Shown one piece after another: positions 1 through 64,000 of a stretch of 64,000 nt of DNA. The position numbers were made by a program, and so were the translations under genes. Source of the DNA: Thiomicrorhabdus sp. Milos-T2 (lineage in GTDB: Bacteria > Pseudomonadota > Gammaproteobacteria > Thiomicrospirales > Thiomicrospiraceae); NCBI RefSeq assembly GCF_000702325.1, contig NZ_KL370891.1, positions 2,003,306-2,067,305 on the forward strand, read 5' to 3'. The notes beneath the pieces are model-generated. The model did not search any database. It saw only the letters and a program-made list of their open reading frames with translations, and was not told where the DNA came from. Each line of letters begins with the position of its first letter. Within the stretch, counting starts at the first letter, position 1.

Positions 1-130
1 TTTTGGCTTCTGAAACAGCCTCTTTGTCAGCCCAAACCGTAGTACCAATAGCGATTAAAGCCCCTAATACCACTCCAGACCCAATCAACATTACTTTTTT
101 TATTCCAGATGTACTCACACTGCTCTCCAT
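1..130 (-). CDS. N-terminus of an exported protein (partial)
   Basis: A minus-strand reading frame runs off the left window edge. It starts at an ATG (128-130) or, more likely, at a GTG (116-118) preceded by GGAG at a good distance. The encoded start has a short polar/basic stretch (GIKK), a hydrophobic segment (VMLIGSGVVLGALIAIGTTV) and a likely signal-peptidase site WA/D, so it is exported or membrane-anchored. Such a start is compatible with an S41 carboxy-terminal processing peptidase, but too little is visible to name the family. It is divergent from the ArsR-type gene. An overlapping plus-strand frame looks like a shadow. Confidence 0.5.
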   Translation of the reverse strand, partial: MESSVSTSGIKKVMLIGSGVVLGALIAIGTTVWADKEAVSEAK

Positions 131-292
131 GGATATTTTATTTTGTTCTTTATTATCAATGCATTACGAATTATTTAAAATTTAGTCCCAAAAATAACTA
201 GTTCATTATAAATTAACTTAAGGTGACAAATGAGATGGATTTCATTAGAATTCATAACTAATTAATATATGGTTATATAGTGAAATATTAAA

Positions 293-610
293 ATGACAAT
301 GCAAGACAGTTCATACTTTGAAATGAAAGAAGATAATATCAACAGAGCGTCCAAGGCCTTAAAAGCAATGGGACACCCTTTAAGACTTAAAATTCTGTGT
401 GTTATCGGTGAACAAGAATTACCTGTTATGGATATTGTTAAACAAGTGGGAACAACTCAAAGTAACATTTCTCAACATATTGATATTTTGCGTGAAAAAG
501 AAATTATTACTTCTCGCAGAGAAGGCAGCAAAATCTTATGTAAGGTTCGTGACCACAATATTCTAATGTTGATGAACGCCATGCAAGAAACATTTTGCCC
601 AGTAGACTAA
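293..610 (+). CDS. ArsR-family regulator, SqrR/BigR-like
   Basis: A 105-residue winged-helix regulator of the ArsR/SmtB family. The core has the helix GHPLRLKILC, the recognition region TTQSNISQHIDILREKEII and the wing SRREGSKILCKVRD. It lacks the CxC metal motif of classical ArsR in helix 3. Cysteines are at residues 36, 83 and 102. The pair 36/102 is 66 residues apart and sits in the same helices as the redox pair of the persulfide sensors SqrR and BigR (41/107 and 42/108). A sulfide-sensing role is inferred from that spacing and from the probable lifestyle. The start could also be Met3 or Met11; no strong Shine-Dalgarno decides it. It is divergent from the exported protein at the left edge. 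Confidence 0.85.
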   Translation: MTMQDSSYFEMKEDNINRASKALKAMGHPLRLKILCVIGEQELPVMDIVKQVGTTQSNISQHIDILREKEIITSRREGSKILCKVRDHNILMLMNAMQETFCPVD

Positions 611-751
611 ATATAAATAAACTTTATATTAATTAAACTTTTCATAACATATTGCAAGAATAAGACTCGCTAAAAACACCCCAATCTGGCTGATTCACAA
701 CCTTATTAGTGAATTAGGGATTCGCCGCATTATTATCATTAGGCAACATCA

Positions 752-1570
752 TTAAGCAACATCAATCGGCAACTGAACTCTTAAATCAAATTGTTGACGT
801 TGAGCGTTCAGTAACGCTGCACCTTCATCTTTGCTACTGCCTTGAATTTGATTATTTTGAGTTTGATTCTCTAGAACCTGATTATCTTGATTTGAATTAG
901 ACCCCACGGAGTTTGCATTATCGTTTTCAGAATCCGTTTTGTTTTGCTCTTCAATCTTGGCATTTGCAATATCCAAACGAGCCTGAATCATCATTTGTGA
1001 AGCACTTTGAGCCACTTTGTAATCTTGAGAAGAAGGCTCTGCGGGAGCAAGTGCGGCCCGTTGAACAACCATCGCTTTTTGTAATGTCGCCTCAGGATCT
1101 CCACTAATAGGTGATGTATCTATCCCCACTTCGCCACCAATAGCGTAACGTTTACCATCAGGGCCAGTTTGATAGCTAAAACTCATTCCTCCAGTTGAAT
1201 AACCTCCAGCAGCAGATAAATGTGCCATCTCATGAGCTCTAACCTCTTGGTCACGGGCTTTTAACTGGGCAATAACCTGCGCTGTTTGCTGCTCTTGAAG
1301 GGCTTGGTCACTACCAGAAGATTGATCCTGTGAACTATCAGAACCGCTTGGTACTTCATTCGTAAAATTAACAGGTTTTGAGGGCTGAGAAGCAAGATGA
1401 TTTGATTCAGAAGAGTCTAATGTAACGTTTGTAGCAGTTTTTTGTGCAGAGATAATTTTGGAATCTTGAGAATTTAAGACATTAGCAGAATTAGCTGACG
1501 CCCGCATATCACTGCTAGGCAATGTATACGCACTACTCGCTGCTAAGGCTCCATTGATAGAATTTATCAT
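752..1570 (-). CDS. SprA-related putative metalloprotease
   Basis: A 272-residue protein. The first ~95 residues are low-complexity, rich in Ser, Gln, Asn and Asp. A conserved central region follows (about 100-215) with RAHEMAH (HEMAH at 113-117), a Gly-rich segment and GPDGKRYAIGGEVGID. This matches the SprA-related family (putative metalloprotease), in which the HExxH-like motif is thought to bind metal; activity is not established. The C-terminal tail is again Gln/Asn-rich. No signal peptide is evident. It stands alone, with no operon partner on the minus strand, and is divergent from the HDOD gene. Confidence 0.8.
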   Translation of the reverse strand: MINSINGALAASSAYTLPSSDMRASANSANVLNSQDSKIISAQKTATNVTLDSSESNHLASQPSKPVNFTNEVPSGSDSSQDQSSGSDQALQEQQTAQVIAQLKARDQEVRAHEMAHLSAAGGYSTGGMSFSYQTGPDGKRYAIGGEVGIDTSPISGDPEATLQKAMVVQRAALAPAEPSSQDYKVAQSASQMMIQARLDIANAKIEEQNKTDSENDNANSVGSNSNQDNQVLENQTQNNQIQGSSKDEGAALLNAQRQQFDLRVQLPIDVA

Positions 1571-1882
1571 TTCAAGATACTCTCAAAACACTCCGATAGA
1601 TTTATTATAAATAATTTAATCTTATTAATCAATTACTTATAAATACACCGAAATATTAAACCCCGCCAATAAATAGGATATTAGACCTTAATCGAAAAAC
1701 TTATCGCTCAATTAACCGTCTAAAGAAGTTACATACTCCAGAATTTCAGTTATTATTAAGCTCAAAAGAAAACCTTACACCACCCATTGAATCCATAAAA
1801 CTTGTTTTAAAAAACTTGATTTAATCGAAAAAATCTTTTTTACACATTAAAAAATACAATAGTTAAAAGGACTACATTAACT
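1571..1882. other. Intergenic, AT-rich, no gene seen
   Basis: 312 bp between two divergent genes, very AT-rich and without a convincing ORF or repeat. It must hold both promoters, but I cannot choose clear -35/-10 pairs. AAGGA about 11 nt before the HDOD start is its probable ribosome-binding site. Confidence 0.4.
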
Positions 1883-2743
1883 ATGCAAGAAAAACTCGCC
1901 CTAGCTGCCAAAATACTTTCTCAAAACAATATTCCTTCCATTCCAGAAGAGATTATTCGTCTAAAAGAAGAGTTAAATAAAAAATATCCAAACACGGTCT
2001 CTATTGCAAATTTAATTAGTCATAACCCTGAACTACTGGGTGATTTTTTAACTTTAGTTAATACCAATATTACCAGTGAAAAAACAGAAATTAAAGATGC
2101 CAAAGCGGCTGTAAACGTACTAGGACTCGATGAAATTTATAATATTTTTCTATCTAGTAGTTTAACTAAAATTATTGCGCAAACGCCTCAAGAAAAAGCT
2201 ATTCTCAGTCATGGTGCGCAGGCTGGGTTAGCGGCAGCAGAACTCTCATACTGGGTGTTTGATGTTTCGCGTTCTGAAGCTTATATGGCTGGATTAATGC
2301 AAAATATCGGCGCTGTCTATTTTACTCGCTCTGAACCTGAGAAGTATTTGGAAATCATTAATTCGCAGCTCTCTAACCCTATTTCAGGCTATAAAAAAGA
2401 AATAACTGAATATAAAACAAGTCACACTTATCTAGGAACTTTTATTGCAAAAAAATGGCATATTAATTCTGATGTATATAAATCAATATTAATGCATCAT
2501 GATACTGAGTTTGCTGTAAAACTCGCAAATAATCAAAAAGTTAGACATCTAGTTTCACTCGTTATGCTAGCCAACTACGTTGTCAGCACCAACTCCGATG
2601 AACAATATATTACCCAAGAGTTAAAAGAATACCGGGATTTAGGTAAAAACCAGTTAGATTTACCTGAAAATGCCATCAAAGCTGCCAATGCTGCGGTTAT
2701 TAAATGGGGTAGGTCTATGGGATTATCTACAGGCAGTCATTAA
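1883..2743 (+). CDS. HDOD domain protein
   Basis: A 286-residue protein that fits a single HDOD domain: an N-terminal helical part (PSIPEEIIRLKEELNKK), a middle segment with AAVNVLGLDEIYNIFLSSSL, and the SEAYMAGLMQNIGAVYF region that aligns with the degenerate HD motif. HDOD proteins are non-catalytic relatives of HD phosphohydrolases and act in signalling, often together with c-di-GMP or chemotaxis systems. No extra output domain is present. It ends just before the tRNA gene, which is on the other strand. Confidence 0.85.
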   Translation: MQEKLALAAKILSQNNIPSIPEEIIRLKEELNKKYPNTVSIANLISHNPELLGDFLTLVNTNITSEKTEIKDAKAAVNVLGLDEIYNIFLSSSLTKIIAQTPQEKAILSHGAQAGLAAAELSYWVFDVSRSEAYMAGLMQNIGAVYFTRSEPEKYLEIINSQLSNPISGYKKEITEYKTSHTYLGTFIAKKWHINSDVYKSILMHHDTEFAVKLANNQKVRHLVSLVMLANYVVSTNSDEQYITQELKEYRDLGKNQLDLPENAIKAANAAVIKWGRSMGLSTGSH

Positions 2744-2791
2744 CTAACCCATTACTGACAACAAAAGAAAGAAACAAAAAATTGAAAAAGA

Positions 2792-2868
2792 TGGTGGGCC
2801 CTCACAGATTTGAACTGTGGACCTATCGATTATGAGTCGAGTGCTCTAACCAACTGAGCTAAGGGCCC
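2792..2868 (-). tRNA. tRNA-Ile2 (anticodon CAU, lysidine type)
   Basis: A 77-nt cloverleaf on the minus strand with CCA encoded: acceptor GGGCCCT/AGGGCCC, D-arm GCTC/GAGC, anticodon loop CTCATAA, T-arm CACAG/CTGTG. Anticodon CAU could be Met or Ile2. The acceptor pairs C4-G69 and C5-G68 are the TilS (tRNA-Ile lysidine synthetase) determinants known from E. coli tRNA-Ile2, and the sequence differs from elongator Met tRNAs, so Ile2 is favoured. The top pair of the anticodon stem (27-43) is a C-U mismatch. Confidence 0.85.
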
Positions 2869-2917
2869 CAAATGGGATAACTATTATTACCAGGCCTGGT
2901 AACTTTAGGTGGCGCCT

Positions 2918-2946
2918 ATTATAGCGGCTAGAAAACGCTTTGTGAA
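2918..2946 (-). promoter_or_regulatory. Promoter of the tRNA-Ile2 gene
   Basis: On the minus strand, TTCACA (2941-2946) and TATAAT (2918-2923) are separated by exactly 17 bp. The -10 is followed by a GC-rich discriminator (GGCGCC), typical of stable-RNA promoters under stringent control. Transcription would start near 2911. One copy of the ACCAGGCCTGGT palindrome (2889-2900) then lies in the transcribed leader. Confidence 0.7.
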
Positions 2947-2985
2947 TGGTTTCTATGAATATTTAAGCATAACTCGGCATAAAAT

Positions 2986-3026
2986 AAAAAGCCCCAGTTC
3001 TCAAACATAAGAACTGGGGCTTTTTT
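2986..3026 (-). terminator. Rho-independent terminator after rpoD
   Basis: Perfect stem AGCCCCAGTTCT/AGAACTGGGGCT with a short loop, flanked by A-runs on one side and T-runs on the other, so it can work in both directions. It sits 18 bp after the rpoD stop and ends the macromolecular-synthesis operon. Confidence 0.9.
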
Positions 3027-3043
3027 ATAGAGAATATTTAGAA

Positions 3044-4828
3044 TTAATCTAAGAAACTCTTTAAACGCTCTGCACGACTTGGGTGACGAAGCTTACGAAG
3101 CGCTTTTGCTTCAATCTGACGAATACGCTCACGCGTAACATCAAACTGTTTACCGACTTCTTCAAGAGTGTGGTCTGTATTCATACTTAAACCAAAACGC
3201 ATACGTAGTACTTTTGCTTCACGTGGCGTTAATGTACTTAACATTTCACGAACCGTTTCACCCATACCTTCAGAATCAGCAACATCTTGCGGAGACAAAA
3301 TATTTGAATCTTCAATGAAATCACCTAGAGAAGAATCTTCGTCATCACCAATTGGAGTTTCCATTGAGATAGGTTCTTTGGCAATTTTCATGACTTTACG
3401 AATTTTATCTTCAGGCATTTCCATCTCTTCAGCCAATTCTTCTGGAGTCGGTTCACGACCCATTTTTTGAAGCAACTGACGCTGAATACGGTTTAGCTTG
3501 TTAATGGTTTCAATCATATGTACTGGAATACGGATTGTACGAGCTTGGTCAGCAATAGATCTTGTAATTGCTTGACGAATCCACCAAGTAGCATAGGTTG
3601 AGAATTTATAACCACGGCGATATTCAAACTTATCAACCGCTTTCATTAAACCGATATTTCCTTCTTGAATAAGATCAAGAAATTGAAGGCCACGGTTCGT
3701 GTATTTTTTGGCAATCGAGATAACCAATCTAAGGTTAGCTTCAATCATTTCACGTTTCGCTAGTCGCGCTTTATTTTCTGCTTTACTGAGGTCTTTATAA
3801 ACGCTTTTATACAGAGAAATAGGCATTTTTTCAGATTTTTGAATCATTGCTAAACGTTTTTGGGCACGTGAAACTTCTGAGCGTACGGCTTCTAATGCGT
3901 CACTTTGATCAGGTGCGCTAGCGATTAAACGATCAATTAATTCTGGATCGGTTTCTGAACCAATAAAAGTCTTTAAAAAGATTGGACGCGGTACTTTTAC
4001 TTTACGTAAAACTAAATCAACCACCACTCTTTCTTGCTCTCGAATACTTTTGATGCGGTCTTTAATATTACGAATCAAGCGGTTAGTAAATATCGGTGTG
4101 ATTTTAAGGCCTCTTAAATGCTCAACAACAGCATGACGCTTTTTAATCGCTTTTTCATCTTCAGAACCATATTTTGCTTCTGCATCTATGGCGGCTTTAC
4201 TTAGTTTTGTTAATGTTGCTAAAAACTTTGCAAGTTGTTCTTCATTAATTCCGTCTTCTTTAGGTTCTTGGTTATCACTATCTGGTGATAACTCTTCAAC
4301 TGGAATGTCCACTAAATCTTCAGGACGAATAAAGCCTTGAACCACATCTGCGACCTTTCCTTCGCCTTGTTCCATTCTGGCAAAAGTATCAAGAATCGTT
4401 GACGCGAATACTGGATAACGCGCCAAGGCGTCAAGCATATCGCGAATACCCCATTCAATACGCTTAGCAATATCAATTTCACCATGACGCGTCAGTAGCT
4501 CAACCGACCCCATTTCACGCATATACATACGTACGGGATCAGTTGTACGACCAAATTCACCATCCACTTCAGCAAGAGCTGTCATCGCCGCTTCAGCTGC
4601 TGCATCATCAAATGCGCCACCCTCTTGGGTTAAAAGCTCATCTTCGTCTGGCGCAGAATCAAAAAGGCGAATACCAAAATCTTTCAGAATGGTAAGAACT
4701 TGGCCTAATTGATCTTCTTCGATATCATCGGGCAAAACATCGTTTACATCAGCAAACGTCAGGTAACCTAGCTCCTTCGCTCGCTCAATCAAATCAATTA
4801 GCTGTTGCTTTCTTTCGACTTTAGTCAT
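3044..4828 (-). CDS. rpoD: RNA polymerase sigma-70 factor RpoD
   Basis: Primary sigma factor, about 594 residues. The N-terminus carries region 1.1 (acidic, ending near residue 80), followed by region 1.2 ([11 protein letters not shown]), the non-conserved region and regions 2.1-2.4 ([36 protein letters not shown]). Region 4.2 ([20 protein letters not shown]) recognises the -35 element. The start chosen is the ATG at 4828, with GAGG 6 nt upstream; an in-frame TTG four codons earlier is unlikely. It is the last gene of rpsU-yqeY-dnaG-rpoD. A 183-bp gap to dnaG may hold an internal promoter. Confidence 0.98.
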
Positions 4829-5011
4829 GTTTTGCCTCAAATAATGTATCTATAATTCATTTTTTATCAAAAATCTGCCTGGTCTTTGATTAGGACAGAA
4901 AAAACGGAACACGCGATTATACTAAATTTCCGTTTAGTTTTGGTAACTTTATGCTTTTAAATTAGTCAGTTAGCCTTAAGCCAAATTAACAAGGCCACTG
5001 AATTTAATCGA

Positions 5012-6793
5012 CTATTTATTTTGCACTAAAGCTTGTAGCTTAAGCATTTCATCAGCATTCCAGCCTGACTTGCCTAGGTTTCGTTCATCTAAAGCCGTCG
5101 CTAACGCAATAACGCACACATCAAATTCAGCCTGAATAAAGGCTTCATCATCTGGAATATCAGACTGCATAACCAATTCCATTTCGGGTTGGTACCCTGC
5201 ATCATTTACAACTTGAGTGGCTATTTGCACATTAAATTCATTTGCTTGCAGCGTTTTAATAAATCCACCTAAGGTTACATAGTCACGCTGCTTAGACTTT
5301 ACAAGGTCTTGCACAAATTCTTTTGCAAAAACCACACTCCATTCAGGTCGCTTAAGTAATAAACGCAGCATTTTAAGTGGCAATGTCACGACTTTGGTCA
5401 CAACACTTTCAGAACTTAGGTTTTTACCAGGCCTGGTAGAATCTTTTTTAAACTGAGCAAAACCAGATTTAACATTCATCTGTTTTTCAACTCGCCAGGT
5501 TGGCAAATCAACTAAATTAGCAACGCCTTCAGCCAATAAGAACTGGTAAAGCCCATGCGCAGATTGAACATAGGGTTCGGCCAATGACACAAATTGCTGT
5601 CGCCCTTCTATACTATTTACCGGAAAAGACAACTTACCTTGTAAGCCTTGCATTAAAAATTCGGAAAGTGACAAGGATTCTGCGACTCTTTTCTTAAAGC
5701 CTTCAGTACCCTCTTTTCTTACCATTGAATCGGGGTCTTCTCCCTCTGGTAAAAATAAAAACTTAACTGAACGCTCTTTTTCCATCATCGGCAAAGCCAG
5801 TTCTAAAGCTTTCCAAGCAGCTTTTAAGCCTGCAGAATCACCGTCAAAACAAAATACAATTTCATTGACTTGTCTAAACAGCAGCTCCAAGTGTTCAACC
5901 GTCGTTGCTGTTCCTAGAGTAGCCACCGCATTTCTAATACCGTACTGCGCTAATGCAACGACATCCATATACCCTTCAACCACCAAAATATTGTCAAACT
6001 TTTCACGTGATTGACGCATTTCAAACAAACCATACAAGGTATAGCTTTTATGAAATATTGGGGTTTCCGGAGAGTTTAAATACTTGGGTTGGTCATCACC
6101 CAAAACCCGCCCACCAAAAGCAATAACCCGTCCTCGACCATCTCTAATAGGGAACATAACGCGATGACGAAAGCGATCATATTGTTTACCGCCTTCTTTT
6201 TCTACTAACAAACCCACTTCAACCAATTGCTGTTGAAGTTTTTTATCTGCAGTTAAACCTTTAACCAAACTATCCCAACCAGGAGGAGCAAATCCAATGA
6301 CAAACTCTTTGGCTACATCGGCACTCAGACCCCGTTCTTTTAAATAATCTTTGGCTTGTTGAGATTGCGAATGATCACGCAATTGATGACGATAAAATTT
6401 GGCAGCAAGATGCATAACATCATATAAATCGCGCTGTTTTTCTTGTTTGAGCTGCTGGGCTTTTTGTTGCGCAGGAGAACGCTGTTCACGAGGAACAACC
6501 ATACCGTATTGAGCGGCAAGAGCTTCTACTGCTTCTACAAATGATAGACCATCGTATTCCATAAGGAATTTAATGGCATCACCACTGGCTCCGCAACCAA
6601 AGCAATGGTAAAACTGTTTACTGGAACTAACATTAAATGACGGGCTTTTTTCATCATGAAATGGGCAGCAAGCTTTATAAGAAGAACCTGCTTTTTTAAG
6701 GGGAACACGTTGATTTATAACCTGCACAACATCGGCTCGAGACAATAATGTCTCGATAAACGAACGTGGAATACTTCCACCCTGTTCAGCCAT
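5012..6793 (-). CDS. dnaG: DNA primase DnaG
   Basis: Primase that makes the RNA primers for replication. The zinc ribbon is at about 45-69 (Cys45, His48, Cys66, Cys69). The RNA polymerase core follows, with the TOPRIM segment (VVEGYMDVVALAQYG; CFDGDSAG) around 275-325, and a C-terminal DnaB-interacting part. Length (~593) is normal. The ATG at 6793 is chosen because AAGG lies 7 nt upstream; a GTG two codons earlier overlaps that site. An exact ACCAGGCCTGGT (5426-5437) lies inside the gene and is read as Thr-Arg-Pro-Gly. It is preceded by a terminator-like hairpin that could reduce its expression relative to yqeY. Confidence 0.98.
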   Translation of the reverse strand: MAEQGGSIPRSFIETLLSRADVVQVINQRVPLKKAGSSYKACCPFHDEKSPSFNVSSSKQFYHCFGCGASGDAIKFLMEYDGLSFVEAVEALAAQYGMVVPREQRSPAQQKAQQLKQEKQRDLYDVMHLAAKFYRHQLRDHSQSQQAKDYLKERGLSADVAKEFVIGFAPPGWDSLVKGLTADKKLQQQLVEVGLLVEKEGGKQYDRFRHRVMFPIRDGRGRVIAFGGRVLGDDQPKYLNSPETPIFHKSYTLYGLFEMRQSREKFDNILVVEGYMDVVALAQYGIRNAVATLGTATTVEHLELLFRQVNEIVFCFDGDSAGLKAAWKALELALPMMEKERSVKFLFLPEGEDPDSMVRKEGTEGFKKRVAESLSLSEFLMQGLQGKLSFPVNSIEGRQQFVSLAEPYVQSAHGLYQFLLAEGVANLVDLPTWRVEKQMNVKSGFAQFKKDSTRPGKNLSSESVVTKVVTLPLKMLRLLLKRPEWSVVFAKEFVQDLVKSKQRDYVTLGGFIKTLQANEFNVQIATQVVNDAGYQPEMELVMQSDIPDDEAFIQAEFDVCVIALATALDERNLGKSGWNADEMLKLQALVQNK

Positions 6794-6838
6794 ATTCACA
6801 CCTTATCCACAGAAAAATACACAGGCCCTAAAACCAAA

Positions 6839-6870
6839 AAAACCCGCTAGCATTACACTAACGGGTTTCT
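6839..6870 (-). terminator. Internal terminator between yqeY and dnaG
   Basis: Stem AACCCG-TAG/CTA-CGGGTT (with one bulged pair) around a short loop at 6841-6867, followed on the minus strand by seven or more T. It lies inside the rpsU-dnaG-rpoD operon. E. coli has a partial terminator at the comparable place, before dnaG, which keeps primase low relative to S21; the same role is inferred here. Confidence 0.75.
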
Positions 6871-6919
6871 TGAGGAAGAGTCAGTTCCAATAAAATTAAA
6901 TCAGTCTAGCGGTTATAGC

Positions 6920-7369
6920 CTAGCCTAACTTTGCTTTAATTAACTTGCTGACTTCACCCATATCTGCACGACCTTGCATCTCAGGTTTTAACAAGCCCAT
7001 CACTTTACCCATGTCTTGCATGGAGCTGGCACCTGTTTTTGTCATTGCATCGTCAATTAATGCATTAATTTCATCTACAGTTAAGGCTTGTGGCATGAAA
7101 TCCTGAATAACGCTCATTTCGTAGGCTTCTTGCTCAGCTAAATCAGGACGCTCGGCATCCGTATATTGCTGATGAGAATCACGGCGCTGTTTCATAGCTT
7201 TATCTAAAATCGCTAGAACACCTGCATCATCTACTGTTGTTTGGTTATCAATCTCAACCTGCTTAATGGCGGCTAAAACTGAACGTACTACTTGAAGACG
7301 TTCTTTATTTTTAGCTTTCATACAGGCTTTCATTTCAGCCGTTAGTTGTTCTTTCATTGTTGCTGACAC
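6920..7369 (-). CDS. GatB/YqeY domain protein
   Basis: A 149-residue all-helical protein that matches the YqeY family: MKEQLTAEMKACMKAKNKERLQ at the start, the middle motif YTDAERPDLAEQEAYE and the C-terminal GADMGEVSKLIKAKL-type ending. The fold is shared with the tail of GatB, the tRNA-dependent amidotransferase subunit, and may bind tRNA; the cellular role is unknown. It sits between rpsU and dnaG, a placement common in proteobacteria, 16 bp after the rpsU stop. Confidence 0.92.
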   Translation of the reverse strand: MSATMKEQLTAEMKACMKAKNKERLQVVRSVLAAIKQVEIDNQTTVDDAGVLAILDKAMKQRRDSHQQYTDAERPDLAEQEAYEMSVIQDFMPQALTVDEINALIDDAMTKTGASSMQDMGKVMGLLKPEMQGRADMGEVSKLIKAKLG

Positions 7370-7385
7370 TAACTTAAGCCTTTAC

Positions 7386-7601
7386 TTAGTACATACGAGT
7401 CGTACGACGGTTTTCACGAGATAAACGTTTTGCTAAACGCTTAACTGCTGCAGCCTTCATACGCTTCTTAGCCCAAGTAGGCTTCTCGTAATACTCACGT
7501 TTACGAGTTTCAGTTAACACACCTGCTTTTTCGCAAGCACGTTTAAAACGACGTAAAGCTACGTCAAATGGTTCAGTATCTCTGATTTTTACGCTTGGCA
7601 T
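7386..7601 (-). CDS. rpsU: 30S ribosomal protein S21
   Basis: A 71-residue basic protein, the usual length for S21. It begins [20 protein letters not shown] and ends in an Arg/Lys-rich tail ([17 protein letters not shown]). S21 helps initiation on the 30S subunit. It is the first gene of the macromolecular-synthesis operon and is driven by a strong promoter in the intergenic region shared with tsaD. Confidence 0.98.
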
Positions 7602-7677
7602 AATTTCAACCTATTACAAAATTTAGAATTCATTGCATCTTCCTCACGCAAGAAATGAGAAATAGCAGAAAGGGGGA

Positions 7678-7706
7678 ATTATAAAATTACTACTCACTAT
7701 TTGCAA
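7678..7706 (-). promoter_or_regulatory. Sigma-70 promoter of rpsU operon
   Basis: On the minus strand, TTGCAA (7701-7706) and a consensus TATAAT (7678-7683) are 17 bp apart. Transcription would start near 7671, about 70 bp before rpsU. This is one of the clearest promoters in the window. Confidence 0.8.
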
Positions 7707-7778
7707 ACCTTTTTCCGATAAAATTTAACATTATTTGTTAAAATTCAGTCACTTTGATTTTAATAGAAGAATTTTACA

Positions 7779-8804
7779 ATGTTGGTATTAGGTATAGAGA
7801 GCTCTTGCGATGAAACTGGAGTGGCTATTTATGACACAGATAAAGGCTTAATTGCACATACTCTGTACACTCAAATTGAACTGCATGCTCAGTATGGTGG
7901 AGTAGTACCTGAACTTGCTTCTCGTGATCACATTCGCAAACTCACCCCGCTTATTTTACAAATCCTTCAAGAATCAAATATTGAGCGCTCTCAATTAGAT
8001 GGCATTGCTTACACTTCAGGGCCTGGTTTAATTGGTGCTTTGTTAGCCGGCAGTTCGGTTGCGCGTAGTTTAGCCTACGCATTAAAAATTCCAGCCGTGG
8101 GTGTTCATCACATGGAAGGCCACTTGCTTGCCCCTATGCTTGAAGAAAATCAACCCAAATTCCCTTTTATTTGTTTATTAGTCTCGGGCGGCCATAGCAT
8201 GATTATTCGAGTAGATGGCATTGGTCAATACAAAGTATTGGGCGATACCTTAGACGATGCTGCCGGTGAAGCGTTTGATAAAACCGCTAAACTTTTAGAA
8301 TTGGGTTACCCTGGCGGTCCAAAAGTTTCTGACTTAGCGCTTAAAGGCAATGCGGATCGCTACAAATTTCCTAGACCAATGATTGACCGCCCTGGCCTGG
8401 ATATGAGTTTTAGTGGTTTAAAAACCTTTACGTTAAATACTTGGCAAGCCGCCGTAAAAAACAATGACGCTACTGATCAAACCAAAGCAGATATTTGTCG
8501 CGCTTTTGAACTTGCGGTTGCCGATACCTTAAGCATTAAATGTAAACGCGCTTTAGAGCAAGAAAAGCTTAACCGTATAGTGGTTGCAGGCGGAGTCAGC
8601 GCCAACCGAGAGATTCGGAATAAATTAGATGCCTTAATGAAAAAACGTAGAGGCGAAGTGTTTTACCCTAGGCTCGAATTCTGTACCGATAATGGCGCAA
8701 TGATAGCCTATGCAGGTGCGCAGCGTTTATTAGCCGGCCAGTCTAATGATTTAAACTTTGCCGCAACGCCAAGATGGTCTTTAGAAGACTTACCTAAAAT
8801 TTAA
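7779..8804 (+). CDS. tsaD: tRNA threonylcarbamoyladenosine transferase TsaD
   Basis: A 341-residue ASKHA-fold enzyme that transfers the threonylcarbamoyl group to A37 of ANN-reading tRNAs, together with TsaB and TsaE. It begins [17 protein letters not shown]. The metal-binding motif is HHMEGH (about residues 108-113), and the C-terminal part has [10 protein letters not shown] and CTDNGAMIA. Length is typical. It is divergent from rpsU, the same arrangement as in E. coli. A palindromic 300-bp element begins 4 bp after its stop codon. Confidence 0.97.
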
Positions 8805-8807
8805 TTT

Positions 8808-9265
8808 GGGTATATGTATTTTATGATTGATTAAACAAATCTTTTAACCACGAAGACACGAAAGCACGAAGATTTCTAATGAGACCTTTGCACGAGATAG
8901 GTGCGAAAGAAAAATGAGGTAAAATTTGCCTGATTGCGGCGGAAAACGCAGGGAATAGCTAGCTATTCGCTAGTTTTTCAACAAAAATCAGACAAATTTT
9001 AACCATTTTTACTCGTGCATACTCTCGTGCAAAGGTCTCCTAATATCTAATACCAACTTAAATTTAACCAATAACCAAACTAAATTTAATAAAATAATCG
9101 CTTTTAAACTATACAAATGCAGAGCTGCATAGCTTATAAGCATGACTTAAGATCGTTAGCGTATGATTTTCTAATCGCTTTTATTTATTTTTTATCTTCG
9201 TGCCTCTGTGTCTTCGTGTTTAATTTCTACAATACTAGATAATCAATCACGAAATACGGATACCC
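8808..9265. repeat. R4 palindromic element, copy 1 (MITE inside)
   Basis: Together with 33661-33948 (inverted orientation) this is one of two copies of a ~300-bp element. Ends are imperfect inverted repeats: GGGTATATGTATTTTATGATT on the left against the complement of a right end with GATAATCAATCACGAAATAC. A second inverted layer follows: ACCACGAAGACACGA near the left and TCTGTGTCTTCGTG near the right. The centre is AT-rich and has no ORF. This copy is split by a 159-bp MITE (8881-9039). CACGAAGACACGAAG-type repeats are widespread in bacteria; the mobility of this one is an inference. Confidence 0.8.
8881..9039 (+). mobile_element. GAGACC MITE, copy A, nested in R4
   Basis: Full-length 159-bp copy with ends GAGACCTTTGCACGAG and CTCGTGCAAAGGTCTC and the central palindrome TAGCTAGCTA. 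It is flanked by a direct repeat CTAAT on both sides. The second R4 copy has the same site once and empty, which shows insertion directly. It encodes no protein. Confidence 0.9.
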
Positions 9266-9326
9266 TTTAATTTGATAAAGCTAACAGACTGGTTTTGGCT
9301 AATTTATCCAATCGGCTAGTCAGTAA

Positions 9327-9350
9327 AACCTTTGCAAGAGTCGAATTCTC
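9327..9350. repeat. Degenerate MITE end fragment
   Basis: ACCTTTGCAAGAGTCGAATTCTC resembles the collapsed ends of the GAGACC element and lies right at the stop of plsY. It is too short and diverged to date or orient. Confidence 0.4.
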
Positions 9351-9991
9351 TATTTACGCTCTTGCTCTTCTTGACTATCTTCTTCTTTTTTAGAAACTTT
9401 AATTAAGCTCTCTTCACCATTCAATAAACGCTGAATATTGCCTTTATGACGCCAAAATAAAATCAACGTCATAATAGATACGATCCACACCCAATCGATT
9501 TCAGCGGATAAAAACCAAATATAAATAGGCGCTAAAATCGTCGCTATTAAAGCCGACAATGATGAGATTTTTAAGACCTTTGCCACAAACAACCAGGTCC
9601 CTGCAACGGCTAAACCGATTGGCAACGATAAACCAAACATTACACCTAACATAGTTGCAACCCCTTTACCGCCTTTAAAACCAAAAAACACTGGGTATAA
9701 ATGACCAATAAACGCCGCAAATCCTACAAGCCCTATCACTAAGGCCGAAAAACCTAATTGATGTGCAATCAATACTGGCAACAACCCTTTTAACATATCG
9801 CCAAACAAGGTAATTGCTGCTGCCTTTTTACCCTTGTCACCACCAATACGTAATACGTTAGTGGCACCAGGATTACCCGATCCTCCCTCTCGTGGATCGG
9901 GTAAAGACATTAATCGGCATACAATAATTGCGGTTGAAATAGAACCTAACAAATAGGCTGCCACAATAATTAATACAGCTTGTAATTCCAT
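9350..9991 (-). CDS. plsY: Glycerol-3-phosphate acyltransferase PlsY
   Basis: A 213-residue integral membrane enzyme that transfers the acyl group from acyl-phosphate to glycerol 3-phosphate, the first step of phospholipid synthesis. Family motifs are GGSGNPGATNVLR in the first loop, GFKGGKGVAT in the second and HKGNIQRLLNGEE near the end. There are about five hydrophobic segments. The C-terminal tail is charged and longer than usual. GAGGAAA lies directly before the ATG, and the palindrome TACCAGGCCTGGTA (10003-10016) abuts this ribosome-binding site. It is divergent from folB, as in many gammaproteobacteria. Confidence 0.96.
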   Translation of the reverse strand: MELQAVLIIVAAYLLGSISTAIIVCRLMSLPDPREGGSGNPGATNVLRIGGDKGKKAAAITLFGDMLKGLLPVLIAHQLGFSALVIGLVGFAAFIGHLYPVFFGFKGGKGVATMLGVMFGLSLPIGLAVAGTWLFVAKVLKISSLSALIATILAPIYIWFLSAEIDWVWIVSIMTLILFWRHKGNIQRLLNGEESLIKVSKKEEDSQEEQERK

Positions 9992-10002
9992 CTACTTTCC
10001 TC

Positions 10003-10016
10003 TACCAGGCCTGGTA
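10003..10016. repeat. ACCAGGCCTGGT palindrome at plsY ribosome-binding site
   Basis: Extended 14-bp version TACCAGGCCTGGTA, immediately upstream of the plsY Shine-Dalgarno on the minus strand. One of 18 exact copies of the 12-bp core in this window. Confidence 0.9.
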
Positions 10017-10178
10017 ATAACGTGAACCAACGTGCAACTCAGCAATACGTGGATTTTAAATAATTGCATGATTTTACAAGAAGTAGATAATAAGCGTTAA
10101 TTTAAATATGAATTCAAACACATTTGCTCGCTAACTCGTTAACTTACCGAAGTCAGCTATCCATCAAGGACAATCAAT

Positions 10179-10562
10179 ATGAATCAATCTTCTTTTTCAC
10201 AACAAATGGATACCGTTTTTATTGAAGGCTTAAAAACTCAAGCAATTATTGGGATCTATGACTGGGAAAGAGAAAATCGGCAACCTCTTATTTTTGATAT
10301 AGATATGGATTTACCCATAACGCAAGCGGCAAAAAGTGACGATATTAATGACACCGTTAATTACAAACAGGTTTCAGATGAAGTTATTGAACTGGTAGAA
10401 AACAGCCGGCATGAACTTTTGGAAACATTGTGTGAAGAAATTTGCCAACACATTCTTACCAACCATTTAGCTGTAAAGCGATTACATCTAAAAGTAAGTA
10501 AACCTAAAGCGGTGGCGGAAACAGACACGGTTGGTTTAAAAATTACCCGTATTAGAAATTAG
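10179..10562 (+). CDS. folB: Dihydroneopterin aldolase FolB
   Basis: A 127-residue enzyme that converts 7,8-dihydroneopterin to 6-hydroxymethyl-dihydropterin and glycolaldehyde in folate synthesis. It shows DTVFIEGLKTQAIIGIYDWE at the start, DDINDTVNYKQVSDEV in the middle, the catalytic-region LLETLCEEIC, and VSKPKAVAETDTVGLKITR at the end. Length is normal with a ~10-residue N-terminal extension. It is divergent from plsY and convergent with the FliG-like pair. Confidence 0.96.
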   Translation: MNQSSFSQQMDTVFIEGLKTQAIIGIYDWERENRQPLIFDIDMDLPITQAAKSDDINDTVNYKQVSDEVIELVENSRHELLETLCEEICQHILTNHLAVKRLHLKVSKPKAVAETDTVGLKITRIRN

Positions 10563-10585
10563 AAACGGGCTTTCTTTTAAAGACC

Positions 10586-11050
10586 TCACATAGTTGAAGC
10601 GTGTAGCTCTTTTTGTTCTTTAGCAGCAAGCTTAATAAATGGAACAATTTGTTCCATATATAGACAAGCATTATGTTCGGTAATTTTATCCATTGCTTGA
10701 TAATCTGCTTCAAACTGCCTACGATTTTGCTTTGATAAATTACGCAATACTTTTTGATAAAGCGCATCTCCTTCAGCCAAACGCACTATAGTTACCAATT
10801 GCTCTGGTGTCACCTTAGGTGCAAACTTCTGAACAATTCGATCATCAACCCCGGTCATTTTTGAAGCCAAAACGCGATAGGCCGTTAATTTACGTTCCAA
10901 CCCCGCTTCATCAACTTTAGAATGGCTATTTAAACGCTCATCCACCACTTGATGCAAAGCTTGTATGACATCAACAGGCAAAGAAAAAGTTACCGGACCT
11001 ATTTCAAGCTGATAGGCTCCCGTCTTATCGCGGCTTGCTGAAATTTCCAT
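10586..11050 (-). CDS. FliG C-terminal-domain-like protein B
   Basis: A 154-residue protein of unknown function. The ATG at 11050 has AAAGGA 7 nt upstream; an earlier in-frame ATG adds 8 residues but lacks such a site. The second half (PEQLVTIVRLAEGDALYQKVLRNLS-, then RRQFEADYQAM) resembles the C-terminal ARM-like domain of the flagellar motor switch protein FliG, where KVLxNLS and an acidic helix are typical. The N-terminal half (YQLEIGPVTFSLPVDVIQAL) resembles the corresponding part of its upstream neighbour, so the two are probably paralogues. No other flagellar gene is in the window. Confidence 0.75.
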   Translation of the reverse strand: MEISASRDKTGAYQLEIGPVTFSLPVDVIQALHQVVDERLNSHSKVDEAGLERKLTAYRVLASKMTGVDDRIVQKFAPKVTPEQLVTIVRLAEGDALYQKVLRNLSKQNRRQFEADYQAMDKITEHNACLYMEQIVPFIKLAAKEQKELHASTM

Positions 11051-11088
11051 ATTCAATCCTTTATTTAAGACCATTACAAGAGTCTTTT

Positions 11089-11553
11089 TTATATGTAACG
11101 TGTTTCGCTAGAAATAAATTCAATTTCACCTAAAGCTTCTAATTCAAATGTTTTTTCAACAATACGTCGAAGCGACTCTTTAGCTTCAGACTCTTCAGGA
11201 ATGTTTGAGGTGAGTAAATCAGCTTCAATCTGTTTTGCCAGAATACTTCCGATATTCGACAAAATTAATTCATTAAGCGTTTTATCTTGCGCCAACATCA
11301 TCATGATTATTAAATCTTGTGAATCAAGAGTACGAAGCAATTTTTGCATATGAATGGGAGTAAGCGACTTGATACGCAAACCAAGCTTTACATAACTGTC
11401 TAAAGTTGAATGCTGCTCACCTTTTTCAAGCGCTAATAAGTGCTCTAAAGTAATATTGAGTAACGCAACTGAAAACTGATCCATCTTGACCACACCGCAG
11501 CCGATATGCACCAACCATTCATTTTCTTGTATTTTTTTTATACCAACTTTCAT
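11089..11553 (-). CDS. FliG C-terminal-domain-like protein A
   Basis: A 154-residue protein, the same length as its downstream neighbour, 38 bp away, so probably co-transcribed. Residues ~65-150 follow the FliG C-terminal pattern closely: MQKLLRTLDSQDLIIMM, NELILSNIGSILAKQIEADL and a last helix ending in LEALGEI. In FliG this region contacts the stator and sets rotation direction. FliG's N-terminal and middle domains are absent; instead there is a ~60-residue beta-rich start (NEWLVHIGCGVVKMDQF). A role outside the flagellar switch, or as a switch modulator, is possible. Confidence 0.75.
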   Translation of the reverse strand: MKVGIKKIQENEWLVHIGCGVVKMDQFSVALLNITLEHLLALEKGEQHSTLDSYVKLGLRIKSLTPIHMQKLLRTLDSQDLIIMMMLAQDKTLNELILSNIGSILAKQIEADLLTSNIPEESEAKESLRRIVEKTFELEALGEIEFISSETRYI

Positions 11554-11616
11554 TTCTGTCTCACAGATTAGACTCGGTTGAGTCCAAGTTCTTAATTAAC
11601 GACTCGCTTTCATAAT

Positions 11617-11811
11617 GAGACCTTTGCACCCAAGGGCATAAACACGAGATAGACGCGAAAGAAAAATGAGGAAAAATTTGCCTGATTGCGGCGGAAAACG
11701 CAGGGAATAGCTAGCTATTCGCAAGTTTTTCAACAAAAATCAGGTGAAATTTTACCCTCAAGGGGCACCTAGAACCATTTTTATTCGTGCATACTCTCGT
11801 GCAAAAGTCTC
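11617..11811 (+). mobile_element. GAGACC MITE, copy B (expanded)
   Basis: About 195 bp. It has the usual core (GCCTGATTGCGGCGGAAAAC, TAGCTAGCTA) but carries extra bases in both arms: CCAAGGGCATAAACAC after the left TTTGCAC and CCTCAAGGGGCACCTAG on the right. Flanks ATAAT and ACAAT form a 4/5 target duplication. A left-end fragment of another copy lies at 11875-11891. Nothing else is recognisable in the 11554-12111 gap. Confidence 0.8.
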
Positions 11812-11874
11812 ACAATAAACAATCTTAAGCAAAGATGCTTCCAAAACCAACTAAATCCAACAATTAAACTTATA

Positions 11875-11891
11875 GAGACCTTTGCAAAAGT
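11875..11891 (+). repeat. MITE left-end fragment
   Basis: GAGACCTTTGCA preceded by TTATA, the same five bases that precede two other left ends (13355, 17813). No matching right end follows. Confidence 0.55.
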
Positions 11892-12111
11892 AGATAAATT
11901 TACAAAAAAGGTTATTTTTTTCTATCTACAGCAAAAAAAGAAACGTTCAACTTCGATTTTTGAGTTGAAAACCATACGAAAAAATCACTATATTAATAAC
12001 ATTTAAATCCGTGGATTAAGTAGCTGTTTTATCTGCTTTGATGCATAATGCTCAGTACTTATAGAATAGAAACAAAACATAGCCCAATTCAAGATAATAT
12101 AATTCTTTACA

Positions 12112-13332
12112 ATGAAACCAACCCATAACCACACAGCAAAAGGCCGAAATCGCGCCAAAATTTTACCTCAGCCAACTGAAGAAGCGGCAGAGCATAGTCA
12201 GATATTAACCGACAACATTAAACGATTTTTAGCTCGTCACCAGAACTTACCTTTTTCTAAATTTATGGAAATGGCGTTATACACACCTCAGTTAGGTTAT
12301 TATGCAGGAGGTTTACCCAAATTTGGTAAAGCCGGTGATTTTATTACTGCGCCTGAAGTTTCGCCCATTTTTTCTCGTTGTTTAGCTCGTCAAACAGCTC
12401 AAGTTTTATCTCAATTAGATGAACCGAATATTGTCGAATTTGGTGCTGGTCAAGGCACCATGGCTAAAGACATCTTATTAGAACTTGAGGCCATACAGCA
12501 AACTCTGCATCGATACTATATTATCGAAATCAGTGCCGATTTACGTGAGCGCCAACAACAGGTTCTTTCAGAAAATTTATCCGCAGAGATTTTTGCCAAA
12601 ATCGTTTGGTTAGATAAACTACCTACCACACCCATTTCAGCTGTTATTTTGGCCAATGAAGTCTTAGACGCCATGCCTTTTGAACGACTCCGTATCGAAC
12701 CCGAGCGAGCTCTGCAAGGTTATGTTGTTTTTAATGAAACAACCCAACAATTTGATTGGGACTACAAAAACATTACTGAAACCAAACTTCAAAGATTTGC
12801 CAATCAACTGATTAAACACATAGGTAAAGTCTCTGATTTAGGTTATGAAACTGAAATAAATCTAAATATCAAACCGTGGTTAAAAAGCTTAAATGCTATC
12901 CTATCAAGTGGTGCCGTTTTCTTAGTTGATTATGGTTACACTCGAGATGAATACTATCAACCCGCTCGAGTTATGGGAACTTTGCGCTGTCATTATCAAC
13001 ATCGCGCTCATAACAACCCTTTCTTTTACCCAGGGTTACAAGACATCACCGCCCATGTCGATTTTACAGCTGTGGCCGAAGAAGCTTTTGATAGTGGATT
13101 TAAAGTGGCCGGATATACAACGCAAGCCCACTTTTTAATGGGTAGCGGCTTACTAGAAATGTCGTTTGATGCTAATGCAGACGTAACAGAACAGATTCAC
13201 AATGCACAACAAATCAAAACATTAACACTACCAGATGAAATGGGCGAAACCTTTAAGGCTATCGCTTTAACTAAAAACTTTGACCAACCCTTAATAGGCT
13301 TTAGTGTAAGGGATTTACGTCATCAACTTTAA
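12112..13332 (+). CDS. SAM-dependent methyltransferase, MidA/NDUFAF7 family
   Basis: A 406-residue class I methyltransferase of the family (COG1565) that includes mitochondrial NDUFAF7/MidA, an arginine methyltransferase for a complex I subunit. The characteristic start is FSKFMEMALYTPQLGYYAGG followed by GDFITAPEVSPIFS. The SAM-binding loop is VEFGAGQGTMAKDIL, and DYGYTRDEYYQPARVMGTL and NPFFYPGLQDITAHVDF are family signatures. The bacterial substrate is not known. It is followed by a very short MITE relic and then uppP. Confidence 0.9.
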   Translation: MKPTHNHTAKGRNRAKILPQPTEEAAEHSQILTDNIKRFLARHQNLPFSKFMEMALYTPQLGYYAGGLPKFGKAGDFITAPEVSPIFSRCLARQTAQVLSQLDEPNIVEFGAGQGTMAKDILLELEAIQQTLHRYYIIEISADLRERQQQVLSENLSAEIFAKIVWLDKLPTTPISAVILANEVLDAMPFERLRIEPERALQGYVVFNETTQQFDWDYKNITETKLQRFANQLIKHIGKVSDLGYETEINLNIKPWLKSLNAILSSGAVFLVDYGYTRDEYYQPARVMGTLRCHYQHRAHNNPFFYPGLQDITAHVDFTAVAEEAFDSGFKVAGYTTQAHFLMGSGLLEMSFDANADVTEQIHNAQQIKTLTLPDEMGETFKAIALTKNFDQPLIGFSVRDLRHQL

Positions 13333-13354
13333 CTTTCATCAACTTTAACTTATA

Positions 13355-13403
13355 GAGACCTTTGCTCCCAGGGGCATAAACTCGAGATAGGTGCAAAAGT
13401 CTC
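13355..13403 (+). mobile_element. GAGACC MITE, copy D (shrunken)
   Basis: Only 49 bp: a left end with the insertion-type arm (CCCAGGGGCATAAAC) and a right end GTGCAAAAGTCTC, with the whole core missing. It is flanked by perfect direct repeats TTATA. It lies between the MidA-type gene and uppP. Confidence 0.8.
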
Positions 13404-13437
13404 TTATAAAAACTCACTAACCAATACAGGAAAAACC

Positions 13438-14205
13438 ATGGATATTTTTCAAGCCGCTATATTAGGTATTATTGAAGGTCTGACCGAATTTTTGCCCATC
13501 TCCTCCACTGGCCACCTTATTGTGGCAAGTGAATGGTTGGGATTAGAACAAACCAATCAAAACATGGCATTTGAAGTCATTATTCAAGTTGCCGCTATTC
13601 TGGCTATTTTTTCGCATTACAGTGCCAAATTTAGCCTAGAGCACGTTCGCTTGTGGATTAACGTCTTCATCGCTTTTTTACCGATTGCCGCCATTGGTTT
13701 TCTGTTTCATCATCAAATCAAAGAGTTTTTTGCACTCAGCATCGTCGCGTGGATGTTTATTATAGGCGGGATCATTTTTCTGATAATGGAAAAACTCTAT
13801 AACGAAGGCACCCACCGCACTCGAGACATTGAAAACCTAAGCATCACACAAGCTTTTTGGATAGGCATTGCCCAAATGTTTGCGCTCATTCCTGGAACAA
13901 GCCGTGCAGGGGCATCCATCGTGGGGGGCATCATGGTTGGACTCGATAGAAAAGCCTCAGCCGAGTTCTCATTTTTATTAGCGCTGCCCGTTTTAGCGGC
14001 GGCTTCTGGGCTAGACCTACTTAAAAACTACTCAGAATTTGCCAATACCTCATGGCTCCCTCTTATTGTTGGCTTTATTATGGCTTACATTGTGGCTTAT
14101 TTAACCATGAGTTTATTCTTACGCTTTTTAGAAAAATTCACCTTTAATGCCTTTGGTATCTATCGCATTATTTTTGGAATTGTCTTACTGATTTGGTTTG
14201 TTTAA
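13438..14205 (+). CDS. uppP: Undecaprenyl-diphosphatase UppP
   Basis: A 255-residue integral membrane phosphatase that recycles undecaprenyl pyrophosphate to the monophosphate carrier for peptidoglycan synthesis; overexpression gives bacitracin resistance (old name bacA). The two signature regions are present: [20 protein letters not shown] at residues 9-28 and [16 protein letters not shown] around 148-163. About seven hydrophobic segments follow the family pattern. The next gene is separated by a full MITE. Confidence 0.97.
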
Positions 14206-14224
14206 ACAACTCGGTTTTTAACAT

Positions 14225-14383
14225 GAGACCTTTACATGAGATAGGTACGAAAGAAAAATGAGGTAAAATTTGCCTGATTGCGGCGGAAAACGCAGGGAAT
14301 AGCTAGCTATTCGCAAGTTTTTTAACAAAAATCAGGTGAATTTTAACCATTTTTACTCGTGCATACTCTCGTGCAAAGGTCTC
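14225..14383 (+). mobile_element. GAGACC MITE, copy E
   Basis: Full 159-bp copy with a left end bearing two substitutions (GAGACCTTTACATGAG) and a perfect right end. Flanking bases AACAT and ATTAT do not form a clear duplication. Its right end lies 3 bp before the nnrE/nnrD start codon and contributes AAAGG at 14375-14379, 7 nt from the ATG. Confidence 0.88.
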
Positions 14384-14386
14384 ATT

Positions 14387-15904
14387 ATGAAACTCTACAG
14401 CGCCCAAAGTTCTCAAGCCATTGATAAATTGGCGATTCAAAAGGCCCATATTCCCGGGCTTTTACTAATGAAGCGTGCGGGATTTTTTGCCTTTAAAACC
14501 CTAGAATCCCTCTGGCCAAAGGCCAAAAATATACAGATTATTTGTGGCACAGGCAACAATGGTGGCGATGGTTTTGTTGTCGCTCAATATGCCATCTTAG
14601 CCGGCTACAAGGTCACTGTTACTCAACTAGGTGATTCATCCAAAATACAAGGTGATGCTTTAAGTGCATTGCTCGAACTCAATGCATTGGGCATCACATC
14701 ACAACCCTTTTCACTGCAAAATTTTGCACAAGCCGATGTCATTATCGATGCCGTATTTGGAACAGGATTAGATAAACCGGTATTAGGTGAATTTGCTGAC
14801 ATATTTAAGCAAATCAATCAAACTCAAAAACCCGTTTTAGCCATTGATACTCCTAGTGGTTTAGATGCCAATACGGGTGCCATTTTAGGCTCAGCAATTC
14901 AAGCGCAAAATACCTGTACTTTTATTACGCAAAAGTTAGGTTTATACACCTTCCAAGGCAATGACACGGCAGGTAAAATTCATTTTAGCCCACTCTTTAT
15001 TCCTCAAGAACTTTATCAAACGCAACCTCATATCGCTGAAAACCATCCATTAAAATACTGGCTAAACAAACTCCCTATTCAGCTCGCAAGTCGCCATAAA
15101 GGGGTTTCGGGAACTGTCTGTTTAGTGGGTGGCAATAAAACCATGATGGGAGCCATTCAGCTTGCTGGCCTAGCCAGTTTAAAAACTGGGGCAGGCCTGG
15201 TAAAAGTGATTACCCATCAAGAACACGGAATTGCAATCACTCAAGCTATTCCAGAAGTCATGTGTTATCAAACGGAAGACTTATCCACGCAAGCCAGTCG
15301 AGCTAATGTGATTGGTATTGGCCCGGGTTTAGGATTAGACAATTGGGGGCAGGATTTATTTTCAAAAGTGATGGACTTGCCATTAAATAAAGTGATTGAT
15401 GCCGATGCCTTAAAACATCTAGCAAGCTTTTGTCAAAGTCGCTTTGGTCAGACCCTCTTTAAACAAACCCAGGAGCAAGCAAGCAATCAAAACTGGGTAC
15501 TCACCCCACACCCTGGCGAAGCGGCAGTGTTACTAAATTGCGACACCCAAAGCATTCAGCAAGATAGAATTGCCGCCATTAAAGCGCTACAAAATAAATA
15601 CGGTGGAGTCATTGTTTTAAAAGGCAATGGCACCTTAATTTATGATGGCAAGAATATGGAAGTTTGTTTAGCCGGCAACCCAGGCATGGCGGTTGGCGGG
15701 ATGGGAGATGTATTAACCGGCGCGATATCCACCTTCATTGCACAAGGTTTATCTCTTTGGGATGCGGCTTGTTTAGGGGTTTCTTTACACGCTCATGCCG
15801 GAGACGTCCTCGCCAACCAAAACAGTCAACCCGGTATCTTACCCTCTGAAGTCGCACAAGTCATGAGTCAGCTATTAAGCTATAGCGACAGCCCAAAAAT
15901 CTAA
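14387..15904 (+). CDS. nnr: Bifunctional NAD(P)H-hydrate epimerase/dehydratase
   Basis: A 505-residue repair enzyme for damaged, hydrated NAD(P)H. The N-terminal YjeF_N domain (about 1-215) has CGTGNNGGDGFVVAQYA and is the epimerase. The C-terminal carbohydrate-kinase-like domain (about 225-500) has TPHPGEAAVLL, VVLKGNGTLI and NPGMAVGGMGDVLTG and is the ADP-dependent dehydratase. The ATG at 14387 is chosen over an in-frame start at 14336 because the latter lies inside a MITE and adds residues foreign to the family. The ribosome-binding site is then AAAGG from the end of the MITE. An incomplete ACCAGGCCTGGT-like site (10/12) is at 15190-15201. Confidence 0.95.
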   Translation: MKLYSAQSSQAIDKLAIQKAHIPGLLLMKRAGFFAFKTLESLWPKAKNIQIICGTGNNGGDGFVVAQYAILAGYKVTVTQLGDSSKIQGDALSALLELNALGITSQPFSLQNFAQADVIIDAVFGTGLDKPVLGEFADIFKQINQTQKPVLAIDTPSGLDANTGAILGSAIQAQNTCTFITQKLGLYTFQGNDTAGKIHFSPLFIPQELYQTQPHIAENHPLKYWLNKLPIQLASRHKGVSGTVCLVGGNKTMMGAIQLAGLASLKTGAGLVKVITHQEHGIAITQAIPEVMCYQTEDLSTQASRANVIGIGPGLGLDNWGQDLFSKVMDLPLNKVIDADALKHLASFCQSRFGQTLFKQTQEQASNQNWVLTPHPGEAAVLLNCDTQSIQQDRIAAIKALQNKYGGVIVLKGNGTLIYDGKNMEVCLAGNPGMAVGGMGDVLTGAISTFIAQGLSLWDAACLGVSLHAHAGDVLANQNSQPGILPSEVAQVMSQLLSYSDSPKI

Positions 15905-15975
15905 ACCTACTAGGCCTGGTCGCTAAACCTTATTTCATAAGTCATTCAAACTCAAGTCATTCAAACTCAAACCAC

Positions 15976-17085
15976 TTAAACTTTAGGCAAGAAACCGGAT
16001 AAGGTTTGAATATCTTTGTATAGAGAGTCTTCATCAACCGCTAATACGTTAATATGCCCTAACTTGCGTCCCACTCTTTCTTCTTTATCATACAAGTGTA
16101 AAAAGGCATTTGGCATGGTTAACACCTTTTCTACTGGTCCAGTCTCGCCAATAATATTAATCATTGCGGCTAAAGGCTGGCGTGGAGAGGTATCGCCTAA
16201 TGGCATGCCGGTAATAGCTCTTACATGGTTTTCAAATTGTGACGTATAAGCCCCTTCAATTGTCCAATGTCCCGAATTATGGACTCGTGGTGCCATTTCG
16301 TTTGCCACTAAACCATTGACGGTTTCAAACAATTCTAAGGTTAATACCCCCACATGATCCAACTCATCTAACAGGCTGTGCATATACTCTTCAGCTTGCT
16401 GCTGAATTTCTGCTGAGACTTCTCTGGCCGGGGCAATGGTGTAACGTAAAATGCCTTCGTGGTGCACATTTTGTACCAACGGGTAATAAACATGCTCATT
16501 ATTCGCATTGCGCACAGCCACAATAGAAAGCTCTCGCTGAAAATCAATAAAGCCTTCTAAAATAAGTTCTCTTCCGCCAATTTCTGACCAGGCCTGGTCA
16601 ATTTGAGACGCTTCTTTAAGCACAAATTGCCCTTTTCCATCATAGCCTTCGGTTGTGGTTTTTAGCACAGCGGGCAGTCCAATTTCATCCACGGCAATTT
16701 TTAGACTTTCTAATGAATCAACCACTTGGTATGGCGCGCATGGAATACTTAATTGATCAAACATGCCTTTTTCACGACCACGATGCTGTGAAATAAACAG
16801 AGATTTTTCTGCCGGGTAAACAGGGGTGGTTTTGGAAATTTCACGCATAAGCTCTACACTCGTGTTTTCACTTTCGTAGGTAATGACATCGGCAAAATCG
16901 ACTAGATTATTAAGTGAATCCGTATCATCTGACGCCATATGCATGTGACCTAGCAGTGCAGATGGTTCACTTTCATTAGTTCCTAAAAAACCAAACTTTT
17001 GCCCTAAAGGATAACCAGCAATCGCTAACATACGACCAAGCTGGCCAGCACCTAAAACACCAATGCATTTTGTAATCGGGGTCAT
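15976..17085 (-). CDS. purK: 5-(carboxyamino)imidazole ribonucleotide synthase PurK
   Basis: A 369-residue ATP-grasp enzyme that makes N5-CAIR from AIR, bicarbonate and ATP in purine synthesis. It begins TKCIGVLGAGQLGRMLAIAG. The ATP-grasp core has AVLKTTTEGYDGKGQ, and the metal-binding end has NEMAPRVHNSGHWTIEG. The ATG at 17085 is chosen (GGAG nearby); a longer frame adds 16 atypical residues. It follows purE on the minus strand after ~147 bp that hold a terminator-like hairpin. An exact ACCAGGCCTGGT (16587-16598) encodes Asp-Gln-Ala-Trp in the gene. Confidence 0.96.
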   Translation of the reverse strand: MTPITKCIGVLGAGQLGRMLAIAGYPLGQKFGFLGTNESEPSALLGHMHMASDDTDSLNNLVDFADVITYESENTSVELMREISKTTPVYPAEKSLFISQHRGREKGMFDQLSIPCAPYQVVDSLESLKIAVDEIGLPAVLKTTTEGYDGKGQFVLKEASQIDQAWSEIGGRELILEGFIDFQRELSIVAVRNANNEHVYYPLVQNVHHEGILRYTIAPAREVSAEIQQQAEEYMHSLLDELDHVGVLTLELFETVNGLVANEMAPRVHNSGHWTIEGAYTSQFENHVRAITGMPLGDTSPRQPLAAMINIIGETGPVEKVLTMPNAFLHLYDKEERVGRKLGHINVLAVDEDSLYKDIQTLSGFLPKV

Positions 17086-17104
17086 ACCCACTCTCTCCAA
17101 ATAA

Positions 17105-17155
17105 AAAAACCGTAATGAAGGCCATTTTATCAAACAACCACCATTACGGTTTTAA
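17105..17155 (-). terminator. Terminator-like hairpin between purE and purK
   Basis: Perfect 11-bp arms AAACCGTAATG (17107-17117) and CATTACGGTTT (17142-17152), 24-nt loop, followed on the minus strand by a run of T. Because purE and purK are normally one operon, this could act as an attenuator or partial terminator. Confidence 0.6.
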
Positions 17156-17232
17156 AAACGTTATATTCAATTTGCTTAATGATTAACTAATCGATTTAAT
17201 TTAAATATTCCCACTAAGCCATAAACCATAAA

Positions 17233-17736
17233 TCATTCTTCACGTGGGTCTGAATTTTCTAAAACAAAATCCGTTTGCTCTTCTCTAAAATTAGCCACTG
17301 CAGTGCGAATTGCTGGGTTTGAATTACCCACGATTTGAGATGCTAAGATACCTGCATTTTTTGCGCCGGCATCACCAATTGCTAAAGTACCCACTGGGAT
17401 TCCGCCCGGCATTTGTACAATTGACAATAAAGAATCTTTACCACTTAAAGCACGTGATTGAACTGGCACACCTAATACAGGCACAAGCGTTTTTGCTGCA
17501 ACCATGCCTGGTAAATGCGCCGCACCCCCTGCACCTGCAATAATCACCTGTAATCCACGTTCTTCAGCTTGCTCTGCGTATTCAAACATTAGATCAGGAG
17601 TTCTGTGTGCTGAAACGACTTTTACCTCATGAGGCACTCCAAAAAGCTCTAGCATATCTACAGCATACTTCATGGTTGGCCAATCTGACTTTGAGCCCAT
17701 AATTACGCCAACGACTGGTTGCTTCATTTCACTCAT
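17233..17736 (-). CDS. purE: N5-CAIR mutase PurE
   Basis: A 167-residue class I PurE that converts N5-CAIR to CAIR. Family motifs are [15 protein letters not shown] at the start, [29 protein letters not shown] and [24 protein letters not shown]-type sequence. Length is typical. It is upstream of purK on the same strand. Upstream of its start a MITE left-end fragment (17813-17828) and an ACCAGGCCTGGT palindrome (17878-17889) occupy the gap to the next gene. Confidence 0.97.
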
Positions 17737-17812
17737 GTTTTAATACCTTAGAAATAGGGAAAGCGGGGTATTCTATAGATTTTATTTTATTTTTCAAGCT
17801 GTTATTCTTATA

Positions 17813-17828
17813 GAGACCTTTGCACGAG
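17813..17828 (+). repeat. MITE left-end fragment
   Basis: A perfect GAGACCTTTGCACGAG, again preceded by TTATA, with no core or right end. Confidence 0.6.
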
Positions 17829-17876
17829 GCGCCTGAACAAATAATGTTTTTACAATATCGCTTTGTTTTGATGAAC

Positions 17877-17890
17877 TACCAGGCCTGGTA
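17877..17890. repeat. ACCAGGCCTGGT palindrome, intergenic
   Basis: Extended TACCAGGCCTGGTA between the purE promoter region and the end of the EAL-CBS-GGDEF gene. Confidence 0.9.
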
Positions 17891-17963
17891 GCTTTATTTT
17901 TAATGCGTTATTTATACGTTTTTTACATTATTTATGCATTTCTAAAAAGTGTTTTTCTGTTTT

Positions 17964-19817
17964 TTACAAGGCGTTTTTAGAATCTACAATAAAATACTGA
18001 TTACCACCCGCGGCTTTTGCACCTTTTTTAGCCTTCGTGGCATAGGACGATAATTTTTGGGTGTGTTCAAAATATTGTGGGTGTACCAACAAAATACCAA
18101 TAGACAAACTCATTAACGGATAAAACTTACGGTTTCCATCTCTATCGACAGAATCAATTCCACCATTTTGTTGATCTTGTTGGGTATAAAAGCGCTGCAC
18201 TTCTAATTTAAATTTTTGTAAAATTTTCTCAGCCAAGGCAGCATGGTCGTCAACAAACTTGCTTAAAACAACAAAATCATCTCCACCAATATGTCCAATA
18301 AAGGTTTCACCATGCATAATTTGCTCTTCCGGTAACACCTCTATAAGAATCTCCGCGATTAGACGAATAATCCCATCACCCTCTTCAAAGCTATAATTAT
18401 CGTTAAAAGGTTTAAAGTTATCCACATCAATATACATGACCATAAAATCTTGTTTATGCTTTAAGAGTTTATTAAGCTTTTTTTGAATTGGGACATTACC
18501 TGGTAACCCTGAAAGAGGATTGGCAAACTGCGCGCTTTCAACTTTTATATCGGTTATTTTTCTTAGTAAATCCTTAAAGTTTCCACAACCTAGATATTTT
18601 TTCTTTTTTTCAACAATAAATGCATCTCTGAAACCAATCTCATTACTATCCGTCACTAATCGACTCAATTCAACTAAAGAGGTTCTTGAATCAACCATAA
18701 TAGGTGTTTTGTCCATCACTTTAGAGACACTTTTTCTGGCATGTAAGTCTTGACCAAACTTTCTTGCCAACAGATTCATTAAATCTCGTCGCCAGACCAT
18801 TCCTACTACTTGCTTTCCGTCTACCGCTGGAAAATAGTCAAATTCAGGATGAGCCAAAAACATTTCAGAAACCTCGTTGACGGTCATATCAGGTTTTACA
18901 TTCGGGTGTTCAAAAGTAATTTCAGCTACCGTAGCCTCACCTTTTTCAGCTTGGTTTTCATGATGTGATTCCGGCCATTCATAGAGTAAAGATTCATCAA
19001 TCAGTTCTTCCGGTTTTTTAAATAGAAAACCTTGCACTAAATCCACGCCTAAATGCGTTAAGACCTCCAACTCTTTTTCTGTTTCAACCCCTTCAGCAAC
19101 CACTCGAGTATGGGTGCTTTTTGCCAAAGTCATCAATGTTTCCATAAACATTCTTTTATCATCATGCAAGTGTATATCAGAAACAAAATGTCGGTCAATT
19201 TTGACAAAATCGGGACGTACTTCCGACCAAATACGCAAACCGTTATAACCACTACCTAAGTCATCAATGGCTACCTTAAAACCGATAGAACGATAATAAT
19301 TTATTGCGGTAATAAAGGCTTCAAAATCATCGACAGGTTGCAGTTCCGTTATTTCAATAACCACTCGTTCAGGAGAAAGGCCAAAATACTCTAAAACCTC
19401 TAAAGTAATACCTTTTTGGTGAGCCGGGTTCATGACCGCATTAATGGATATATTGATAAAAAGATGGAGATGCTCTTCTTGAGATGCTTGTTTGGCAAAA
19501 GATTCAATTGTCGAGATTCGTGCAAAGGTGTCCATTTCATAAAGAACACCCTGCTCTTCTGCCACTTTAAAAAAATTTAAAGGGTGATGAAGAACTGAAT
19601 TAAAGGGGCCGCGAACCAAACCTTCAAAAGCGCATGCACGCTTGCGTTTAAGATCTACAATAGGCTGAAAAACACATTGAAGTTTTTTATTATCTACAAT
19701 ATCTAATAACTCTGTTCCCAGACTTGATTGCTTTAACATCAATCGCTGAGCCGCATCCAACACATTAACAGACTGAAGTTTATCGTTATCTGTAGCTGTG
19801 TTTTTAAATAAAGGCAT
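17964..19817 (-). CDS. EAL-CBS-GGDEF c-di-GMP signalling protein
   Basis: A 617-residue cytoplasmic protein with no membrane segment. The EAL phosphodiesterase domain is at about 43-285, with EGLVR (65-69) in place of EALVR plus INISINAVM, VVIEITE, AIDDLGSGYNG and VVAEGVE, so the catalytic residues appear kept. A CBS pair is at about 310-430. A GGDEF-type domain is at about 450-610, with GGDDF at 511-515. GGDDF departs from the active GG(D/E)EF signature, so cyclase activity is uncertain. CBS domains usually bind adenosine nucleotides, which suggests energy-state input. It stands alone between purE and metK. Confidence 0.92.
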   Translation of the reverse strand: MPLFKNTATDNDKLQSVNVLDAAQRLMLKQSSLGTELLDIVDNKKLQCVFQPIVDLKRKRACAFEGLVRGPFNSVLHHPLNFFKVAEEQGVLYEMDTFARISTIESFAKQASQEEHLHLFINISINAVMNPAHQKGITLEVLEYFGLSPERVVIEITELQPVDDFEAFITAINYYRSIGFKVAIDDLGSGYNGLRIWSEVRPDFVKIDRHFVSDIHLHDDKRMFMETLMTLAKSTHTRVVAEGVETEKELEVLTHLGVDLVQGFLFKKPEELIDESLLYEWPESHHENQAEKGEATVAEITFEHPNVKPDMTVNEVSEMFLAHPEFDYFPAVDGKQVVGMVWRRDLMNLLARKFGQDLHARKSVSKVMDKTPIMVDSRTSLVELSRLVTDSNEIGFRDAFIVEKKKKYLGCGNFKDLLRKITDIKVESAQFANPLSGLPGNVPIQKKLNKLLKHKQDFMVMYIDVDNFKPFNDNYSFEEGDGIIRLIAEILIEVLPEEQIMHGETFIGHIGGDDFVVLSKFVDDHAALAEKILQKFKLEVQRFYTQQDQQNGGIDSVDRDGNRKFYPLMSLSIGILLVHPQYFEHTQKLSSYATKAKKGAKAAGGNQYFIVDSKNAL

Positions 19818-19971
19818 AACCGTTTCCCTTCCAATAGTTTAGCCAATCAATATTACCTTTTAAGCGCCTTCAATTAATTAACCTGATATTACCGTAAGAT
19901 TACAAACAGGTTACATAGGCCTTTTACAGCAAACCTTTTCTCTTACAACTCTCTTCCAACTTGATTGAAAC

Positions 19972-20000
19972 TTGCAGCGATAAAAAAAATATACGATAAT
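19972..20000 (+). promoter_or_regulatory. Probable metK promoter
   Basis: TTGCAG (19972-19977) and GATAAT (19995-20000) are 17 bp apart. Transcription would start near 20007, giving a leader of about 130 nt before metK that opens with a GCGCC/GGCGC hairpin (20009-20013 with 20033-20037). Confidence 0.5.
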
Positions 20001-20008
20001 AAACAAAT

Positions 20009-20139
20009 GCGCCGATTTGATATCAGCTTGCGGGCGCTTTATAAAAGTACGGCTAAAGCGAGGAACCATTCCAAATATTCAGTTCCCAGCATAACCCCGT
20101 ACCTCGTTTTTAATAAATTATTTTCCTCGAGGAACAATC
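20009..20139 (+). promoter_or_regulatory. Structured metK leader, candidate riboswitch
   Basis: The leader holds GTACGG (20047-20052) pairing with CCGTAC (20097-20102), enclosing a hairpin GGAAC (20062-20066)/GTTCC (20082-20086). CGAGGAAC occurs twice: at 20059-20066 and at 20128-20135, the second containing the metK Shine-Dalgarno. CCTCG (20102-20106) can pair with either CGAGG, and GTTCC with either GGAAC. Pairing downstream would hide the ribosome-binding site; pairing upstream would free it. This mutual exclusion is the layout of a translational riboswitch or an RNA-binding-protein target. I cannot match it confidently to a known SAM or SAH class. Confidence 0.5.
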
Positions 20140-21300
20140 ATGACTAAAACCACAGTATTTACTTCTGAATCCGTATCTGAAGGTCATCCAGATAAAATCG
20201 CCGACCAAATATCAGATGCCATGCTTGATGCCATCTTAAAACAAGACCCACGCGCTCGTGTTGCCTGTGAAACCTTTGTCAAAACCGGCATGGTTATGCT
20301 GGGTGGTGAAATCACTACCGAAGCTTGGGTTGACCAAGAAGAGCTTGTACGAAATGTCGTCAAAGAAATTGGCTACAACCATGGCGATTTAGGTTTTGAT
20401 GGTGAAACTTGTGCGGTACTTTCATCCATTGGTAAACAATCACCTGAAATTGCAATGGGTGTAGACGATACCAGCGAACACGAACAGGGTGCTGGAGACC
20501 AAGGTTTAATGTTTGGTTACGCTTCAAATGAAACCGATGTTTTAATGCCTGCACCTATCTACTACGCACACCGTTTAATGGAGCGCCAGGCACAGGTTCG
20601 CAAATCTGGCCAACTAGACTGGTTGCGCCCAGATGCAAAAAGCCAAGTAACACTACGTTATGAAGACGGTAAACCGGTTGCGATTGATGCCGTTGTTCTA
20701 TCAACCCAGCATGGTCCTGACATTGATAATAAAACCCTGCGTGAAGCTATTATGGAAGAGATTATAAAACCGACTCTGCCAGCAGAATGGTTACACAAAG
20801 AGACCCAATTCCACATCAACCCAACTGGGCGTTTTGTGATTGGTGGCCCAGTGGGTGATGCTGGATTAACCGGGCGTAAAATCATTGTTGATACCTACGG
20901 CGGTATGGCGCGCCATGGTGGAGGAGCTTTCTCTGGTAAAGATCCTTCAAAAGTAGACCGTTCTGCCGCCTATGCTGGACGATATGTGGCTAAAAACGTT
21001 GTTGCCGCTGGCCTTGCAGATAAATGTGAAATTCAAGTTTCTTACGCGATTGGTGTGGCAGAGCCTACCTCTATTAGCATTGAAACTTTTGGTACAGAAA
21101 AAGTTGATATTCAATTAATAGAAAGATTAGTGCGTGAACACTTTGATTTACGCCCTAAAGGCTTAATTGCAATGTTAGACCTATATCGTCCTATCTACCA
21201 AAAAACCGCCTCTTACGGTCACTTTGGTCGTGAATTACCTGAGTTTACTTGGGAAAAAACTGACAAAGCTGACGCTTTAAGAGCTGATGCGGGTTTGTAA
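20140..21300 (+). CDS. metK: S-adenosylmethionine synthetase MetK
   Basis: A 386-residue enzyme making SAM from methionine and ATP. Signatures include [20 protein letters not shown] at the start, [12 protein letters not shown] in the middle, [20 protein letters not shown], and a C-terminal domain with [11 protein letters not shown]. Length is typical. It is followed by metF and rsmE on the same strand with a 151-bp gap that holds two ACCAGGCCTGGT palindromes. Its ribosome-binding site (GAGGAAC) lies in the structured leader. Confidence 0.98.
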
Positions 21301-21393
21301 GAATGGGTTGGTTTTTATAACCAAACATTAATAGCCAAGCATTCTTCACAACGCAATACATGAACTACACATAAACAACTCAATTTAAGATTA

Positions 21394-21429
21394 ACCAGGC
21401 CTGGTAACTTATAAATCACCAGGCCTGGT
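21394..21429. repeat. Tandem pair of ACCAGGCCTGGT palindromes
   Basis: Two exact copies (21394-21405 and 21418-21429), start to start 24 bp apart, in the metK-metF gap just upstream of metF. The only close pair of exact copies in the window. In the transcript the two could pair with each other as well as fold on themselves. Confidence 0.9.
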
Positions 21430-21451
21430 AGAGTTTACAAGAGACATTGAA

Positions 21452-22306
21452 ATGAAATCTCAACAACAATATCCTCAAAAATTCAGTTTAGAGTTTTTTC
21501 CTCCCAGAACCGAACCGGGAATGGATAAACTAAAAAACGTTATTACAGAACTGGCAACCCTAAACCCACAATATATGTCGGTAACTTACGGAGCGGGCGG
21601 CACAACGCAAGAAAAAACGTTAGAAACGGTTCGTTATATTCAAGAAAACACAAATAATGAAGCGGCTCCTCACCTAACCTGCATTGGTGCAAGTGAACAG
21701 AGCGTCACCGAACTACTCGACACCTATGAAGCCATGGGTATTAAACGCATTGTGGCGCTTCGCGGAGACCTTCCTTCAGGAATGATGGACCCGGGTGAAT
21801 TTAAGTACGCCAGTGATTTAGTTAAATTTATTAAAGACACTCGTGGTGATACCTTTCATCTTGAAGTCGCGGCTTACCCTGAAACCCATCCACAAGCTCG
21901 TAACTGTGATATTGGAATTAAATGGTTTAAAAACAAAGTTGAGCAAGGTGCGGATTCGGCAATCACGCAATACTTCTTTAACTTTGATAGTTACCGTTAT
22001 TTTATTGATAATTGTGAACGTAACGGCATTGATCTTCCCATTATCCCTGGCATTATGCCCATTACCAATTACGAAAACCTAATTCGCTTTTCAGAAGGTT
22101 GTGGTGCGGAAGTGCCTCGTTGGTTAAAGTGCCGTTTAGAAAGTTACGAAGACGATACCGAAAGCTTAAAAGCATTTGGGAAAGAGGTCGTGCAAGAGCT
22201 ATCACAAAAGCTATTAGATGCCGGCGCTCCAGGTGTGCATTTTTATAGCATGAACAGCGTTGAACCCACCCTAGATATTGTTAAAAACCTAACCTTTAAA
22301 AGCTAA
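21452..22306 (+). CDS. metF: 5,10-methylenetetrahydrofolate reductase MetF
   Basis: A 284-residue FAD-dependent TIM-barrel enzyme that reduces methylene-THF to methyl-THF, the methyl donor for methionine synthesis. Motifs are FSLEFFPPRTEPGMDKL at the start, SVTYGAGGTT, IVALRGDLP, VAAYPETHPQA and ITQYFFNFDSY, with GVHFYSMN near the end. Length is typical. It lies between metK and rsmE, a methyl-cycle grouping; ahcY, often found with metK/metF, is absent. Confidence 0.97.
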   Translation: MKSQQQYPQKFSLEFFPPRTEPGMDKLKNVITELATLNPQYMSVTYGAGGTTQEKTLETVRYIQENTNNEAAPHLTCIGASEQSVTELLDTYEAMGIKRIVALRGDLPSGMMDPGEFKYASDLVKFIKDTRGDTFHLEVAAYPETHPQARNCDIGIKWFKNKVEQGADSAITQYFFNFDSYRYFIDNCERNGIDLPIIPGIMPITNYENLIRFSEGCGAEVPRWLKCRLESYEDDTESLKAFGKEVVQELSQKLLDAGAPGVHFYSMNSVEPTLDIVKNLTFKS

Positions 22307-22317
22307 AGGCGATTGAT

Positions 22318-23064
22318 ATGCGAATCTCTCGTCTATTTTTAGAAGGTGATTATCAAGCGAATCAAACCATTGCTTTACCTAAGGAACAAGCGCATTATGC
22401 GCTTACCGTCCTTAGGCTAAAAAATGACTACCTCATTGAGACTTTTAACGGCAAAGGGTTATTGGCTAGAGGCAAACTCATCGTTACCAGCCGAAGAACC
22501 GCTGACTTTGCGATTGAAACGATTGAAGAGTCTCATAATGAATCCCCCATTAATACCGTATTAGTTCAAGGTATCTCTAAAGGCGACCGTATGGATTATT
22601 CCATACAAAAAGCGGTCGAGCTTGGCGTAACCGCTATACAACCGATATTTACGGAACGCTGCGATGTTAAACTCAAAGACGATAAATTAGAAAAACGTCG
22701 CAACCAATGGCAAGCTATGGTCATTAATGCTTGCGAGCAAAGCGGTCGTAATGTTGTCCCTGAAATATTGCCCATTAAAACTTACCAGGCCTGGTTAACT
22801 GAAGCCCAAAGCAATGAAAACCTTTTTGGATTAGTGCTTGACCCATATTCAAGTATGAATCTTACCAACATTACACCACCCCAAACGAACACGCCGATTC
22901 AACTTCTTATTGGCCCAGAAGGGGGATTATCCGAGAATGAAGTAGAGCAGGCCAAACACGCCGGATTAACAGCTATTCAACTTGGCCCCAGAATACTAAG
23001 AACTGAAACCGCAGGCCCAGCCGTACTTGCCATATTACAAAGTTTATGGGGTGATTTTTCTTAA
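22318..23064 (+). CDS. rsmE: 16S rRNA m3U1498 methyltransferase RsmE
   Basis: A 248-residue SPOUT-class methyltransferase acting on U1498 of 16S rRNA. The N-terminal PUA-like part begins MRISRLFLEGDY. The SPOUT knot has SKGDRMDYSIQKAVELGV, the SAM-binding IGPEGGLSENEVE and the C-terminal LGPRILRTETA. It starts 11 bp after metF. An exact ACCAGGCCTGGT (22784-22795) is read Tyr-Gln-Ala-Trp. Confidence 0.97.
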   Translation: MRISRLFLEGDYQANQTIALPKEQAHYALTVLRLKNDYLIETFNGKGLLARGKLIVTSRRTADFAIETIEESHNESPINTVLVQGISKGDRMDYSIQKAVELGVTAIQPIFTERCDVKLKDDKLEKRRNQWQAMVINACEQSGRNVVPEILPIKTYQAWLTEAQSNENLFGLVLDPYSSMNLTNITPPQTNTPIQLLIGPEGGLSENEVEQAKHAGLTAIQLGPRILRTETAGPAVLAILQSLWGDFS

Positions 23065-23116
23065 AATACAATTCAAAAATTATTTAAGGACAACTATCTC
23101 ACTCTTTAAATAACTT

Positions 23117-23275
23117 GAGACCTTTGCACGAGATAGGTGCGAAAGAAAAATGAGGTAAAATTTGCCTGATTGCGGCGGAAAACGCAGGGAATAGCTAGCT
23201 ATTCGCAAGTTTTTCAACAAAAATCGGGGAAATTTTAACCATTTTTACTCGTGCATACTCTCGTGCAAAGGTCTC
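23117..23275 (+). mobile_element. GAGACC MITE, copy G
   Basis: Full 159-bp copy with both 16-bp ends perfect, flanked by the direct repeat AACTT. It lies between rsmE and the next gene and fills most of that gap. Confidence 0.92.
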
Positions 23276-23349
23276 AACTTAACTAATCCATACATTCAAG
23301 AAAGGTGTTAAAGTGATATCATGATTCAATTATATCAACAGATATCAAG

Positions 23350-25824
23350 ATGAAGTTAACGAAAATGCAACTCAAACGTAATCTAATAAAATGGTTTTTA
23401 ATCTGTTTTTCACTGTTCTGGCTGCCCTACTCCTCTTCTATCATGGCAAACGACACAACCTTGTCTAATGCAATAACGCCTGCTATCAGCAAGCCCACCA
23501 ACCTTAAAACTAACATAACGCCCCATCAAAGCCCCAAACTCGAACCCGTTTCATTGCAACTAAAATGGCTTAATCAGTTTCAGTTTGCTGGCTATTACGC
23601 CGCAAAATTCAAAGGTTTTTATCAAGATGAAGGCCTTGATGTCACTATCAAAGAAAGAGATACCTTTGTAAACAATATTCAGCAAGTTATTGATGGAGAT
23701 TCTGAGTATGGAATTGCCGATTCAATGCTATTCCTTTATCTGTCAAAAAAAGCCCCTCTATCCATTATTGCCCCTATTTTTCAGCACTCTCCGCAAGTAT
23801 TTATTACATTAAAATCAAGTGGAATAGATAACCTATACGACCTTGAGGGTAAAAACATTGCCTTTTATCACAAGGATACCGGTGGTTTTGCTCTTTTAGC
23901 CATGCTGCATGAAAATAATGTTGAGCCCAATTTAGACCGAGTCATGATTAAGACTGGGCCGGAAATGTTATTAAATGGACAAGTGGATGCCTACCCGGCT
24001 TACCTCTCTAATGAACCCTACTTTTTTAAGGAAAAAGGGGTTGAAATTAACATCATCAACCCAATCAACTATGGGGTAGATTTATATGGAGATATGTTAT
24101 TTACCAACCTAGATGAACGCAATAATCATCCAGACAGAGTTGACCGTTTTCGACGCGCATCCATTAAAGGCTGGCAATATGCGCTAAGTCACAAAGATGA
24201 AATAATTAACTATATGATCAACACCTTAAAAGTTGATAAAAGCTATGAACACCTAATGTATGAAGCCAGTGTGATTGAAGATGTCATACTACCAAATTCA
24301 ACCCCTATTGGAACTTTAGATAAGGGGCGCCTTAAATATATTGAAAAACAGTTTATTAAGAGTGAGTTAATCAATAGCAACTTAGATTTTTCACAAGGCA
24401 TCTATCAAAAAGAAACCCATCAAGTTAAGTTTTCCGACAAAGAAATCGCTTGGATTAACGCCCACCCAACCGTAAATGTCGCCATTGACCAAAACTGGGC
24501 GCCTATTGAATTTGTAGGTGATGAAGCCCAACATAAAACCGAACATAAAGCCGAATATAAAGGCATCTCAAATGAATACCTTAATTATTTAACGGCATTT
24601 ACCGGCATTAAGTTTATCCCTAAAACCGAATTATCCTGGCTAGATTCAGTACAGAAAGTTAAAGCACATAAGCTTGATATGTTCTCGGCACTGATCTCCA
24701 CCCCTGAACGTAAAAAATACCTAAATTTTACTAAACCCTATCTTAAATTTCCTATGGTCATTGCCACCCAAAAAGGACACGTCTATATTATGGATTTAAA
24801 GAACCTTGGTAATGCAACCATTGCCGTTGTAAAGGGTTATGCATCAGAAACACTCATTAAAAAACATTATCCTAACTTAACCATTAAAGAAGTCAGCTCC
24901 CCTTCGGAAGGTTTAAAAGCCGTATCTAAGGGCGAAGCATTAGGCTATGTTGATAATATTGCCGTCATCTCATATCACATAGGCTCAACAGGGCTATCAA
25001 ACATTCAAATTAGTGGTGAAATGCCTTTTAGAGCAGATATCTCCATTGCAATACGCAAAGACTGGCCTGAGTTAAAATCTATTATTCAAAAAGGCTTAGA
25101 TAACATGGATCTAAAAACTCAAGCTAAACTAAAAAACTCTTGGTTAAAAGTGAACTATAAAAAAGAACTTGAATGGAATCGACTTTTTTGGATTGTTTTA
25201 CCCATCGTTCTGTTTTTGCTCATCATGTTAATTTATAACCGTAAGCTCAAAAAATTAAATTTTAAATTAAATGAGAGTAATGCCACTCTTTTAGAGACCC
25301 AAAAAGCGCTAGAAAAGAGCAATGAGCAACTTTCAATTATTAGCATTACCGACTTCTTAACCGGATTATACAATCGCATTCATCTCGACAAAGTTCTTAA
25401 GGACGAAATCGAACGAAGTAACCGCTATCAATTAGAGTTAAGTTTAATGATTATTGACCTAGATTTCTTTAAAAAAATTAATGATACCTATGGTCATCTG
25501 GTTGGAGATACGGTTTTAAAAGCCATGAGCAAAAGCATTCAACAGAATATTCGCTCAACCGATACGCTTGGCCGATGGGGAGGGGAAGAGTTTATGCTTA
25601 TTTGCCCAGAAACCAGTCATGAACAAGCCATTATTATGGCCAATAAGCTTTTGCAAACCGCTCAAAACATTCACTTTGAACAAGGTTTTGTTCAAACCAT
25701 CAGTATTGGGGTAGCAACCTACACGCTAAATGAACCGGATGTAAATTTTATCGCTCGAGCCGATACCAATCTCTATCAAGCAAAAACCCTAGGCAGAAAC
25801 CAAGTTTATGCTTCTGAAAGCTAA
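23350..25824 (+). CDS. Sensor diguanylate cyclase, two SBP domains
   Basis: An 824-residue inner-membrane protein. A signal peptide/anchor is at about 13-33. An NMT1/THI5-like periplasmic binding domain follows (about 66-300: LQLKWLNQFQFAGYYAAKFKG, typical of thiamine-precursor and sulfonate binders). A second, family-3 solute-binding domain is at about 365-600 (VNVAIDQNWAPIEFV; SALISTPERKKYLNFTKPYL). One membrane helix (about 613-633), a short coiled coil and a GGDEF domain with GGEEF at 744-748 end the protein. Two ligand-binding modules thus control c-di-GMP synthesis; the ligands are unknown. It stands alone between a MITE and gshA. Confidence 0.93.
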   Translation: MKLTKMQLKRNLIKWFLICFSLFWLPYSSSIMANDTTLSNAITPAISKPTNLKTNITPHQSPKLEPVSLQLKWLNQFQFAGYYAAKFKGFYQDEGLDVTIKERDTFVNNIQQVIDGDSEYGIADSMLFLYLSKKAPLSIIAPIFQHSPQVFITLKSSGIDNLYDLEGKNIAFYHKDTGGFALLAMLHENNVEPNLDRVMIKTGPEMLLNGQVDAYPAYLSNEPYFFKEKGVEINIINPINYGVDLYGDMLFTNLDERNNHPDRVDRFRRASIKGWQYALSHKDEIINYMINTLKVDKSYEHLMYEASVIEDVILPNSTPIGTLDKGRLKYIEKQFIKSELINSNLDFSQGIYQKETHQVKFSDKEIAWINAHPTVNVAIDQNWAPIEFVGDEAQHKTEHKAEYKGISNEYLNYLTAFTGIKFIPKTELSWLDSVQKVKAHKLDMFSALISTPERKKYLNFTKPYLKFPMVIATQKGHVYIMDLKNLGNATIAVVKGYASETLIKKHYPNLTIKEVSSPSEGLKAVSKGEALGYVDNIAVISYHIGSTGLSNIQISGEMPFRADISIAIRKDWPELKSIIQKGLDNMDLKTQAKLKNSWLKVNYKKELEWNRLFWIVLPIVLFLLIMLIYNRKLKKLNFKLNESNATLLETQKALEKSNEQLSIISITDFLTGLYNRIHLDKVLKDEIERSNRYQLELSLMIIDLDFFKKINDTYGHLVGDTVLKAMSKSIQQNIRSTDTLGRWGGEEFMLICPETSHEQAIIMANKLLQTAQNIHFEQGFVQTISIGVATYTLNEPDVNFIARADTNLYQAKTLGRNQVYASES

Positions 25825-25903
25825 TAGACTAAGTATCTGATAAAGGCCTTAAAATCTGAGTATAATAGTGCCTTTATATTGCTTAACATTAAGAGATGTA
25901 TCG

Positions 25904-27214
25904 ATGCCATCAACCAATCAAGTGCCGCATTTACAAACCGCTTTAAATGGGCCTCTTTTAGAACTTGAAAAACACCTTTTAGCGAACAATACCGCTATTG
26001 AATCATGGTTTAGAAAGCAGTTTAAAAATACGCCTGCTCCTTTCTATGGGTCTGTGGATTTACGTAATGCTGGTTATAAACTTGCCCCGGTTGATACCAA
26101 CCTCTTCCCTGCTGGTTTTAATAACCTTCACCCAGACTTACGCTCTCTTGCAGTACAAGCTGCTCAAAGAGCGGTGACTCAGGTTTGCCCTGTTGCAGAT
26201 GGCATTTTAATTATTCCAGAAAACCATACCCGTAACCTCTACTATCTCGAAAACGTCTATGCACTGCAAACTATCTTAGAAAAAGCCGGTTATGAAGTTC
26301 ATATTGGCTCATTAATACCCGATTTAGATGCTCCCATGGTAATCGAACTCCCTTCAGGCAATACATTAACTTTAAAACCGGTGGTTAGAAAAGACAATCG
26401 AGTTGGGGTAAATGACTTTTTCCCTTGTGCGGTTTTACTCAATAACGACCTTTCAGGTGGCCGCCCAGAAATTTTAGAAGATATTGAACAAACCTTATTA
26501 CCACCTATGGAACTAGGTTGGGCTAATCGCTATAAAACCGAGCACTTTGCTCACTATTCTGACGTTACCGAAGCTTTTGCCAAGCTTATTGATATTGACC
26601 AATGGCTAATTAACCCTAAATCTATTCCCTGTGGGCCTATCAATTTTAAGGACAGAACAGGAATTGAAGATTTGGCACAAGCAGTTAACCAGGTTTTAGA
26701 AAAAACTCAAAGTTATTACGATACCCACAAAATTGATTGCAAACCATTTGTGATTGTTAAATCAGATAGCGGTACTTACGGCATGTCTATTATGTCGGTC
26801 AATAACCCTGAAGACATTCTGAATTTAAACCGCAAACAACGTAACAAAATGGCATCGGTAAAAGAAGGTTTACAAGTTGAGCAAATGTTAGTGCAAGAAG
26901 GTGTTTACACTTACGAAACCGTTGATGATGCCGTGGCAGAACCCGTAGTTTATATGATTGGCAGCCAAGTCATTGGTGGATTTTACCGAGTGCATACCGG
27001 CAAAGAAGCCACCGATAACCTGAACTCACCCGGCATGCATTTTGAACCCCTCTCTTTTGAAGCGGCTTGCGCTTTACCTGATGAAAATCAAAATCCAGAC
27101 GCCAGCCCTAACCGCTTTTATGCTTATGGCGTTATTGCCCGTTTAGCCTTATTAGCCGCCGCGCGTGAAATTGCAGAAGCCAAAGGTGAATTACCATCTA
27201 TTGAGGCTATTTAG
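25904..27214 (+). CDS. gshA: Glutamate-cysteine ligase, Thiobacillus type
   Basis: About 436 residues, of the distinct gamma-glutamylcysteine synthetase family first described in Acidithiobacillus ferrooxidans rather than the E. coli type. Recognisable stretches are RNAGYKLAPVDTNLFPAGFNN, KSDSGTYGMSI and QVIGGFYRVHT. It performs the first step of glutathione synthesis. The ATG at 25904 is preferred: a TATAAT at 25861-25866 places the transcript start after the earlier in-frame ATG at 25868. gshB follows after a 457-bp gap filled by a repeat. Confidence 0.93.
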   Translation: MPSTNQVPHLQTALNGPLLELEKHLLANNTAIESWFRKQFKNTPAPFYGSVDLRNAGYKLAPVDTNLFPAGFNNLHPDLRSLAVQAAQRAVTQVCPVADGILIIPENHTRNLYYLENVYALQTILEKAGYEVHIGSLIPDLDAPMVIELPSGNTLTLKPVVRKDNRVGVNDFFPCAVLLNNDLSGGRPEILEDIEQTLLPPMELGWANRYKTEHFAHYSDVTEAFAKLIDIDQWLINPKSIPCGPINFKDRTGIEDLAQAVNQVLEKTQSYYDTHKIDCKPFVIVKSDSGTYGMSIMSVNNPEDILNLNRKQRNKMASVKEGLQVEQMLVQEGVYTYETVDDAVAEPVVYMIGSQVIGGFYRVHTGKEATDNLNSPGMHFEPLSFEAACALPDENQNPDASPNRFYAYGVIARLALLAAAREIAEAKGELPSIEAI

Positions 27215-27217
27215 TTT

Positions 27218-27608
27218 GTAAAAAATTGAACTTAATTTTACAGAAGATTAGTCAATTACCATTTAAATTTAATCATCAATCACGATGAGATTTAAATAAT
27301 TTTTCACTTTTTTAATGCTTAATATTGAAGCTTGGACAAACGCCTTAAGTCCCCTTGTAATAAATGGAGCAAGGTTCTTAGCGTAGTGAACGGTAAAAAA
27401 ACGCTGCTGTTTGAGCGCAGCGAGTTCAGCGTTTTCAGTTCACAAGCTTAGAACTTGCCCATTTATGGAGTGGGGTTTGTTTTTTGGTTACTTTTTGCCA
27501 AATTGCAAAAAGTAACGGGAAGCCTGAGTGACAAAATTTAAGGCAAAGGCGTAATATTTTAAAAGGCTTCTCAATCGCTGTAATTTCTGATTAAACCTAA
27601 GCTGTTAC
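27218..27608 (+). repeat. R3 repeat, copy 1
   Basis: About 390 bp, very similar to 41813-42197 and 53855-54240. The conserved core starts near GAAGCTTGGACAAACGCC and includes an imperfect hairpin (AACGCTGCTG...), the GTTCACAAGCTTAGAACTTG segment and a perfect 12-bp hairpin GTTACTTTTTGC/GCAAAAAGTAAC. The outer ~110 bp on the left is less conserved. No frame in it is open over its length. It separates gshA from gshB. Confidence 0.88.
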
Positions 27609-27671
27609 AATTTAGTAAAATCTGAAGAACAAACTTAAATTGATTGAAAACCAGTCTATAAAGGGAACAAA

Positions 27672-28631
27672 ATGACTTATCGTGTTGGTATCGTAATGGA
27701 CCCCATTGCCAATATTAAACCTCATAAAGACAGTTCTTTTGCCATGCTTTTGGAAGCACAACGCCGTGGTCACGAGCTGGTTTATATGCAACCAGAAGAC
27801 CTCTACCTAAAAAACGGTCAAGCCTTTGCGATTAGTAGCGAGCTAAAGGTTTGGGATCGCACTATAGATGAACAATTTTATGGTTTTGGCAACTCGCATG
27901 ATATTGCCTTAAACACCTTAGATATCATCTTAATTCGTCAAGACCCGCCTTTTAATAACGACTATCTTTACAGTACGCATATTCTTGAGCAAGCAGAGGC
28001 CGAGGGTGTTTTAGTGGTTAACAAACCGCAAAGCTTACGTGATGCTAATGAAAAACTATTTGCAAGTTGGTTTCCACAATGCATCCCACCAACAGTGGTT
28101 ACCGCCAATGCGGATAAACTAAAAGAGTTTGTAAAGACGCATTTAGATACCATTCTAAAACCGCTGGATGCCATGGGTGGCGCCTCTATTTTTAGAGTAC
28201 GCAAAGACGACCCCAATATGAACGTCATTATTGAGACCATGACCGACCATGGCAAACATCACATTATGGCGCAAACCTATATTCCAGAAATTAAAGCCGG
28301 CGACAAACGTATACTCTTAATCAACGGTGAGCCTATTGATTACACCTTAGCTCGCATACCCGCAGAAGGCGAAACACGTGGCAATATTGCCGCTGGCGGA
28401 ACCGGCGTTGGAATGGAAATTACCGAACGTGAACGTTGGCTATGCAGCGAAATAGCGCCTACTCTAAAAGCCAAAGGTCTCTATTTTGTTGGTTTAGATG
28501 TGATTGGAGATTACATCACTGAAATTAATGTCACCAGCCCAACCTGTATTAGAGAATTAGATAGTCAGTTCAACCTAAATATATCCGGAATCTTATTTGA
28601 TTGTTTAGAAAGCCAACTAGCATCTCATTAA
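27672..28631 (+). CDS. gshB: Glutathione synthetase GshB
   Basis: A 319-residue ATP-grasp enzyme adding glycine to gamma-glutamylcysteine. Family sequence includes VGIVMDPIANIKPHKDSSFAML, RQDPPFN, NKPQSLRDANEKL, LKPLDAMGGASIFRV and EINVTSPTCIRELD. Length is typical. It probably forms one pathway unit with gshA, although the R3 insertion between them makes a shared transcript uncertain. GGGAAC lies just before the start. Confidence 0.97.
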   Translation: MTYRVGIVMDPIANIKPHKDSSFAMLLEAQRRGHELVYMQPEDLYLKNGQAFAISSELKVWDRTIDEQFYGFGNSHDIALNTLDIILIRQDPPFNNDYLYSTHILEQAEAEGVLVVNKPQSLRDANEKLFASWFPQCIPPTVVTANADKLKEFVKTHLDTILKPLDAMGGASIFRVRKDDPNMNVIIETMTDHGKHHIMAQTYIPEIKAGDKRILLINGEPIDYTLARIPAEGETRGNIAAGGTGVGMEITERERWLCSEIAPTLKAKGLYFVGLDVIGDYITEINVTSPTCIRELDSQFNLNISGILFDCLESQLASH

Positions 28632-28687
28632 AACCTTATTTTTTTGGTTAACTTGAATAACTTTAACCGCATTGGATTAAACACTCC

Positions 28688-29716
28688 ATGACAACAACTC
28701 GCTTACCTTCTTTTTGGTTTATTAAGCTTTTTATCTTCGCTTCTATTCTGACTTTTATGGGCTGCAATAATCCACCAACGCCCCCTATTAAAGCCAGCTT
28801 AATTGTATTTGGAACCACTGTTGATATTACGGTTTATAGCGCTGATAAAAATAAAGCTAATCAAGCAATTCACCAAGTAGAACAAACTTTTCAAACCATG
28901 CATCACGAATGGCATGCTTGGGAAAAAGGCGGGATTGTCAGTAAAATCAATCAAGCTATCGCTAAAAAAACATCAATAGAAATCCCCAATTCAGTGGCTG
29001 ATTTCATTATTAAATCTCAAAAATTAAGTCAACAAAGTTTAGGCCTTTTTGATCCAGGCATTGGAAGCTTAGTTGAGCTATGGGGGTTTCATTCCGAAAA
29101 CTGGCAAGGCCCCCCGCCAAGTGCTGAAAAAATTCAAAATTGGCTTAACCACAAACCCTCTATTGCCGATATTAAAATAAAAAACAATCAGCTAACCAGT
29201 AAAAACCCTTATGTACAGCTCGACTTTGGCGGCAATGCTAAAGGCCTGGCCATTGATATTGCACTTAAAACCCTTAAAGATGCGGGCATTAAACATGCCT
29301 TGGTTAGCATTGGTGGAGACATGAAAGCTTTGGGTTTAAAAAACAACCAGGCCTGGTCAATTGGTATTCAAAACCCACAAAAGCCAAGTCAAGCGATGGC
29401 TAAAATAGAGTTAAAAGGAGGTGAAAGTATTGTTACCTCAGGAAATTATGAACGCTATTTTGAATGGCAAGGCAAACGCTACTCGCATATTTTAGACCCT
29501 GGTACGGGCTATCCATCCAACAGTTTTTCATCGGTTACGGTTATCCATAAAGATGCCACCACCGCCGATTCAGCAGCGACTGCAATTTTAGTCGCCGGCC
29601 CTAAACGCTGGTTAGCCGTAGCTAAGTCAATGGGGATTGAGCAAGTTTTTTGTATTGATAATCAAGGGCAAATCAGGCAAACAAAACAGATGGCAAAACG
29701 CCTTAAACTGCTATAA
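28688..29716 (+). CDS. apbE: FAD:protein FMN transferase ApbE (lipoprotein)
   Basis: A 342-residue lipoprotein: the lipobox LTFMGC places the lipidated Cys near residue 26. ApbE moves FMN from FAD to Thr of target proteins such as Na+-NQR and Rnf subunits. Motifs are GIGSLVELWGF, LDFGGNAKGLAID, SIGGDMKALG, ILDPGTGYP and TTADSAATAILV. An exact ACCAGGCCTGGT (29346-29357) encodes Asn-Gln-Ala-Trp. The gene ends in CTATAA, and that TATAATTT stretch could also serve as a -10 element for yqgE. No Rnf or Nqr gene is in the window. Confidence 0.95.
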   Translation: MTTTRLPSFWFIKLFIFASILTFMGCNNPPTPPIKASLIVFGTTVDITVYSADKNKANQAIHQVEQTFQTMHHEWHAWEKGGIVSKINQAIAKKTSIEIPNSVADFIIKSQKLSQQSLGLFDPGIGSLVELWGFHSENWQGPPPSAEKIQNWLNHKPSIADIKIKNNQLTSKNPYVQLDFGGNAKGLAIDIALKTLKDAGIKHALVSIGGDMKALGLKNNQAWSIGIQNPQKPSQAMAKIELKGGESIVTSGNYERYFEWQGKRYSHILDPGTGYPSNSFSSVTVIHKDATTADSAATAILVAGPKRWLAVAKSMGIEQVFCIDNQGQIRQTKQMAKRLKLL

Positions 29717-29723
29717 TTTCTCA

Positions 29724-30290
29724 ATGAATCAAATGAACTCGCTTGAACACCACTTTCTCATCGCTATGCCGGCCCTAGAGAATAGCTGGTTTGAAAAAAC
29801 CGTTATCTATATTGTAGAAGACAATCAACATGGTGCTATGGGGTTGGTCATCAACTTACCCAATAAAATCAATACCATTGAACTTCTAGAACATTTTGAC
29901 CTTCCTATTCCAGAAGGTGCCGACTATCTAGAACAAAGAGTGCTTATTGGTGGCCCGGTTGATTTAGAGCGTGGCTTTATTTTGCATAATGGTAACCGAG
30001 AGTGGAAAAGCTCGATGAGCCTGCCTGATAACTTAAATATGACCGTCTCAGAAGACTTTTTAGAAGCATTAAGTGTAGGTGATGCACCGGAGCACTTTTT
30101 AGTTTGTCTTGGCTTTGCCGGTTGGGAACCCGGGCAACTTGCTAATGAAATTCAAGAAAATAGTTGGTTAACTATTCCTTACAACCAAAGCTTATTATTT
30201 GAAACCCAAATAGAAGAGCGTTGGCAAGTTGCATTAGGAACCTTAGGTATTTCACCAGAATTCTTGAGCAGTGAGGCAGGTAATGCCTAA
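29724..30290 (+). CDS. YqgE/AlgH family protein
   Basis: About 188 residues, the normal length of the UPF0301 (YqgE/AlgH) family, of unknown biochemical function; AlgH was first tied to alginate regulation in Pseudomonas. Signatures are HHFLIAMPALENSWFEKTVIYI, GAMGLVINLP, VLIGGPVDLERGFILH and CLGFAGWEPGQLANEI. The ATG at 29724 (or 29733) is used; the longer frame from 29637 reads back into apbE. It overlaps ruvX by a few bases, a pairing conserved across proteobacteria. Confidence 0.93.
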   Translation: MNQMNSLEHHFLIAMPALENSWFEKTVIYIVEDNQHGAMGLVINLPNKINTIELLEHFDLPIPEGADYLEQRVLIGGPVDLERGFILHNGNREWKSSMSLPDNLNMTVSEDFLEALSVGDAPEHFLVCLGFAGWEPGQLANEIQENSWLTIPYNQSLLFETQIEERWQVALGTLGISPEFLSSEAGNA

Positions 30291-30705
30291 TTCAGCGCAA
30301 ACCAAACAGCCCGTTAAACCCAAAGGAGTTGTGATTGGTTTTGATTTTGGCTTACGTAGAATAGGCGTTGCCATAGGACAAACCATCACTCAAACAGCCG
30401 CGCCACAAGCGATAGTAAACAGTAAAGACGGTAAACCGGATTGGGAACATATCACCAAACTGTTTGAACAATGGCAGCCCGTTGCTATTGTTGTTGGCTT
30501 GCCAATGCGATTAGATGGAACTGAACAAGCATTAACCCAACCTGCTCGCAAATTTGGACAACGTTTAAGTGGCCGTTATAATCGACCTATCTTCTATATA
30601 GAAGAACAACTAAGCTCAATAGAAGCAGAAAACCGCGGTTTAAAACAAAAACATATTGATGATCATGCCGCCCAAATTTTATTAGAAAACTGGTTGCAGT
30701 CATAA
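30283..30705 (+). CDS. ruvX: RuvX/YqgF RNase H-like protein
   Basis: About 140 residues with the RNase H fold: GFDFGLRRIGVAIGQ at the start, AIVVGLPMRLDGTEQ in the middle and YIEEQLSSIEAE, ending with DDHAAQILLENWL. It is essential in many bacteria and implicated in pre-16S rRNA maturation; the Holliday-junction resolvase label is historical. The ATG at 30283, with GAGG just upstream, is chosen. It overlaps the yqgE stop by 8 nt, so translation is probably coupled. Confidence 0.94.
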   Translation: MPNSAQTKQPVKPKGVVIGFDFGLRRIGVAIGQTITQTAAPQAIVNSKDGKPDWEHITKLFEQWQPVAIVVGLPMRLDGTEQALTQPARKFGQRLSGRYNRPIFYIEEQLSSIEAENRGLKQKHIDDHAAQILLENWLQS

Positions 30706-30747
30706 ATTCATTGCAACCTTACTTTAAATACTGAATGAGACATTCGA

Positions 30748-31260
30748 ATGACTGAACTCGACATTGATGTTCCACAACTCATTACCCAAATCTGCGAACA
30801 AATTAAACAAAAACCTATGTTTGCCCAATCTCCCAAAATGATTGGGATTCGAACAGGTGGTGAATGGATTGCCCAAAAAATACACCAGCAACTCGAACTG
30901 AGTGACGAGTTAGGTGTTATTGATATTAACTTCTACCGAGATGATTTCTCAAAAACTGGATTAAATCCAACCGTCAAGCCGTCACATATTCCTTGGGATG
31001 TTGATAATCAACATATTATTTTAGTCGATGACGTTTTATATACAGGGCGTACAACCCGCGCCGCCTTAAATGAAATTTTTGATTATGGCCGCCCTGCTAG
31101 TGTCACTTTAGTGACCTTAGTTGACCGTAAAGGCTGCCGAGAACTTCCTTTTCAAGCTGACATCATTGGCGAAAGTTTAGAATGTAGCCAAACCATTAAG
31201 TTAACTGGTCCTGAACCTTTAAAAGTGACAATTTTAGAGACACAAGAGGAAACAGCATGA
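30748..31260 (+). CDS. pyrR: PyrR, uracil phosphoribosyltransferase-like
   Basis: A 170-residue phosphoribosyltransferase-fold protein. The PRPP loop is [21 protein letters not shown], with [11 protein letters not shown] and [12 protein letters not shown] characteristic of PyrR. In Bacillus PyrR binds pyr mRNA to attenuate transcription; in gammaproteobacteria with yqgE-ruvX-pyrR-pyrB-pyrC' its role is less clear, and I see no obvious PyrR-binding loop upstream. It overlaps pyrB by 4 nt (ATGA). Confidence 0.94.
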
Positions 31261-32312
31261 GTTCAAAATTAGCTGGCCCCAATATCCAACTCAATGAATT
31301 GGGAAAATTGAAGCACTTTTTAACCTTAGAAGGATTAAAAGCGCATCATTTAACCGAGATTTTGGATACCGCAGAATCTTTTATTAATCCTGTTACCAAC
31401 GAGATTAAAAAAGTACCGATTTTGCGTGGTAAAAGCATTATGAACCTATTTTTTGAACCTAGTACACGAACTCGTACTACGTTTGAAATTGCCGAAAAGC
31501 GTCTTTCTGCTGACATAGAAAGTTTAGATATTCAAACCTCTGCAACCAAAAAAGGTGAATCTCTGCTTGATACCCTATGGAATTTACAGGCCATGCAAGC
31601 AGACATGTTTGTTATCCGCCATGCCGAAAGTGGAGCGGCACATTTTTTCTCCCAGCACGTTGCGCCGCATGTTCATGTCATGAATGCCGGAGATGGTCAA
31701 CACGCCCACCCTACTCAAGCCATGCTCGATATGTATACCATTCGCAAACATAAGGGTGATATTTATGATTTAACCGTTGCCATTATTGGGGATGTTTTGC
31801 ACTCTAGAGTGGTTCGTTCACAAATCCAAGCTTTAAGTATTTTAGAAGCACGTGAAATCCGAGTTATTGGCCCTAAGACCCTTATGCCAGAGTCTCCAGA
31901 AGCGCTTGGGGTTCACGTTTATCATAATATGGAAGAAGGTCTTAAAGATGTCGATGTCATCATAATGGTTAGGCTTCAAAATGAGCGCATGACCAGTGCC
32001 TTAATTCCTAGTGAAAAAGAGTTTTTTAAAGTATATGGCCTAACAGAAGAACGCTTGGCATTAGCCAAACCCGATGCCATTGTTATGCACCCTGGCCCGA
32101 TCAACCGCGGGGTAGAGATTGACTCTGCGGTTGCTGATGGTTCCCAATCCGTTATTTTAGAACAGGTAACATACGGCATTGCGGTAAGAATGGCTGTTAT
32201 GGCAATTATCATGAGTAATGCAGCCCAACTTTCACAACACAAACTAGAACAAGAGCAGCAAGCAAACCTTGATTTAATTGAACAGAACAACCAAGCGGAG
32301 GGCACACTGTGA
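31257..32312 (+). CDS. pyrB: Aspartate carbamoyltransferase PyrB
   Basis: A 351-residue catalytic subunit making carbamoyl-aspartate. Motifs are [44 protein letters not shown] and [13 protein letters not shown]. Compared with E. coli PyrB it has an N-terminal extension and an acidic/Gln-rich tail, as in the Pseudomonas type that assembles with an inactive dihydroorotase (PyrC'). It overlaps both neighbours by 4 nt. No pyrI regulatory subunit is present, which fits that type. Confidence 0.97.
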
Positions 32313-33586
32313 GACGCATTATTAAAAACGGTCGTGTCATCGACCCTAGCCAAAACCTTGATAAAGTCACCAATGTGTATTTTTCACGTGGCCGAATTGT
32401 CGCGGTTAGCGATGAAGCTCCAGAAGGGTTTAATGCAGATCAAGAAGTGGATGCAACAGGTAAATGGGTTTTACCAGGCCTGGTAGATTTACACGCACGT
32501 TTAGGCGAACCAGGAAGCCAATACACCGGAAGTATTGCCTCAGAAACCAAAGCCGCCGTATCCGGAGGGATTACCAGTATTTGCTGCCCTCCGGATACTG
32601 CACCCGTTAACGACTCTCAAGCTGTAACCGAGCTCATTCAACGTCGTGGCCGTCAGGCTGCTACGGCTTTTGTTATGCCAATTGGAGCGATGACTCAAGG
32701 TTTAGATGGCGAGCGTTTAAGCAACTCATTCTCTCTCAAAGATGCAGGATGTATTGCATTAAGCCAAGCCAATAAACCTATTCAAAATTCATTAACCCTT
32801 AAAAATGCACTCGAGTACAACTCAACCCTAGATATTCCTATCTTTTTGCGCAGTGAAGATAAACAACTCCGTAATGGGGGCATTGCGCATAGTGGCCCAG
32901 TCAGTTCTCGATTAGGCTTACCTGAAAACCCTCCTGCTGCAGAAACCGCTGCACTGGCGAGAGATTTAGTTTTAGTTGAACAATCAGGCGTTAAAGCTCA
33001 TTTTTCACAGCTATCTTGCGCTCGTTCTGTTGAACTCATTGCCGATGCTAAAAAACGTGGTTTACCCGTTACCTGTGATGTGGCCATTCATCAGTTACAC
33101 CTTTCAGAAATGGATTTACTAGGATTCAATAGTCTATTTAACGTCTCCCCTCCACTGCGTAGCATGAGTGATAAACAGGCGCTTATCTATGGTGTCAAAA
33201 CCGGAGTTATTGATGCCATTGTCAGTGACCATACCCCATTAGACCGCGACGCTAAATTACTCCCCTTTGGTGAAAGTGCCCCAGGCATTAGTGGATTAGA
33301 AACCTTAATGGCTTTAGTTTTAAAACTAGTTCAAAATGGTGATTTAGACTTAATGACAGCGGTGCGATCTGTCACCCAAAAACCTGCTGAAATCATCGAT
33401 TGCAAAACGGGCTGTTTAACAGAAGGTCATTCTGCAGATATTTGCATTGTAGATCCTGAAGCCATTTGGACATTAGACACTCAACAGATGCTAAGTAAAG
33501 GCAAAAATACCCCTTTTGCCGGCTGGGAATTTGTGGGACAAGTAGAACAAACCTTCTTCCAAGGAAGACCTGTTTTTCGTTTATAA
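32309..33586 (+). CDS. pyrC': Inactive dihydroorotase-like PyrC'
   Basis: A 425-residue amidohydrolase-fold protein with a GTG start and GGAGGG upstream. Active dihydroorotases have an HxH metal motif (DxHxHxR); here it reads D60-L-H62-A-R64-L-G66, so the second His and the substrate-binding Arg are replaced. This matches the Pseudomonas PyrC' that is needed for ATCase assembly but has no dihydroorotase activity. SDHTPLD is kept. A separate active pyrC should exist elsewhere. An exact ACCAGGCCTGGT (32473-32484) encodes Pro-Gly-Leu-Val. Confidence 0.92.
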
Positions 33587-33660
33587 CGAGTTTATTGCAA
33601 CTCGATACCCTCTCATAAAATAAACTGGGTTAAAGTGATTAGTGAGTTGCAACGAATTTA

Positions 33661-33948
33661 GAGTATCCATATTTTGTGATTGATTATCCAATATTGTAAA
33701 AATTAACCACGAAGACACAGAGGCACGAAGATAAAAAAATAAATAAAAGCGATTACAAAATCATATCCTAACGTTATTAACTCATGCCTATAAGCTTTGC
33801 ATTTGTATAGTTTAACAGCGATTAATTTATTACGTTTAGTTTCGTTATTCGTTAAATTTAAGTTGGTATTAAATATTAGAAATCTTCGTGCTTTTGTGTC
33901 TTCGTGGTTAAAAGATTTATTTAATCAATCATAAAATACATATACCCC
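33661..33948 (-). repeat. R4 palindromic element, copy 2 (empty site)
   Basis: 288 bp, the inverted counterpart of 8808-9265 without the MITE. It keeps both inverted layers (CCACGAAGACACAGAGGCAC on the left, TTTTGTGTCTTCGTGGTTAA on the right). At the place where copy 1 holds a MITE flanked by CTAAT twice, this copy has the sequence once, uninterrupted (near 33869-33885). It fills most of the 33587-33987 gap; no gene is seen there. Confidence 0.8.
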
Positions 33949-33987
33949 AAATTTATAAACCACAACATTTTAGGCTCTGCGATTTTT

Positions 33988-34710
33988 ATGTCTTGCTATT
34001 CACTCAATAAACCTGCCAGTCAAACCGAACAACTTAATGGTTTTTGGATGGTTAGTCTGACCTTGAATGAAAAAATCCCATTGTCAGAGGGGTTAACATC
34101 ACACTTTTATTTAAAAGATATCCCAAACATCTCTTTAGCCTTATTTGAGCATGCTAAAGATAATCCCTCTACAAATTATCAGTTTTTAACAAACCAGCCT
34201 CTACCGCAAATAGCTCTTGATAACAGCACCACTCTTTGCCTTGAATCAAGTTCAAATATCAGCTTACCTGAAGCCTCTCAACCCTTGCTTATATTGGCAA
34301 GTAACCTCTATATAGCCAATGCATTTGCCTTAGCCAAAAATAGAAGTCTCAATCATCCACAGAGCATCACCAATGTCATTCTCTCAACCGAAAACTTATT
34401 TCCTTTTGTTGTAAAACCGGCTCGTTACCTAATGGATGAAATGCCTGCAGAAGCGATTGGTGCTTGCACCTTACTGGAGGATTGGAAAATTCAAAACCGA
34501 TTAGCCTCTTCAGAGGGGCTACCAGGCAGTTTTGGGGGAAGCTTAGATGAAATTTTGTCTGAATGGCTTGCCGCCAAACAGTTTAACAATCAAAATTTGT
34601 TAGAAATTGAAACTTGGCAAATCATCATCTTTGCTGAGAAAGAATTTCAAAAAAAATGCCTAAATGTCATCCAACAGCATGATTGGATTAAACATTTAGG
34701 CACTATATAA
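33988..34710 (+). CDS. Uncharacterised protein, oxidoreductase-like C-terminus
   Basis: A 240-residue protein without signal peptide or membrane segment. I do not recognise it securely. The C-terminal half shows a pattern like the NAD-binding half of ferredoxin-reductase/PyrK-type proteins: a hydrophobic strand and helix (PLLILASNLYIANAFALAKN), then a segment with GACTLLEDW and a Cys-poor Gly-rich stretch (LPGSFGGSLDEILSEWL). The nucleotide-binding Gly motif is degenerate. Position after pyrR-pyrB-pyrC' suggests, weakly, a pyrimidine link such as dihydroorotate dehydrogenase. It has no clear ribosome-binding site. Confidence 0.6.
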   Translation: MSCYSLNKPASQTEQLNGFWMVSLTLNEKIPLSEGLTSHFYLKDIPNISLALFEHAKDNPSTNYQFLTNQPLPQIALDNSTTLCLESSSNISLPEASQPLLILASNLYIANAFALAKNRSLNHPQSITNVILSTENLFPFVVKPARYLMDEMPAEAIGACTLLEDWKIQNRLASSEGLPGSFGGSLDEILSEWLAAKQFNNQNLLEIETWQIIIFAEKEFQKKCLNVIQQHDWIKHLGTI

Positions 34711-34796
34711 GGTACACAATAATGTATAGAATAAGGTATAGACTCCTTTGCAAGAGTCGATAAATCTATAAAAAGGCTTTGTTTAAACCTACAAAA

Positions 34797-35027
34797 TCAT
34801 TCTTCTAAACCATTAACCGAAGCCGCTTTTTTACGCGTCATTTTAGCCATATTTTCTAAATCTTTAGCGGCAGTATGTAAAGCTAATTGCGCTGTTGAAC
34901 CTAAAGCCGCTTCAACTAAAATATGCAGTTCACCATAATTATCTTCTGTTAATAACGCTCTTTGTTGCGTATTTAAACTTTTTTTAAAACCTTCAACCAC
35001 ATTGGTGGCATGCTTTTCAATATTCAT
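34797..35027 (-). CDS. Small conserved-looking protein, unknown
   Basis: A 76-residue, all-helical, soluble protein (start MNIEKHATNVVEGFKKSL). The composition is Ala/Leu/Lys/Glu-rich without cysteines or a signal peptide. GGAGTAAAAA lies just before the ATG on the minus strand, which supports translation. It is downstream of ppk2 on the same strand, separated by a MITE. No function can be assigned. Confidence 0.6.
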   Translation of the reverse strand: MNIEKHATNVVEGFKKSLNTQQRALLTEDNYGELHILVEAALGSTAQLALHTAAKDLENMAKMTRKKAASVNGLEE

Positions 35028-35077
35028 TTTTTACTCCAATCACTAAGCTTTAGGTAGTGTTTTTTAATTAACTTACA

Positions 35078-35261
35078 GAGACCTTTGCACGAGGTAGGTG
35101 CGAAAGAAAAATGAGAGAAAATTTGCCTGATTGCGGCGGAAAGCGCAGGGAATAGCTAGCTATTCGCAAGTTGTCGCCCAACGGAAGTACCCTTGGGGTA
35201 CAACAAAAATCAGGTGAATTTTAACCATTTTTACTCGTGCATACTCTCGTGCAAAGGTCTC
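35078..35261 (+). mobile_element. GAGACC MITE, copy I (with insertion)
   Basis: 184 bp with normal ends and core, plus about 25 extra bases after the central palindrome (from CGCCCAACGGAAGTACCC). Flanks TTACA and TTAAA make a 4/5 target duplication. The right end lies 6 bp from the ppk2 stop codon. Confidence 0.85.
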
Positions 35262-35267
35262 TTAAAT

Positions 35268-36062
35268 TTAATCGTTCTGAAAAATATCTTCACCCGAACT
35301 GACAATTAAAGGGTCCGGTATTCCTACAATTTTTTCATCCTTACCATCGTATGGAATCTGACTCAAAACATGACGCATTGTTTCTATACGTGCACGTTTT
35401 TTATCATTTGATTTCACCACTGTCCATGGTGCATGGCTGGTATTGGTATAGAAAAACATATCTTCTTTAGCGCGCGTATAATCATCCCATCGATCAAGCG
35501 AGGCTAAATCCATTGGACTTAACTTCCACTGTTTTAATGGGTCAGTTTTACGTGCATTAAAACGTCTTAACTGCTCTTTACGCCCTACGGAGAACCAAAA
35601 CTTCATAATGCGTACACCATCCGCTTGAATCATACGTTCAAATTCTGGGGCTTGGTGCATAAACAAGGTGTATTCTTGAGGCTTACAAAATCCCATTACA
35701 CGCTCAACTCCAGCTCGGTTGTACCAAGAACGGTCAAATAGAACAATCTCTCCCGCTGTTGGCATATTTTCAATATAACGCTGAAAATACCATTGACCCT
35801 TTTCGATTTCACTCGGTTTATCAAGGGCTACCACTCGAGCACCACGAGGATTAAGGTGTTCCATCATACGTTTTATTGTGCCCCCTTTCCCGGCAGCATC
35901 ACGCCCTTCAAAGACTAAAACAATACGTTCATCATTCTCTTTTACCCACTTCTGCAACTTTAAAAGTTCAATTTGTAAAGAACGCTTTGTTTTTTCATAT
36001 TCATCACGGCTAATCTTTTCTTTATAAGGGTAGTTATTTTGACTGGACTTAACTTTTTTCAC
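35268..36062 (-). CDS. ppk2: Polyphosphate kinase 2
   Basis: A 264-residue PPK2-family kinase that uses polyphosphate to phosphorylate nucleotides (or the reverse). The Walker A is FEGRDAAGKGGTIKR (about 52-66), with NPRGARVVALDKP, the lid-like WYFQRYIENMPTAGEIVLFDRSWYNRAGVERV region (Walker B FDRSWYNR) and KFWFSVGRKEQLRRF. It is a single-domain PPK2. It is preceded by a strongly AT-rich upstream region and followed by a MITE. Confidence 0.94.
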   Translation of the reverse strand: MKKVKSSQNNYPYKEKISRDEYEKTKRSLQIELLKLQKWVKENDERIVLVFEGRDAAGKGGTIKRMMEHLNPRGARVVALDKPSEIEKGQWYFQRYIENMPTAGEIVLFDRSWYNRAGVERVMGFCKPQEYTLFMHQAPEFERMIQADGVRIMKFWFSVGRKEQLRRFNARKTDPLKQWKLSPMDLASLDRWDDYTRAKEDMFFYTNTSHAPWTVVKSNDKKRARIETMRHVLSQIPYDGKDEKIVGIPDPLIVSSGEDIFQND

Positions 36063-36230
36063 TCTATCCTCCTGCTTAAATTATTCAGTATTTATAATTA
36101 AACTATACTCCCTATCAAAAGATTATTCTGTAGGGTTATACAAGATTTTTTTTAATAATTGATTAAGAATAATTTACATTTATAAAACTAAAAGAGAACT
36201 TTTTGAAGGTCGGTGACCGTATTAAAAAGC

Positions 36231-36242
36231 ACCAGGCCTGGT
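36231..36242. repeat. ACCAGGCCTGGT palindrome upstream of yggS
   Basis: Exact 12-bp copy 53 bp before the yggS start. A one-mismatch copy lies inside yggS at 36345-36356. Confidence 0.9.
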
Positions 36243-36294
36243 AATTGATTAAAATATACTTATTTACCCAACTATAAAAACGACTGGATTACTG

Positions 36295-36993
36295 ATGTCT
36301 GATTCTATTATTACCCGTTATGAAAACGTTAAACACCGAATTAACCAGGCCTGCTTAAATGCCAAACGTGCCCCTGAATCTGTGCATTTATTGGCCGTAA
36401 GTAAAACCAAGCCAATTGAAGACATTAAACAATTAGCAGAACATGGCCAAGTTGCTTTTGGTGAAAATTACCTGCAAGAAGCGCTAAGTAAAATTGAAGT
36501 TTTGCCTAACCTTGAATGGCATTTTATTGGTCCGATTCAATCTAATAAAACAAAACCGATAGCCGAAAACTTTCAATGGGTGCATAGTGTTGATCGCTTA
36601 AAAATTGCTCAACGTTTAAGCATGCAACGCCCTGAAGCCTTACCACCGTTAAACATTTTACTGGAAATCAATATTAGTGAAGCGCCTTCAAAAGCGGGAT
36701 TTACCCCTAAAGAGTTATTAGAAATTGCACCGCAAATTGCCCAGCTTCCTAATTTACAATTAAGAGGACTAATGGCCATTCCTCAACCGGCTGCTTCTTT
36801 AGAAGAACAACGTAAACCCTTTACTGAGATGCATCAGCTTTTATCTAAATTACAGGATTCATTACCCAACCAAAATCTGGATACCTTATCAATGGGAATG
36901 TCAGGAGATTTGGAAGCCGCGATTTATGAAGGCGCAAGCATTGTGCGAATAGGAACTGATATTTTTGGTGCCAGAGACTATAGCCAAAAATAA
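36295..36993 (+). CDS. yggS: PLP homeostasis protein YggS
   Basis: A 232-residue PLP-binding protein of the alanine-racemase N-terminal-like fold (PLPBP/YggS), involved in vitamin B6 homeostasis rather than catalysis. Signatures are VHLLAVSKTKP (PLP lysine), GENYLQEALSK, WHFIGPIQSNK and LSMGMSGDLEAAI. In Pseudomonas the order yggS-proC-yggT-metX-metW is conserved; here a DUF5610-like gene and repeats separate yggS from proC. Confidence 0.96.
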   Translation: MSDSIITRYENVKHRINQACLNAKRAPESVHLLAVSKTKPIEDIKQLAEHGQVAFGENYLQEALSKIEVLPNLEWHFIGPIQSNKTKPIAENFQWVHSVDRLKIAQRLSMQRPEALPPLNILLEINISEAPSKAGFTPKELLEIAPQIAQLPNLQLRGLMAIPQPAASLEEQRKPFTEMHQLLSKLQDSLPNQNLDTLSMGMSGDLEAAIYEGASIVRIGTDIFGARDYSQK

Positions 36994-37029
36994 CATGTAA
37001 AAGCTTCGATGTATTCAAAAAGTACAGCG

Positions 37030-37087
37030 ATTGAGAAGCCTTTTGAAGTATTAGCCTTTGCCTTAATCTTTAAACAGGCTTCTCAAT
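37030..37087. repeat. Inverted R3 fragments forming a hairpin
   Basis: Perfect 12-bp arms ATTGAGAAGCCT (37030-37041) and AGGCTTCTCAAT (37076-37087). The left arm and following bases are the reverse complement of the right end of R3; the right arm and the bases after it match the R3 right end in direct orientation. It may serve as a terminator for yggS or the convergent gene. Confidence 0.65.
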
Positions 37088-37123
37088 ATTTATACTGTCT
37101 GATTAAATCTAAGCTTTTATCAC

Positions 37124-38128
37124 TTAATCATTATTCACAAGATTTTCTTCTGGCAAAGGCGTTTCACTATTTTCTGTTGGCGTTACTTCAGTGGGCTCTT
37201 GTAAAGTCTTTTCTGACTCTTTATTTGCCATTGCCATTAATTCTTCATGAAACGCACGAACTCTTTCTAACCAACCAGGGCGAGTATCTTGATCAGGAAA
37301 ACGCTGAGCATTGATTTCGCCCATTAATCCATTTAAGAAATCTTGAGAGTTTTGAAACTGCTCGTCTAAATGATTAATTGTGTCTTGCCAAGTTTGTAAA
37401 TACGGCGGTAAATCGGCCATATTCACGCCATAGTCATCAGCCGTTTCATCAGTTTCTTCTGGGTTAGTCTGCTTTTGCACGTCACTATATTCTGCCAAAG
37501 CCGCTTGTTGTTGGCGAACAGCCATAGATTCAGACTGAGTCAAATTAAGACTAATGCTACTTAACTGTCCAAAATCAATTTGAAGCTCATTTGCTTGTTG
37601 TAAAGCCTTCTCAATATTGCCATCAAAAAATTGATTGGATAATGTGTCTACCTGTTCAAATACATCAAATACCGCTTTAAGCTCATCTTCATTTAAATCG
37701 CCGTCTACGCTAAAAGCAAACTGCTCTTCAAATGCCGTCATTTCCATCGCTTCTCGACTATCAAACTGACGCACGCCTTTAGGCCCTTGTTCTTCTGAAT
37801 GCATCTCTTTATAAGATTGATACTGTGCATACAATTGACGAAAATCTACCGAGACCTTATCGCCCTCTTTAGTGGTAAGTTGTAATCTCGTGGTTTCACT
37901 ATATTGATAAGCCCGTTCCACTTGTTGCATACTGGCCATGGACTGCAGAGCTTTGCTACTTGGGTCATAGGAAACATCGCCCATATTCGCTTGTTGGGCA
38001 ACTTGATCGGCTTGTTGTTTAGCTTTGGCTAATTCAGAAACATCCTGACCGGGTTTATTGTTTTTATTCGCATCTTTATTCTCAAAAAGTTGCTTTAAAA
38101 ACGGATTATCAGTAATAGTATTTGGCAT
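37124..38128 (-). CDS. DUF5610-like protein
   Basis: A 334-residue soluble, acidic, Gln-rich protein. A central part (about 85-215) with RLQLTTKEGDKVSVDFRQLY, then DGDLNEDELKAVFDVFEQV and FGQLSSISLNLTQSE fits the DUF5610 family, whose function is unknown. DGDLNEDEL looks like an EF-hand-type loop (DxDxNxDE), so calcium binding is possible. The C-terminal tail is rich in Glu/Thr/Pro. It is inverted relative to the yggS-proC cluster and seems inserted into it. Confidence 0.7.
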   Translation of the reverse strand: MPNTITDNPFLKQLFENKDANKNNKPGQDVSELAKAKQQADQVAQQANMGDVSYDPSSKALQSMASMQQVERAYQYSETTRLQLTTKEGDKVSVDFRQLYAQYQSYKEMHSEEQGPKGVRQFDSREAMEMTAFEEQFAFSVDGDLNEDELKAVFDVFEQVDTLSNQFFDGNIEKALQQANELQIDFGQLSSISLNLTQSESMAVRQQQAALAEYSDVQKQTNPEETDETADDYGVNMADLPPYLQTWQDTINHLDEQFQNSQDFLNGLMGEINAQRFPDQDTRPGWLERVRAFHEELMAMANKESEKTLQEPTEVTPTENSETPLPEENLVNND

Positions 38129-38319
38129 GGAACAATCCTCTTTCTTATCGCTAACCCTTGTGTAATCTACCTTGTGTAAGGTAACTTGTGTAATGCGACA
38201 TTAAATAGTTTTGATTATAGATTAGAACTTTTATAAAAAAGTTATCGGCATAAAACTTATTAACTTTAATAATTTCATTGAGATAACGATTGTTTAATTC
38301 AAAATTTAATTTGAACTAA

Positions 38320-38466
38320 GAGGGTTTTGCGCGAGTCAGGTGTAAAAAAAATGCCTGATTTAAGTGAAAACCGTAACTAACCGCTCGCTATTTGGTAAGT
38401 TTTTGAACAAAAATCACACAGCTTTTAACCATTTTTATTCACGCAACCATCTCTTACAAAGGTCTC
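38320..38466 (+). repeat. Degenerate MITE copy J
   Basis: About 147 bp that can be aligned along the whole GAGACC element (left GAGGGTTTTGCGCGAG, core GCCTGATT and AAGTTTTTGAACAAAAATCA, right CAAAGGTCTC), but with many substitutions and small deletions. It is clearly an older copy. The left boundary is uncertain. It lies in the 38129-38558 gap, which otherwise shows nothing. Confidence 0.65.
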
Positions 38467-38558
38467 TTCTACAATTTCATATAAAAGATAGCGTATAATA
38501 TTTTCTATCTTTTTACAGGCCATTTGTCTAAACATTTGACAGGAAATACTGAATAATT

Positions 38559-39386
38559 ATGAATACTACTATCTGTTTTATTGGCGCAGGGAACATGGCG
38601 CAAAGTCTTATTGGCGGGTTAATAGCCAGTGGTTATAACCAACAGAACATTATTGCTACCGACCCTACTGAGGCGCAACGCAATGCGGTGACTCAAAAAT
38701 TTGGCATTCACTGCTTAGCAGATAACGCAGAAGCCGTTTCTAAATCTGACATAGTGGTTTTAGCTGTTAAACCTCAGGTATTTGAATCAGTTTGCCAAAC
38801 GATTACTGAGGCGGTTCAAGCGAAAAAACCGCTAATTATTTCGGTTGCCGCAGGCATTCGCTCAAACGATATTAACCGCTGGTTAGGTGATAACATGGCA
38901 ATTGTTAGAACTATGCCAAATACCCCAGCCCTGATTCAAACTGGAGCAACGGGACTGTTTGCGAATGCATCCGTTTCTCAAGAGCAACAGAGCCAAGCTG
39001 AACACATTTTACGAGCGGCGGGAATTACGGTTTGGGTTGATGAAGAGTCTAAACTGGATGCGGTAACTGCTCTTTCTGGTAGTGGCCCAGCCTATTATTT
39101 TATGTTTATGGAAGCCATGGAACAAACCGCTCAAAAACTAGGCTTAGATGAAAAAACCGCCCATTTATTAACTTTGCAAACCGCTTTGGGAGCCTCAAAA
39201 ATGGCCTTAGAGAGTCAGCAAGACTGTGCGACCTTACGTCAAAATGTGACCTCTCCAAATGGTACTACCGAAAAAGCTCTACAAAGCTTTGAAAATGCGG
39301 GATTACACCAAATAGTAGAAAACGCAATGAAAGCTTCACAAACCCGTGCACAAGAACTGGCAAATGAACTTGGAGGAAAAGCCTAA
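38559..39386 (+). CDS. proC: Pyrroline-5-carboxylate reductase ProC
   Basis: A 275-residue NAD(P)H-dependent enzyme that makes proline in the last biosynthetic step. The Rossmann motif is CFIGAGNMAQSLIGGLIA, followed by VVLAVKPQ, RTMPNTPALIQ and the C-terminal ALSGSGPAYYFMFMEA and TSPNGTTEKAL. Length is typical. It overlaps yggT by one base (TAATG) and heads a proC-yggT-metX-metW run. Confidence 0.97.
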   Translation: MNTTICFIGAGNMAQSLIGGLIASGYNQQNIIATDPTEAQRNAVTQKFGIHCLADNAEAVSKSDIVVLAVKPQVFESVCQTITEAVQAKKPLIISVAAGIRSNDINRWLGDNMAIVRTMPNTPALIQTGATGLFANASVSQEQQSQAEHILRAAGITVWVDEESKLDAVTALSGSGPAYYFMFMEAMEQTAQKLGLDEKTAHLLTLQTALGASKMALESQQDCATLRQNVTSPNGTTEKALQSFENAGLHQIVENAMKASQTRAQELANELGGKA

Positions 39387-39964
39387 TGGAAATGACTTCA
39401 CCTGTTGGACAGGGCGGATTATTTTTAATGCAAGCCATCGTTGGCTTAGTTATTTTTGCGTTGATGTTACGATTTTTAATGCGGGCGACTTATGCCGATT
39501 GGAATAATCCTATTGTGCAGTTTATTGCAAAAGTAACGAACCCTGTTTGCGCTCCGCTTAATAAAATCATCCCCGCTAAAACTCGTTGGGACTGGTCAGC
39601 CATTATTTCTGCCGTGATTATTCAAGCAATATTTGTGGTTTTAGTGGGCTATTTTACGGCTCGTGATTTTAGTGTGCCGTTTATTGCTTTGGCTTCAATG
39701 ACTGAAATTGCTAATCAATTATTAGATATGATGTTTTGGTTAATTATTATTCAAGCCGTATTAAGTTGGGTATCACCTGGATATAACCCAAATACCGTGA
39801 TTTTCAATCAATTAACCCAGCCTATTTTAGATCCTTTTAGACGTCTAATCCCACCGATTAGCGGCATGGATTTATCGCCAATCTTTGCTATTTTAGCAAT
39901 CAAACTTTTTCAAATTGTGGTGCTTGGATCAATCACCCAAATTGCTCAGCAAATGATAGGTTAA
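39386..39964 (+). CDS. YggT family membrane protein
   Basis: A 192-residue integral membrane protein with four or so hydrophobic segments arranged as two YGGT repeats, each containing the pattern of a helix followed by NPV/DPF-like sequence (KVTNPVCAPLNKIIP; TQPILDPFRRLIPPISG). The family has been linked to cell-envelope processes and osmotic stress, but its role is unresolved. Start overlaps the proC stop, and metX follows 6 bp later, so the four genes are probably one operon. Confidence 0.92.
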   Translation: MEMTSPVGQGGLFLMQAIVGLVIFALMLRFLMRATYADWNNPIVQFIAKVTNPVCAPLNKIIPAKTRWDWSAIISAVIIQAIFVVLVGYFTARDFSVPFIALASMTEIANQLLDMMFWLIIIQAVLSWVSPGYNPNTVIFNQLTQPILDPFRRLIPPISGMDLSPIFAILAIKLFQIVVLGSITQIAQQMIG

Positions 39965-39970
39965 GAATCA

Positions 39971-41128
39971 ATGTCCCAAAGTTTAGGTGTAATTACACCA
40001 CAACTCCTTCAAGTAGAGCGCCCGCTAACCTTAGTAAGTGGTGCTGAACTGCCCCGTTATGACTTGGTTTATGAAACCTACGGCGAGCTAAATGCTGACG
40101 CTTCAAATGCCATATTAGTTTGCCATGCGTTAAGTGGTGACCACCATGTTGCCGGCCTAGATAAAGACCAAAAACCAGGTTGGTGGGATGGTTATATTGG
40201 ACCAGGAAAACCGGTAGATACCAACAAATTCTTTGTCGTCAGTTCTAACAACTTAGGGGGTTGCCGCGGCAGTACTGGCCCCACTAGTCTTAACCCTGAA
40301 ACAGGCAAAGTCTATGGTCCAGACTTTCCAATGATGACTTGTCGTGATTGGGTTAACAGTCAAAATGAATTACGTAAACATTTAGGTATTGAGCAATGGG
40401 CGGCCTTAATTGGTGGTTCTATGGGCGGAATGCAGGTTTTACAGTGGGCGATTGATTATCCTGATAAATTACGTCACGCCTTAGTTATTGCCGCCGCACC
40501 TAAACTCTCGGCGCAAAATATTGCGTTTAACGAAGTGGCGCGTCGCGCCATTATGACAGATCCAGAATTTCATGATGGACGTTACCTTGAAAACAATACC
40601 ATTCCTAAACAAGGGCTTTCATTAGCCAGAATGTTAGGACATTTAACGTATCTATCTGATGACATGATGGGATCAAAGTTTGGACGTGAATTACGTGAAG
40701 ACAAATTGCAATATAACTATGGGGTAGAGTTCCAGGTTGAGAGCTATTTACGCTATCAAGGTGAAAAATTTGCAACCAAACAGAACTTTGATGCCAATAC
40801 TTATCTGCTCATGACTAAAGCCTTAGACTATTTTGACCCAGCAGCAGAGTTTGATCACAATTTAACAAAAGCCCTTGCTCAAGCAACCGCTAAGTTTTTA
40901 GTGGTTTCATTTACATCTGACTGGCGTTTTTCACCACAACGATCACATGAAATTGTAAAAGCATTATTGGATAACGATGCCAATGTGAGCTATGCGGAAG
41001 TAGAATCTGAACATGGTCATGATGCATTTTTATTACCCAATGAACATTATGAAGCAGTATTTAGAGCTTACATGCAAAAACTAGTTAATGAATTGCCTGA
41101 GCACAGTCAAAATGGAGAGCAAAAATGA
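39971..41128 (+). CDS. metX: Homoserine O-acyltransferase MetX
   Basis: A 385-residue alpha/beta-hydrolase acyltransferase that activates homoserine for methionine synthesis. The nucleophile elbow is IGGSMGGMQ, with [14 protein letters not shown] upstream and SEHGHDAFL holding the catalytic His near the end. In gammaproteobacteria that pair metX with metW, the enzyme usually prefers succinyl-CoA, so the product may be O-succinylhomoserine. It overlaps metW by 4 nt (ATGA). Confidence 0.96.
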
Positions 41129-41736
41129 AACAGATTTCTCCAGAGTTTAAACTTATCTCCGATTGGATAACCCCAAATAGCCGAGTTCTTGACTTAGGTT
41201 GCGGTGACGGTACTTTACTAGAGCACCTTATTGATACCTATTCAATTACCGGCTACGGAATGGAGTTAGACCCTAAAAAGAATGTGCAGGCTATTCAAAA
41301 AGATATTAATGTCATTCAAAGTGATTTAAACAACCATGATTTAGCGGAATACTTTGATGAAAACTCTTTTGATTTTGTCATTATGACCCAGGCCTTGCAA
41401 GTGGTGAGCCGTCCAGATGAATTATTAGATGACATGCTCGCCATTGGTAAACAGTGCATTATTACGTTTCCTAACTTTGGGCATTGGCGTATGCGCCTAC
41501 AATTACTCACAAATGGTCGTATGCCAGAAACCGATACCCTTCCTTATCGCTGGTATGACACCCCCAATATTCATATGTGTACCTTTAATGACTTTGAAGA
41601 TTTATGTGAAGAGAAAGGTTTAGAAGTCGTAGCCAGAACCGTTGTAAACGCACAACATCGCTCCACTATGGGCATGCGAATTGCCCCTAACTTATTAGGT
41701 GAAGTCGCTTTATATCAAGTACAAAAGAAATCGTAA
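41125..41736 (+). CDS. metW: Methionine biosynthesis protein MetW
   Basis: A 203-residue class I methyltransferase-fold protein. The SAM motif is [15 protein letters not shown], with [18 protein letters not shown] and [14 protein letters not shown] as MetW signatures. MetW is required for, or stimulates, MetX activity; its catalytic activity is not clear. Overlap with metX implies coupled translation and stoichiometric production. Confidence 0.95.
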
Positions 41737-41744
41737 TCTAAACA

Positions 41745-41780
41745 AGAGTTTTGCACTAACCTCACTTGTGCAAAGCTCTC
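41745..41780 (+). repeat. Minimal MITE-end hairpin after metW
   Basis: GAGTTTTGCAC and GTGCAAAGCTC face each other across a 13-nt loop and look like the two ends of the GAGACC element without its core. It lies 8 bp after the metW stop and 32 bp before an R3 copy; it may work as a terminator. Confidence 0.6.
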
Positions 41781-41812
41781 TAAAATTCAATTTGTTATAT
41801 GTATTGTTATAT

Positions 41813-42197
41813 GTAAAAAATTGAACTTAATCTGACATTTCAGCAGTCAATTACTATCCTAATTTAATAACAAATCATAATTAGATTTGAATTGTTTTCA
41901 CTTTTGAATGATTAATATTGAAGCTTGGACAAACGCCTTAAGTCCCCTTGTAATAAATGGTGCAAGATTCTTAGCGTAGTGAACGGTAAAAAAACGCTGC
42001 TGTTTGAGCGTAGCGAGTTCAGCGTTTTCAGTTCACAAGCTTAGAACTTGCCTATTTATGGAGTGGGGTTTGTTTTTTCTTGGCTCTACAGCCAAGTTCT
42101 TCGTTTGGTTACTTTTTGCCAAATTGCAAAAAGTAACAGGAAGCCTGAGTGACAAAATTTAAGGCAAAGGTGTAATATTTTAAAAGGCTTCTCAATC
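41813..42197 (+). repeat. R3 repeat, copy 2
   Basis: About 385 bp. Same core as copies 1 and 3, with an extra ~30-bp block (CTTGGCTCTACAGCCAAG, itself a hairpin) inserted just before the GTTACTTTTTGC hairpin. The right end is truncated or diverged after the CTTCTCAATC motif. It fills most of the 41737-42415 gap; an ACCAGGCCTGGT copy (42263-42274) and the feoA control region occupy the rest. Confidence 0.88.
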
Positions 42198-42262
42198 TAT
42201 GTACTAAATAGTGTATCCACTCCATTATTTATTTTTTTCAAAGGTTCTAATTATTTAAACTC

Positions 42263-42274
42263 ACCAGGCCTGGT
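42263..42274. repeat. ACCAGGCCTGGT palindrome upstream of feoA
   Basis: Exact 12-bp copy, 142 bp before the feoA start, outside the R3 repeat. Confidence 0.9.
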
Positions 42275-42390
42275 AACCTGACATAAATGGTATTAAAAAA
42301 ACTCTTAATAACAAGCTCCGAAAAGTCGTCAACCCTTTTATTGAGAATTAATTGCATTTAAGAATTTGTTTTGATATCCTACTTCTAAAT

Positions 42391-42409
42391 AAAAACTATT
42401 ATCATTTGA
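42391..42409. promoter_or_regulatory. Probable Fur box of feoABC
   Basis: Read on the minus strand, 12 of 19 positions match the Fur consensus, including a contiguous AATGATAAT. It lies just upstream of the feoA start, where Fur-Fe(II) would block expression under iron-replete conditions. Position and match support the call; no other iron gene control site was seen. Confidence 0.55.
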
Positions 42410-42415
42410 AACCTT

Positions 42416-42658
42416 ATGCAAGCACCCCAACACTCCATCCAATTATCACAATGCCATACTGGCCAAGTCTGTCAAATAGTAGCCTTAAATGGCAAGTTAG
42501 AGATGAAACTGCGCTTAGTAAACTTAGGCTTTCACACTCATAGTATTGTTGAAATGATATTAACAAGAGGTCACAACCTCGTCATCAGCGTTGATGGTAG
42601 CCGTTTTGCCATTGATAAAAACATGGCCGAATATATTCAAGTAGAACCTTTAGCATGA
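42416..42658 (+). CDS. feoA: Ferrous iron transport protein FeoA
   Basis: An 80-residue SH3-like cytoplasmic protein, partner of the FeoB permease. It shows MKLRLVNLGFHTHSIVEMI and NLVISVDGSRFAIDKNMAEYI, the usual FeoA core. It overlaps feoB by ATGA, so translation is coupled. A longer frame starting at 42352 in another phase is a shadow. Confidence 0.93.
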   Translation: MQAPQHSIQLSQCHTGQVCQIVALNGKLEMKLRLVNLGFHTHSIVEMILTRGHNLVISVDGSRFAIDKNMAEYIQVEPLA

Positions 42659-44985
42659 CCGTTATCAAACCCAAAATTAAGTTTAAAAAACAAATACCAT
42701 TAGGAAAACACGCCTATCAAATTGCGCTAATTGGTAGCCCAAACTGTGGCAAAACCACACTATTTAATCGTCTTACGGGTTCGCAACAAACTACAGGAAA
42801 TTGGCCTGGCGTAACCGTTGAACAAAAAACAGGAAATTTTGAGCTGAATGATAAGTTATATCATCTCATTGACCTTCCTGGGGTTTACAGTCTAGAGCAT
42901 TCTGAACAGAGCGGATTAGATGAGAAAGTGACGACCTCTTTCCTAAAGTGTCAGCCCGTTGATCTAGTTCTAAATATTGTGGATGCAACGAGCTTAGAGC
43001 GCCAATTATTTTTAACCGCTCAATTGTTACATATGGGATTACCCGTTGTTGTGGTGCTAAACCGCATGGATTTACTTAAAGAGCGTAATTTACATATAGA
43101 TGTCGATAAGCTCTCTCAACAATTAGGTTGCCCGGTTATTCCTGTTTCTGCTTATTACAACAAAGGGATTGACCAACTCAAACAACACCTTCCTCAAATG
43201 CTAAATAAGCATACTGATTTGCATTTTGACCTCCCAGAAGCCTTGCATACTTCTGTGCATGCGGTAAGAAACGAACAGCAAAACCCTGATTCAGAATCTT
43301 GCTGGAAGACATTACAAATGCTAATTGAGCCAAAGGTAGCTCCTCTTGAATTGCAAAGTTTTTGTGAAACTGAAAAGAAAAAAATCGAAACCCATTACGA
43401 AGAAGATTTAGCACTTATTGCGGCTGACTTATACTTTCAGTATGCCCATGATGCCACTCATGCCAGTCAAGAAAATACGGATCAATTTACCCGAAACACG
43501 ACCGATAGCATTGACCGCTGGACTTTGCACCCCCTTTTAGGGATGCCCATTTTCTTAACCATTATGTATCTAGTATTTGCACTCTCTATTAGCATAGGAA
43601 ATGCATTCTTAGACTTTTTTGATTTAGGCGCACAAGCACTCTTTGTGGATGGACCTTCTGCACTATTACACTCTATTCATGCACCTGAATGGGTCATTGC
43701 CTTTTTGGCAAATGGTATTGGTGGCGGTATGCAAGTTGTGGCAACCTTTATTCCTGTTATTGGAGCTCTTTTTTTACTGCTCTCAATTATGGAAGAAACC
43801 GGCTATATGCAACGAGCCGCTTTAATTATGGATGGTTTAATGCGCCGCCTGGGTTTATCCGGACAAGCATTTATACCGTTAGTGGTAGGTTTTGGTTGTA
43901 ACATCCCTGCTGTACTAGCAAGCCGTACCTTACCCGACCAACGTGATCGCATTATGACGATCATGATGACTCCCTTTATGTCTTGTAGTGCACGTTTAAC
44001 CGTTTATGTCATGTTTGCTACTGCATTCTTTAGTGAAAACGCAGCGTTGATAGTATTCTCACTTTATCTTGTGGGAATCTTAGCCGCTATTCTCACCGCT
44101 ATTTTATTAAAGAAAACACTGCTTCCCGGTGAAGCCCCTGCTCTATTAATGGAACTGCCTATCTACAATAAGCCAGCGGTTATCAATGTGTTATTGAATA
44201 CACGTAATAAGCTAAAAAGCTTTATTTTAGATGCGGGTAAAGTCATTGTATTAGTGGTATTAGTCTTAAACTTCTTTAACAGTTTAGGAACAAATGGCAC
44301 CTTTGGACATGAAAATCAACCTTCATCTGTGCTTAGTACCGTCGCCAAGGCGGCAACCCCTATTGTAGAACCCTTGGGCATCACAGAAGAAAACTGGCCT
44401 GCTACGGTAGGATTATTTACCGGTTTACTGGCTAAAGAAGTGGTTGTGGGTTCTTTAGATGCACTTTATCAAAGCGCTGAACAAGAAACGATAGAACACT
44501 ATAGCTATGACTTTGTTGGGGCGATACAAGAAGCGCTAAAAACGATACCTGAAAATGTATCAAACATATTTTACGACATACCTGACCCATTAGGTTTACA
44601 GTCGATTGATGGCGTTGCTGATAAAAATGAAATTGCAGAAGAACAAGGCTTTACACCTTCTACACTTGATAAAATGGTGCAATTTTTTGATGGCAAAATA
44701 GGCGCATACGCTTACCTATTATTAATTTTATTGTACTTTCCTTGTGTTGCCACGTTTGGAGCGATTAAACAGGAGTTGGGCTGGCGTTGGGCGATATACA
44801 GTGGGAGTTGGAGTATGTTTTTAGGCTATAGCGTAGCAGTAGGTTTTTATCAAATAGCAACCTATTCACAACACCCTCTACAAACATTAAGTTGGATTGG
44901 CATAATTCTTTTAGCCTTTGCTATTTTGGTGGCAGCATTATGGAAGCAAGGAAAACCTTACAGAAATCAAACTGCTGCACTCTAA
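42655..44985 (+). CDS. feoB: Ferrous iron transporter FeoB
   Basis: A 776-residue inner-membrane Fe(II) transporter. The N-terminal G domain has G1 GSPNCGKTTLFNRLTG, G2 (GNWPGVT), G3 DLPGVYSL and G4 NRMD. The membrane part begins about residue 295 and carries the Gate motifs with conserved Cys (GFGCNIPAV; MSCSARLTVY). The C-terminal part has LLAKEVVVGSLDALY. It lies between feoA and feoC. Confidence 0.97.
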   Translation: MTVIKPKIKFKKQIPLGKHAYQIALIGSPNCGKTTLFNRLTGSQQTTGNWPGVTVEQKTGNFELNDKLYHLIDLPGVYSLEHSEQSGLDEKVTTSFLKCQPVDLVLNIVDATSLERQLFLTAQLLHMGLPVVVVLNRMDLLKERNLHIDVDKLSQQLGCPVIPVSAYYNKGIDQLKQHLPQMLNKHTDLHFDLPEALHTSVHAVRNEQQNPDSESCWKTLQMLIEPKVAPLELQSFCETEKKKIETHYEEDLALIAADLYFQYAHDATHASQENTDQFTRNTTDSIDRWTLHPLLGMPIFLTIMYLVFALSISIGNAFLDFFDLGAQALFVDGPSALLHSIHAPEWVIAFLANGIGGGMQVVATFIPVIGALFLLLSIMEETGYMQRAALIMDGLMRRLGLSGQAFIPLVVGFGCNIPAVLASRTLPDQRDRIMTIMMTPFMSCSARLTVYVMFATAFFSENAALIVFSLYLVGILAAILTAILLKKTLLPGEAPALLMELPIYNKPAVINVLLNTRNKLKSFILDAGKVIVLVVLVLNFFNSLGTNGTFGHENQPSSVLSTVAKAATPIVEPLGITEENWPATVGLFTGLLAKEVVVGSLDALYQSAEQETIEHYSYDFVGAIQEALKTIPENVSNIFYDIPDPLGLQSIDGVADKNEIAEEQGFTPSTLDKMVQFFDGKIGAYAYLLLILLYFPCVATFGAIKQELGWRWAIYSGSWSMFLGYSVAVGFYQIATYSQHPLQTLSWIGIILLAFAILVAALWKQGKPYRNQTAAL

Positions 44986-44996
44986 GGTAATTGCGT

Positions 44997-45275
44997 ATGA
45001 TTTTATTAGATTTAAAAAAATATATTAAACGCCATGAACGTGTCTCTCTTCAAGATATTCAACGTCATTTTGATATTGATGAGCAAGCCGCAATAGGCTT
45101 AATGGAACCTCTACTCCAACAAGGCCATATTCAAGAATTAATACCCAATACTAATACCGATTCATGCTCATCAGGTAAATGTTCAAGTACATGTCATCAA
45201 GTTAGCAAAGGTTCAGATTTTCAATGGATTGATAAACCGATTAAACCGCTATCAATTCCGGTACAAATTCTTTAG
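44997..45275 (+). CDS. feoC: FeoC-like transcriptional regulator
   Basis: A 92-residue protein with an N-terminal winged helix (MILLDLKKYIKRHERVSLQDIQ) and a Cys-containing loop (CSSGKCSSTC), which in FeoC proteins can hold an iron-sulfur cluster. It is thought to regulate or stabilise FeoB. The ATG at 44997 is preferred over the TTG at 44991 because AAGG is 9 nt upstream of it. It is 11 bp downstream of feoB. Confidence 0.88.
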   Translation: MILLDLKKYIKRHERVSLQDIQRHFDIDEQAAIGLMEPLLQQGHIQELIPNTNTDSCSSGKCSSTCHQVSKGSDFQWIDKPIKPLSIPVQIL

Positions 45276-45316
45276 AATACCACTCAATACAACAAATATT
45301 TTAGGTTCGATACTGC

Positions 45317-46264
45317 ATGAATAAATGGTTCAGAAAAGGCAATGCTCGACGCTTTCATCGTGTAGATATACCTATACGCTTTTTTATCGTGCCGAGCTCT
45401 CCTATCAAAGACCGTGAAATTTATGCTACTGGTGCCGACTACTTTCCACCAACTTTAGTCGATATGATTGAAACTAAAAAATATCATACTATTCACTCTG
45501 TTGAAAAAATCAAAGAACAGAGCGAATTGGTCACAAAAATTTTTAACGATGTTATTGAAGACATTGAGTTTTTTGGGGAATGTGCCAAAAACGTCTCTAT
45601 TGGTGTCAACCCCAAAAATGATGTTAGTTATTGGTTGAAAGTAAAAGAGAAGCTAGAAGGGTTCTCTTCCATTCATAGTATTAAAGCTAGCTCGCCTAAG
45701 ACATTTCAATACTTATCATTAATTGAAGAAAAGTATTTAAGTTATTTACAACGCTTAACTAATAGCATTGGCCAATCTACGCCTGAACACTTTTATGTTG
45801 AGGGTCTTTTGCCCATCGGATATAAACTTGACGAAATGATAGGCGTTTTTCAAAACCCCAAATTTTCAAAGATACCGCTAATTCAAGCGATATTACACTT
45901 AGCAGAATTCTTAGAAGCCTATCTAGATGTTTATCGACAAATTAACGATGATAATTACATCAAACAGTTTCCTGAAAACTGGCCAAATCAAATTGGCAAC
46001 TTAAGTGCGAGTGGATTAGCCGTTTTACTTCCTAAAAGATTTGAATTGTACTCTCGAGTCGATGTTTATTTGTATTTTGAACACGACAATAAAATCATTA
46101 ACTTTGATGGCAGTGTGGTTGACTTACGTGAAGACAATGAAAACCACAGAGAACGGGTAGCAATTAACTTTGAATTTCCAAATGGAAACGACCAAGACTA
46201 TATACAAAATGAGATTCAAAAGCAAGAAGTCAAAGAGTGCATGAAATTTGCTTTATACTCATAA
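45317..46264 (+). CDS. PilZ-like c-di-GMP-binding protein (split type)
   Basis: A 315-residue soluble protein. The N-terminal RRFHR (residues 11-15, an RxxxR motif) is followed by a beta-type segment (VDIPIRFFIV), then ~180 mostly helical residues, then NLSASGLAVLLPKRFELYSRVDVYLYF with the (D/N)xSxxG motif near residue 230. PilZ domains normally have these two c-di-GMP-binding motifs within ~35 residues, so here the domain seems split by a long helical insertion. Its ligand binding is inferred. Same layout as the protein at 46864-47787. Confidence 0.75.
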   Translation: MNKWFRKGNARRFHRVDIPIRFFIVPSSPIKDREIYATGADYFPPTLVDMIETKKYHTIHSVEKIKEQSELVTKIFNDVIEDIEFFGECAKNVSIGVNPKNDVSYWLKVKEKLEGFSSIHSIKASSPKTFQYLSLIEEKYLSYLQRLTNSIGQSTPEHFYVEGLLPIGYKLDEMIGVFQNPKFSKIPLIQAILHLAEFLEAYLDVYRQINDDNYIKQFPENWPNQIGNLSASGLAVLLPKRFELYSRVDVYLYFEHDNKIINFDGSVVDLREDNENHRERVAINFEFPNGNDQDYIQNEIQKQEVKECMKFALYS

Positions 46265-46375
46265 GAGAGTTTATTAATAACCAAGTTAATAACTAATTAA
46301 TAACTAATTAATAAATAATACCGCTAAGCCATTACAGATAACGAATTGTCCAAACACCATTGAGAACCCAAAAAA

Positions 46376-46798
46376 ATGCCCGGAAGTAATCACGACATTG
46401 ATGCTAGTTTTATGGATGCCTTACCTTTTTCAGTCAGAGCAGCCGCTGCGGACCTCATTCGTTACTCAAGTTTAAAAGATATGCTTTCATTCAAATTAGA
46501 AGGACCTTCTGAATTTTTAAAAGATCGCTTTCCCTTATCAGAAGATCAATGGTCAGCTGTTTTAGATGCGGTTATTTTAACTAAAATAAGCTATTTTAAA
46601 ATCGAAGTTAACTTTCCCAATCGTTATATAGATAAACTCATTGAAATAGCCTGTTATGCACGCGGTTTATCCGCTAACGACCCTATGGAACTATATCAGT
46701 CGGTACTTTCAGAGCACCCTAGCTTTGCCCGCTGGATTAAAACAGCCATTCAAACAAAACAGGCTAATATTCGTATTCAACATAGTTCAAATACATAA
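46376..46798 (+). CDS. Uncharacterised 140-residue protein
   Basis: Soluble, mostly helical, no signal peptide or membrane helix. I do not recognise the family. The sequence has a compact region DAVILTKISYFKIEV followed by a helix (RYIDKLIEIACYARGL). Located between two PilZ-like genes, so a link to c-di-GMP or surface behaviour is possible but not shown. A bidirectional terminator-like hairpin follows. Confidence 0.65.
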   Translation: MPGSNHDIDASFMDALPFSVRAAAADLIRYSSLKDMLSFKLEGPSEFLKDRFPLSEDQWSAVLDAVILTKISYFKIEVNFPNRYIDKLIEIACYARGLSANDPMELYQSVLSEHPSFARWIKTAIQTKQANIRIQHSSNT

Positions 46799-46800
46799 AA

Positions 46801-46820
46801 AAAGGTCTTAGATGGCCTTT
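46801..46820. terminator. Bidirectional terminator-like hairpin
   Basis: AAAGGTC/GGCCTTT (with one G-T pair) with a 6-nt loop, A-run on the left and T-rich bases on the right, placed between two convergent genes. Confidence 0.45.
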
Positions 46821-46863
46821 ATATGCCTTTATCACCAGAAGTTCAGACTTAACCCGCCAGCCA

Positions 46864-47787
46864 TTAATAAGATAAAGCAACTGAAACAATGGCATCTCTA
46901 AGCTCTTTACGCTGTTCAAACAAGGTTATCTTTTGTTCCTGCTCAGAGGTTAGCAAATCAAATTCAACACCAACTCGATAGGGATGAATCTGTTCGTTGG
47001 TCTCTTTCTGAAAGATAATTTTACCTCTACAAATGAGTATTTCACCGTCAATATCCATAAAGACATCCATAATACTAAACAGTTTATAAGGCGAGGTTGA
47101 TAAAAAACTAAAACCACCCGCGCTTAAGTTCACCCGATAATTCTTCCATTCATGCGAGTGGGAAATCTCTCTATAAGCCTCTTTTAGTCTTTCTAATACC
47201 TTGGCTTGTAAGTTCAACTTATCTAACATCAAACGAAGTACCTTAGCGGGCAAAACGCCACTTTGAGCTAATTCATCAAGGTTTTTAACATATTTTTTAT
47301 CATCAAAAACCTCTAACGAGGCTTTGGAATAGATAAAAATCTTACCATCAACACTGCCTGTTACAACGGTTTGCAACTCCTCAATATACTGATTGATTTG
47401 TTCATATAAACCTAAAATTAACGGCCCAATAGATGACGACTTCTTACTTGAAGGAGGGCTAAATTTCTTATCTTCTCGGGTTCTAAACTTATAATCATCG
47501 GCTAAACGTGGATCATTCGACTCCATTAAATGTTCAATCAACCACCACATAAAATCTAAACGATGATTTAACACATAAAATACATAAAGCGCATTGGAAC
47601 TAGCATCAAACACTTTTTCTAACCAACCACTTAACTGGGCATTTAACTCTTTTAAACCCTCTTCTTCAGCCAAAGAAATCAATTCCCTACGCTCAGCACT
47701 TAAATGTTTTCCATAGCGGTCAACCGGCTCTAGATGCATGGGTAAAATTACATCGTAACGAAAGTAACGACGGGCGTTGTTAGACAT
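46864..47787 (-). CDS. PilZ-like c-di-GMP-binding protein (split type) 2
   Basis: A 307-residue soluble protein with the same organisation as the product of 45317-46264: RRYFR at residues 6-10 (RxxxR), then VILPMHLE, a helical insertion of ~190 residues, then NYRVNLSAGGFSFLSTSPYKLFSIM (NxSxxG near 220) and a final helix. Reading the two together suggests a family with an alpha-helical module inside PilZ. Convergent with the preceding genes. Confidence 0.75.
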   Translation of the reverse strand: MSNNARRYFRYDVILPMHLEPVDRYGKHLSAERRELISLAEEEGLKELNAQLSGWLEKVFDASSNALYVFYVLNHRLDFMWWLIEHLMESNDPRLADDYKFRTREDKKFSPPSSKKSSSIGPLILGLYEQINQYIEELQTVVTGSVDGKIFIYSKASLEVFDDKKYVKNLDELAQSGVLPAKVLRLMLDKLNLQAKVLERLKEAYREISHSHEWKNYRVNLSAGGFSFLSTSPYKLFSIMDVFMDIDGEILICRGKIIFQKETNEQIHPYRVGVEFDLLTSEQEQKITLFEQRKELRDAIVSVALSY

Positions 47788-47823
47788 AAAGAAGAATCCT
47801 AATTAATTTCTCGAGCAAAGGTC

Positions 47824-48360
47824 TCATCTAAAGACCGGGGTTAAATTATCACAGGGCTTGCTTTCAAAAGCAAAAGCCTGACCAAATCCTTTAACATAAC
47901 CGCCTTTGACTATGCTTAATTGAATCATATGAAAATCACTTAACCCACTAAGCACATCAACAACCTCGCCAAACTGCTGCTGAAATAGCCCTAAAACTTT
48001 AGAATAATCACTATTCTCTCTTTCAACCTCATTGGCTAACAATTGCAAAGTCATACGTTCTCTAGCAAAGAGCTGTTCTGCTTGTGCTTCATCAGCGATT
48101 AAAATTGCACTTACCAGGCCTGGTAAATCAAAATCTAAGGTGTCTTGTCCTTGGGATTGGGTGTGATAACGATTACCCTCAATTAGCCACAATAAGTTTT
48201 GAGTATGTTTAGCTAATTCACTGACATAGATATAGATTTTTTCATCATACAAAACAAACGGAGCCACACTGGTTTCAAGTTGTCCTGTTGCATCTAACGT
48301 ACTTAACACTAGGCTTTTTTTACTTTTAAAAAAGGCTTTGCATTGTTGTTGATTAGTCAT
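47824..48360 (-). CDS. HugZ-like FMN-binding split-barrel protein
   Basis: A 178-residue protein of the pyridoxamine-5'-phosphate-oxidase-like split barrel. KSLVLSTLDATGQLETSVAPFV is the barrel start; the C-terminal GGYVKGFGQAF resembles the haem-contacting end of HugZ-type haem-utilisation proteins. Haem degradation is thus possible. Its stop codon TGA is formed by the junction with a MITE end (47811-47826). An exact ACCAGGCCTGGT (48113-48124) reads Leu-Pro-Gly-Leu-Val. Located near the feo cluster. Confidence 0.75.
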   Translation of the reverse strand: MTNQQQCKAFFKSKKSLVLSTLDATGQLETSVAPFVLYDEKIYIYVSELAKHTQNLLWLIEGNRYHTQSQGQDTLDFDLPGLVSAILIADEAQAEQLFARERMTLQLLANEVERENSDYSKVLGLFQQQFGEVVDVLSGLSDFHMIQLSIVKGGYVKGFGQAFAFESKPCDNLTPVFR

Positions 48361-48380
48361 ATCTCACCTTAGATTTATAT

Positions 48381-48399
48381 AGACCTTTGCAAAGGTCTC
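48381..48399. repeat. MITE ends joined, core missing
   Basis: AGACCTTTGCAAAGGTCT, a perfect 18-bp palindrome made of just the two termini of the GAGACC element. It lies directly next to the stop codon of the esterase gene (48400-48402) and ~20 bp before the HugZ-like start. Confidence 0.65.
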
Positions 48400-49104
48400 T
48401 TACAGTAAACGGGCTTTTATCCAATCGGCAATATCTTCAATTTCTTGCATGCAGACACTATGCTCCATGGGATAAGTACGCCATTCAATTTCAATTCCCT
48501 TAGATTCAAGAAAGTTCTTTGAATCTTGTGCAACCGTTATAGGAATGACTTGATCGTAATTACCATGCGCCATAAAAATGGGGCAAATAGCTGAACGGTT
48601 AATACTTTCCTTAAAACAAGGCTCAGGATAATAAGTGGATAAGGCTAAGATACCGGCCAATGATTCAGAACAATTTAGTCCTGCATTTAAGGCTATTAAA
48701 CCGCCTTGAGAAAAACCCGCTAACAAAATGTTTTTTACCTCAATACCAAGCTGTTTTTGCTGGTCGATACTTTCATTAATCACCGCAACCGATTGTTCAA
48801 CACCATTTATATCAACTCTGTCGGCTATCTCCATGGACACTATGTCATACCAAGAGCGCATGGTCATACCGCCATTAATGGTTACTGGTTGCACAGGAGC
48901 ATGAGGAAAAATAAAGCGAATGGTATGATTTTCTGGCAACTGAAGTTGTGGCAAAATCCCTTCAAAATCATGACCATCCGCACCTAAACCATGCAACCAA
49001 ATCACCACAGAGGTTGCTTTTTCTTGCGGCTCAACCACAATACTTTCATCTAAATCGGCTAAGGTATAGCTAGGTTTCATAGTTGGGTTATTAATAGAGC
49101 TCAT
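48400..49104 (-). CDS. Carboxylesterase/phospholipase family hydrolase
   Basis: A 234-residue alpha/beta hydrolase of the lysophospholipase-like carboxylesterase family (EstB/YpfH-like). VVIWLHGLGADGHDFEGILP forms the oxyanion region, FPHAPVQPVTINGGMTMRSWYDI is a family hallmark, LAGFSQGG contains the nucleophile Ser, and the Asp/His are in GNYDQVIP and MEHSVC. Substrate range is unknown. The ATG at 49104 has AGGAG about 12 nt upstream. Confidence 0.92.
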   Translation of the reverse strand: MSSINNPTMKPSYTLADLDESIVVEPQEKATSVVIWLHGLGADGHDFEGILPQLQLPENHTIRFIFPHAPVQPVTINGGMTMRSWYDIVSMEIADRVDINGVEQSVAVINESIDQQKQLGIEVKNILLAGFSQGGLIALNAGLNCSESLAGILALSTYYPEPCFKESINRSAICPIFMAHGNYDQVIPITVAQDSKNFLESKGIEIEWRTYPMEHSVCMQEIEDIADWIKARLL

Positions 49105-49148
49105 TATGAACTTAATCTCCTAAAAAAGAATGATAGGAATTTTACCAT

Positions 49149-49308
49149 GAGACCTTTGCACGAGAGTATGTACGAAAGAAAAATGAGGAAAAATTTGCCT
49201 GATTGCGGCGGGAAACGCAGGGAATAGCTAGCTATTCGCAAGTTTTTCAACAAAAATCAGGTGAATTTTAACCATTTTTACTCGTGCATACTCTCGTGCA
49301 AAGGTCTC
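49149..49308 (+). mobile_element. GAGACC MITE, copy N
   Basis: 160-bp full copy with both ends intact, flanked by the direct repeat ACCAT. It occupies much of the 49105-49532 gap; the remaining ~220 bp, up to lptM, shows no further gene. Confidence 0.92.
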
Positions 49309-49532
49309 ACCATGCCTAGTCACGGTAAATGACGGACTATAAGCCCTGCACTAAGATAGATTTGTTAAAAGATTCTCTATGCCAGCGATTTTCTATCGTG
49401 AGTTATTTGTTTTCCTCTGTTAAAATAACGGCTTTTTAAAGATGGCTAAATTCCATTTTTAGCTTGGCTTGCAATAAGAATAAGTTAATAAGAATAAGTT
49501 CAACGTAGATTCACAACAATAGGATGTAAATC

Positions 49533-49730
49533 GTGCCAAATCCACTTTTAATTAGCATTATCTTATGCTCAATCATGCTATCCGCTTGTGGTAAAAAAGG
49601 GCCGCTCTACTTACCTGATGAGCCAAAAAAACAAGCGATGAATACTTCTAAGGTCTCTAGTATCAATATGCCGCAGCAAGCTTTAAGATTAGCCACTATC
49701 CAAACCCGATTGCAACAGGACAAATCATGA
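49533..49730 (+). CDS. lptM: LptM-like small lipoprotein
   Basis: A 65-residue lipoprotein starting at GTG, with AGGATGT upstream. The signal peptide ends in the lipobox LSAC, followed by GKKGPLYLPDE, the signature of LptM (YifL), which helps the LptD/E translocon mature in the outer membrane. In most gammaproteobacteria it lies upstream of lysA/dapF; here it overlaps lysA by 4 nt. Confidence 0.9.
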   Translation: MPNPLLISIILCSIMLSACGKKGPLYLPDEPKKQAMNTSKVSSINMPQQALRLATIQTRLQQDKS

Positions 49731-50980
49731 CTCCAGCGTTTAGCTATAAAAACGACGGGCTTTATGCCGAAAACGTTAGTATTGAATCTTTAGCCAAAGA
49801 ATTTGGTACTCCGCTTTACATCTATTCTCGTAGCGAACTTGAAAACCGCTGGACAGCCTTTGATTCCGCTTTTGAATCGCAGCCACATTTAGTTTGTTAT
49901 GCGGTAAAAACCAACTCAAATATTGCCGTATTAAATGTCTTAGCTAAACTAGGTGCGGGCTTTGATATTGTCTCTTTGGGTGAATTAGAGCGCGTTTTAA
50001 AAGCCGGAGGAGACCCTAAAAAAGTGGTTTTTTCTGGTGTTGCTAAGCAATCAGCAGAAATTCGTCGTGCTTTAGAAGTGGGCATTCGTTGTTTTAACTT
50101 AGAATCACACGCAGAACTCACTCGTATTCAAACCGTAGCTGAACAGATGGATTTAATTGCCAATATCTCTATTCGAGTGAATCCAGATGTGGATGCTAAA
50201 ACGCACCCTTACATCTCTACCGGCCTTAAAGATAATAAGTTTGGGGTAGATATCAATACCGCACCTGAATTATATGCTGATGCCTGCGCCTGTTCACATA
50301 TTAACCCCATCGGTATTGACTGCCATATTGGTTCGCAATTAACTGAAATCACCCCTTTTGTTGATGCGTTAGAGCGTGTATTAACCTTAAAAAACACCTT
50401 AGCAGAGATGGGAATTGACATTCATCACCTCGATTTAGGTGGCGGTCTTGGTATTGAATACACCGATGAAACCCCACCACTTATCAAAGACTACATTCAA
50501 GCCTTATTACATAAATTGAATGATTCCAGCGTTGAAGTCATTATTGAACCTGGGCGAGCAATTGCCGGTAATGCCGGTGTTTTGGTAACCGAAGTAGAAT
50601 ACTTAAAACCAACTGAACACAAAAACTTTGCCATTATTGATGCGGCGATGAATGATTTAATTCGTCCAGCCCTCTACCAGGCCTATCAGGATATTGTGCC
50701 TGTAGTTCCAAGAACCGACGGTGAAACAGCACAATGGGATTTAGTTGGACCGGTTTGTGAAACCGGCGATTTCTTAGGAAAAGACCGTACTCTTAATTTA
50801 AAAGCAGGCGATTTATTAGTGGTTAAATCGGCCGGTGCTTATGGCTTTACCATGAGCTCAAACTACAATACTCGCCCAAGAGCGGCTGAAGTCATGGTAA
50901 AAGATAACCAGGCCTGGTTAATTCGACCACGTGAAACCTATGAAGACCTAATGGGAACAGAGCAGATTATCCAGGATTAA
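49727..50980 (+). CDS. lysA: Diaminopimelate decarboxylase LysA
   Basis: A 417-residue PLP enzyme of fold type III that makes lysine from meso-DAP. FGTPLYIYSR, YAVKTNSNIAVL (PLP lysine), GSQLTEITPF, EPGRAIAGNAG and the second-domain GPVCETGDFLG and GAYGFTMSSNYN are present. An exact ACCAGGCCTGGT (50907-50918) encodes Asn-Gln-Ala-Trp-Leu. dapF, its usual neighbour, does not follow. Confidence 0.97.
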   Translation: MTPAFSYKNDGLYAENVSIESLAKEFGTPLYIYSRSELENRWTAFDSAFESQPHLVCYAVKTNSNIAVLNVLAKLGAGFDIVSLGELERVLKAGGDPKKVVFSGVAKQSAEIRRALEVGIRCFNLESHAELTRIQTVAEQMDLIANISIRVNPDVDAKTHPYISTGLKDNKFGVDINTAPELYADACACSHINPIGIDCHIGSQLTEITPFVDALERVLTLKNTLAEMGIDIHHLDLGGGLGIEYTDETPPLIKDYIQALLHKLNDSSVEVIIEPGRAIAGNAGVLVTEVEYLKPTEHKNFAIIDAAMNDLIRPALYQAYQDIVPVVPRTDGETAQWDLVGPVCETGDFLGKDRTLNLKAGDLLVVKSAGAYGFTMSSNYNTRPRAAEVMVKDNQAWLIRPRETYEDLMGTEQIIQD

Positions 50981-51072
50981 TTCAAAATTAATCTAATATG
51001 CTTAGCTGCTGACCTACTTTACTCGAAGATTGTTTAAAAATCGTTAAGCAATCAACCTAGAGCAAAATAGAG

Positions 51073-51095
51073 ATTACCCGGTCAAGCCGGGTAAT
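51073..51095. repeat. Perfect hairpin in the lysA downstream gap
   Basis: ATTACCCGG/CCGGGTAAT with a 5-nt loop. It lacks a T-run, so it may be a REP-type repeat rather than a terminator. The rest of the 50981-51303 gap holds an ACCAGGCCTGGT copy (51240-51251) and a weak MITE-end fragment. Confidence 0.6.
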
Positions 51096-51238
51096 GACAT
51101 ATTTTGGATTTATGGAAATAATGAATTTTAGAATGTTAACTAAAATCCTTTTATTTTAAATAACTTAGCGCTAAATACAAACCCTCTTCATTTATATTAA
51201 CTTTATACTGGCTTTATTTATATTTACTTTAATTAAGC

Positions 51239-51252
51239 TACCAGGCCTGGTA
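51239..51252. repeat. ACCAGGCCTGGT palindrome, intergenic
   Basis: Extended TACCAGGCCTGGTA near the 3' end of the unassigned 414-residue gene. Confidence 0.9.
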
Positions 51253-51303
51253 GCTTCAATATTAAGAGATCTTTGCAATAGAACCCAAACGCTCACTTTA
51301 GCT

Positions 51304-52548
51304 TTATTCTTGCCTTAGCTGACTGGCTTGCCATAGATGCAGGGTGGAGAGTTGTTTTGCTCCTGGCAAGCTATTTTCTAGGCCTCTTACTCTTAGAATA
51401 GAGTTCATTTCCATGACATTATTCGTCACTTGCGGACTCTCAGGTAAATGCGCATAAGTTAACGCTGCCCATATGCCCTCTTCATCTTTCCAAGCAACTA
51501 AAATACCTTGGTTTTTTGTTTGCTTAAGAGCTTCTTCATGCGCAATATATTCTGTTAACCAAATGTGTTGCTGAATTTGAGTCAACGTAATCCAGTCGTC
51601 TAATCCATGCATTACTTGTGGCTCAGTGGTTAAACGTTGCTTTAAGTGTTTTTGAGTGGCGCCATGCTGCTTAATTTTGGCATCACGACTTTGATTAATC
51701 GCTTCAACTAACCAGGCCTGGTAGAGTTCGCTGACTTCTACCAAATAACGACATTTTCCTATCTTATCGACAACATCATCGCTGTACTGCAAAAATTCTG
51801 CCGCACGGTAGGCATCCTCTAAGAGGGCCAACATGCTTTGACATTGCATTGGCCGACAAGGCAATTGTGCTAAGGCATGATGCAATTTACTGCCAATTAA
51901 TTCCGGAAAACGTGCCGCTAAAGATAAGGCCATAGAGTTAATTCTTGGCAGCGTTTGCAAGGCATTTAATCGCTGTTCGTCTAATAAGCAGGTTTCTATC
52001 TGTTCAGCAATTTCTTTCGTTACCCAGCGTAAGCGTAAGTTGGTTAAAAACTTGATGGTTTCGGCCTTTCCAGGCCAACCAATGCTTTGTGCGATTTGCG
52101 CTCTTTTGCCAGATAATAAAGCCACTATTTCAGGTTCCTCCAATCCTGAAGTCACCAATCTCCACGCCAGCATGGGGGCATGATCAAGCAACTCAAAAAC
52201 CTGTGGATATTTTCCTGCGTAGTGCAGCAATGTCATTTGATGTGATGGAAACAACGCACAACTATCTTGAACCCATTTAGGGATTTGTTTACGCCAATCA
52301 GAGAACTGAGGGTGATTAGACCACCCCATCATTTTGAAATAGCTAGGGTAGTTTGGAATAGGTTGAGCGTTAAGCATCATATTATCCCAACTAATAATAG
52401 TGACCACGCCTTCTTGCGGAAAGAGCGTGCGAGCATCTATATAAAGTTTTTGCTCAAACTCATCCCAAAAACAAAATTTAGCGAGCATTTTTTGTTTACG
52501 GTCTTGAGCCGTTAACAGGCCAGGCGTTTTCATCGCGTTAACTCGCAT
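51304..52548 (-). CDS. Uncharacterised 414-residue protein
   Basis: Soluble, helix-rich and Gln/Leu-rich, without signal peptide, membrane helix or an obvious catalytic motif. I do not recognise the family. Notable are an N-terminal segment with many aromatics (KFCFWDEF, NYPSYFKMMGWS) and a C-terminal beta-type part (GILVAWKDEEGIWAALTYA). It starts 19 bp after rlmI, so the two are probably co-transcribed. An exact ACCAGGCCTGGT (51711-51722) reads Tyr-Gln-Ala-Trp. Confidence 0.75.
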   Translation of the reverse strand: MRVNAMKTPGLLTAQDRKQKMLAKFCFWDEFEQKLYIDARTLFPQEGVVTIISWDNMMLNAQPIPNYPSYFKMMGWSNHPQFSDWRKQIPKWVQDSCALFPSHQMTLLHYAGKYPQVFELLDHAPMLAWRLVTSGLEEPEIVALLSGKRAQIAQSIGWPGKAETIKFLTNLRLRWVTKEIAEQIETCLLDEQRLNALQTLPRINSMALSLAARFPELIGSKLHHALAQLPCRPMQCQSMLALLEDAYRAAEFLQYSDDVVDKIGKCRYLVEVSELYQAWLVEAINQSRDAKIKQHGATQKHLKQRLTTEPQVMHGLDDWITLTQIQQHIWLTEYIAHEEALKQTKNQGILVAWKDEEGIWAALTYAHLPESPQVTNNVMEMNSILRVRGLENSLPGAKQLSTLHLWQASQLRQE

Positions 52549-52567
52549 CCTCTACTTTAAAATACCA

Positions 52568-53761
52568 TTACCAGCTTGCCGAAACTTTAAAGAATAGGGT
52601 TTTGATATATTCAGTTTCTGGAATAGCGGGATGAATGGGATGATCTGGCCCTTGATGCCCTTGTTCAAACAATTGCACATTACGATCAATATGACGTGAA
52701 GCAGACTGAACGGCTTGTAATAAATTATCTCGTGTTAAATGATGAGAACAGGAGGCGGAAACCAAAATACCGTCTTTTTCTAATAGACGCATTGCTAATT
52801 CATTAATACGGCGATAAGCTTCAAAGCCCTGTTTAAAGTCTTTTTTACGTTTAATAAACGCAGGAGGATCAACAATGACGATATCAAACTTCTCAGCTTC
52901 CATTTTCAAGGCATTTAATACATCAAACGCATTCCCTTGAATGGTGGTCATTTTGTCTGCTACCCCATTTAAAGCCGCGTTATGATCAACTCCATCTAAC
53001 GCAAATTCAGAAGCATCTACACAAGTTACCGTTTCAGCACCAGCATTTGCTGCCGCAACGCCCCAGCCGCCTAAATAACTAAACACATCCAGCACACGTT
53101 TATCTTCTACCAGTTTTTGCAAACGTTGACGTGAACAACGATGGTCATAAAACCAACCTGTTTTTTGCCCCTCTTGAACCGGAATTTCAAACAAGGTATC
53201 GTTTTCAGTAATCACTAAAGAGTCAGGTAATTCTCCTGCCACCACCTCTTCATACAAAGGTAACCCCTCTAGAGTTCGACTAGATGTGTCATTTTTCATC
53301 ACAATAGCTTGAGGATGGTACAAATTCTCTAATACTTGAAGAATATCGTCTTTAACGACTTCCATACCTGCCGTAGTAATCTGTACCGAGAAAACATCAC
53401 CAAAACGATCAATTACCAGGCCTGGTAAACCATCTGAATCACCAAAAACTAAACGATAAAAGGGTTGATCAAAATTCAATTCACGTAAAGCTTGCGCTGC
53501 CTGAATGCGTTTTTTAAGAAACTTAATATTGAATTCAACCTTGGTGCTACGGCTTAAAATACGTGCACAAATTAATGTATTAGGGTTAACAAATGCTAAG
53601 CCTAATGACTTTCCGTTGGAAGCCTCAACAATCACTTGTTGACCCGGCTCAAAAGCTTTTAATGGCGTCGCCGTGGTATCCACTTCATTGCTATATACCC
53701 AAACATGACCTTGTTTAATACGGCGTTCTTCATTCTTTTTTAATCGTAGGCTGGCTAACAT
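52568..53761 (-). CDS. rlmI: 23S rRNA m5C1962 methyltransferase RlmI
   Basis: A 397-residue methyltransferase with an N-terminal PUA domain (RRIKQGHVWVYSNEV) and a class I MTase domain (VLDVFSYLGGWGVAAANAGA; DIVIVDPPAFIKRKKDF; SCSHHLTRDNLL). It methylates C1962 of 23S rRNA. Typical length. An exact ACCAGGCCTGGT (53415-53426) encodes Pro-Gly-Leu-Val. Followed by an unassigned gene on the same strand. Confidence 0.94.
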   Translation of the reverse strand: MLASLRLKKNEERRIKQGHVWVYSNEVDTTATPLKAFEPGQQVIVEASNGKSLGLAFVNPNTLICARILSRSTKVEFNIKFLKKRIQAAQALRELNFDQPFYRLVFGDSDGLPGLVIDRFGDVFSVQITTAGMEVVKDDILQVLENLYHPQAIVMKNDTSSRTLEGLPLYEEVVAGELPDSLVITENDTLFEIPVQEGQKTGWFYDHRCSRQRLQKLVEDKRVLDVFSYLGGWGVAAANAGAETVTCVDASEFALDGVDHNAALNGVADKMTTIQGNAFDVLNALKMEAEKFDIVIVDPPAFIKRKKDFKQGFEAYRRINELAMRLLEKDGILVSASCSHHLTRDNLLQAVQSASRHIDRNVQLFEQGHQGPDHPIHPAIPETEYIKTLFFKVSASW

Positions 53762-53820
53762 GAAATACTCTCTTTTTCTTATGCTTAGTTTTTATGTTCA
53801 ATGGTCTCAAGTTCAATTAT

Positions 53821-53850
53821 TAATAGAGACTTGTGCAAAGGTCTCTATTA
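53821..53850. repeat. MITE ends joined, palindromic
   Basis: AATAGAGAC and GTCTCTATT flank a short TTGTGCAAAG centre. This is another end-to-end version of the GAGACC termini, and like the one after metW it abuts an R3 copy. Confidence 0.6.
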
Positions 53851-53854
53851 ATTT

Positions 53855-54240
53855 GTAAAAATTGAACTTAACCTGAAAAAACAACAGTCAAATACTATAC
53901 TAATTTAATAACCCATCATCATGAGATTAGAATTATTTTTCACTTTTGTGATGCTTGATATTGAAGCTTGGACAAACGCCTTAAGTCCCCTTGTAATAAA
54001 TGGCGCAAAGTTCTTAGTGTAGTGAACGGTCAAAAAACGCTGCTGTTTGAGTGCAGCGAGTTCAGCGTTTTCAGTTCACAAACTTAGAACTTGCCCATTT
54101 ATGGAGTGGGGTTTGTTTTTTGGTTACTTTTTGCCAAATTGCAAAAAGTAACGGGAAGCCTGAGTGACAATATTTAAGGCAACGGTTAATATTTAAAAAG
54201 GCTTCTCAATCGCTGAACTGTCTGATTAAATCTAAGCGTT
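53855..54240 (+). repeat. R3 repeat, copy 3
   Basis: About 386 bp, colinear with copies 1 and 2, with a few substitutions (for example GTGTAGTGAACGG for GCGTAGTGAACGG) and without the 30-bp insertion of copy 2. It fills most of the 53762-54356 gap. Confidence 0.88.
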
Positions 54241-54266
54241 TAGATATTATGAGAACATAAAATAAA

Positions 54267-54299
54267 GAAGAGGTTTAACCAAAAAGGTTAAGCCTCTTC
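54267..54299 (-). terminator. Terminator after gcvH
   Basis: Arms GAAGAGG-TTAACC and GGTTAA-CCTCTTC with a 5-nt loop, followed on the minus strand by CTTTATTTTA. It lies 58 bp after the gcvH stop. Confidence 0.7.
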
Positions 54300-54356
54300 A
54301 AATAGGTCGTTGACTCTGACTAACTAGATTTTTTAATTGTAAACCGCTTTGTAAAC

Positions 54357-54743
54357 TTAACCATCAATCAGTTTTTGATATTCATCATCCGTCAATAAAT
54401 CTTCTAATTCTGCCTCATCATGTGCGGCAATTTTAAATAACCACCCACCATCGTAAGGCTCTTCATTGATTAATTCAGGGTCTTCTTCCAAATCTTCATT
54501 AATAGCGATAATTTCTCCACTGACTGGAGCAAAAATATCCGATGCTGATTTCACCGATTCAAGTGACATGGCTTCTTCCCCTGCGGCAATATCTGTCCCT
54601 AATTCAGGATAAGTCACACTCATTAATTCACCCAAAGATTCTTGAGCAAAATCGGTAATCCCTACGGTGGCAACACCATTCTCATCAATATAAACCCACT
54701 CGTGGGTTTCAGCGTACTTTAAATGACTAGGTAAAACACTCAT
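54357..54743 (-). CDS. gcvH: Glycine cleavage system H protein
   Basis: A 128-residue lipoyl carrier protein (ATG at 54743, AAAGGA 6 nt upstream; the longer frame adds 14 residues). KYAETHEWVYIDENGVATVGIT is the start, and SLESVKSAS holds the lipoyl Lys. H protein shuttles the aminomethyl group between P, T and L proteins. No gcvP, gcvT or lpd is nearby, so either they are elsewhere or this serves as a stand-alone lipoyl carrier. Confidence 0.95.
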   Translation of the reverse strand: MSVLPSHLKYAETHEWVYIDENGVATVGITDFAQESLGELMSVTYPELGTDIAAGEEAMSLESVKSASDIFAPVSGEIIAINEDLEEDPELINEEPYDGGWLFKIAAHDEAELEDLLTDDEYQKLIDG

Positions 54744-54760
54744 ACGATTTCCTTTATCTG

Positions 54761-54794
54761 CGATCTTTACAAGAGATAAATGCAAAGATTCTCA
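54761..54794. repeat. Degenerate MITE-end hairpin at gcvH start
   Basis: GATCTTTACAAGAG and TGCAAAGATTCTC resemble a worn, core-less GAGACC element. It lies immediately upstream of the gcvH ribosome-binding site. Confidence 0.35.
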
Positions 54795-54965
54795 TGGATT
54801 TAAGAGAATAGGTTTTCATTGTGGGAAAAATATTGGATGGCTTTCTATACTCAACGTTTTAAACACACCTTTTGCCTAGATTACCGCTCCTATTCAAATC
54901 GGCTCTATGCAAAAATCGTTATTATACTGAGTATGCATGAGTAATGTTTAAAAGCGTCACCAAAC

Positions 54966-56849
54966 TTACAAATGAATGCCTGCAGATGAATCATCTGTCA
55001 TTTCAGCTTTTTCAACTCGGTTTCGGCCATTTTCTTTAGCTTTGTAAAGGGCTTTATCAACTCGTTTAAACATTGTTTTGTCATTATCCCATCGAGTCAT
55101 TCCAGCCACACCAAAGCTAACCGTTAACTGCGTAGGTAAAATATTAGCTGGTAAATTTTCTATGGATTTACGTAAACGTTCTGCGGTTTGGTAAGCAAAT
55201 TCCAAACTGGTTTCAGGCATAATAATGACAAATTCCTCTCCACCAATTCGACAAAACACATCCGTTTCACGTAGTAAACGTTTAACCTCTTCACTTAAAG
55301 CAATTAAAACTTGGTCGCCCACTTCATGACCAAAAGTATCATTAATGTTTTTAAAATAATCTACATCAAACATTAACAAAGCTAAATCGGAATGATAACG
55401 ATGCGAGCGTTGTATCTCTTGAATAAGTGTTCTATTAAACACCAGACGATTGGAAATTCCCGTTAACGTATCCGTTTCTGACAAGAGCTCTAAACGTTGC
55501 TTGTAAGTTTCTTGCTCGGTAATATCATGCATAATGACACTAAATAGCGGCTTGTCATAAAGGTTAATTTCAGCAACTTTAATCACAAAATAATGAAGCT
55601 CACCCTGTTTTTTTATCATCGCTTTATGTTGTTTGTCAGGATGTTTTAAAACATAATCTAACCAATAAACGCCCTCCATTTCAGTTTGCAAATACCCATC
55701 GTTAATTTCAAAGGTATCGCACACACAAGCATATTCTTTAAGAAATTCATCAATAGAAGCAAAGTCAGAATAAAATTCAAAAAACTGTTGATTGGCTTCT
55801 ATAATCCGATGATGATTACTTACAAAAATAATCTCTGAAGCCGAATCCAAAACATGGCGATAGTAGCTTAAGCTGGTATCTGAACGAGTCTTAAATAGAT
55901 AAACAAACATTAACAATAAGCTCAGTATCGTTACCATAATGGCAACATATAAATAACGTTTTTTGAGTTGTTCAATGTCTATAACATTCAAGACTTCATC
56001 TGAACTAAAGGTAAACCAATAACCCAACACAAGTCCACTATCATTTTTAATTGCATGTTGAGTAATGACTCGGTGATGATTAACGCTAATATCAAGGCTT
56101 TTAGCAAACCGTTGATCCGCCATATCTTCTAAATAAACGGCATTCTCTTTTAAAACAGGGAAGTTAGCTACATAGTAATCGTTTATAAAACTTTGACTCA
56201 ATGCCTTAGTCAACTGCCTTTTATAACGCTTATCGACCAAAATAACCGACTCTATTCCCTGGCTATTTTTTAAACGTTCCGCTAAAGGTGTAATATTAGA
56301 AATGACCTCAACAATCCCAATCAGTTGATTATTGTTGTCTAACAAAGGCACCATTGATTTTAACGTTAAGCTAAATTTACCTACACTTACACTTTGAATG
56401 ACTTGTGGGGTTCTTAACATTTTTCGTACATCTGCTCTAACAGAAACTAAAGAATCCCCCACTTTATCTGTCCAGCTGCGATAACGGCTGATGCCCTCTT
56501 TATCTAAAACCTGAATCCAAAAGCCTTTATATTGAGCGTGCAACGCCAACTCATCCAAAATTCGACGTAAAGAAAATGATGACTCAGGGTGGGTATGACA
56601 TTCCTGACAAACAAAACTACGTACTTCGTGATTTTCAGATAAGACTATTGCAAGTGCAATAGAAGCTTCCCGCCGGTGATTGATTAGGCTATTAATTTCG
56701 CCATTTAGAGTATGGTAATACTTAGATTGCACATCAGCATAAAGCTGCGCCTTAGCGCTTCCATATAGCCAGTAAATAGCAAACATCATAAGCAGTGTGG
56801 CTAACAACGTCGAGATGATTAAAGGTTTAGCATGTTTAAAAAAATTCAT
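54966..56849 (-). CDS. Sensor diguanylate cyclase with CxxCH motif
   Basis: A 627-residue inner-membrane protein: anchor at about 10-30, periplasmic sensor (about 31-295), second helix (RYLYVAIMVTILSLLLMFVYLF), PAS domain (about 330-450) and GGDEF domain with GGEEF at 536-540. The periplasmic part carries CQECH at 81-85, the c-type haem attachment signature, and dCache-like sequence around it (VLDKEGISRYRSWTDKVGDSL). If haem is bound, the protein could sense redox state or a gas. It stands alone, divergent from nothing obvious; the umuD-like gene lies upstream. Confidence 0.92.
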   Translation of the reverse strand: MNFFKHAKPLIISTLLATLLMMFAIYWLYGSAKAQLYADVQSKYYHTLNGEINSLINHRREASIALAIVLSENHEVRSFVCQECHTHPESSFSLRRILDELALHAQYKGFWIQVLDKEGISRYRSWTDKVGDSLVSVRADVRKMLRTPQVIQSVSVGKFSLTLKSMVPLLDNNNQLIGIVEVISNITPLAERLKNSQGIESVILVDKRYKRQLTKALSQSFINDYYVANFPVLKENAVYLEDMADQRFAKSLDISVNHHRVITQHAIKNDSGLVLGYWFTFSSDEVLNVIDIEQLKKRYLYVAIMVTILSLLLMFVYLFKTRSDTSLSYYRHVLDSASEIIFVSNHHRIIEANQQFFEFYSDFASIDEFLKEYACVCDTFEINDGYLQTEMEGVYWLDYVLKHPDKQHKAMIKKQGELHYFVIKVAEINLYDKPLFSVIMHDITEQETYKQRLELLSETDTLTGISNRLVFNRTLIQEIQRSHRYHSDLALLMFDVDYFKNINDTFGHEVGDQVLIALSEEVKRLLRETDVFCRIGGEEFVIIMPETSLEFAYQTAERLRKSIENLPANILPTQLTVSFGVAGMTRWDNDKTMFKRVDKALYKAKENGRNRVEKAEMTDDSSAGIHL

Positions 56850-56972
56850 AAATTTAATAATGCCTCTTCTCTTTTTTAGCTCACTTCACTTTAAGCTTAG
56901 TTTAATTTTGCGCCTTTTCACAAAGGGTTGCAAATCTCATTGCGGTTAAGCTATTTATACCCATATTAATAA

Positions 56973-57023
56973 CACTTAAAGAGCTTTGCACCCACAGGGC
57001 ATAAACACGAGAATATGTGCGAA
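56973..57023. repeat. MITE left-arm fragment
   Basis: GAGCTTTGCACCCACAGGGC and following bases match the expanded left arm seen in copies B and D (about 51 bp), next to the stop of the umuD-like gene. Confidence 0.5.
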
Positions 57024-57024
57024 G

Positions 57025-57672
57025 CTAAAACTGAGAAATTGTTGCCGTTACCACTCCCCAAATCACAATATCAGAAGACTCTCTCACTAAAATCGGAGGG
57101 TAGTTTTCATTTTCAGGAACTAACCAAGTCCCTGTTGATTTCATAGACAATCGTTTTACCGTCAACTCGCCATCTAGAGCAGCAATAACTATTTTTCCAT
57201 CTTGTGGCTCAATACTTCTATCCACCACTAGAATATCACCATCTAAAATCCCAACATCCTTCATAGAATCGCCCTGTACAGACAATAAAAAAGTCGCCTC
57301 TTTATTGCGAATCAGTTTTTCATTTAAATCCAAACGTGCCTCTATATAATCCTCTGCGGGACTGGGAAACCCAGCTACCACTTTATGGGCATACAATGGC
57401 AATTCAGCAGGTTCAGTCTCCTCTGGCGGTAAATGCCAAACAAAAGGCGAATCACTTTGTGCTTGGTTAGAAGGGATAATGTCTTGCGCCGATTGTAAAC
57501 TTTGGCTGTTTTGCAAATTTAACCAGGCCTGGATAGCCGAAACCTTAGACTGAGGGATACGCATGACTTTGGTTGGCTCACCAAATTTACCAGACCCTTT
57601 CTTGCGCCCAGCACCTTGACGAACGCCACCTCGAGAAACGTCAGAAATCCCATTATTTTGCTTTTTAGTCAT
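57025..57672 (-). CDS. umuD: UmuD-like S24 peptidase with DNA-binding-like extension
   Basis: A 215-residue protein, longer than UmuD (~140). The C-terminal S24 domain has the self-cleavage site Ala100-Gly101 (VVAGFPSP), Ser136 in QGDSMKD and Lys173 in TVKRL, so autocleavage looks intact. The ~100-residue N-terminal part begins with GGVRQGAGRKKGSG and a segment (PTKVMRIPQSKVSAIQAWL) that looks like a ribbon-helix-helix DNA-binding unit. It is divergent from umuC rather than in one operon. A one-mismatch ACCAGGCCTGGT (57522-57533) reads Ile-Gln-Ala-Trp. Comparable long UmuD proteins in Acinetobacter repress SOS genes. Confidence 0.88.
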   Translation of the reverse strand: MTKKQNNGISDVSRGGVRQGAGRKKGSGKFGEPTKVMRIPQSKVSAIQAWLNLQNSQSLQSAQDIIPSNQAQSDSPFVWHLPPEETEPAELPLYAHKVVAGFPSPAEDYIEARLDLNEKLIRNKEATFLLSVQGDSMKDVGILDGDILVVDRSIEPQDGKIVIAALDGELTVKRLSMKSTGTWLVPENENYPPILVRESSDIVIWGVVTATISQF

Positions 57673-57750
57673 TGTTTTTTACTCATGTTCAATTTACTTT
57701 GATTTATGTTACACTTTTCAAAATTAAATTATACACTATGACAAAATTAA
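57673..57750. promoter_or_regulatory. Shared umuD-like/umuC control region
   Basis: 78 bp, strongly AT-rich, between the two divergent starts. It must carry both promoters. No E. coli-type LexA box (CTGT-N8-ACAG) is seen; repeated TTACAC/TACAC and TGTTCA-type words are present but no clear operator can be named. Confidence 0.4.
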
Positions 57751-59097
57751 ATGACCATTTACGCTTTAGTTGACGGAAACTCGTTTTATGCCTCCTGCCA
57801 AATAGCCTTTCAACCAGGCCTGGTAAATCGCCCAGTTGTGGTTTTATCAAATAATGATGGTTGCATTGTGGCGGCTAATCAAATTGCGAAAAACCTAGAT
57901 TTACAACACATAAAAACCAATAGTATGGGCTCTGGTGGATATCATGCTGCTACGCCAGACAGCATGATGTTTCAACCCTTTTTTAAAGTCGCGCCTTTAT
58001 TAAAGCGTTACAACACAGCCGTATTTAGCTCAAATTACGAACTCTATGCGGATATGAGCCAACGCATGCATGCCATTAGTGCACAGTTTGCCACAAGACA
58101 AGAAATTTACTCTATTGATGAAAGCTTTTTAGATTTTACCGGCATGCCAAAAGAGAGTTTACACTCACACGCTTTGGCTTTAAAAAAACGCATTGCGCAA
58201 TGGATTGGTATTCCGGTTGCGGTAGGCATTGGGCACTCAAAAACCCAAGCTAAACTGGCTAACCATTTAGCTAAAACCAATGCTGATGGCGTTTTAGATT
58301 TAACCCAAATGCCAGAATCGGCATTAGATGCATTATATAAAAAAGTTAAAGTCGGCAAGGTATGGGGTATTGGCAAACGTCTTTCTGAACAACTCATTAA
58401 TCAAGAGATTAAAACCGTATACGATTTAAAAAGCGCGAACAGTAAAACACTTAGAAAACGCTTTTCGGTTAACGTTGAACGCATCGCTTTAGAGCTTAAT
58501 GGTCAAGCTTGCTTTGATTTTCATGAAAAACCAGATAACAAACAAAATATTGTTTCATCACGCTCTTTTGGACAAAACGTGCTAGATTTTACGACAATGC
58601 GAGAAGCCGTCAGCAGCTATACCGCAACGGCGGCGGCTAAACTGCGTAAGCAACAAAGCACCTGCCAAGCGTTAACCGTATTTATTAACACACCGCGCTA
58701 TCAAACCCATTTAGCACAATATCAAAACCAATACACACTGCCACTTATTTACCCAACCGACAGCACAATTTTATTAACCAAAATTGCCTTACGAGCTCTA
58801 CAACATATTTGGTACGAAGGATATGAATACCAAAAAGCAGGCGTTATGCTGACTAACATTCAAACTAAAACCAACTTACAGCCTGATTTATTTGCACCTA
58901 ACCCACAATATTCAGGTAATCCTAAATCCGATAACTTAATGAAAGCATTAGATAACATTAATCAAAAAATGGGTAAAAACACCTTACAGCTGGCGAGTAG
59001 TGGATTGCAAAAAAATCGTTGGCAAATGAACCGTAATTTAATGTCCAAGCGCTATACCACGCGATGGGAAGAACTACTAAAAGCCTATGCCGGATAA
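57751..59097 (+). CDS. umuC: DNA polymerase V catalytic subunit UmuC
   Basis: A 448-residue Y-family polymerase. YALVDGNSFYASCQ contains the first catalytic Asp, VVLSNNDGCIVA is a UmuC hallmark, and YSIDESFLDFTG holds the other catalytic acids. The thumb, little-finger and C-terminal parts follow at normal length, ending with the RWQMNRNLMSKRYTTRW motif. It performs error-prone bypass synthesis with cleaved UmuD. An exact ACCAGGCCTGGT (57813-57824) reads Gln-Pro-Gly-Leu-Val. Confidence 0.96.
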   Translation: MTIYALVDGNSFYASCQIAFQPGLVNRPVVVLSNNDGCIVAANQIAKNLDLQHIKTNSMGSGGYHAATPDSMMFQPFFKVAPLLKRYNTAVFSSNYELYADMSQRMHAISAQFATRQEIYSIDESFLDFTGMPKESLHSHALALKKRIAQWIGIPVAVGIGHSKTQAKLANHLAKTNADGVLDLTQMPESALDALYKKVKVGKVWGIGKRLSEQLINQEIKTVYDLKSANSKTLRKRFSVNVERIALELNGQACFDFHEKPDNKQNIVSSRSFGQNVLDFTTMREAVSSYTATAAAKLRKQQSTCQALTVFINTPRYQTHLAQYQNQYTLPLIYPTDSTILLTKIALRALQHIWYEGYEYQKAGVMLTNIQTKTNLQPDLFAPNPQYSGNPKSDNLMKALDNINQKMGKNTLQLASSGLQKNRWQMNRNLMSKRYTTRWEELLKAYAG

Positions 59098-59130
59098 CGC
59101 TATTTAACAATCGAAAAAACCAACTTGAAT

Positions 59131-61998
59131 CTAAACCTTATCTTCAATCAACGCATCAGGCTGCCAAATATTATCTTTATTGTTTTTTAATCTATGCGTG
59201 AAATCGTCTACCGTCAACGGCTTTGAAAAATAGTAACCTTGGATAGTCAAGCCTGGATATTGTCTCAAGAAATCAATTTGCTGTGGGGTTTCTACCCCTT
59301 CAATCACCACTTTCATACCCAGCGCTTTTGCCATTTCAATCGTATGGTGCACAATAAGCTGATCAGATTCTTTTTCCATCATTTTGCGGACAAAAGCTTG
59401 ATCAACTTTTAGTTCTGAAAAGTGACAACGATCAATATAACTTAAACTAGAATAGCCGGTTCCATAATCATCCAATGCAAACTGGCACCCAGATTTTTTT
59501 AACTTCTCCATATCATGCTGAATGCGAGCATCATCAGCCAACATAACCGATTCAGTCACTTCAAAGATCACTTGTTCCCACTCAACGCCTGACTGTGATA
59601 CCGCATTTTCAAGCATCTTCACAATATTAGGGTTACGAAATTGTAATGCTGATAAGTTAACTGAAAGCGTTGTATCGTCGTCTATTGCAAACTCTTTCAA
59701 CCAAGATTTATATTGCATTAGCGCCTCTTCCAACACCCACAAGCCAACCCGATCAATCAACCCCATTTCTTCAAGAACGGGAATAAACACCATAGGTGAA
59801 ACAATGCCACGCTTCGGATGAGCCCAGCGAATCAAGACCTCTAAACCATTGAGTTTACAAGTATCTAAATCAATTTGAGGCTGGTAAACTAAATAGAATT
59901 CATGATTAATAAGTGCTTGTTTTAAATCGCGCTCCAACAACAGTTTTTCATAAGCGGCGTCATGCATTTCACGAGTATAAAATTGATAGCTAGCATTATG
60001 GTTTCCTTTAATGCTATACATTGCGGTATCTGCCGCCTGTATGAGTTCCTCAGCGGTTTGGCCATCTTGCGGGTAGAGACTGATCCCCATTGAAGCCCCA
60101 ACTTGAAGGGTATAATCTCCGACCATAAAAGGAGAAGAGAATAACTGATCTATTTGCCATGCAATTTTTTCCATCTCATTCACACTAGATAAGTCGGGCA
60201 CAAAAATAACAAACTCATCCCCTCCAAACCGAGCCACTAAATTAGGTTTTTTAAAGCCCTGGCTCAAAGATTTTGTAATGGCAACTAACAGTTGGTCTCC
60301 AACAATGTGACCGAGTGAATCATTAATCGACTTAAAGAAATCTAAATCTAAGAAGATAAGTCCCGATTGCTTAGTTTCACCCTGTTTCAAAGCCAAATTA
60401 ACATGGTCTTGCAATAATCGTCGATTCGGAAGCTGCGTTAACACATCATGATTGGCTAAGAACACCAATTGCGCTTCCGCCTCTTTCTTTTCGCTAATGT
60501 CAGAGAAAATACCAATAAAGTGTGTTAATTCACCCTTGTCATTTTTTAAACACGTAATTAACAACCATTCAGGATAAATTTTACCTGCCTTGTTTTTATT
60601 CCAAATCTCGCCTTGCCAAACCCCGTCATCACAAATTTTTTGCCACATCTGCTCGTAAAAAGCACGATTTTGACGACCAGAGTTCAAATAATTCGGGGTT
60701 TTTCCAATGATTTCGGTTTTTTGATACCCTGTCATCTTCGTAAACGATTCGTTGACATCCAGAATATTCTGATGACTATCGGTAATCATCACTGACTGAG
60801 GGCTGCTTTCATAAACTCGACCCATTAACCTAAGCTGATCTGCATAAGCGGTTTTTTGTTTAATTTCCAGTTGTAAATAATCCACTAATGTTTTGAATGA
60901 GCGCGATAAAATACCCACTTCATCCTGCTTATTAAATAGCGGTATTTTGGTCTGATTGTTTCCTGAATAAATGGCTTGTGCGGCCTCTGTAAGCTTTTCT
61001 AAGGGTTGCGTTGATTTAGAGACAATACGATAGACAATCGCGATTAACAGTAAAATAATAACTAATGTGAAAAGGAGGTTAATTTTAACTTGATGCCAGA
61101 AAGGAGCCATGACAATAGACTTGTTTTCTCGGGCAAGCACAACCCATTTCAACATGTCATTACTAACAGAAGACTCATAAGCTGAAGCGGTAAGATAGGA
61201 GTGTTGATCAGACCAAGTTTCAAACCCAATACCATGACGATTTTTTAACGCCTGCTGGAAGAAATCATATTGAGACAAATCAATTGAGTTAGATGGCAAG
61301 CGGGCGGTACCCATTAATAAAGCACCATCAGTTTTAGCCACTAGAAGATCAATATTCGCCAAATTTGGCGATGCCAGGATTTTGTCACGCATTTCAAACG
61401 CCCAATCCCAACCTAAATGGCCACAAATCACCCCTAAAAGCTGGCCGTTTTTATCCCTTATTGGCGCGGAGACATCCACTAATCTAAGAGGTAAGTCATC
61501 CCACTTAGGTTTCGGCATAATTTTTGATAATAAAAATGCATCATGCACACTGCCCAAATGTGGTCCTTTAGCCCCTTCCATAAACCAACTGCGCTTAAAA
61601 ACATTTTTACCAACCAACAACCCCTGGGTGCCGGTGAGAATATTGCCTTTCGCATCGGTCATGCCTATCCAAGCATAATAAGGATAAGAATCTCTCATTT
61701 TTTCAAAAATGGCACGTTTCTGTTCAAGACTGACATTGGGGTTTTGGATATCGGGGAGGTGCGTCAGCATTTGTATTTCTGTCGTTCGACTATGCATATC
61801 CTGGCTTAATTGATAAGCCATTCCAGAGGACAGTTGCGACAATAATTCCCCCCTATTCTCAACCGTCATACGTTCATAGCGAAATGACGATAATAGAACA
61901 ATCAGAATAACGACGAACAAAAGCCCCGCCATTAAGGAAAGTATTAAACGACCACGAATGGAATTAAAAAAATGCATAAAGTACCAAGAACATAACAA
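59131..61998 (-). CDS. Sensor GGDEF-EAL protein with dCache/HAMP/PAS
   Basis: A 955-residue inner-membrane protein: anchor (about 15-40), periplasmic dCache-like domain (about 45-310; FKRSWFMEGAKGPHLGSVHDAF; DVSAPIRDKNGQLLGVICGHLGWDW), second helix, HAMP (about 330-385), PAS (about 400-510), GGDEF (GGDEF in ARFGGDEFVIF) and EAL (EVLIR; NLSALQFRNP; FEVTESV; LDDYGTGYSS; VVIEGVE). Both catalytic signatures look intact except for EVL in place of EAL, a common variant. Start may be Met8 (61977). It lies 113 bp from the next GGDEF-EAL gene, same strand. Confidence 0.92.
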   Translation of the reverse strand: MLCSWYFMHFFNSIRGRLILSLMAGLLFVVILIVLLSSFRYERMTVENRGELLSQLSSGMAYQLSQDMHSRTTEIQMLTHLPDIQNPNVSLEQKRAIFEKMRDSYPYYAWIGMTDAKGNILTGTQGLLVGKNVFKRSWFMEGAKGPHLGSVHDAFLLSKIMPKPKWDDLPLRLVDVSAPIRDKNGQLLGVICGHLGWDWAFEMRDKILASPNLANIDLLVAKTDGALLMGTARLPSNSIDLSQYDFFQQALKNRHGIGFETWSDQHSYLTASAYESSVSNDMLKWVVLARENKSIVMAPFWHQVKINLLFTLVIILLLIAIVYRIVSKSTQPLEKLTEAAQAIYSGNNQTKIPLFNKQDEVGILSRSFKTLVDYLQLEIKQKTAYADQLRLMGRVYESSPQSVMITDSHQNILDVNESFTKMTGYQKTEIIGKTPNYLNSGRQNRAFYEQMWQKICDDGVWQGEIWNKNKAGKIYPEWLLITCLKNDKGELTHFIGIFSDISEKKEAEAQLVFLANHDVLTQLPNRRLLQDHVNLALKQGETKQSGLIFLDLDFFKSINDSLGHIVGDQLLVAITKSLSQGFKKPNLVARFGGDEFVIFVPDLSSVNEMEKIAWQIDQLFSSPFMVGDYTLQVGASMGISLYPQDGQTAEELIQAADTAMYSIKGNHNASYQFYTREMHDAAYEKLLLERDLKQALINHEFYLVYQPQIDLDTCKLNGLEVLIRWAHPKRGIVSPMVFIPVLEEMGLIDRVGLWVLEEALMQYKSWLKEFAIDDDTTLSVNLSALQFRNPNIVKMLENAVSQSGVEWEQVIFEVTESVMLADDARIQHDMEKLKKSGCQFALDDYGTGYSSLSYIDRCHFSELKVDQAFVRKMMEKESDQLIVHHTIEMAKALGMKVVIEGVETPQQIDFLRQYPGLTIQGYYFSKPLTVDDFTHRLKNNKDNIWQPDALIEDKV

Positions 61999-62111
61999 AG
62001 ATGAATAACCTTATAAATTATACTTTATTACCACAAACCGTGTTCATTAAAAATTTGTTATATTTCTAATTGAGCACAAGACTCTTAAAAAGGCGATTCA
62101 CCGGTAGAACA

Positions 62112-64000
62112 TTAATCGTAAAAAGAGTTTTCTTTTAATACTGCAATAAACTCTTCGTAAGAAATAGGTTTACTCATTAAATATCCTTGAAGCAAGTCAC
62201 AATCATGAGAGACTAGCCAGTCAAATTGCTCTTGTGTCTCGACCCCTTCTGCAACCAATTCTAATCCTAATTTTTTAGCCATACTAATGGTTGCACTGCA
62301 AATCGTCATATCACTTTCATCAGCAGGGATTCCATCAACAAATGATTTATCAATTTTAAGTTCTGAGATAGGTAAATCTTTAAGATAGGACAGTGATGAA
62401 AAGCCGGTTCCAAAGTCATCTAATGCAAAAGTAAATCCAATTTCAGACATCTCTGCAAAAAGCGCCTTTGGATCCAATGCATTATCTAAAAAGGCGCTTT
62501 CGGTAAATTCAAAGCGAACCTTATTAGGCGCAACCTTGTTTTCCTGAAACAAACTTAATAAACGTGAAGTCAAATTGGGGTTAGTCAACTGCTTAATACT
62601 AAGGTTAATAGAGATGTGTTTTAGCGTGCTGTATGAAAATAAAGCGTCCATATGGTTAATGTCATTTAACACTTGTTCAACAACAAACATCCCCAATTTA
62701 TCAATCAGCTCTGACTCTTCTGCGATTGTAATGAAATAAAAAGGCGAGACTAAACCAAATTCTTTTGAATTCCAGCGTACCAAAGCCTCCGCACCAATCA
62801 TCTGCATATCTCGATTATATTGAGGTTGGTACACAACAAAAAATGGCGATTCTCCAGAATCTACTTGATACAAGTCATGCCGCAAGGCAACTTCCATTTT
62901 AAAACGTTCAGCCATAGACTCTCCAAGAGAGTCTGTATAAAAACGAAAAGTATTTTTGCCCATAGATTTAGCTTGATACATCGCGCTATCAGCCTGCATT
63001 AATAAGCTGCTAACCGAGTCATTAGAGCTATCGCTCACGGCAATTCCTATGCTACAGGAAACATGAACATGATGTTCATCTACGGCTAACCCTTTAGTTA
63101 ACTCTTCTAATAATAATTTAACGATATTTTCTACCTGAAAAATTGCCGCTTCAATCTTATCGGCAAGTTCAGGAAATAGCATGACAAACTCATCCCCGCC
63201 AAAGCGCGAAACTGTCACACTATCAGACATCATATTTTTAATTAATTGACTAAATTGAACCAACAACTTATCACCAAAAGCATGCCCAAAAGTATCGTTA
63301 ATTTGTTTAAAGTTATCTAAATCAATAAAAACAACCGCAAGGTGATGATGCTCTTTTTTATGACATTGAAGGTTTTGTTCTAGACGGTCATTGAATAACC
63401 GTCGATTTGGTAATTCGGTTATAGCATCATAAAAGGCCAAAAACTGAAGCTCATCTTCAATTTTTTTACGCTGAGTGATATCCGAAAAACTGCCAATATA
63501 ATTAGTGACATTTTGGTTATTATCTAAAACTTGAGTAATACGCAACCATTCAGGGAAGATGTCTCCATTTTTCTTTCGGTTCCAAATTTCACCTTGCCAA
63601 CAACCGTTTTCTGCAACCGTTTTCCATAATTTTTTATAAAAAACATCACTGTGTTTTCCCGATTTAAGCACACTCATACGTAAGCCAACGACTTCAGATT
63701 CGGAATACCCTGTAATGGCTTGAAAGGCTTTATTAATTCTTAAAATCACACCTTGGTTATCGGTGACGACAACCGCTTCCTGTGTTTCAAATGCTACGGA
63801 GGAAAGTCTTAAGGCCTCTTGGTCTTTTAACCTTTGGGTAATATCAATACCTGTGGCAATAATAAACTCTATATTGCCATGCTTATCATGCAATATAGAG
63901 TTATGCCAATCAATAGCAACCAAACTACCCTGTTTTGTTAAAAGTTGATTTTGATGTTTATTTGATTGTTCGTCTAAAGTAAATCCTTTAAAGGCAAGCT
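62112..64000 (-). CDS. PAS-GGDEF-EAL protein (5' end outside)
   Basis: At least 629 residues; the frame stays open past the right edge. The visible N-terminal part holds the end of one PAS/PAC unit, a second PAS (about 45-160 of the visible part: ITGYSESEVVGL; GCWQGEIWNRKKNGDIFPEWL), GGDEF with ARFGGDEF-like SRFGGDEFVMLFP, and EAL with GAEALVRW, NLSIKQLTNP, FEFTESAFL, LDDFGTGFSSL and LVAEGVE. Both domains look catalytically complete. It probably shares a transcript with the 955-residue protein downstream. The annotated start at 63923 (TTG) seen in short frames is not real. Confidence 0.9.
   Translation of the reverse strand, partial: LAFKGFTLDEQSNKHQNQLLTKQGSLVAIDWHNSILHDKHGNIEFIIATGIDITQRLKDQEALRLSSVAFETQEAVVVTDNQGVILRINKAFQAITGYSESEVVGLRMSVLKSGKHSDVFYKKLWKTVAENGCWQGEIWNRKKNGDIFPEWLRITQVLDNNQNVTNYIGSFSDITQRKKIEDELQFLAFYDAITELPNRRLFNDRLEQNLQCHKKEHHHLAVVFIDLDNFKQINDTFGHAFGDKLLVQFSQLIKNMMSDSVTVSRFGGDEFVMLFPELADKIEAAIFQVENIVKLLLEELTKGLAVDEHHVHVSCSIGIAVSDSSNDSVSSLLMQADSAMYQAKSMGKNTFRFYTDSLGESMAERFKMEVALRHDLYQVDSGESPFFVVYQPQYNRDMQMIGAEALVRWNSKEFGLVSPFYFITIAEESELIDKLGMFVVEQVLNDINHMDALFSYSTLKHISINLSIKQLTNPNLTSRLLSLFQENKVAPNKVRFEFTESAFLDNALDPKALFAEMSEIGFTFALDDFGTGFSSLSYLKDLPISELKIDKSFVDGIPADESDMTICSATISMAKKLGLELVAEGVETQEQFDWLVSHDCDLLQGYLMSKPISYEEFIAVLKENSFYD

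Follow-up and report, generated by a model that had tools for sequence, protein, structure and literature searches.

A pair of stand-alone FliG_C proteins in Thiomicrospiraceae with a possible link to the flagellar motor

Results

Two Adjacent Genes Encode 154-Residue Proteins Outside the Flagellar Cluster

We analyzed a window of 64,000 nucleotides from the sulfur-oxidizing bacterium Thiomicrorhabdus sp. Milos-T2, in which two adjacent minus-strand genes, here called P1 (11089..11553) and P2 (10586..11050), encode proteins of 154 aa each, P1 being first in the pair and P2 following after a gap of 38 bases. The longest ORF at P2 has 162 aa, owing to an in-frame ATG upstream at 11074; the start at 11050, which opens the protein with MEI or MDI and is conserved in relatives, gives 154 aa, and with this start both of the neighboring 154-residue proteins named in the original prediction are present. 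In relatives, the gap is mostly 6–60 bases long (73, 104, and 105 in three of them), and the two reading frames touch in genomes G071 and G073, as expected for genes sharing one transcript.

The pair is flanked by folB (10179-10562, plus strand; named from sequence) and by a methyltransferase gene (12112-13332, plus strand; PF02636), and it sits amid housekeeping genes, outside the flagellar cluster. It had been claimed that no flagellar gene is near: naming the ORFs listed for positions 6000-16500 by eye, we found no flagellar structural gene among them, and the flagellar cluster, which includes FliG, lies about 1.2 Mb from the pair along the contig. The genome carries its pair in addition to a normal, single FliG of 340 aa located elsewhere.

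P1 and P2 Combine a New Head with the FliG C-Terminal Domain

Both proteins pass the Pfam gathering cut-off (23.3 bits) for the FliG C-terminal domain, FliG_C (PF01706), in residues 61-145 of P1 (11119..11373, minus strand; E = 1.4e-7, 32.2 bits) and in residues 64-145 of P2 (10616..10861, minus strand; E = 1.1e-6, 29.3 bits). The coordinates were converted by hand, and the P2 match is numbered 65-146 in the query sequence used, whose start was one codon upstream. All further Pfam families listed for P1 or P2 are below their own cut-offs, FliG_N and FliG_M gave no Pfam match in either protein up to E 10, and the true-FliG equivalog TIGR00207, which requires 226.7 bits, was not reached (18.2 bits for P1 and 14.4 for P2). 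Compared with solved FliG chains in the PDB, the family profiles match at E 5.7e-6 (P1) and E 1.6e-4 (P2), the single sequences reaching FliG at no better than E 0.17–0.63. The Pfam and profile matches bear out the proposal that the second halves follow the FliG C-terminal pattern. As to the motifs quoted for P1, QKLLRTLDSQDL, LILSNI, and LEALGEI all occur, the last of them near the end of the protein rather than as its final residues, since EFISSETRYI follows; the C-terminal Y/F-I is conserved.

AlphaFold2 models built on family alignments (27 sequences for P1 and 24 for P2) have a mean pLDDT of 84.2 and 85.8, respectively, and both comprise three strands and a helix, a second helix and further helices, the last helix of P2 being long. 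FliG ranked top in Foldseek searches with either model, although every E-value was at least 0.001. Structural alignment to the FliG C-terminal domain gave a best Z of 13.1 for P1 (93 residues, 1.6 Å) and 10.8 for P2 (87 residues, 2.2 Å), so that the FliG-C fold, on which the original prediction depended, is present in both models; FliG bound to MotAB (8ucs_H) aligned with Z 11.8 and 9.7, respectively. In each structure list the top 15 rows are FliG chains, the next ones being a FliF-YlxF model (9a67_B; Z 5.5 for P1 and 7.0 for P2) and others at Z 4.6 and 4.7. A few FliG rows align to the middle part of FliG, namely one for P1 (4fq0_C) and three for P2 (3hjl, 8umx_B, and 4fq0_C). We also considered the N domain of MgtE, whose superhelical fold is related to that of P1, and rejected it as nearest relative: the P1 model aligns to MgtE chains with Z 4.5–4.6, far below the 13 reached with FliG-C, and P1 and P2 lack a CBS or transporter part. 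Likenesses of the first 42–44 residues of P2 to PUR, MoSub1, and COMM folds (Z 3.4–4.5) were too weak for use.

The heads of P1 and P2 do not evidently resemble each other when the two window sequences alone are compared (z 1.6). The family profiles, however, align from residue 1 (1-125 of P1 with 1-129 of P2, 125 columns, probability 96%), and this alignment, together with the three strands and helix of both models, sustains the idea that the proteins share a similar short beta-rich start. Judged from their profiles, P1 and P2 are paralogous over head and tail. It had likewise been proposed that another start replaces the N and middle domains of FliG, in line with the absence of FliG_N and FliG_M matches and with the newly modeled head. 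Altogether, P1 and P2 are confirmed as genuine FliG_C relatives with a new head, and not a chance likeness: they have in common with the C-terminal helical domain of the flagellar C-ring protein both fold and sequence profile, and they differ from FliG in having a beta3-alpha head instead of FliG_N and FliG_M and in being two paralogues whose adjacent genes stand apart from the flagellar cluster. We infer that they would have derived from FliG itself rather than share a common origin with it.

The Pair Is Conserved in Thiomicrospiraceae

P1 was found in 33 of 58 relatives, including 31 of the 32 genomes of the window's genus. Match counts, among the matches listed, give 55 of 62 family genomes with FliG_C matches beyond, or instead of, full-length FliG; by the same counts among the matches listed, FliG is present and the pair missing in all four genomes of genus g2 (completeness 81–100%), in G034 (85% complete), and in G001 (79%). 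The order folB-P2-P1-methyltransferase is retained in the three genomes of genus g28 examined. The dN/dS ratio is 0.05–0.11 for P1 (4 unsaturated pairs) and 0.03–0.05 for P2 (2 unsaturated pairs), both families have invariant positions in head and tail, and the pair is under purifying selection. Given that P1 and P2 are short and miss two of the three domains of FliG, they might be taken for relict FliG fragments, or for a chance ORF pair without function; this is scarcely credible and already contradicted by conservation, namely by the occurrence of such matches throughout most of the family (55 of 62 genomes, among the matches listed), the same gene order in genus g28, dN/dS values of 0.03–0.11 in six unsaturated pairs, the invariant positions in head and tail, and a conserved promoter motif described below.

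Two larger sets of genomes were searched, both of them samples of larger groups. Among 369 Gammaproteobacteria, the P2 profile matched 43 genomes outside the family, all in ORFs of 330–422 aa, which points to full-length FliG; among 398 genomes of the phylum, the P1 profile matched 49 such genomes, with ORFs of FliG size in nearly every case, the exceptions being G626 and frames of 146 aa in G503, 584 aa in G524, and 256 aa in G582. A search with P1 found no match in plasmids or phages. Exact P1 peptide patterns, which over genome contigs reach close relatives only, gave 26 loci, assigned to Thiomicrospira, Thiomicrorhabdus, or Hydrogenovibrio or named no more closely than to a wider group. 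In the searches made, the pair appears confined to Thiomicrospiraceae, bar one probably misbinned contig in G626. This contig (L161), assigned to a MAG of another class, has both the pair and the Thiomicrospiraceae gene order, and is probably a binning error, not a transfer.

Further occurrences of the domain were noted on the way. G006 has FliG twice and G077 has four FliG_C matches, one of these cases perhaps reflecting mixed strains. G503, of the same phylum, encodes a separate 141-aa FliG_C protein (L160:6380-6805, plus strand) in which, by eye, much of the torque pattern is kept. In G524, of another class of the same phylum, two neighboring genes (L162:143-3683, minus strand) encode FliG_C membrane proteins, one with two FliG_C copies and the other with one FliG_C and an HD domain; they adjoin an ankyrin/HSP70-type gene, and FliG_C is found there outside full-length FliG.

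P2 Keeps More of the Torque Charges than P1

We compared P1 (30 sequences) and P2 (20 sequences) with 25 FliG sequences (28 loci, with L034, L039, and L042 left out) at the five charged residues that we take to be those of torque generation in FliG, K264, R281, D288, D289, and R297, the numbering being checked against the FliG alignment from the PDB search. P2 retains K264 as R (20/20), D288 as E or D (19/20), and D289 as D or E (20/20), and has Q at R281 and T or S at R297 throughout (20/20 each). The window's own P2 is the sole one with A at D288, and keeps two torque positions as against the usual three. In P1, most of the torque charges are gone: K264 is replaced by M or L in 22 of 30 sequences, with R or K in 5; position 281 is I in 29 of 30; D288 gives way to a mixture, with D or E in 5 of 30; and R297 is never R or K, leaving D289, which is D in all 30. 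The full set of five is found in neither protein, P1 having D289 as a rule and P2 three positions with conservative changes. The C-terminal end of P1 stays somewhat FliG-like, with T-x-Y-I in 28 of 30 sequences, as compared with E-E-F-V/L in 19 of the 25 FliG. On these charges, P2 looks better able to face the stator than P1, and the window's own P2 less so than its relatives.

One Genus Fuses a Membrane Protein, M, with a P1-Type Tail

In three of the four genomes of genus g28, we found a third FliG_C protein, of about 292–298 aa, with two hydrophobic stretches (transmembrane call by eye) before its FliG_C tail. Over its first ~185 residues, it shows homology to a protein that is separate in other genomes; we call this protein M, and it is encoded by a membrane-protein gene of its own (L144:8251-8817, minus strand, corresponding to G000:C1:653251-653817). 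M has 183–202 aa, with a longer start possible in one case, and adjoins apaH (named from sequence) in the seven genomes examined; in one genome, only the end of apaH was called as an ORF by the ATG-only ORF finder. Two of the fusions (L109:8524-9399, plus strand, and L110:2781-3668, minus strand) are likewise beside apaH, which is the same place as the separate M, and the third is at L115. Counting fusions, M is present in 59 of the 62 family genomes and absent from G006, G072, and G035, the match being weaker in genus g2 (1e-12 to 1e-14). None of six M sequences searched scored above the cut-off of any Pfam or NCBIfam family, and in 369 genomes of the class there were two weak matches outside the family.

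Of the proteins compared, P1 of the same genome is the one nearest to the fused tail (28/90 identical, z 19.9), followed by P2 (z 7.0), with FliG of the window's genome hardly similar (z 1.4–2.1). Genus g28 still carries separate P1 and P2. Such a fusion suggests that M and P1-type tails cooperate. M also occurs in family genomes without the pair, which implies a role of its own. Considering that the fusion is known from one genus, that separate P1 and P2 persist there, and that M is found without the pair elsewhere, the gene fusion makes a moderate case that M and P1-type tails may work together; in genera without the fusion, M might by extension tether P1 and P2 to the membrane.

A different placement would have P1 and P2 enter the C-ring as FliG variants that compete with or cap FliG-C, altering torque or switching. 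Although both carry the domain of FliG's torque end, and P1 ends somewhat like FliG, they lack FliG_N and FliG_M, by which FliG is bound to FliF and FliM, and it is to a membrane protein instead that the fusion joins a P1-type tail. We regard such an incorporation as quite improbable.

A Sigma-54-Type Promoter Motif Precedes P1

A sigma-54-type (−24/−12) promoter-like motif lies upstream of P1, on the same strand (11826..11845, minus strand), 292 bases from the gene; between the two is a MITE-like insert with terminal inverted repeats (11617..11811), its ends being taken from repeat matches. We searched for the pattern TGG-N8-TTGC in 36 genomes that are kin, not independent samples (30 P1 loci and 6 of the 26 peptide-pattern loci, the other 20 being left out as duplicates), and 27 of them have it on the coding strand no more than 200 bp from P1, against 0.99 expected from 1000 first-order shuffles, in which the largest count was 5. 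On the opposite strand the count was 2 of 36, alike for stretches of 250, 200, and 150 bases. The distance from motif to P1 ranges from 54 to 193 bases across relatives, the element being retained. Nine genomes lack a strict site in the 200 bp before P1: the window (−292) and L025 (−276) have one farther off; L008, L013, L014, L018, and L023 have weaker look-alikes scoring 9.7–13.3, compared with 11.9–26.3 for the 29 strict sites; and in L015 and L022 no convincing look-alike was found upstream of P1.

A matrix made from the sites of 27 relatives, with the window left out, gave four matches at or above the threshold of 15 in the 64-kb window, the one intergenic match being that at P1 (19.3). 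In the 80 kb that hold the flagellar cluster, three matches scored at least 15, and the single intergenic one precedes a CheW-like gene (named from sequence); no match of at least 15 was found in a 15-kb stretch with another flagellin (L108) or in the 17-kb stretch with M (L144). The site before fliE fits a looser pattern only, which occurs at 22 places in the 80 kb, 7 of them intergenic. Directly before fliE-fliF-fliG (the fli genes bar FliG named from sequence) are two sigma-54 activators and a histidine kinase. We detected rpoN in each of the 11 genomes tested, including the flagella-less G035, so that a sigma-54 promoter alone does not mean flagella. Sigma-54 control of the pair, as suggested by the motif, would be compatible with membership in the flagellar regulon and does not prove it. 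A loose regular expression for a sigma-28 motif upstream of P1 gave scattered matches and was dropped.

Two other features of the window were observed in these searches. Its highest matrix score among the matches listed (21.1) falls 100 bases before a PilZ-domain gene (46864-47787, minus strand), within the end of the upstream gene, so that this gene may share control with P1-P2; a second PilZ-domain protein is encoded at 45317-46264 (plus strand). The MITE-like insert belongs to a family with copies at 8881-9039, 11617-11811, 14225-14383, 23117-23275, 35078-35261, and 49149-49308, recognized as inverted TGCAAAGGTCTC pairs (at most 1 mismatch) about 159–195 bp apart; single matches to TGCAAAGGTCTC number 24 in the window, compared with 0.32 expected.

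The Pair Occurs with Flagella, Which Do Not Need It

Each pair-bearing genome among the 62 has a FliG match or flagellin. In G007, G010, G072, and G074, the pair is present and a FliG match absent; a flagellin match in all four (partial in G074), with FliM and FlhA in G072 and FlhA in G074, makes the absence of FliG look like assembly gaps (FliM and FlhA were searched in 18 chosen genomes and flagellin in 9). The one flagella-less genome in the set, G035, which is complete on one contig, is without FliG, FliM, FlhA, flagellin, P1, P2, and M, and the co-loss of the pair with flagella is one event in one genome. A comparison of the pair's phylogenetic profile with that of flagellar genes, as the original prediction had suggested, holds in one direction, the pair occurring only with flagella as judged against this single flagella-less genome, and fails in the other: six FliG-bearing genomes are without the pair, showing that flagella do not need it.

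These six genomes also suit a reading in which P1 and P2 are adaptors outside the flagellum, the FliG_C fold being re-used for protein binding in another membrane-linked system, for instance an envelope complex that is located at the cell pole or linked to c-di-GMP, with the flagellar links a coincidence. The setting amid housekeeping genes speaks in its favor, as do the many functions that sigma-54 serves and the presence of rpoN in a flagella-less genome, the PilZ-domain gene behind the window's best motif match (among the matches listed), the absence from P1, as a rule, of the FliG residue at four of the five torque positions, and the FliG_C membrane proteins of L162, one with an HD domain, which show another lineage using the domain outside full-length FliG. 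It fits less well with the pair, M, and the four tested flagellar genes being jointly missing in G035, with the chemotaxis-type gene that follows the sole intergenic motif match in the 80 kb around the flagellar cluster, and with the fact that 19 of 20 P2 sequences keep a charge at each of three stator-facing positions, where the window's P2 deviates at one. We see in this a real possibility, though on balance a doubtful one.

Discussion

The reading that we prefer, tentatively and in the knowledge that it may well prove wrong, is that P1-P2 is an accessory to the flagellar motor, linked to the membrane, that acts with M and is not part of the C-ring. P1 and P2 would form a cytoplasmic pair related to the stator-facing C-terminal domain of FliG, the beta3-alpha head being most likely its pairing module; the sigma-54 promoter would probably drive both genes at once, alongside part of the motility regulon, and both proteins would probably sit at the inner membrane on the two-TM protein M, where the rotor-like helix of P2 could touch the stators on their MotA side. 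In this accessory role, the trio might be a stator guide, a brake, or an extra ring. A P1-P2 heteromer is plausible in view of the short gap between the genes, their paralogy over head and tail, and their usually being found together. An interaction with the motor is indirectly supported by the sigma-54 motif, the one co-loss, and the charges partly kept in P2; contact with the stators, with whatever direction of effect it would have, is a further step that we infer. Bolder, and in our estimate unlikely, is the idea that in Thiomicrospiraceae membrane-anchored FliG torque domains (M-P1-P2) would face the stators from outside the rotor, as a decoy or guide surface that parks, recruits, or brakes stators. 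If so, the M-P1-type fusion of one genus would be a covalent form of the M-P1-P2 set.

There is precedent for a small, dimeric FliG/MgtE-like ARM-fold protein as a motor accessory ring in FlgY/MotE. The passages on FlgY in PMC11870540 describe a FliG/MgtE-fold protein that forms the periplasmic E-ring in Campylobacter, call FlgY/MotE common outside beta- and gammaproteobacteria, and state that C. jejuni FlgY is not under RpoN. FlgY as described there differs from P1 and P2 in its periplasmic location, its signal peptide, and its coiled coil, and in resembling ARM motifs/MgtE_N, not the torque domain (PMC11870540). Likened to P1 and P2 by description, MotV (ZomB) and MotW of Vibrio are accessory proteins acting on motor output; according to the sections of PMC8789113 that concern them, they tune the Vibrio motor, are limited to some flagellated bacteria, and have suppressors in FliG for both and in FliM for MotV. 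Neither FlgY nor MotV and MotW are known to be identical with P1 or P2. In titles and abstracts of the open-licence literature, we found no account of a stand-alone FliG_C protein pair of the P1/P2 kind. The FliG_C fold is known; the head plus tail architecture and the link with M appear new.

Should the motor link not hold, the pair still exemplifies a use of the FliG torque domain outside the C-ring protein, to which L160 and L162 add two further cases. If the link holds, a rotor surface detached from the rotor and held at the membrane to partner the stators would be a form of motor control not met in the literature surveyed, and it would offer a handle on how flagella are tuned in one family, with cultured Thiomicrorhabdus and Hydrogenovibrio and defined genes to work with.
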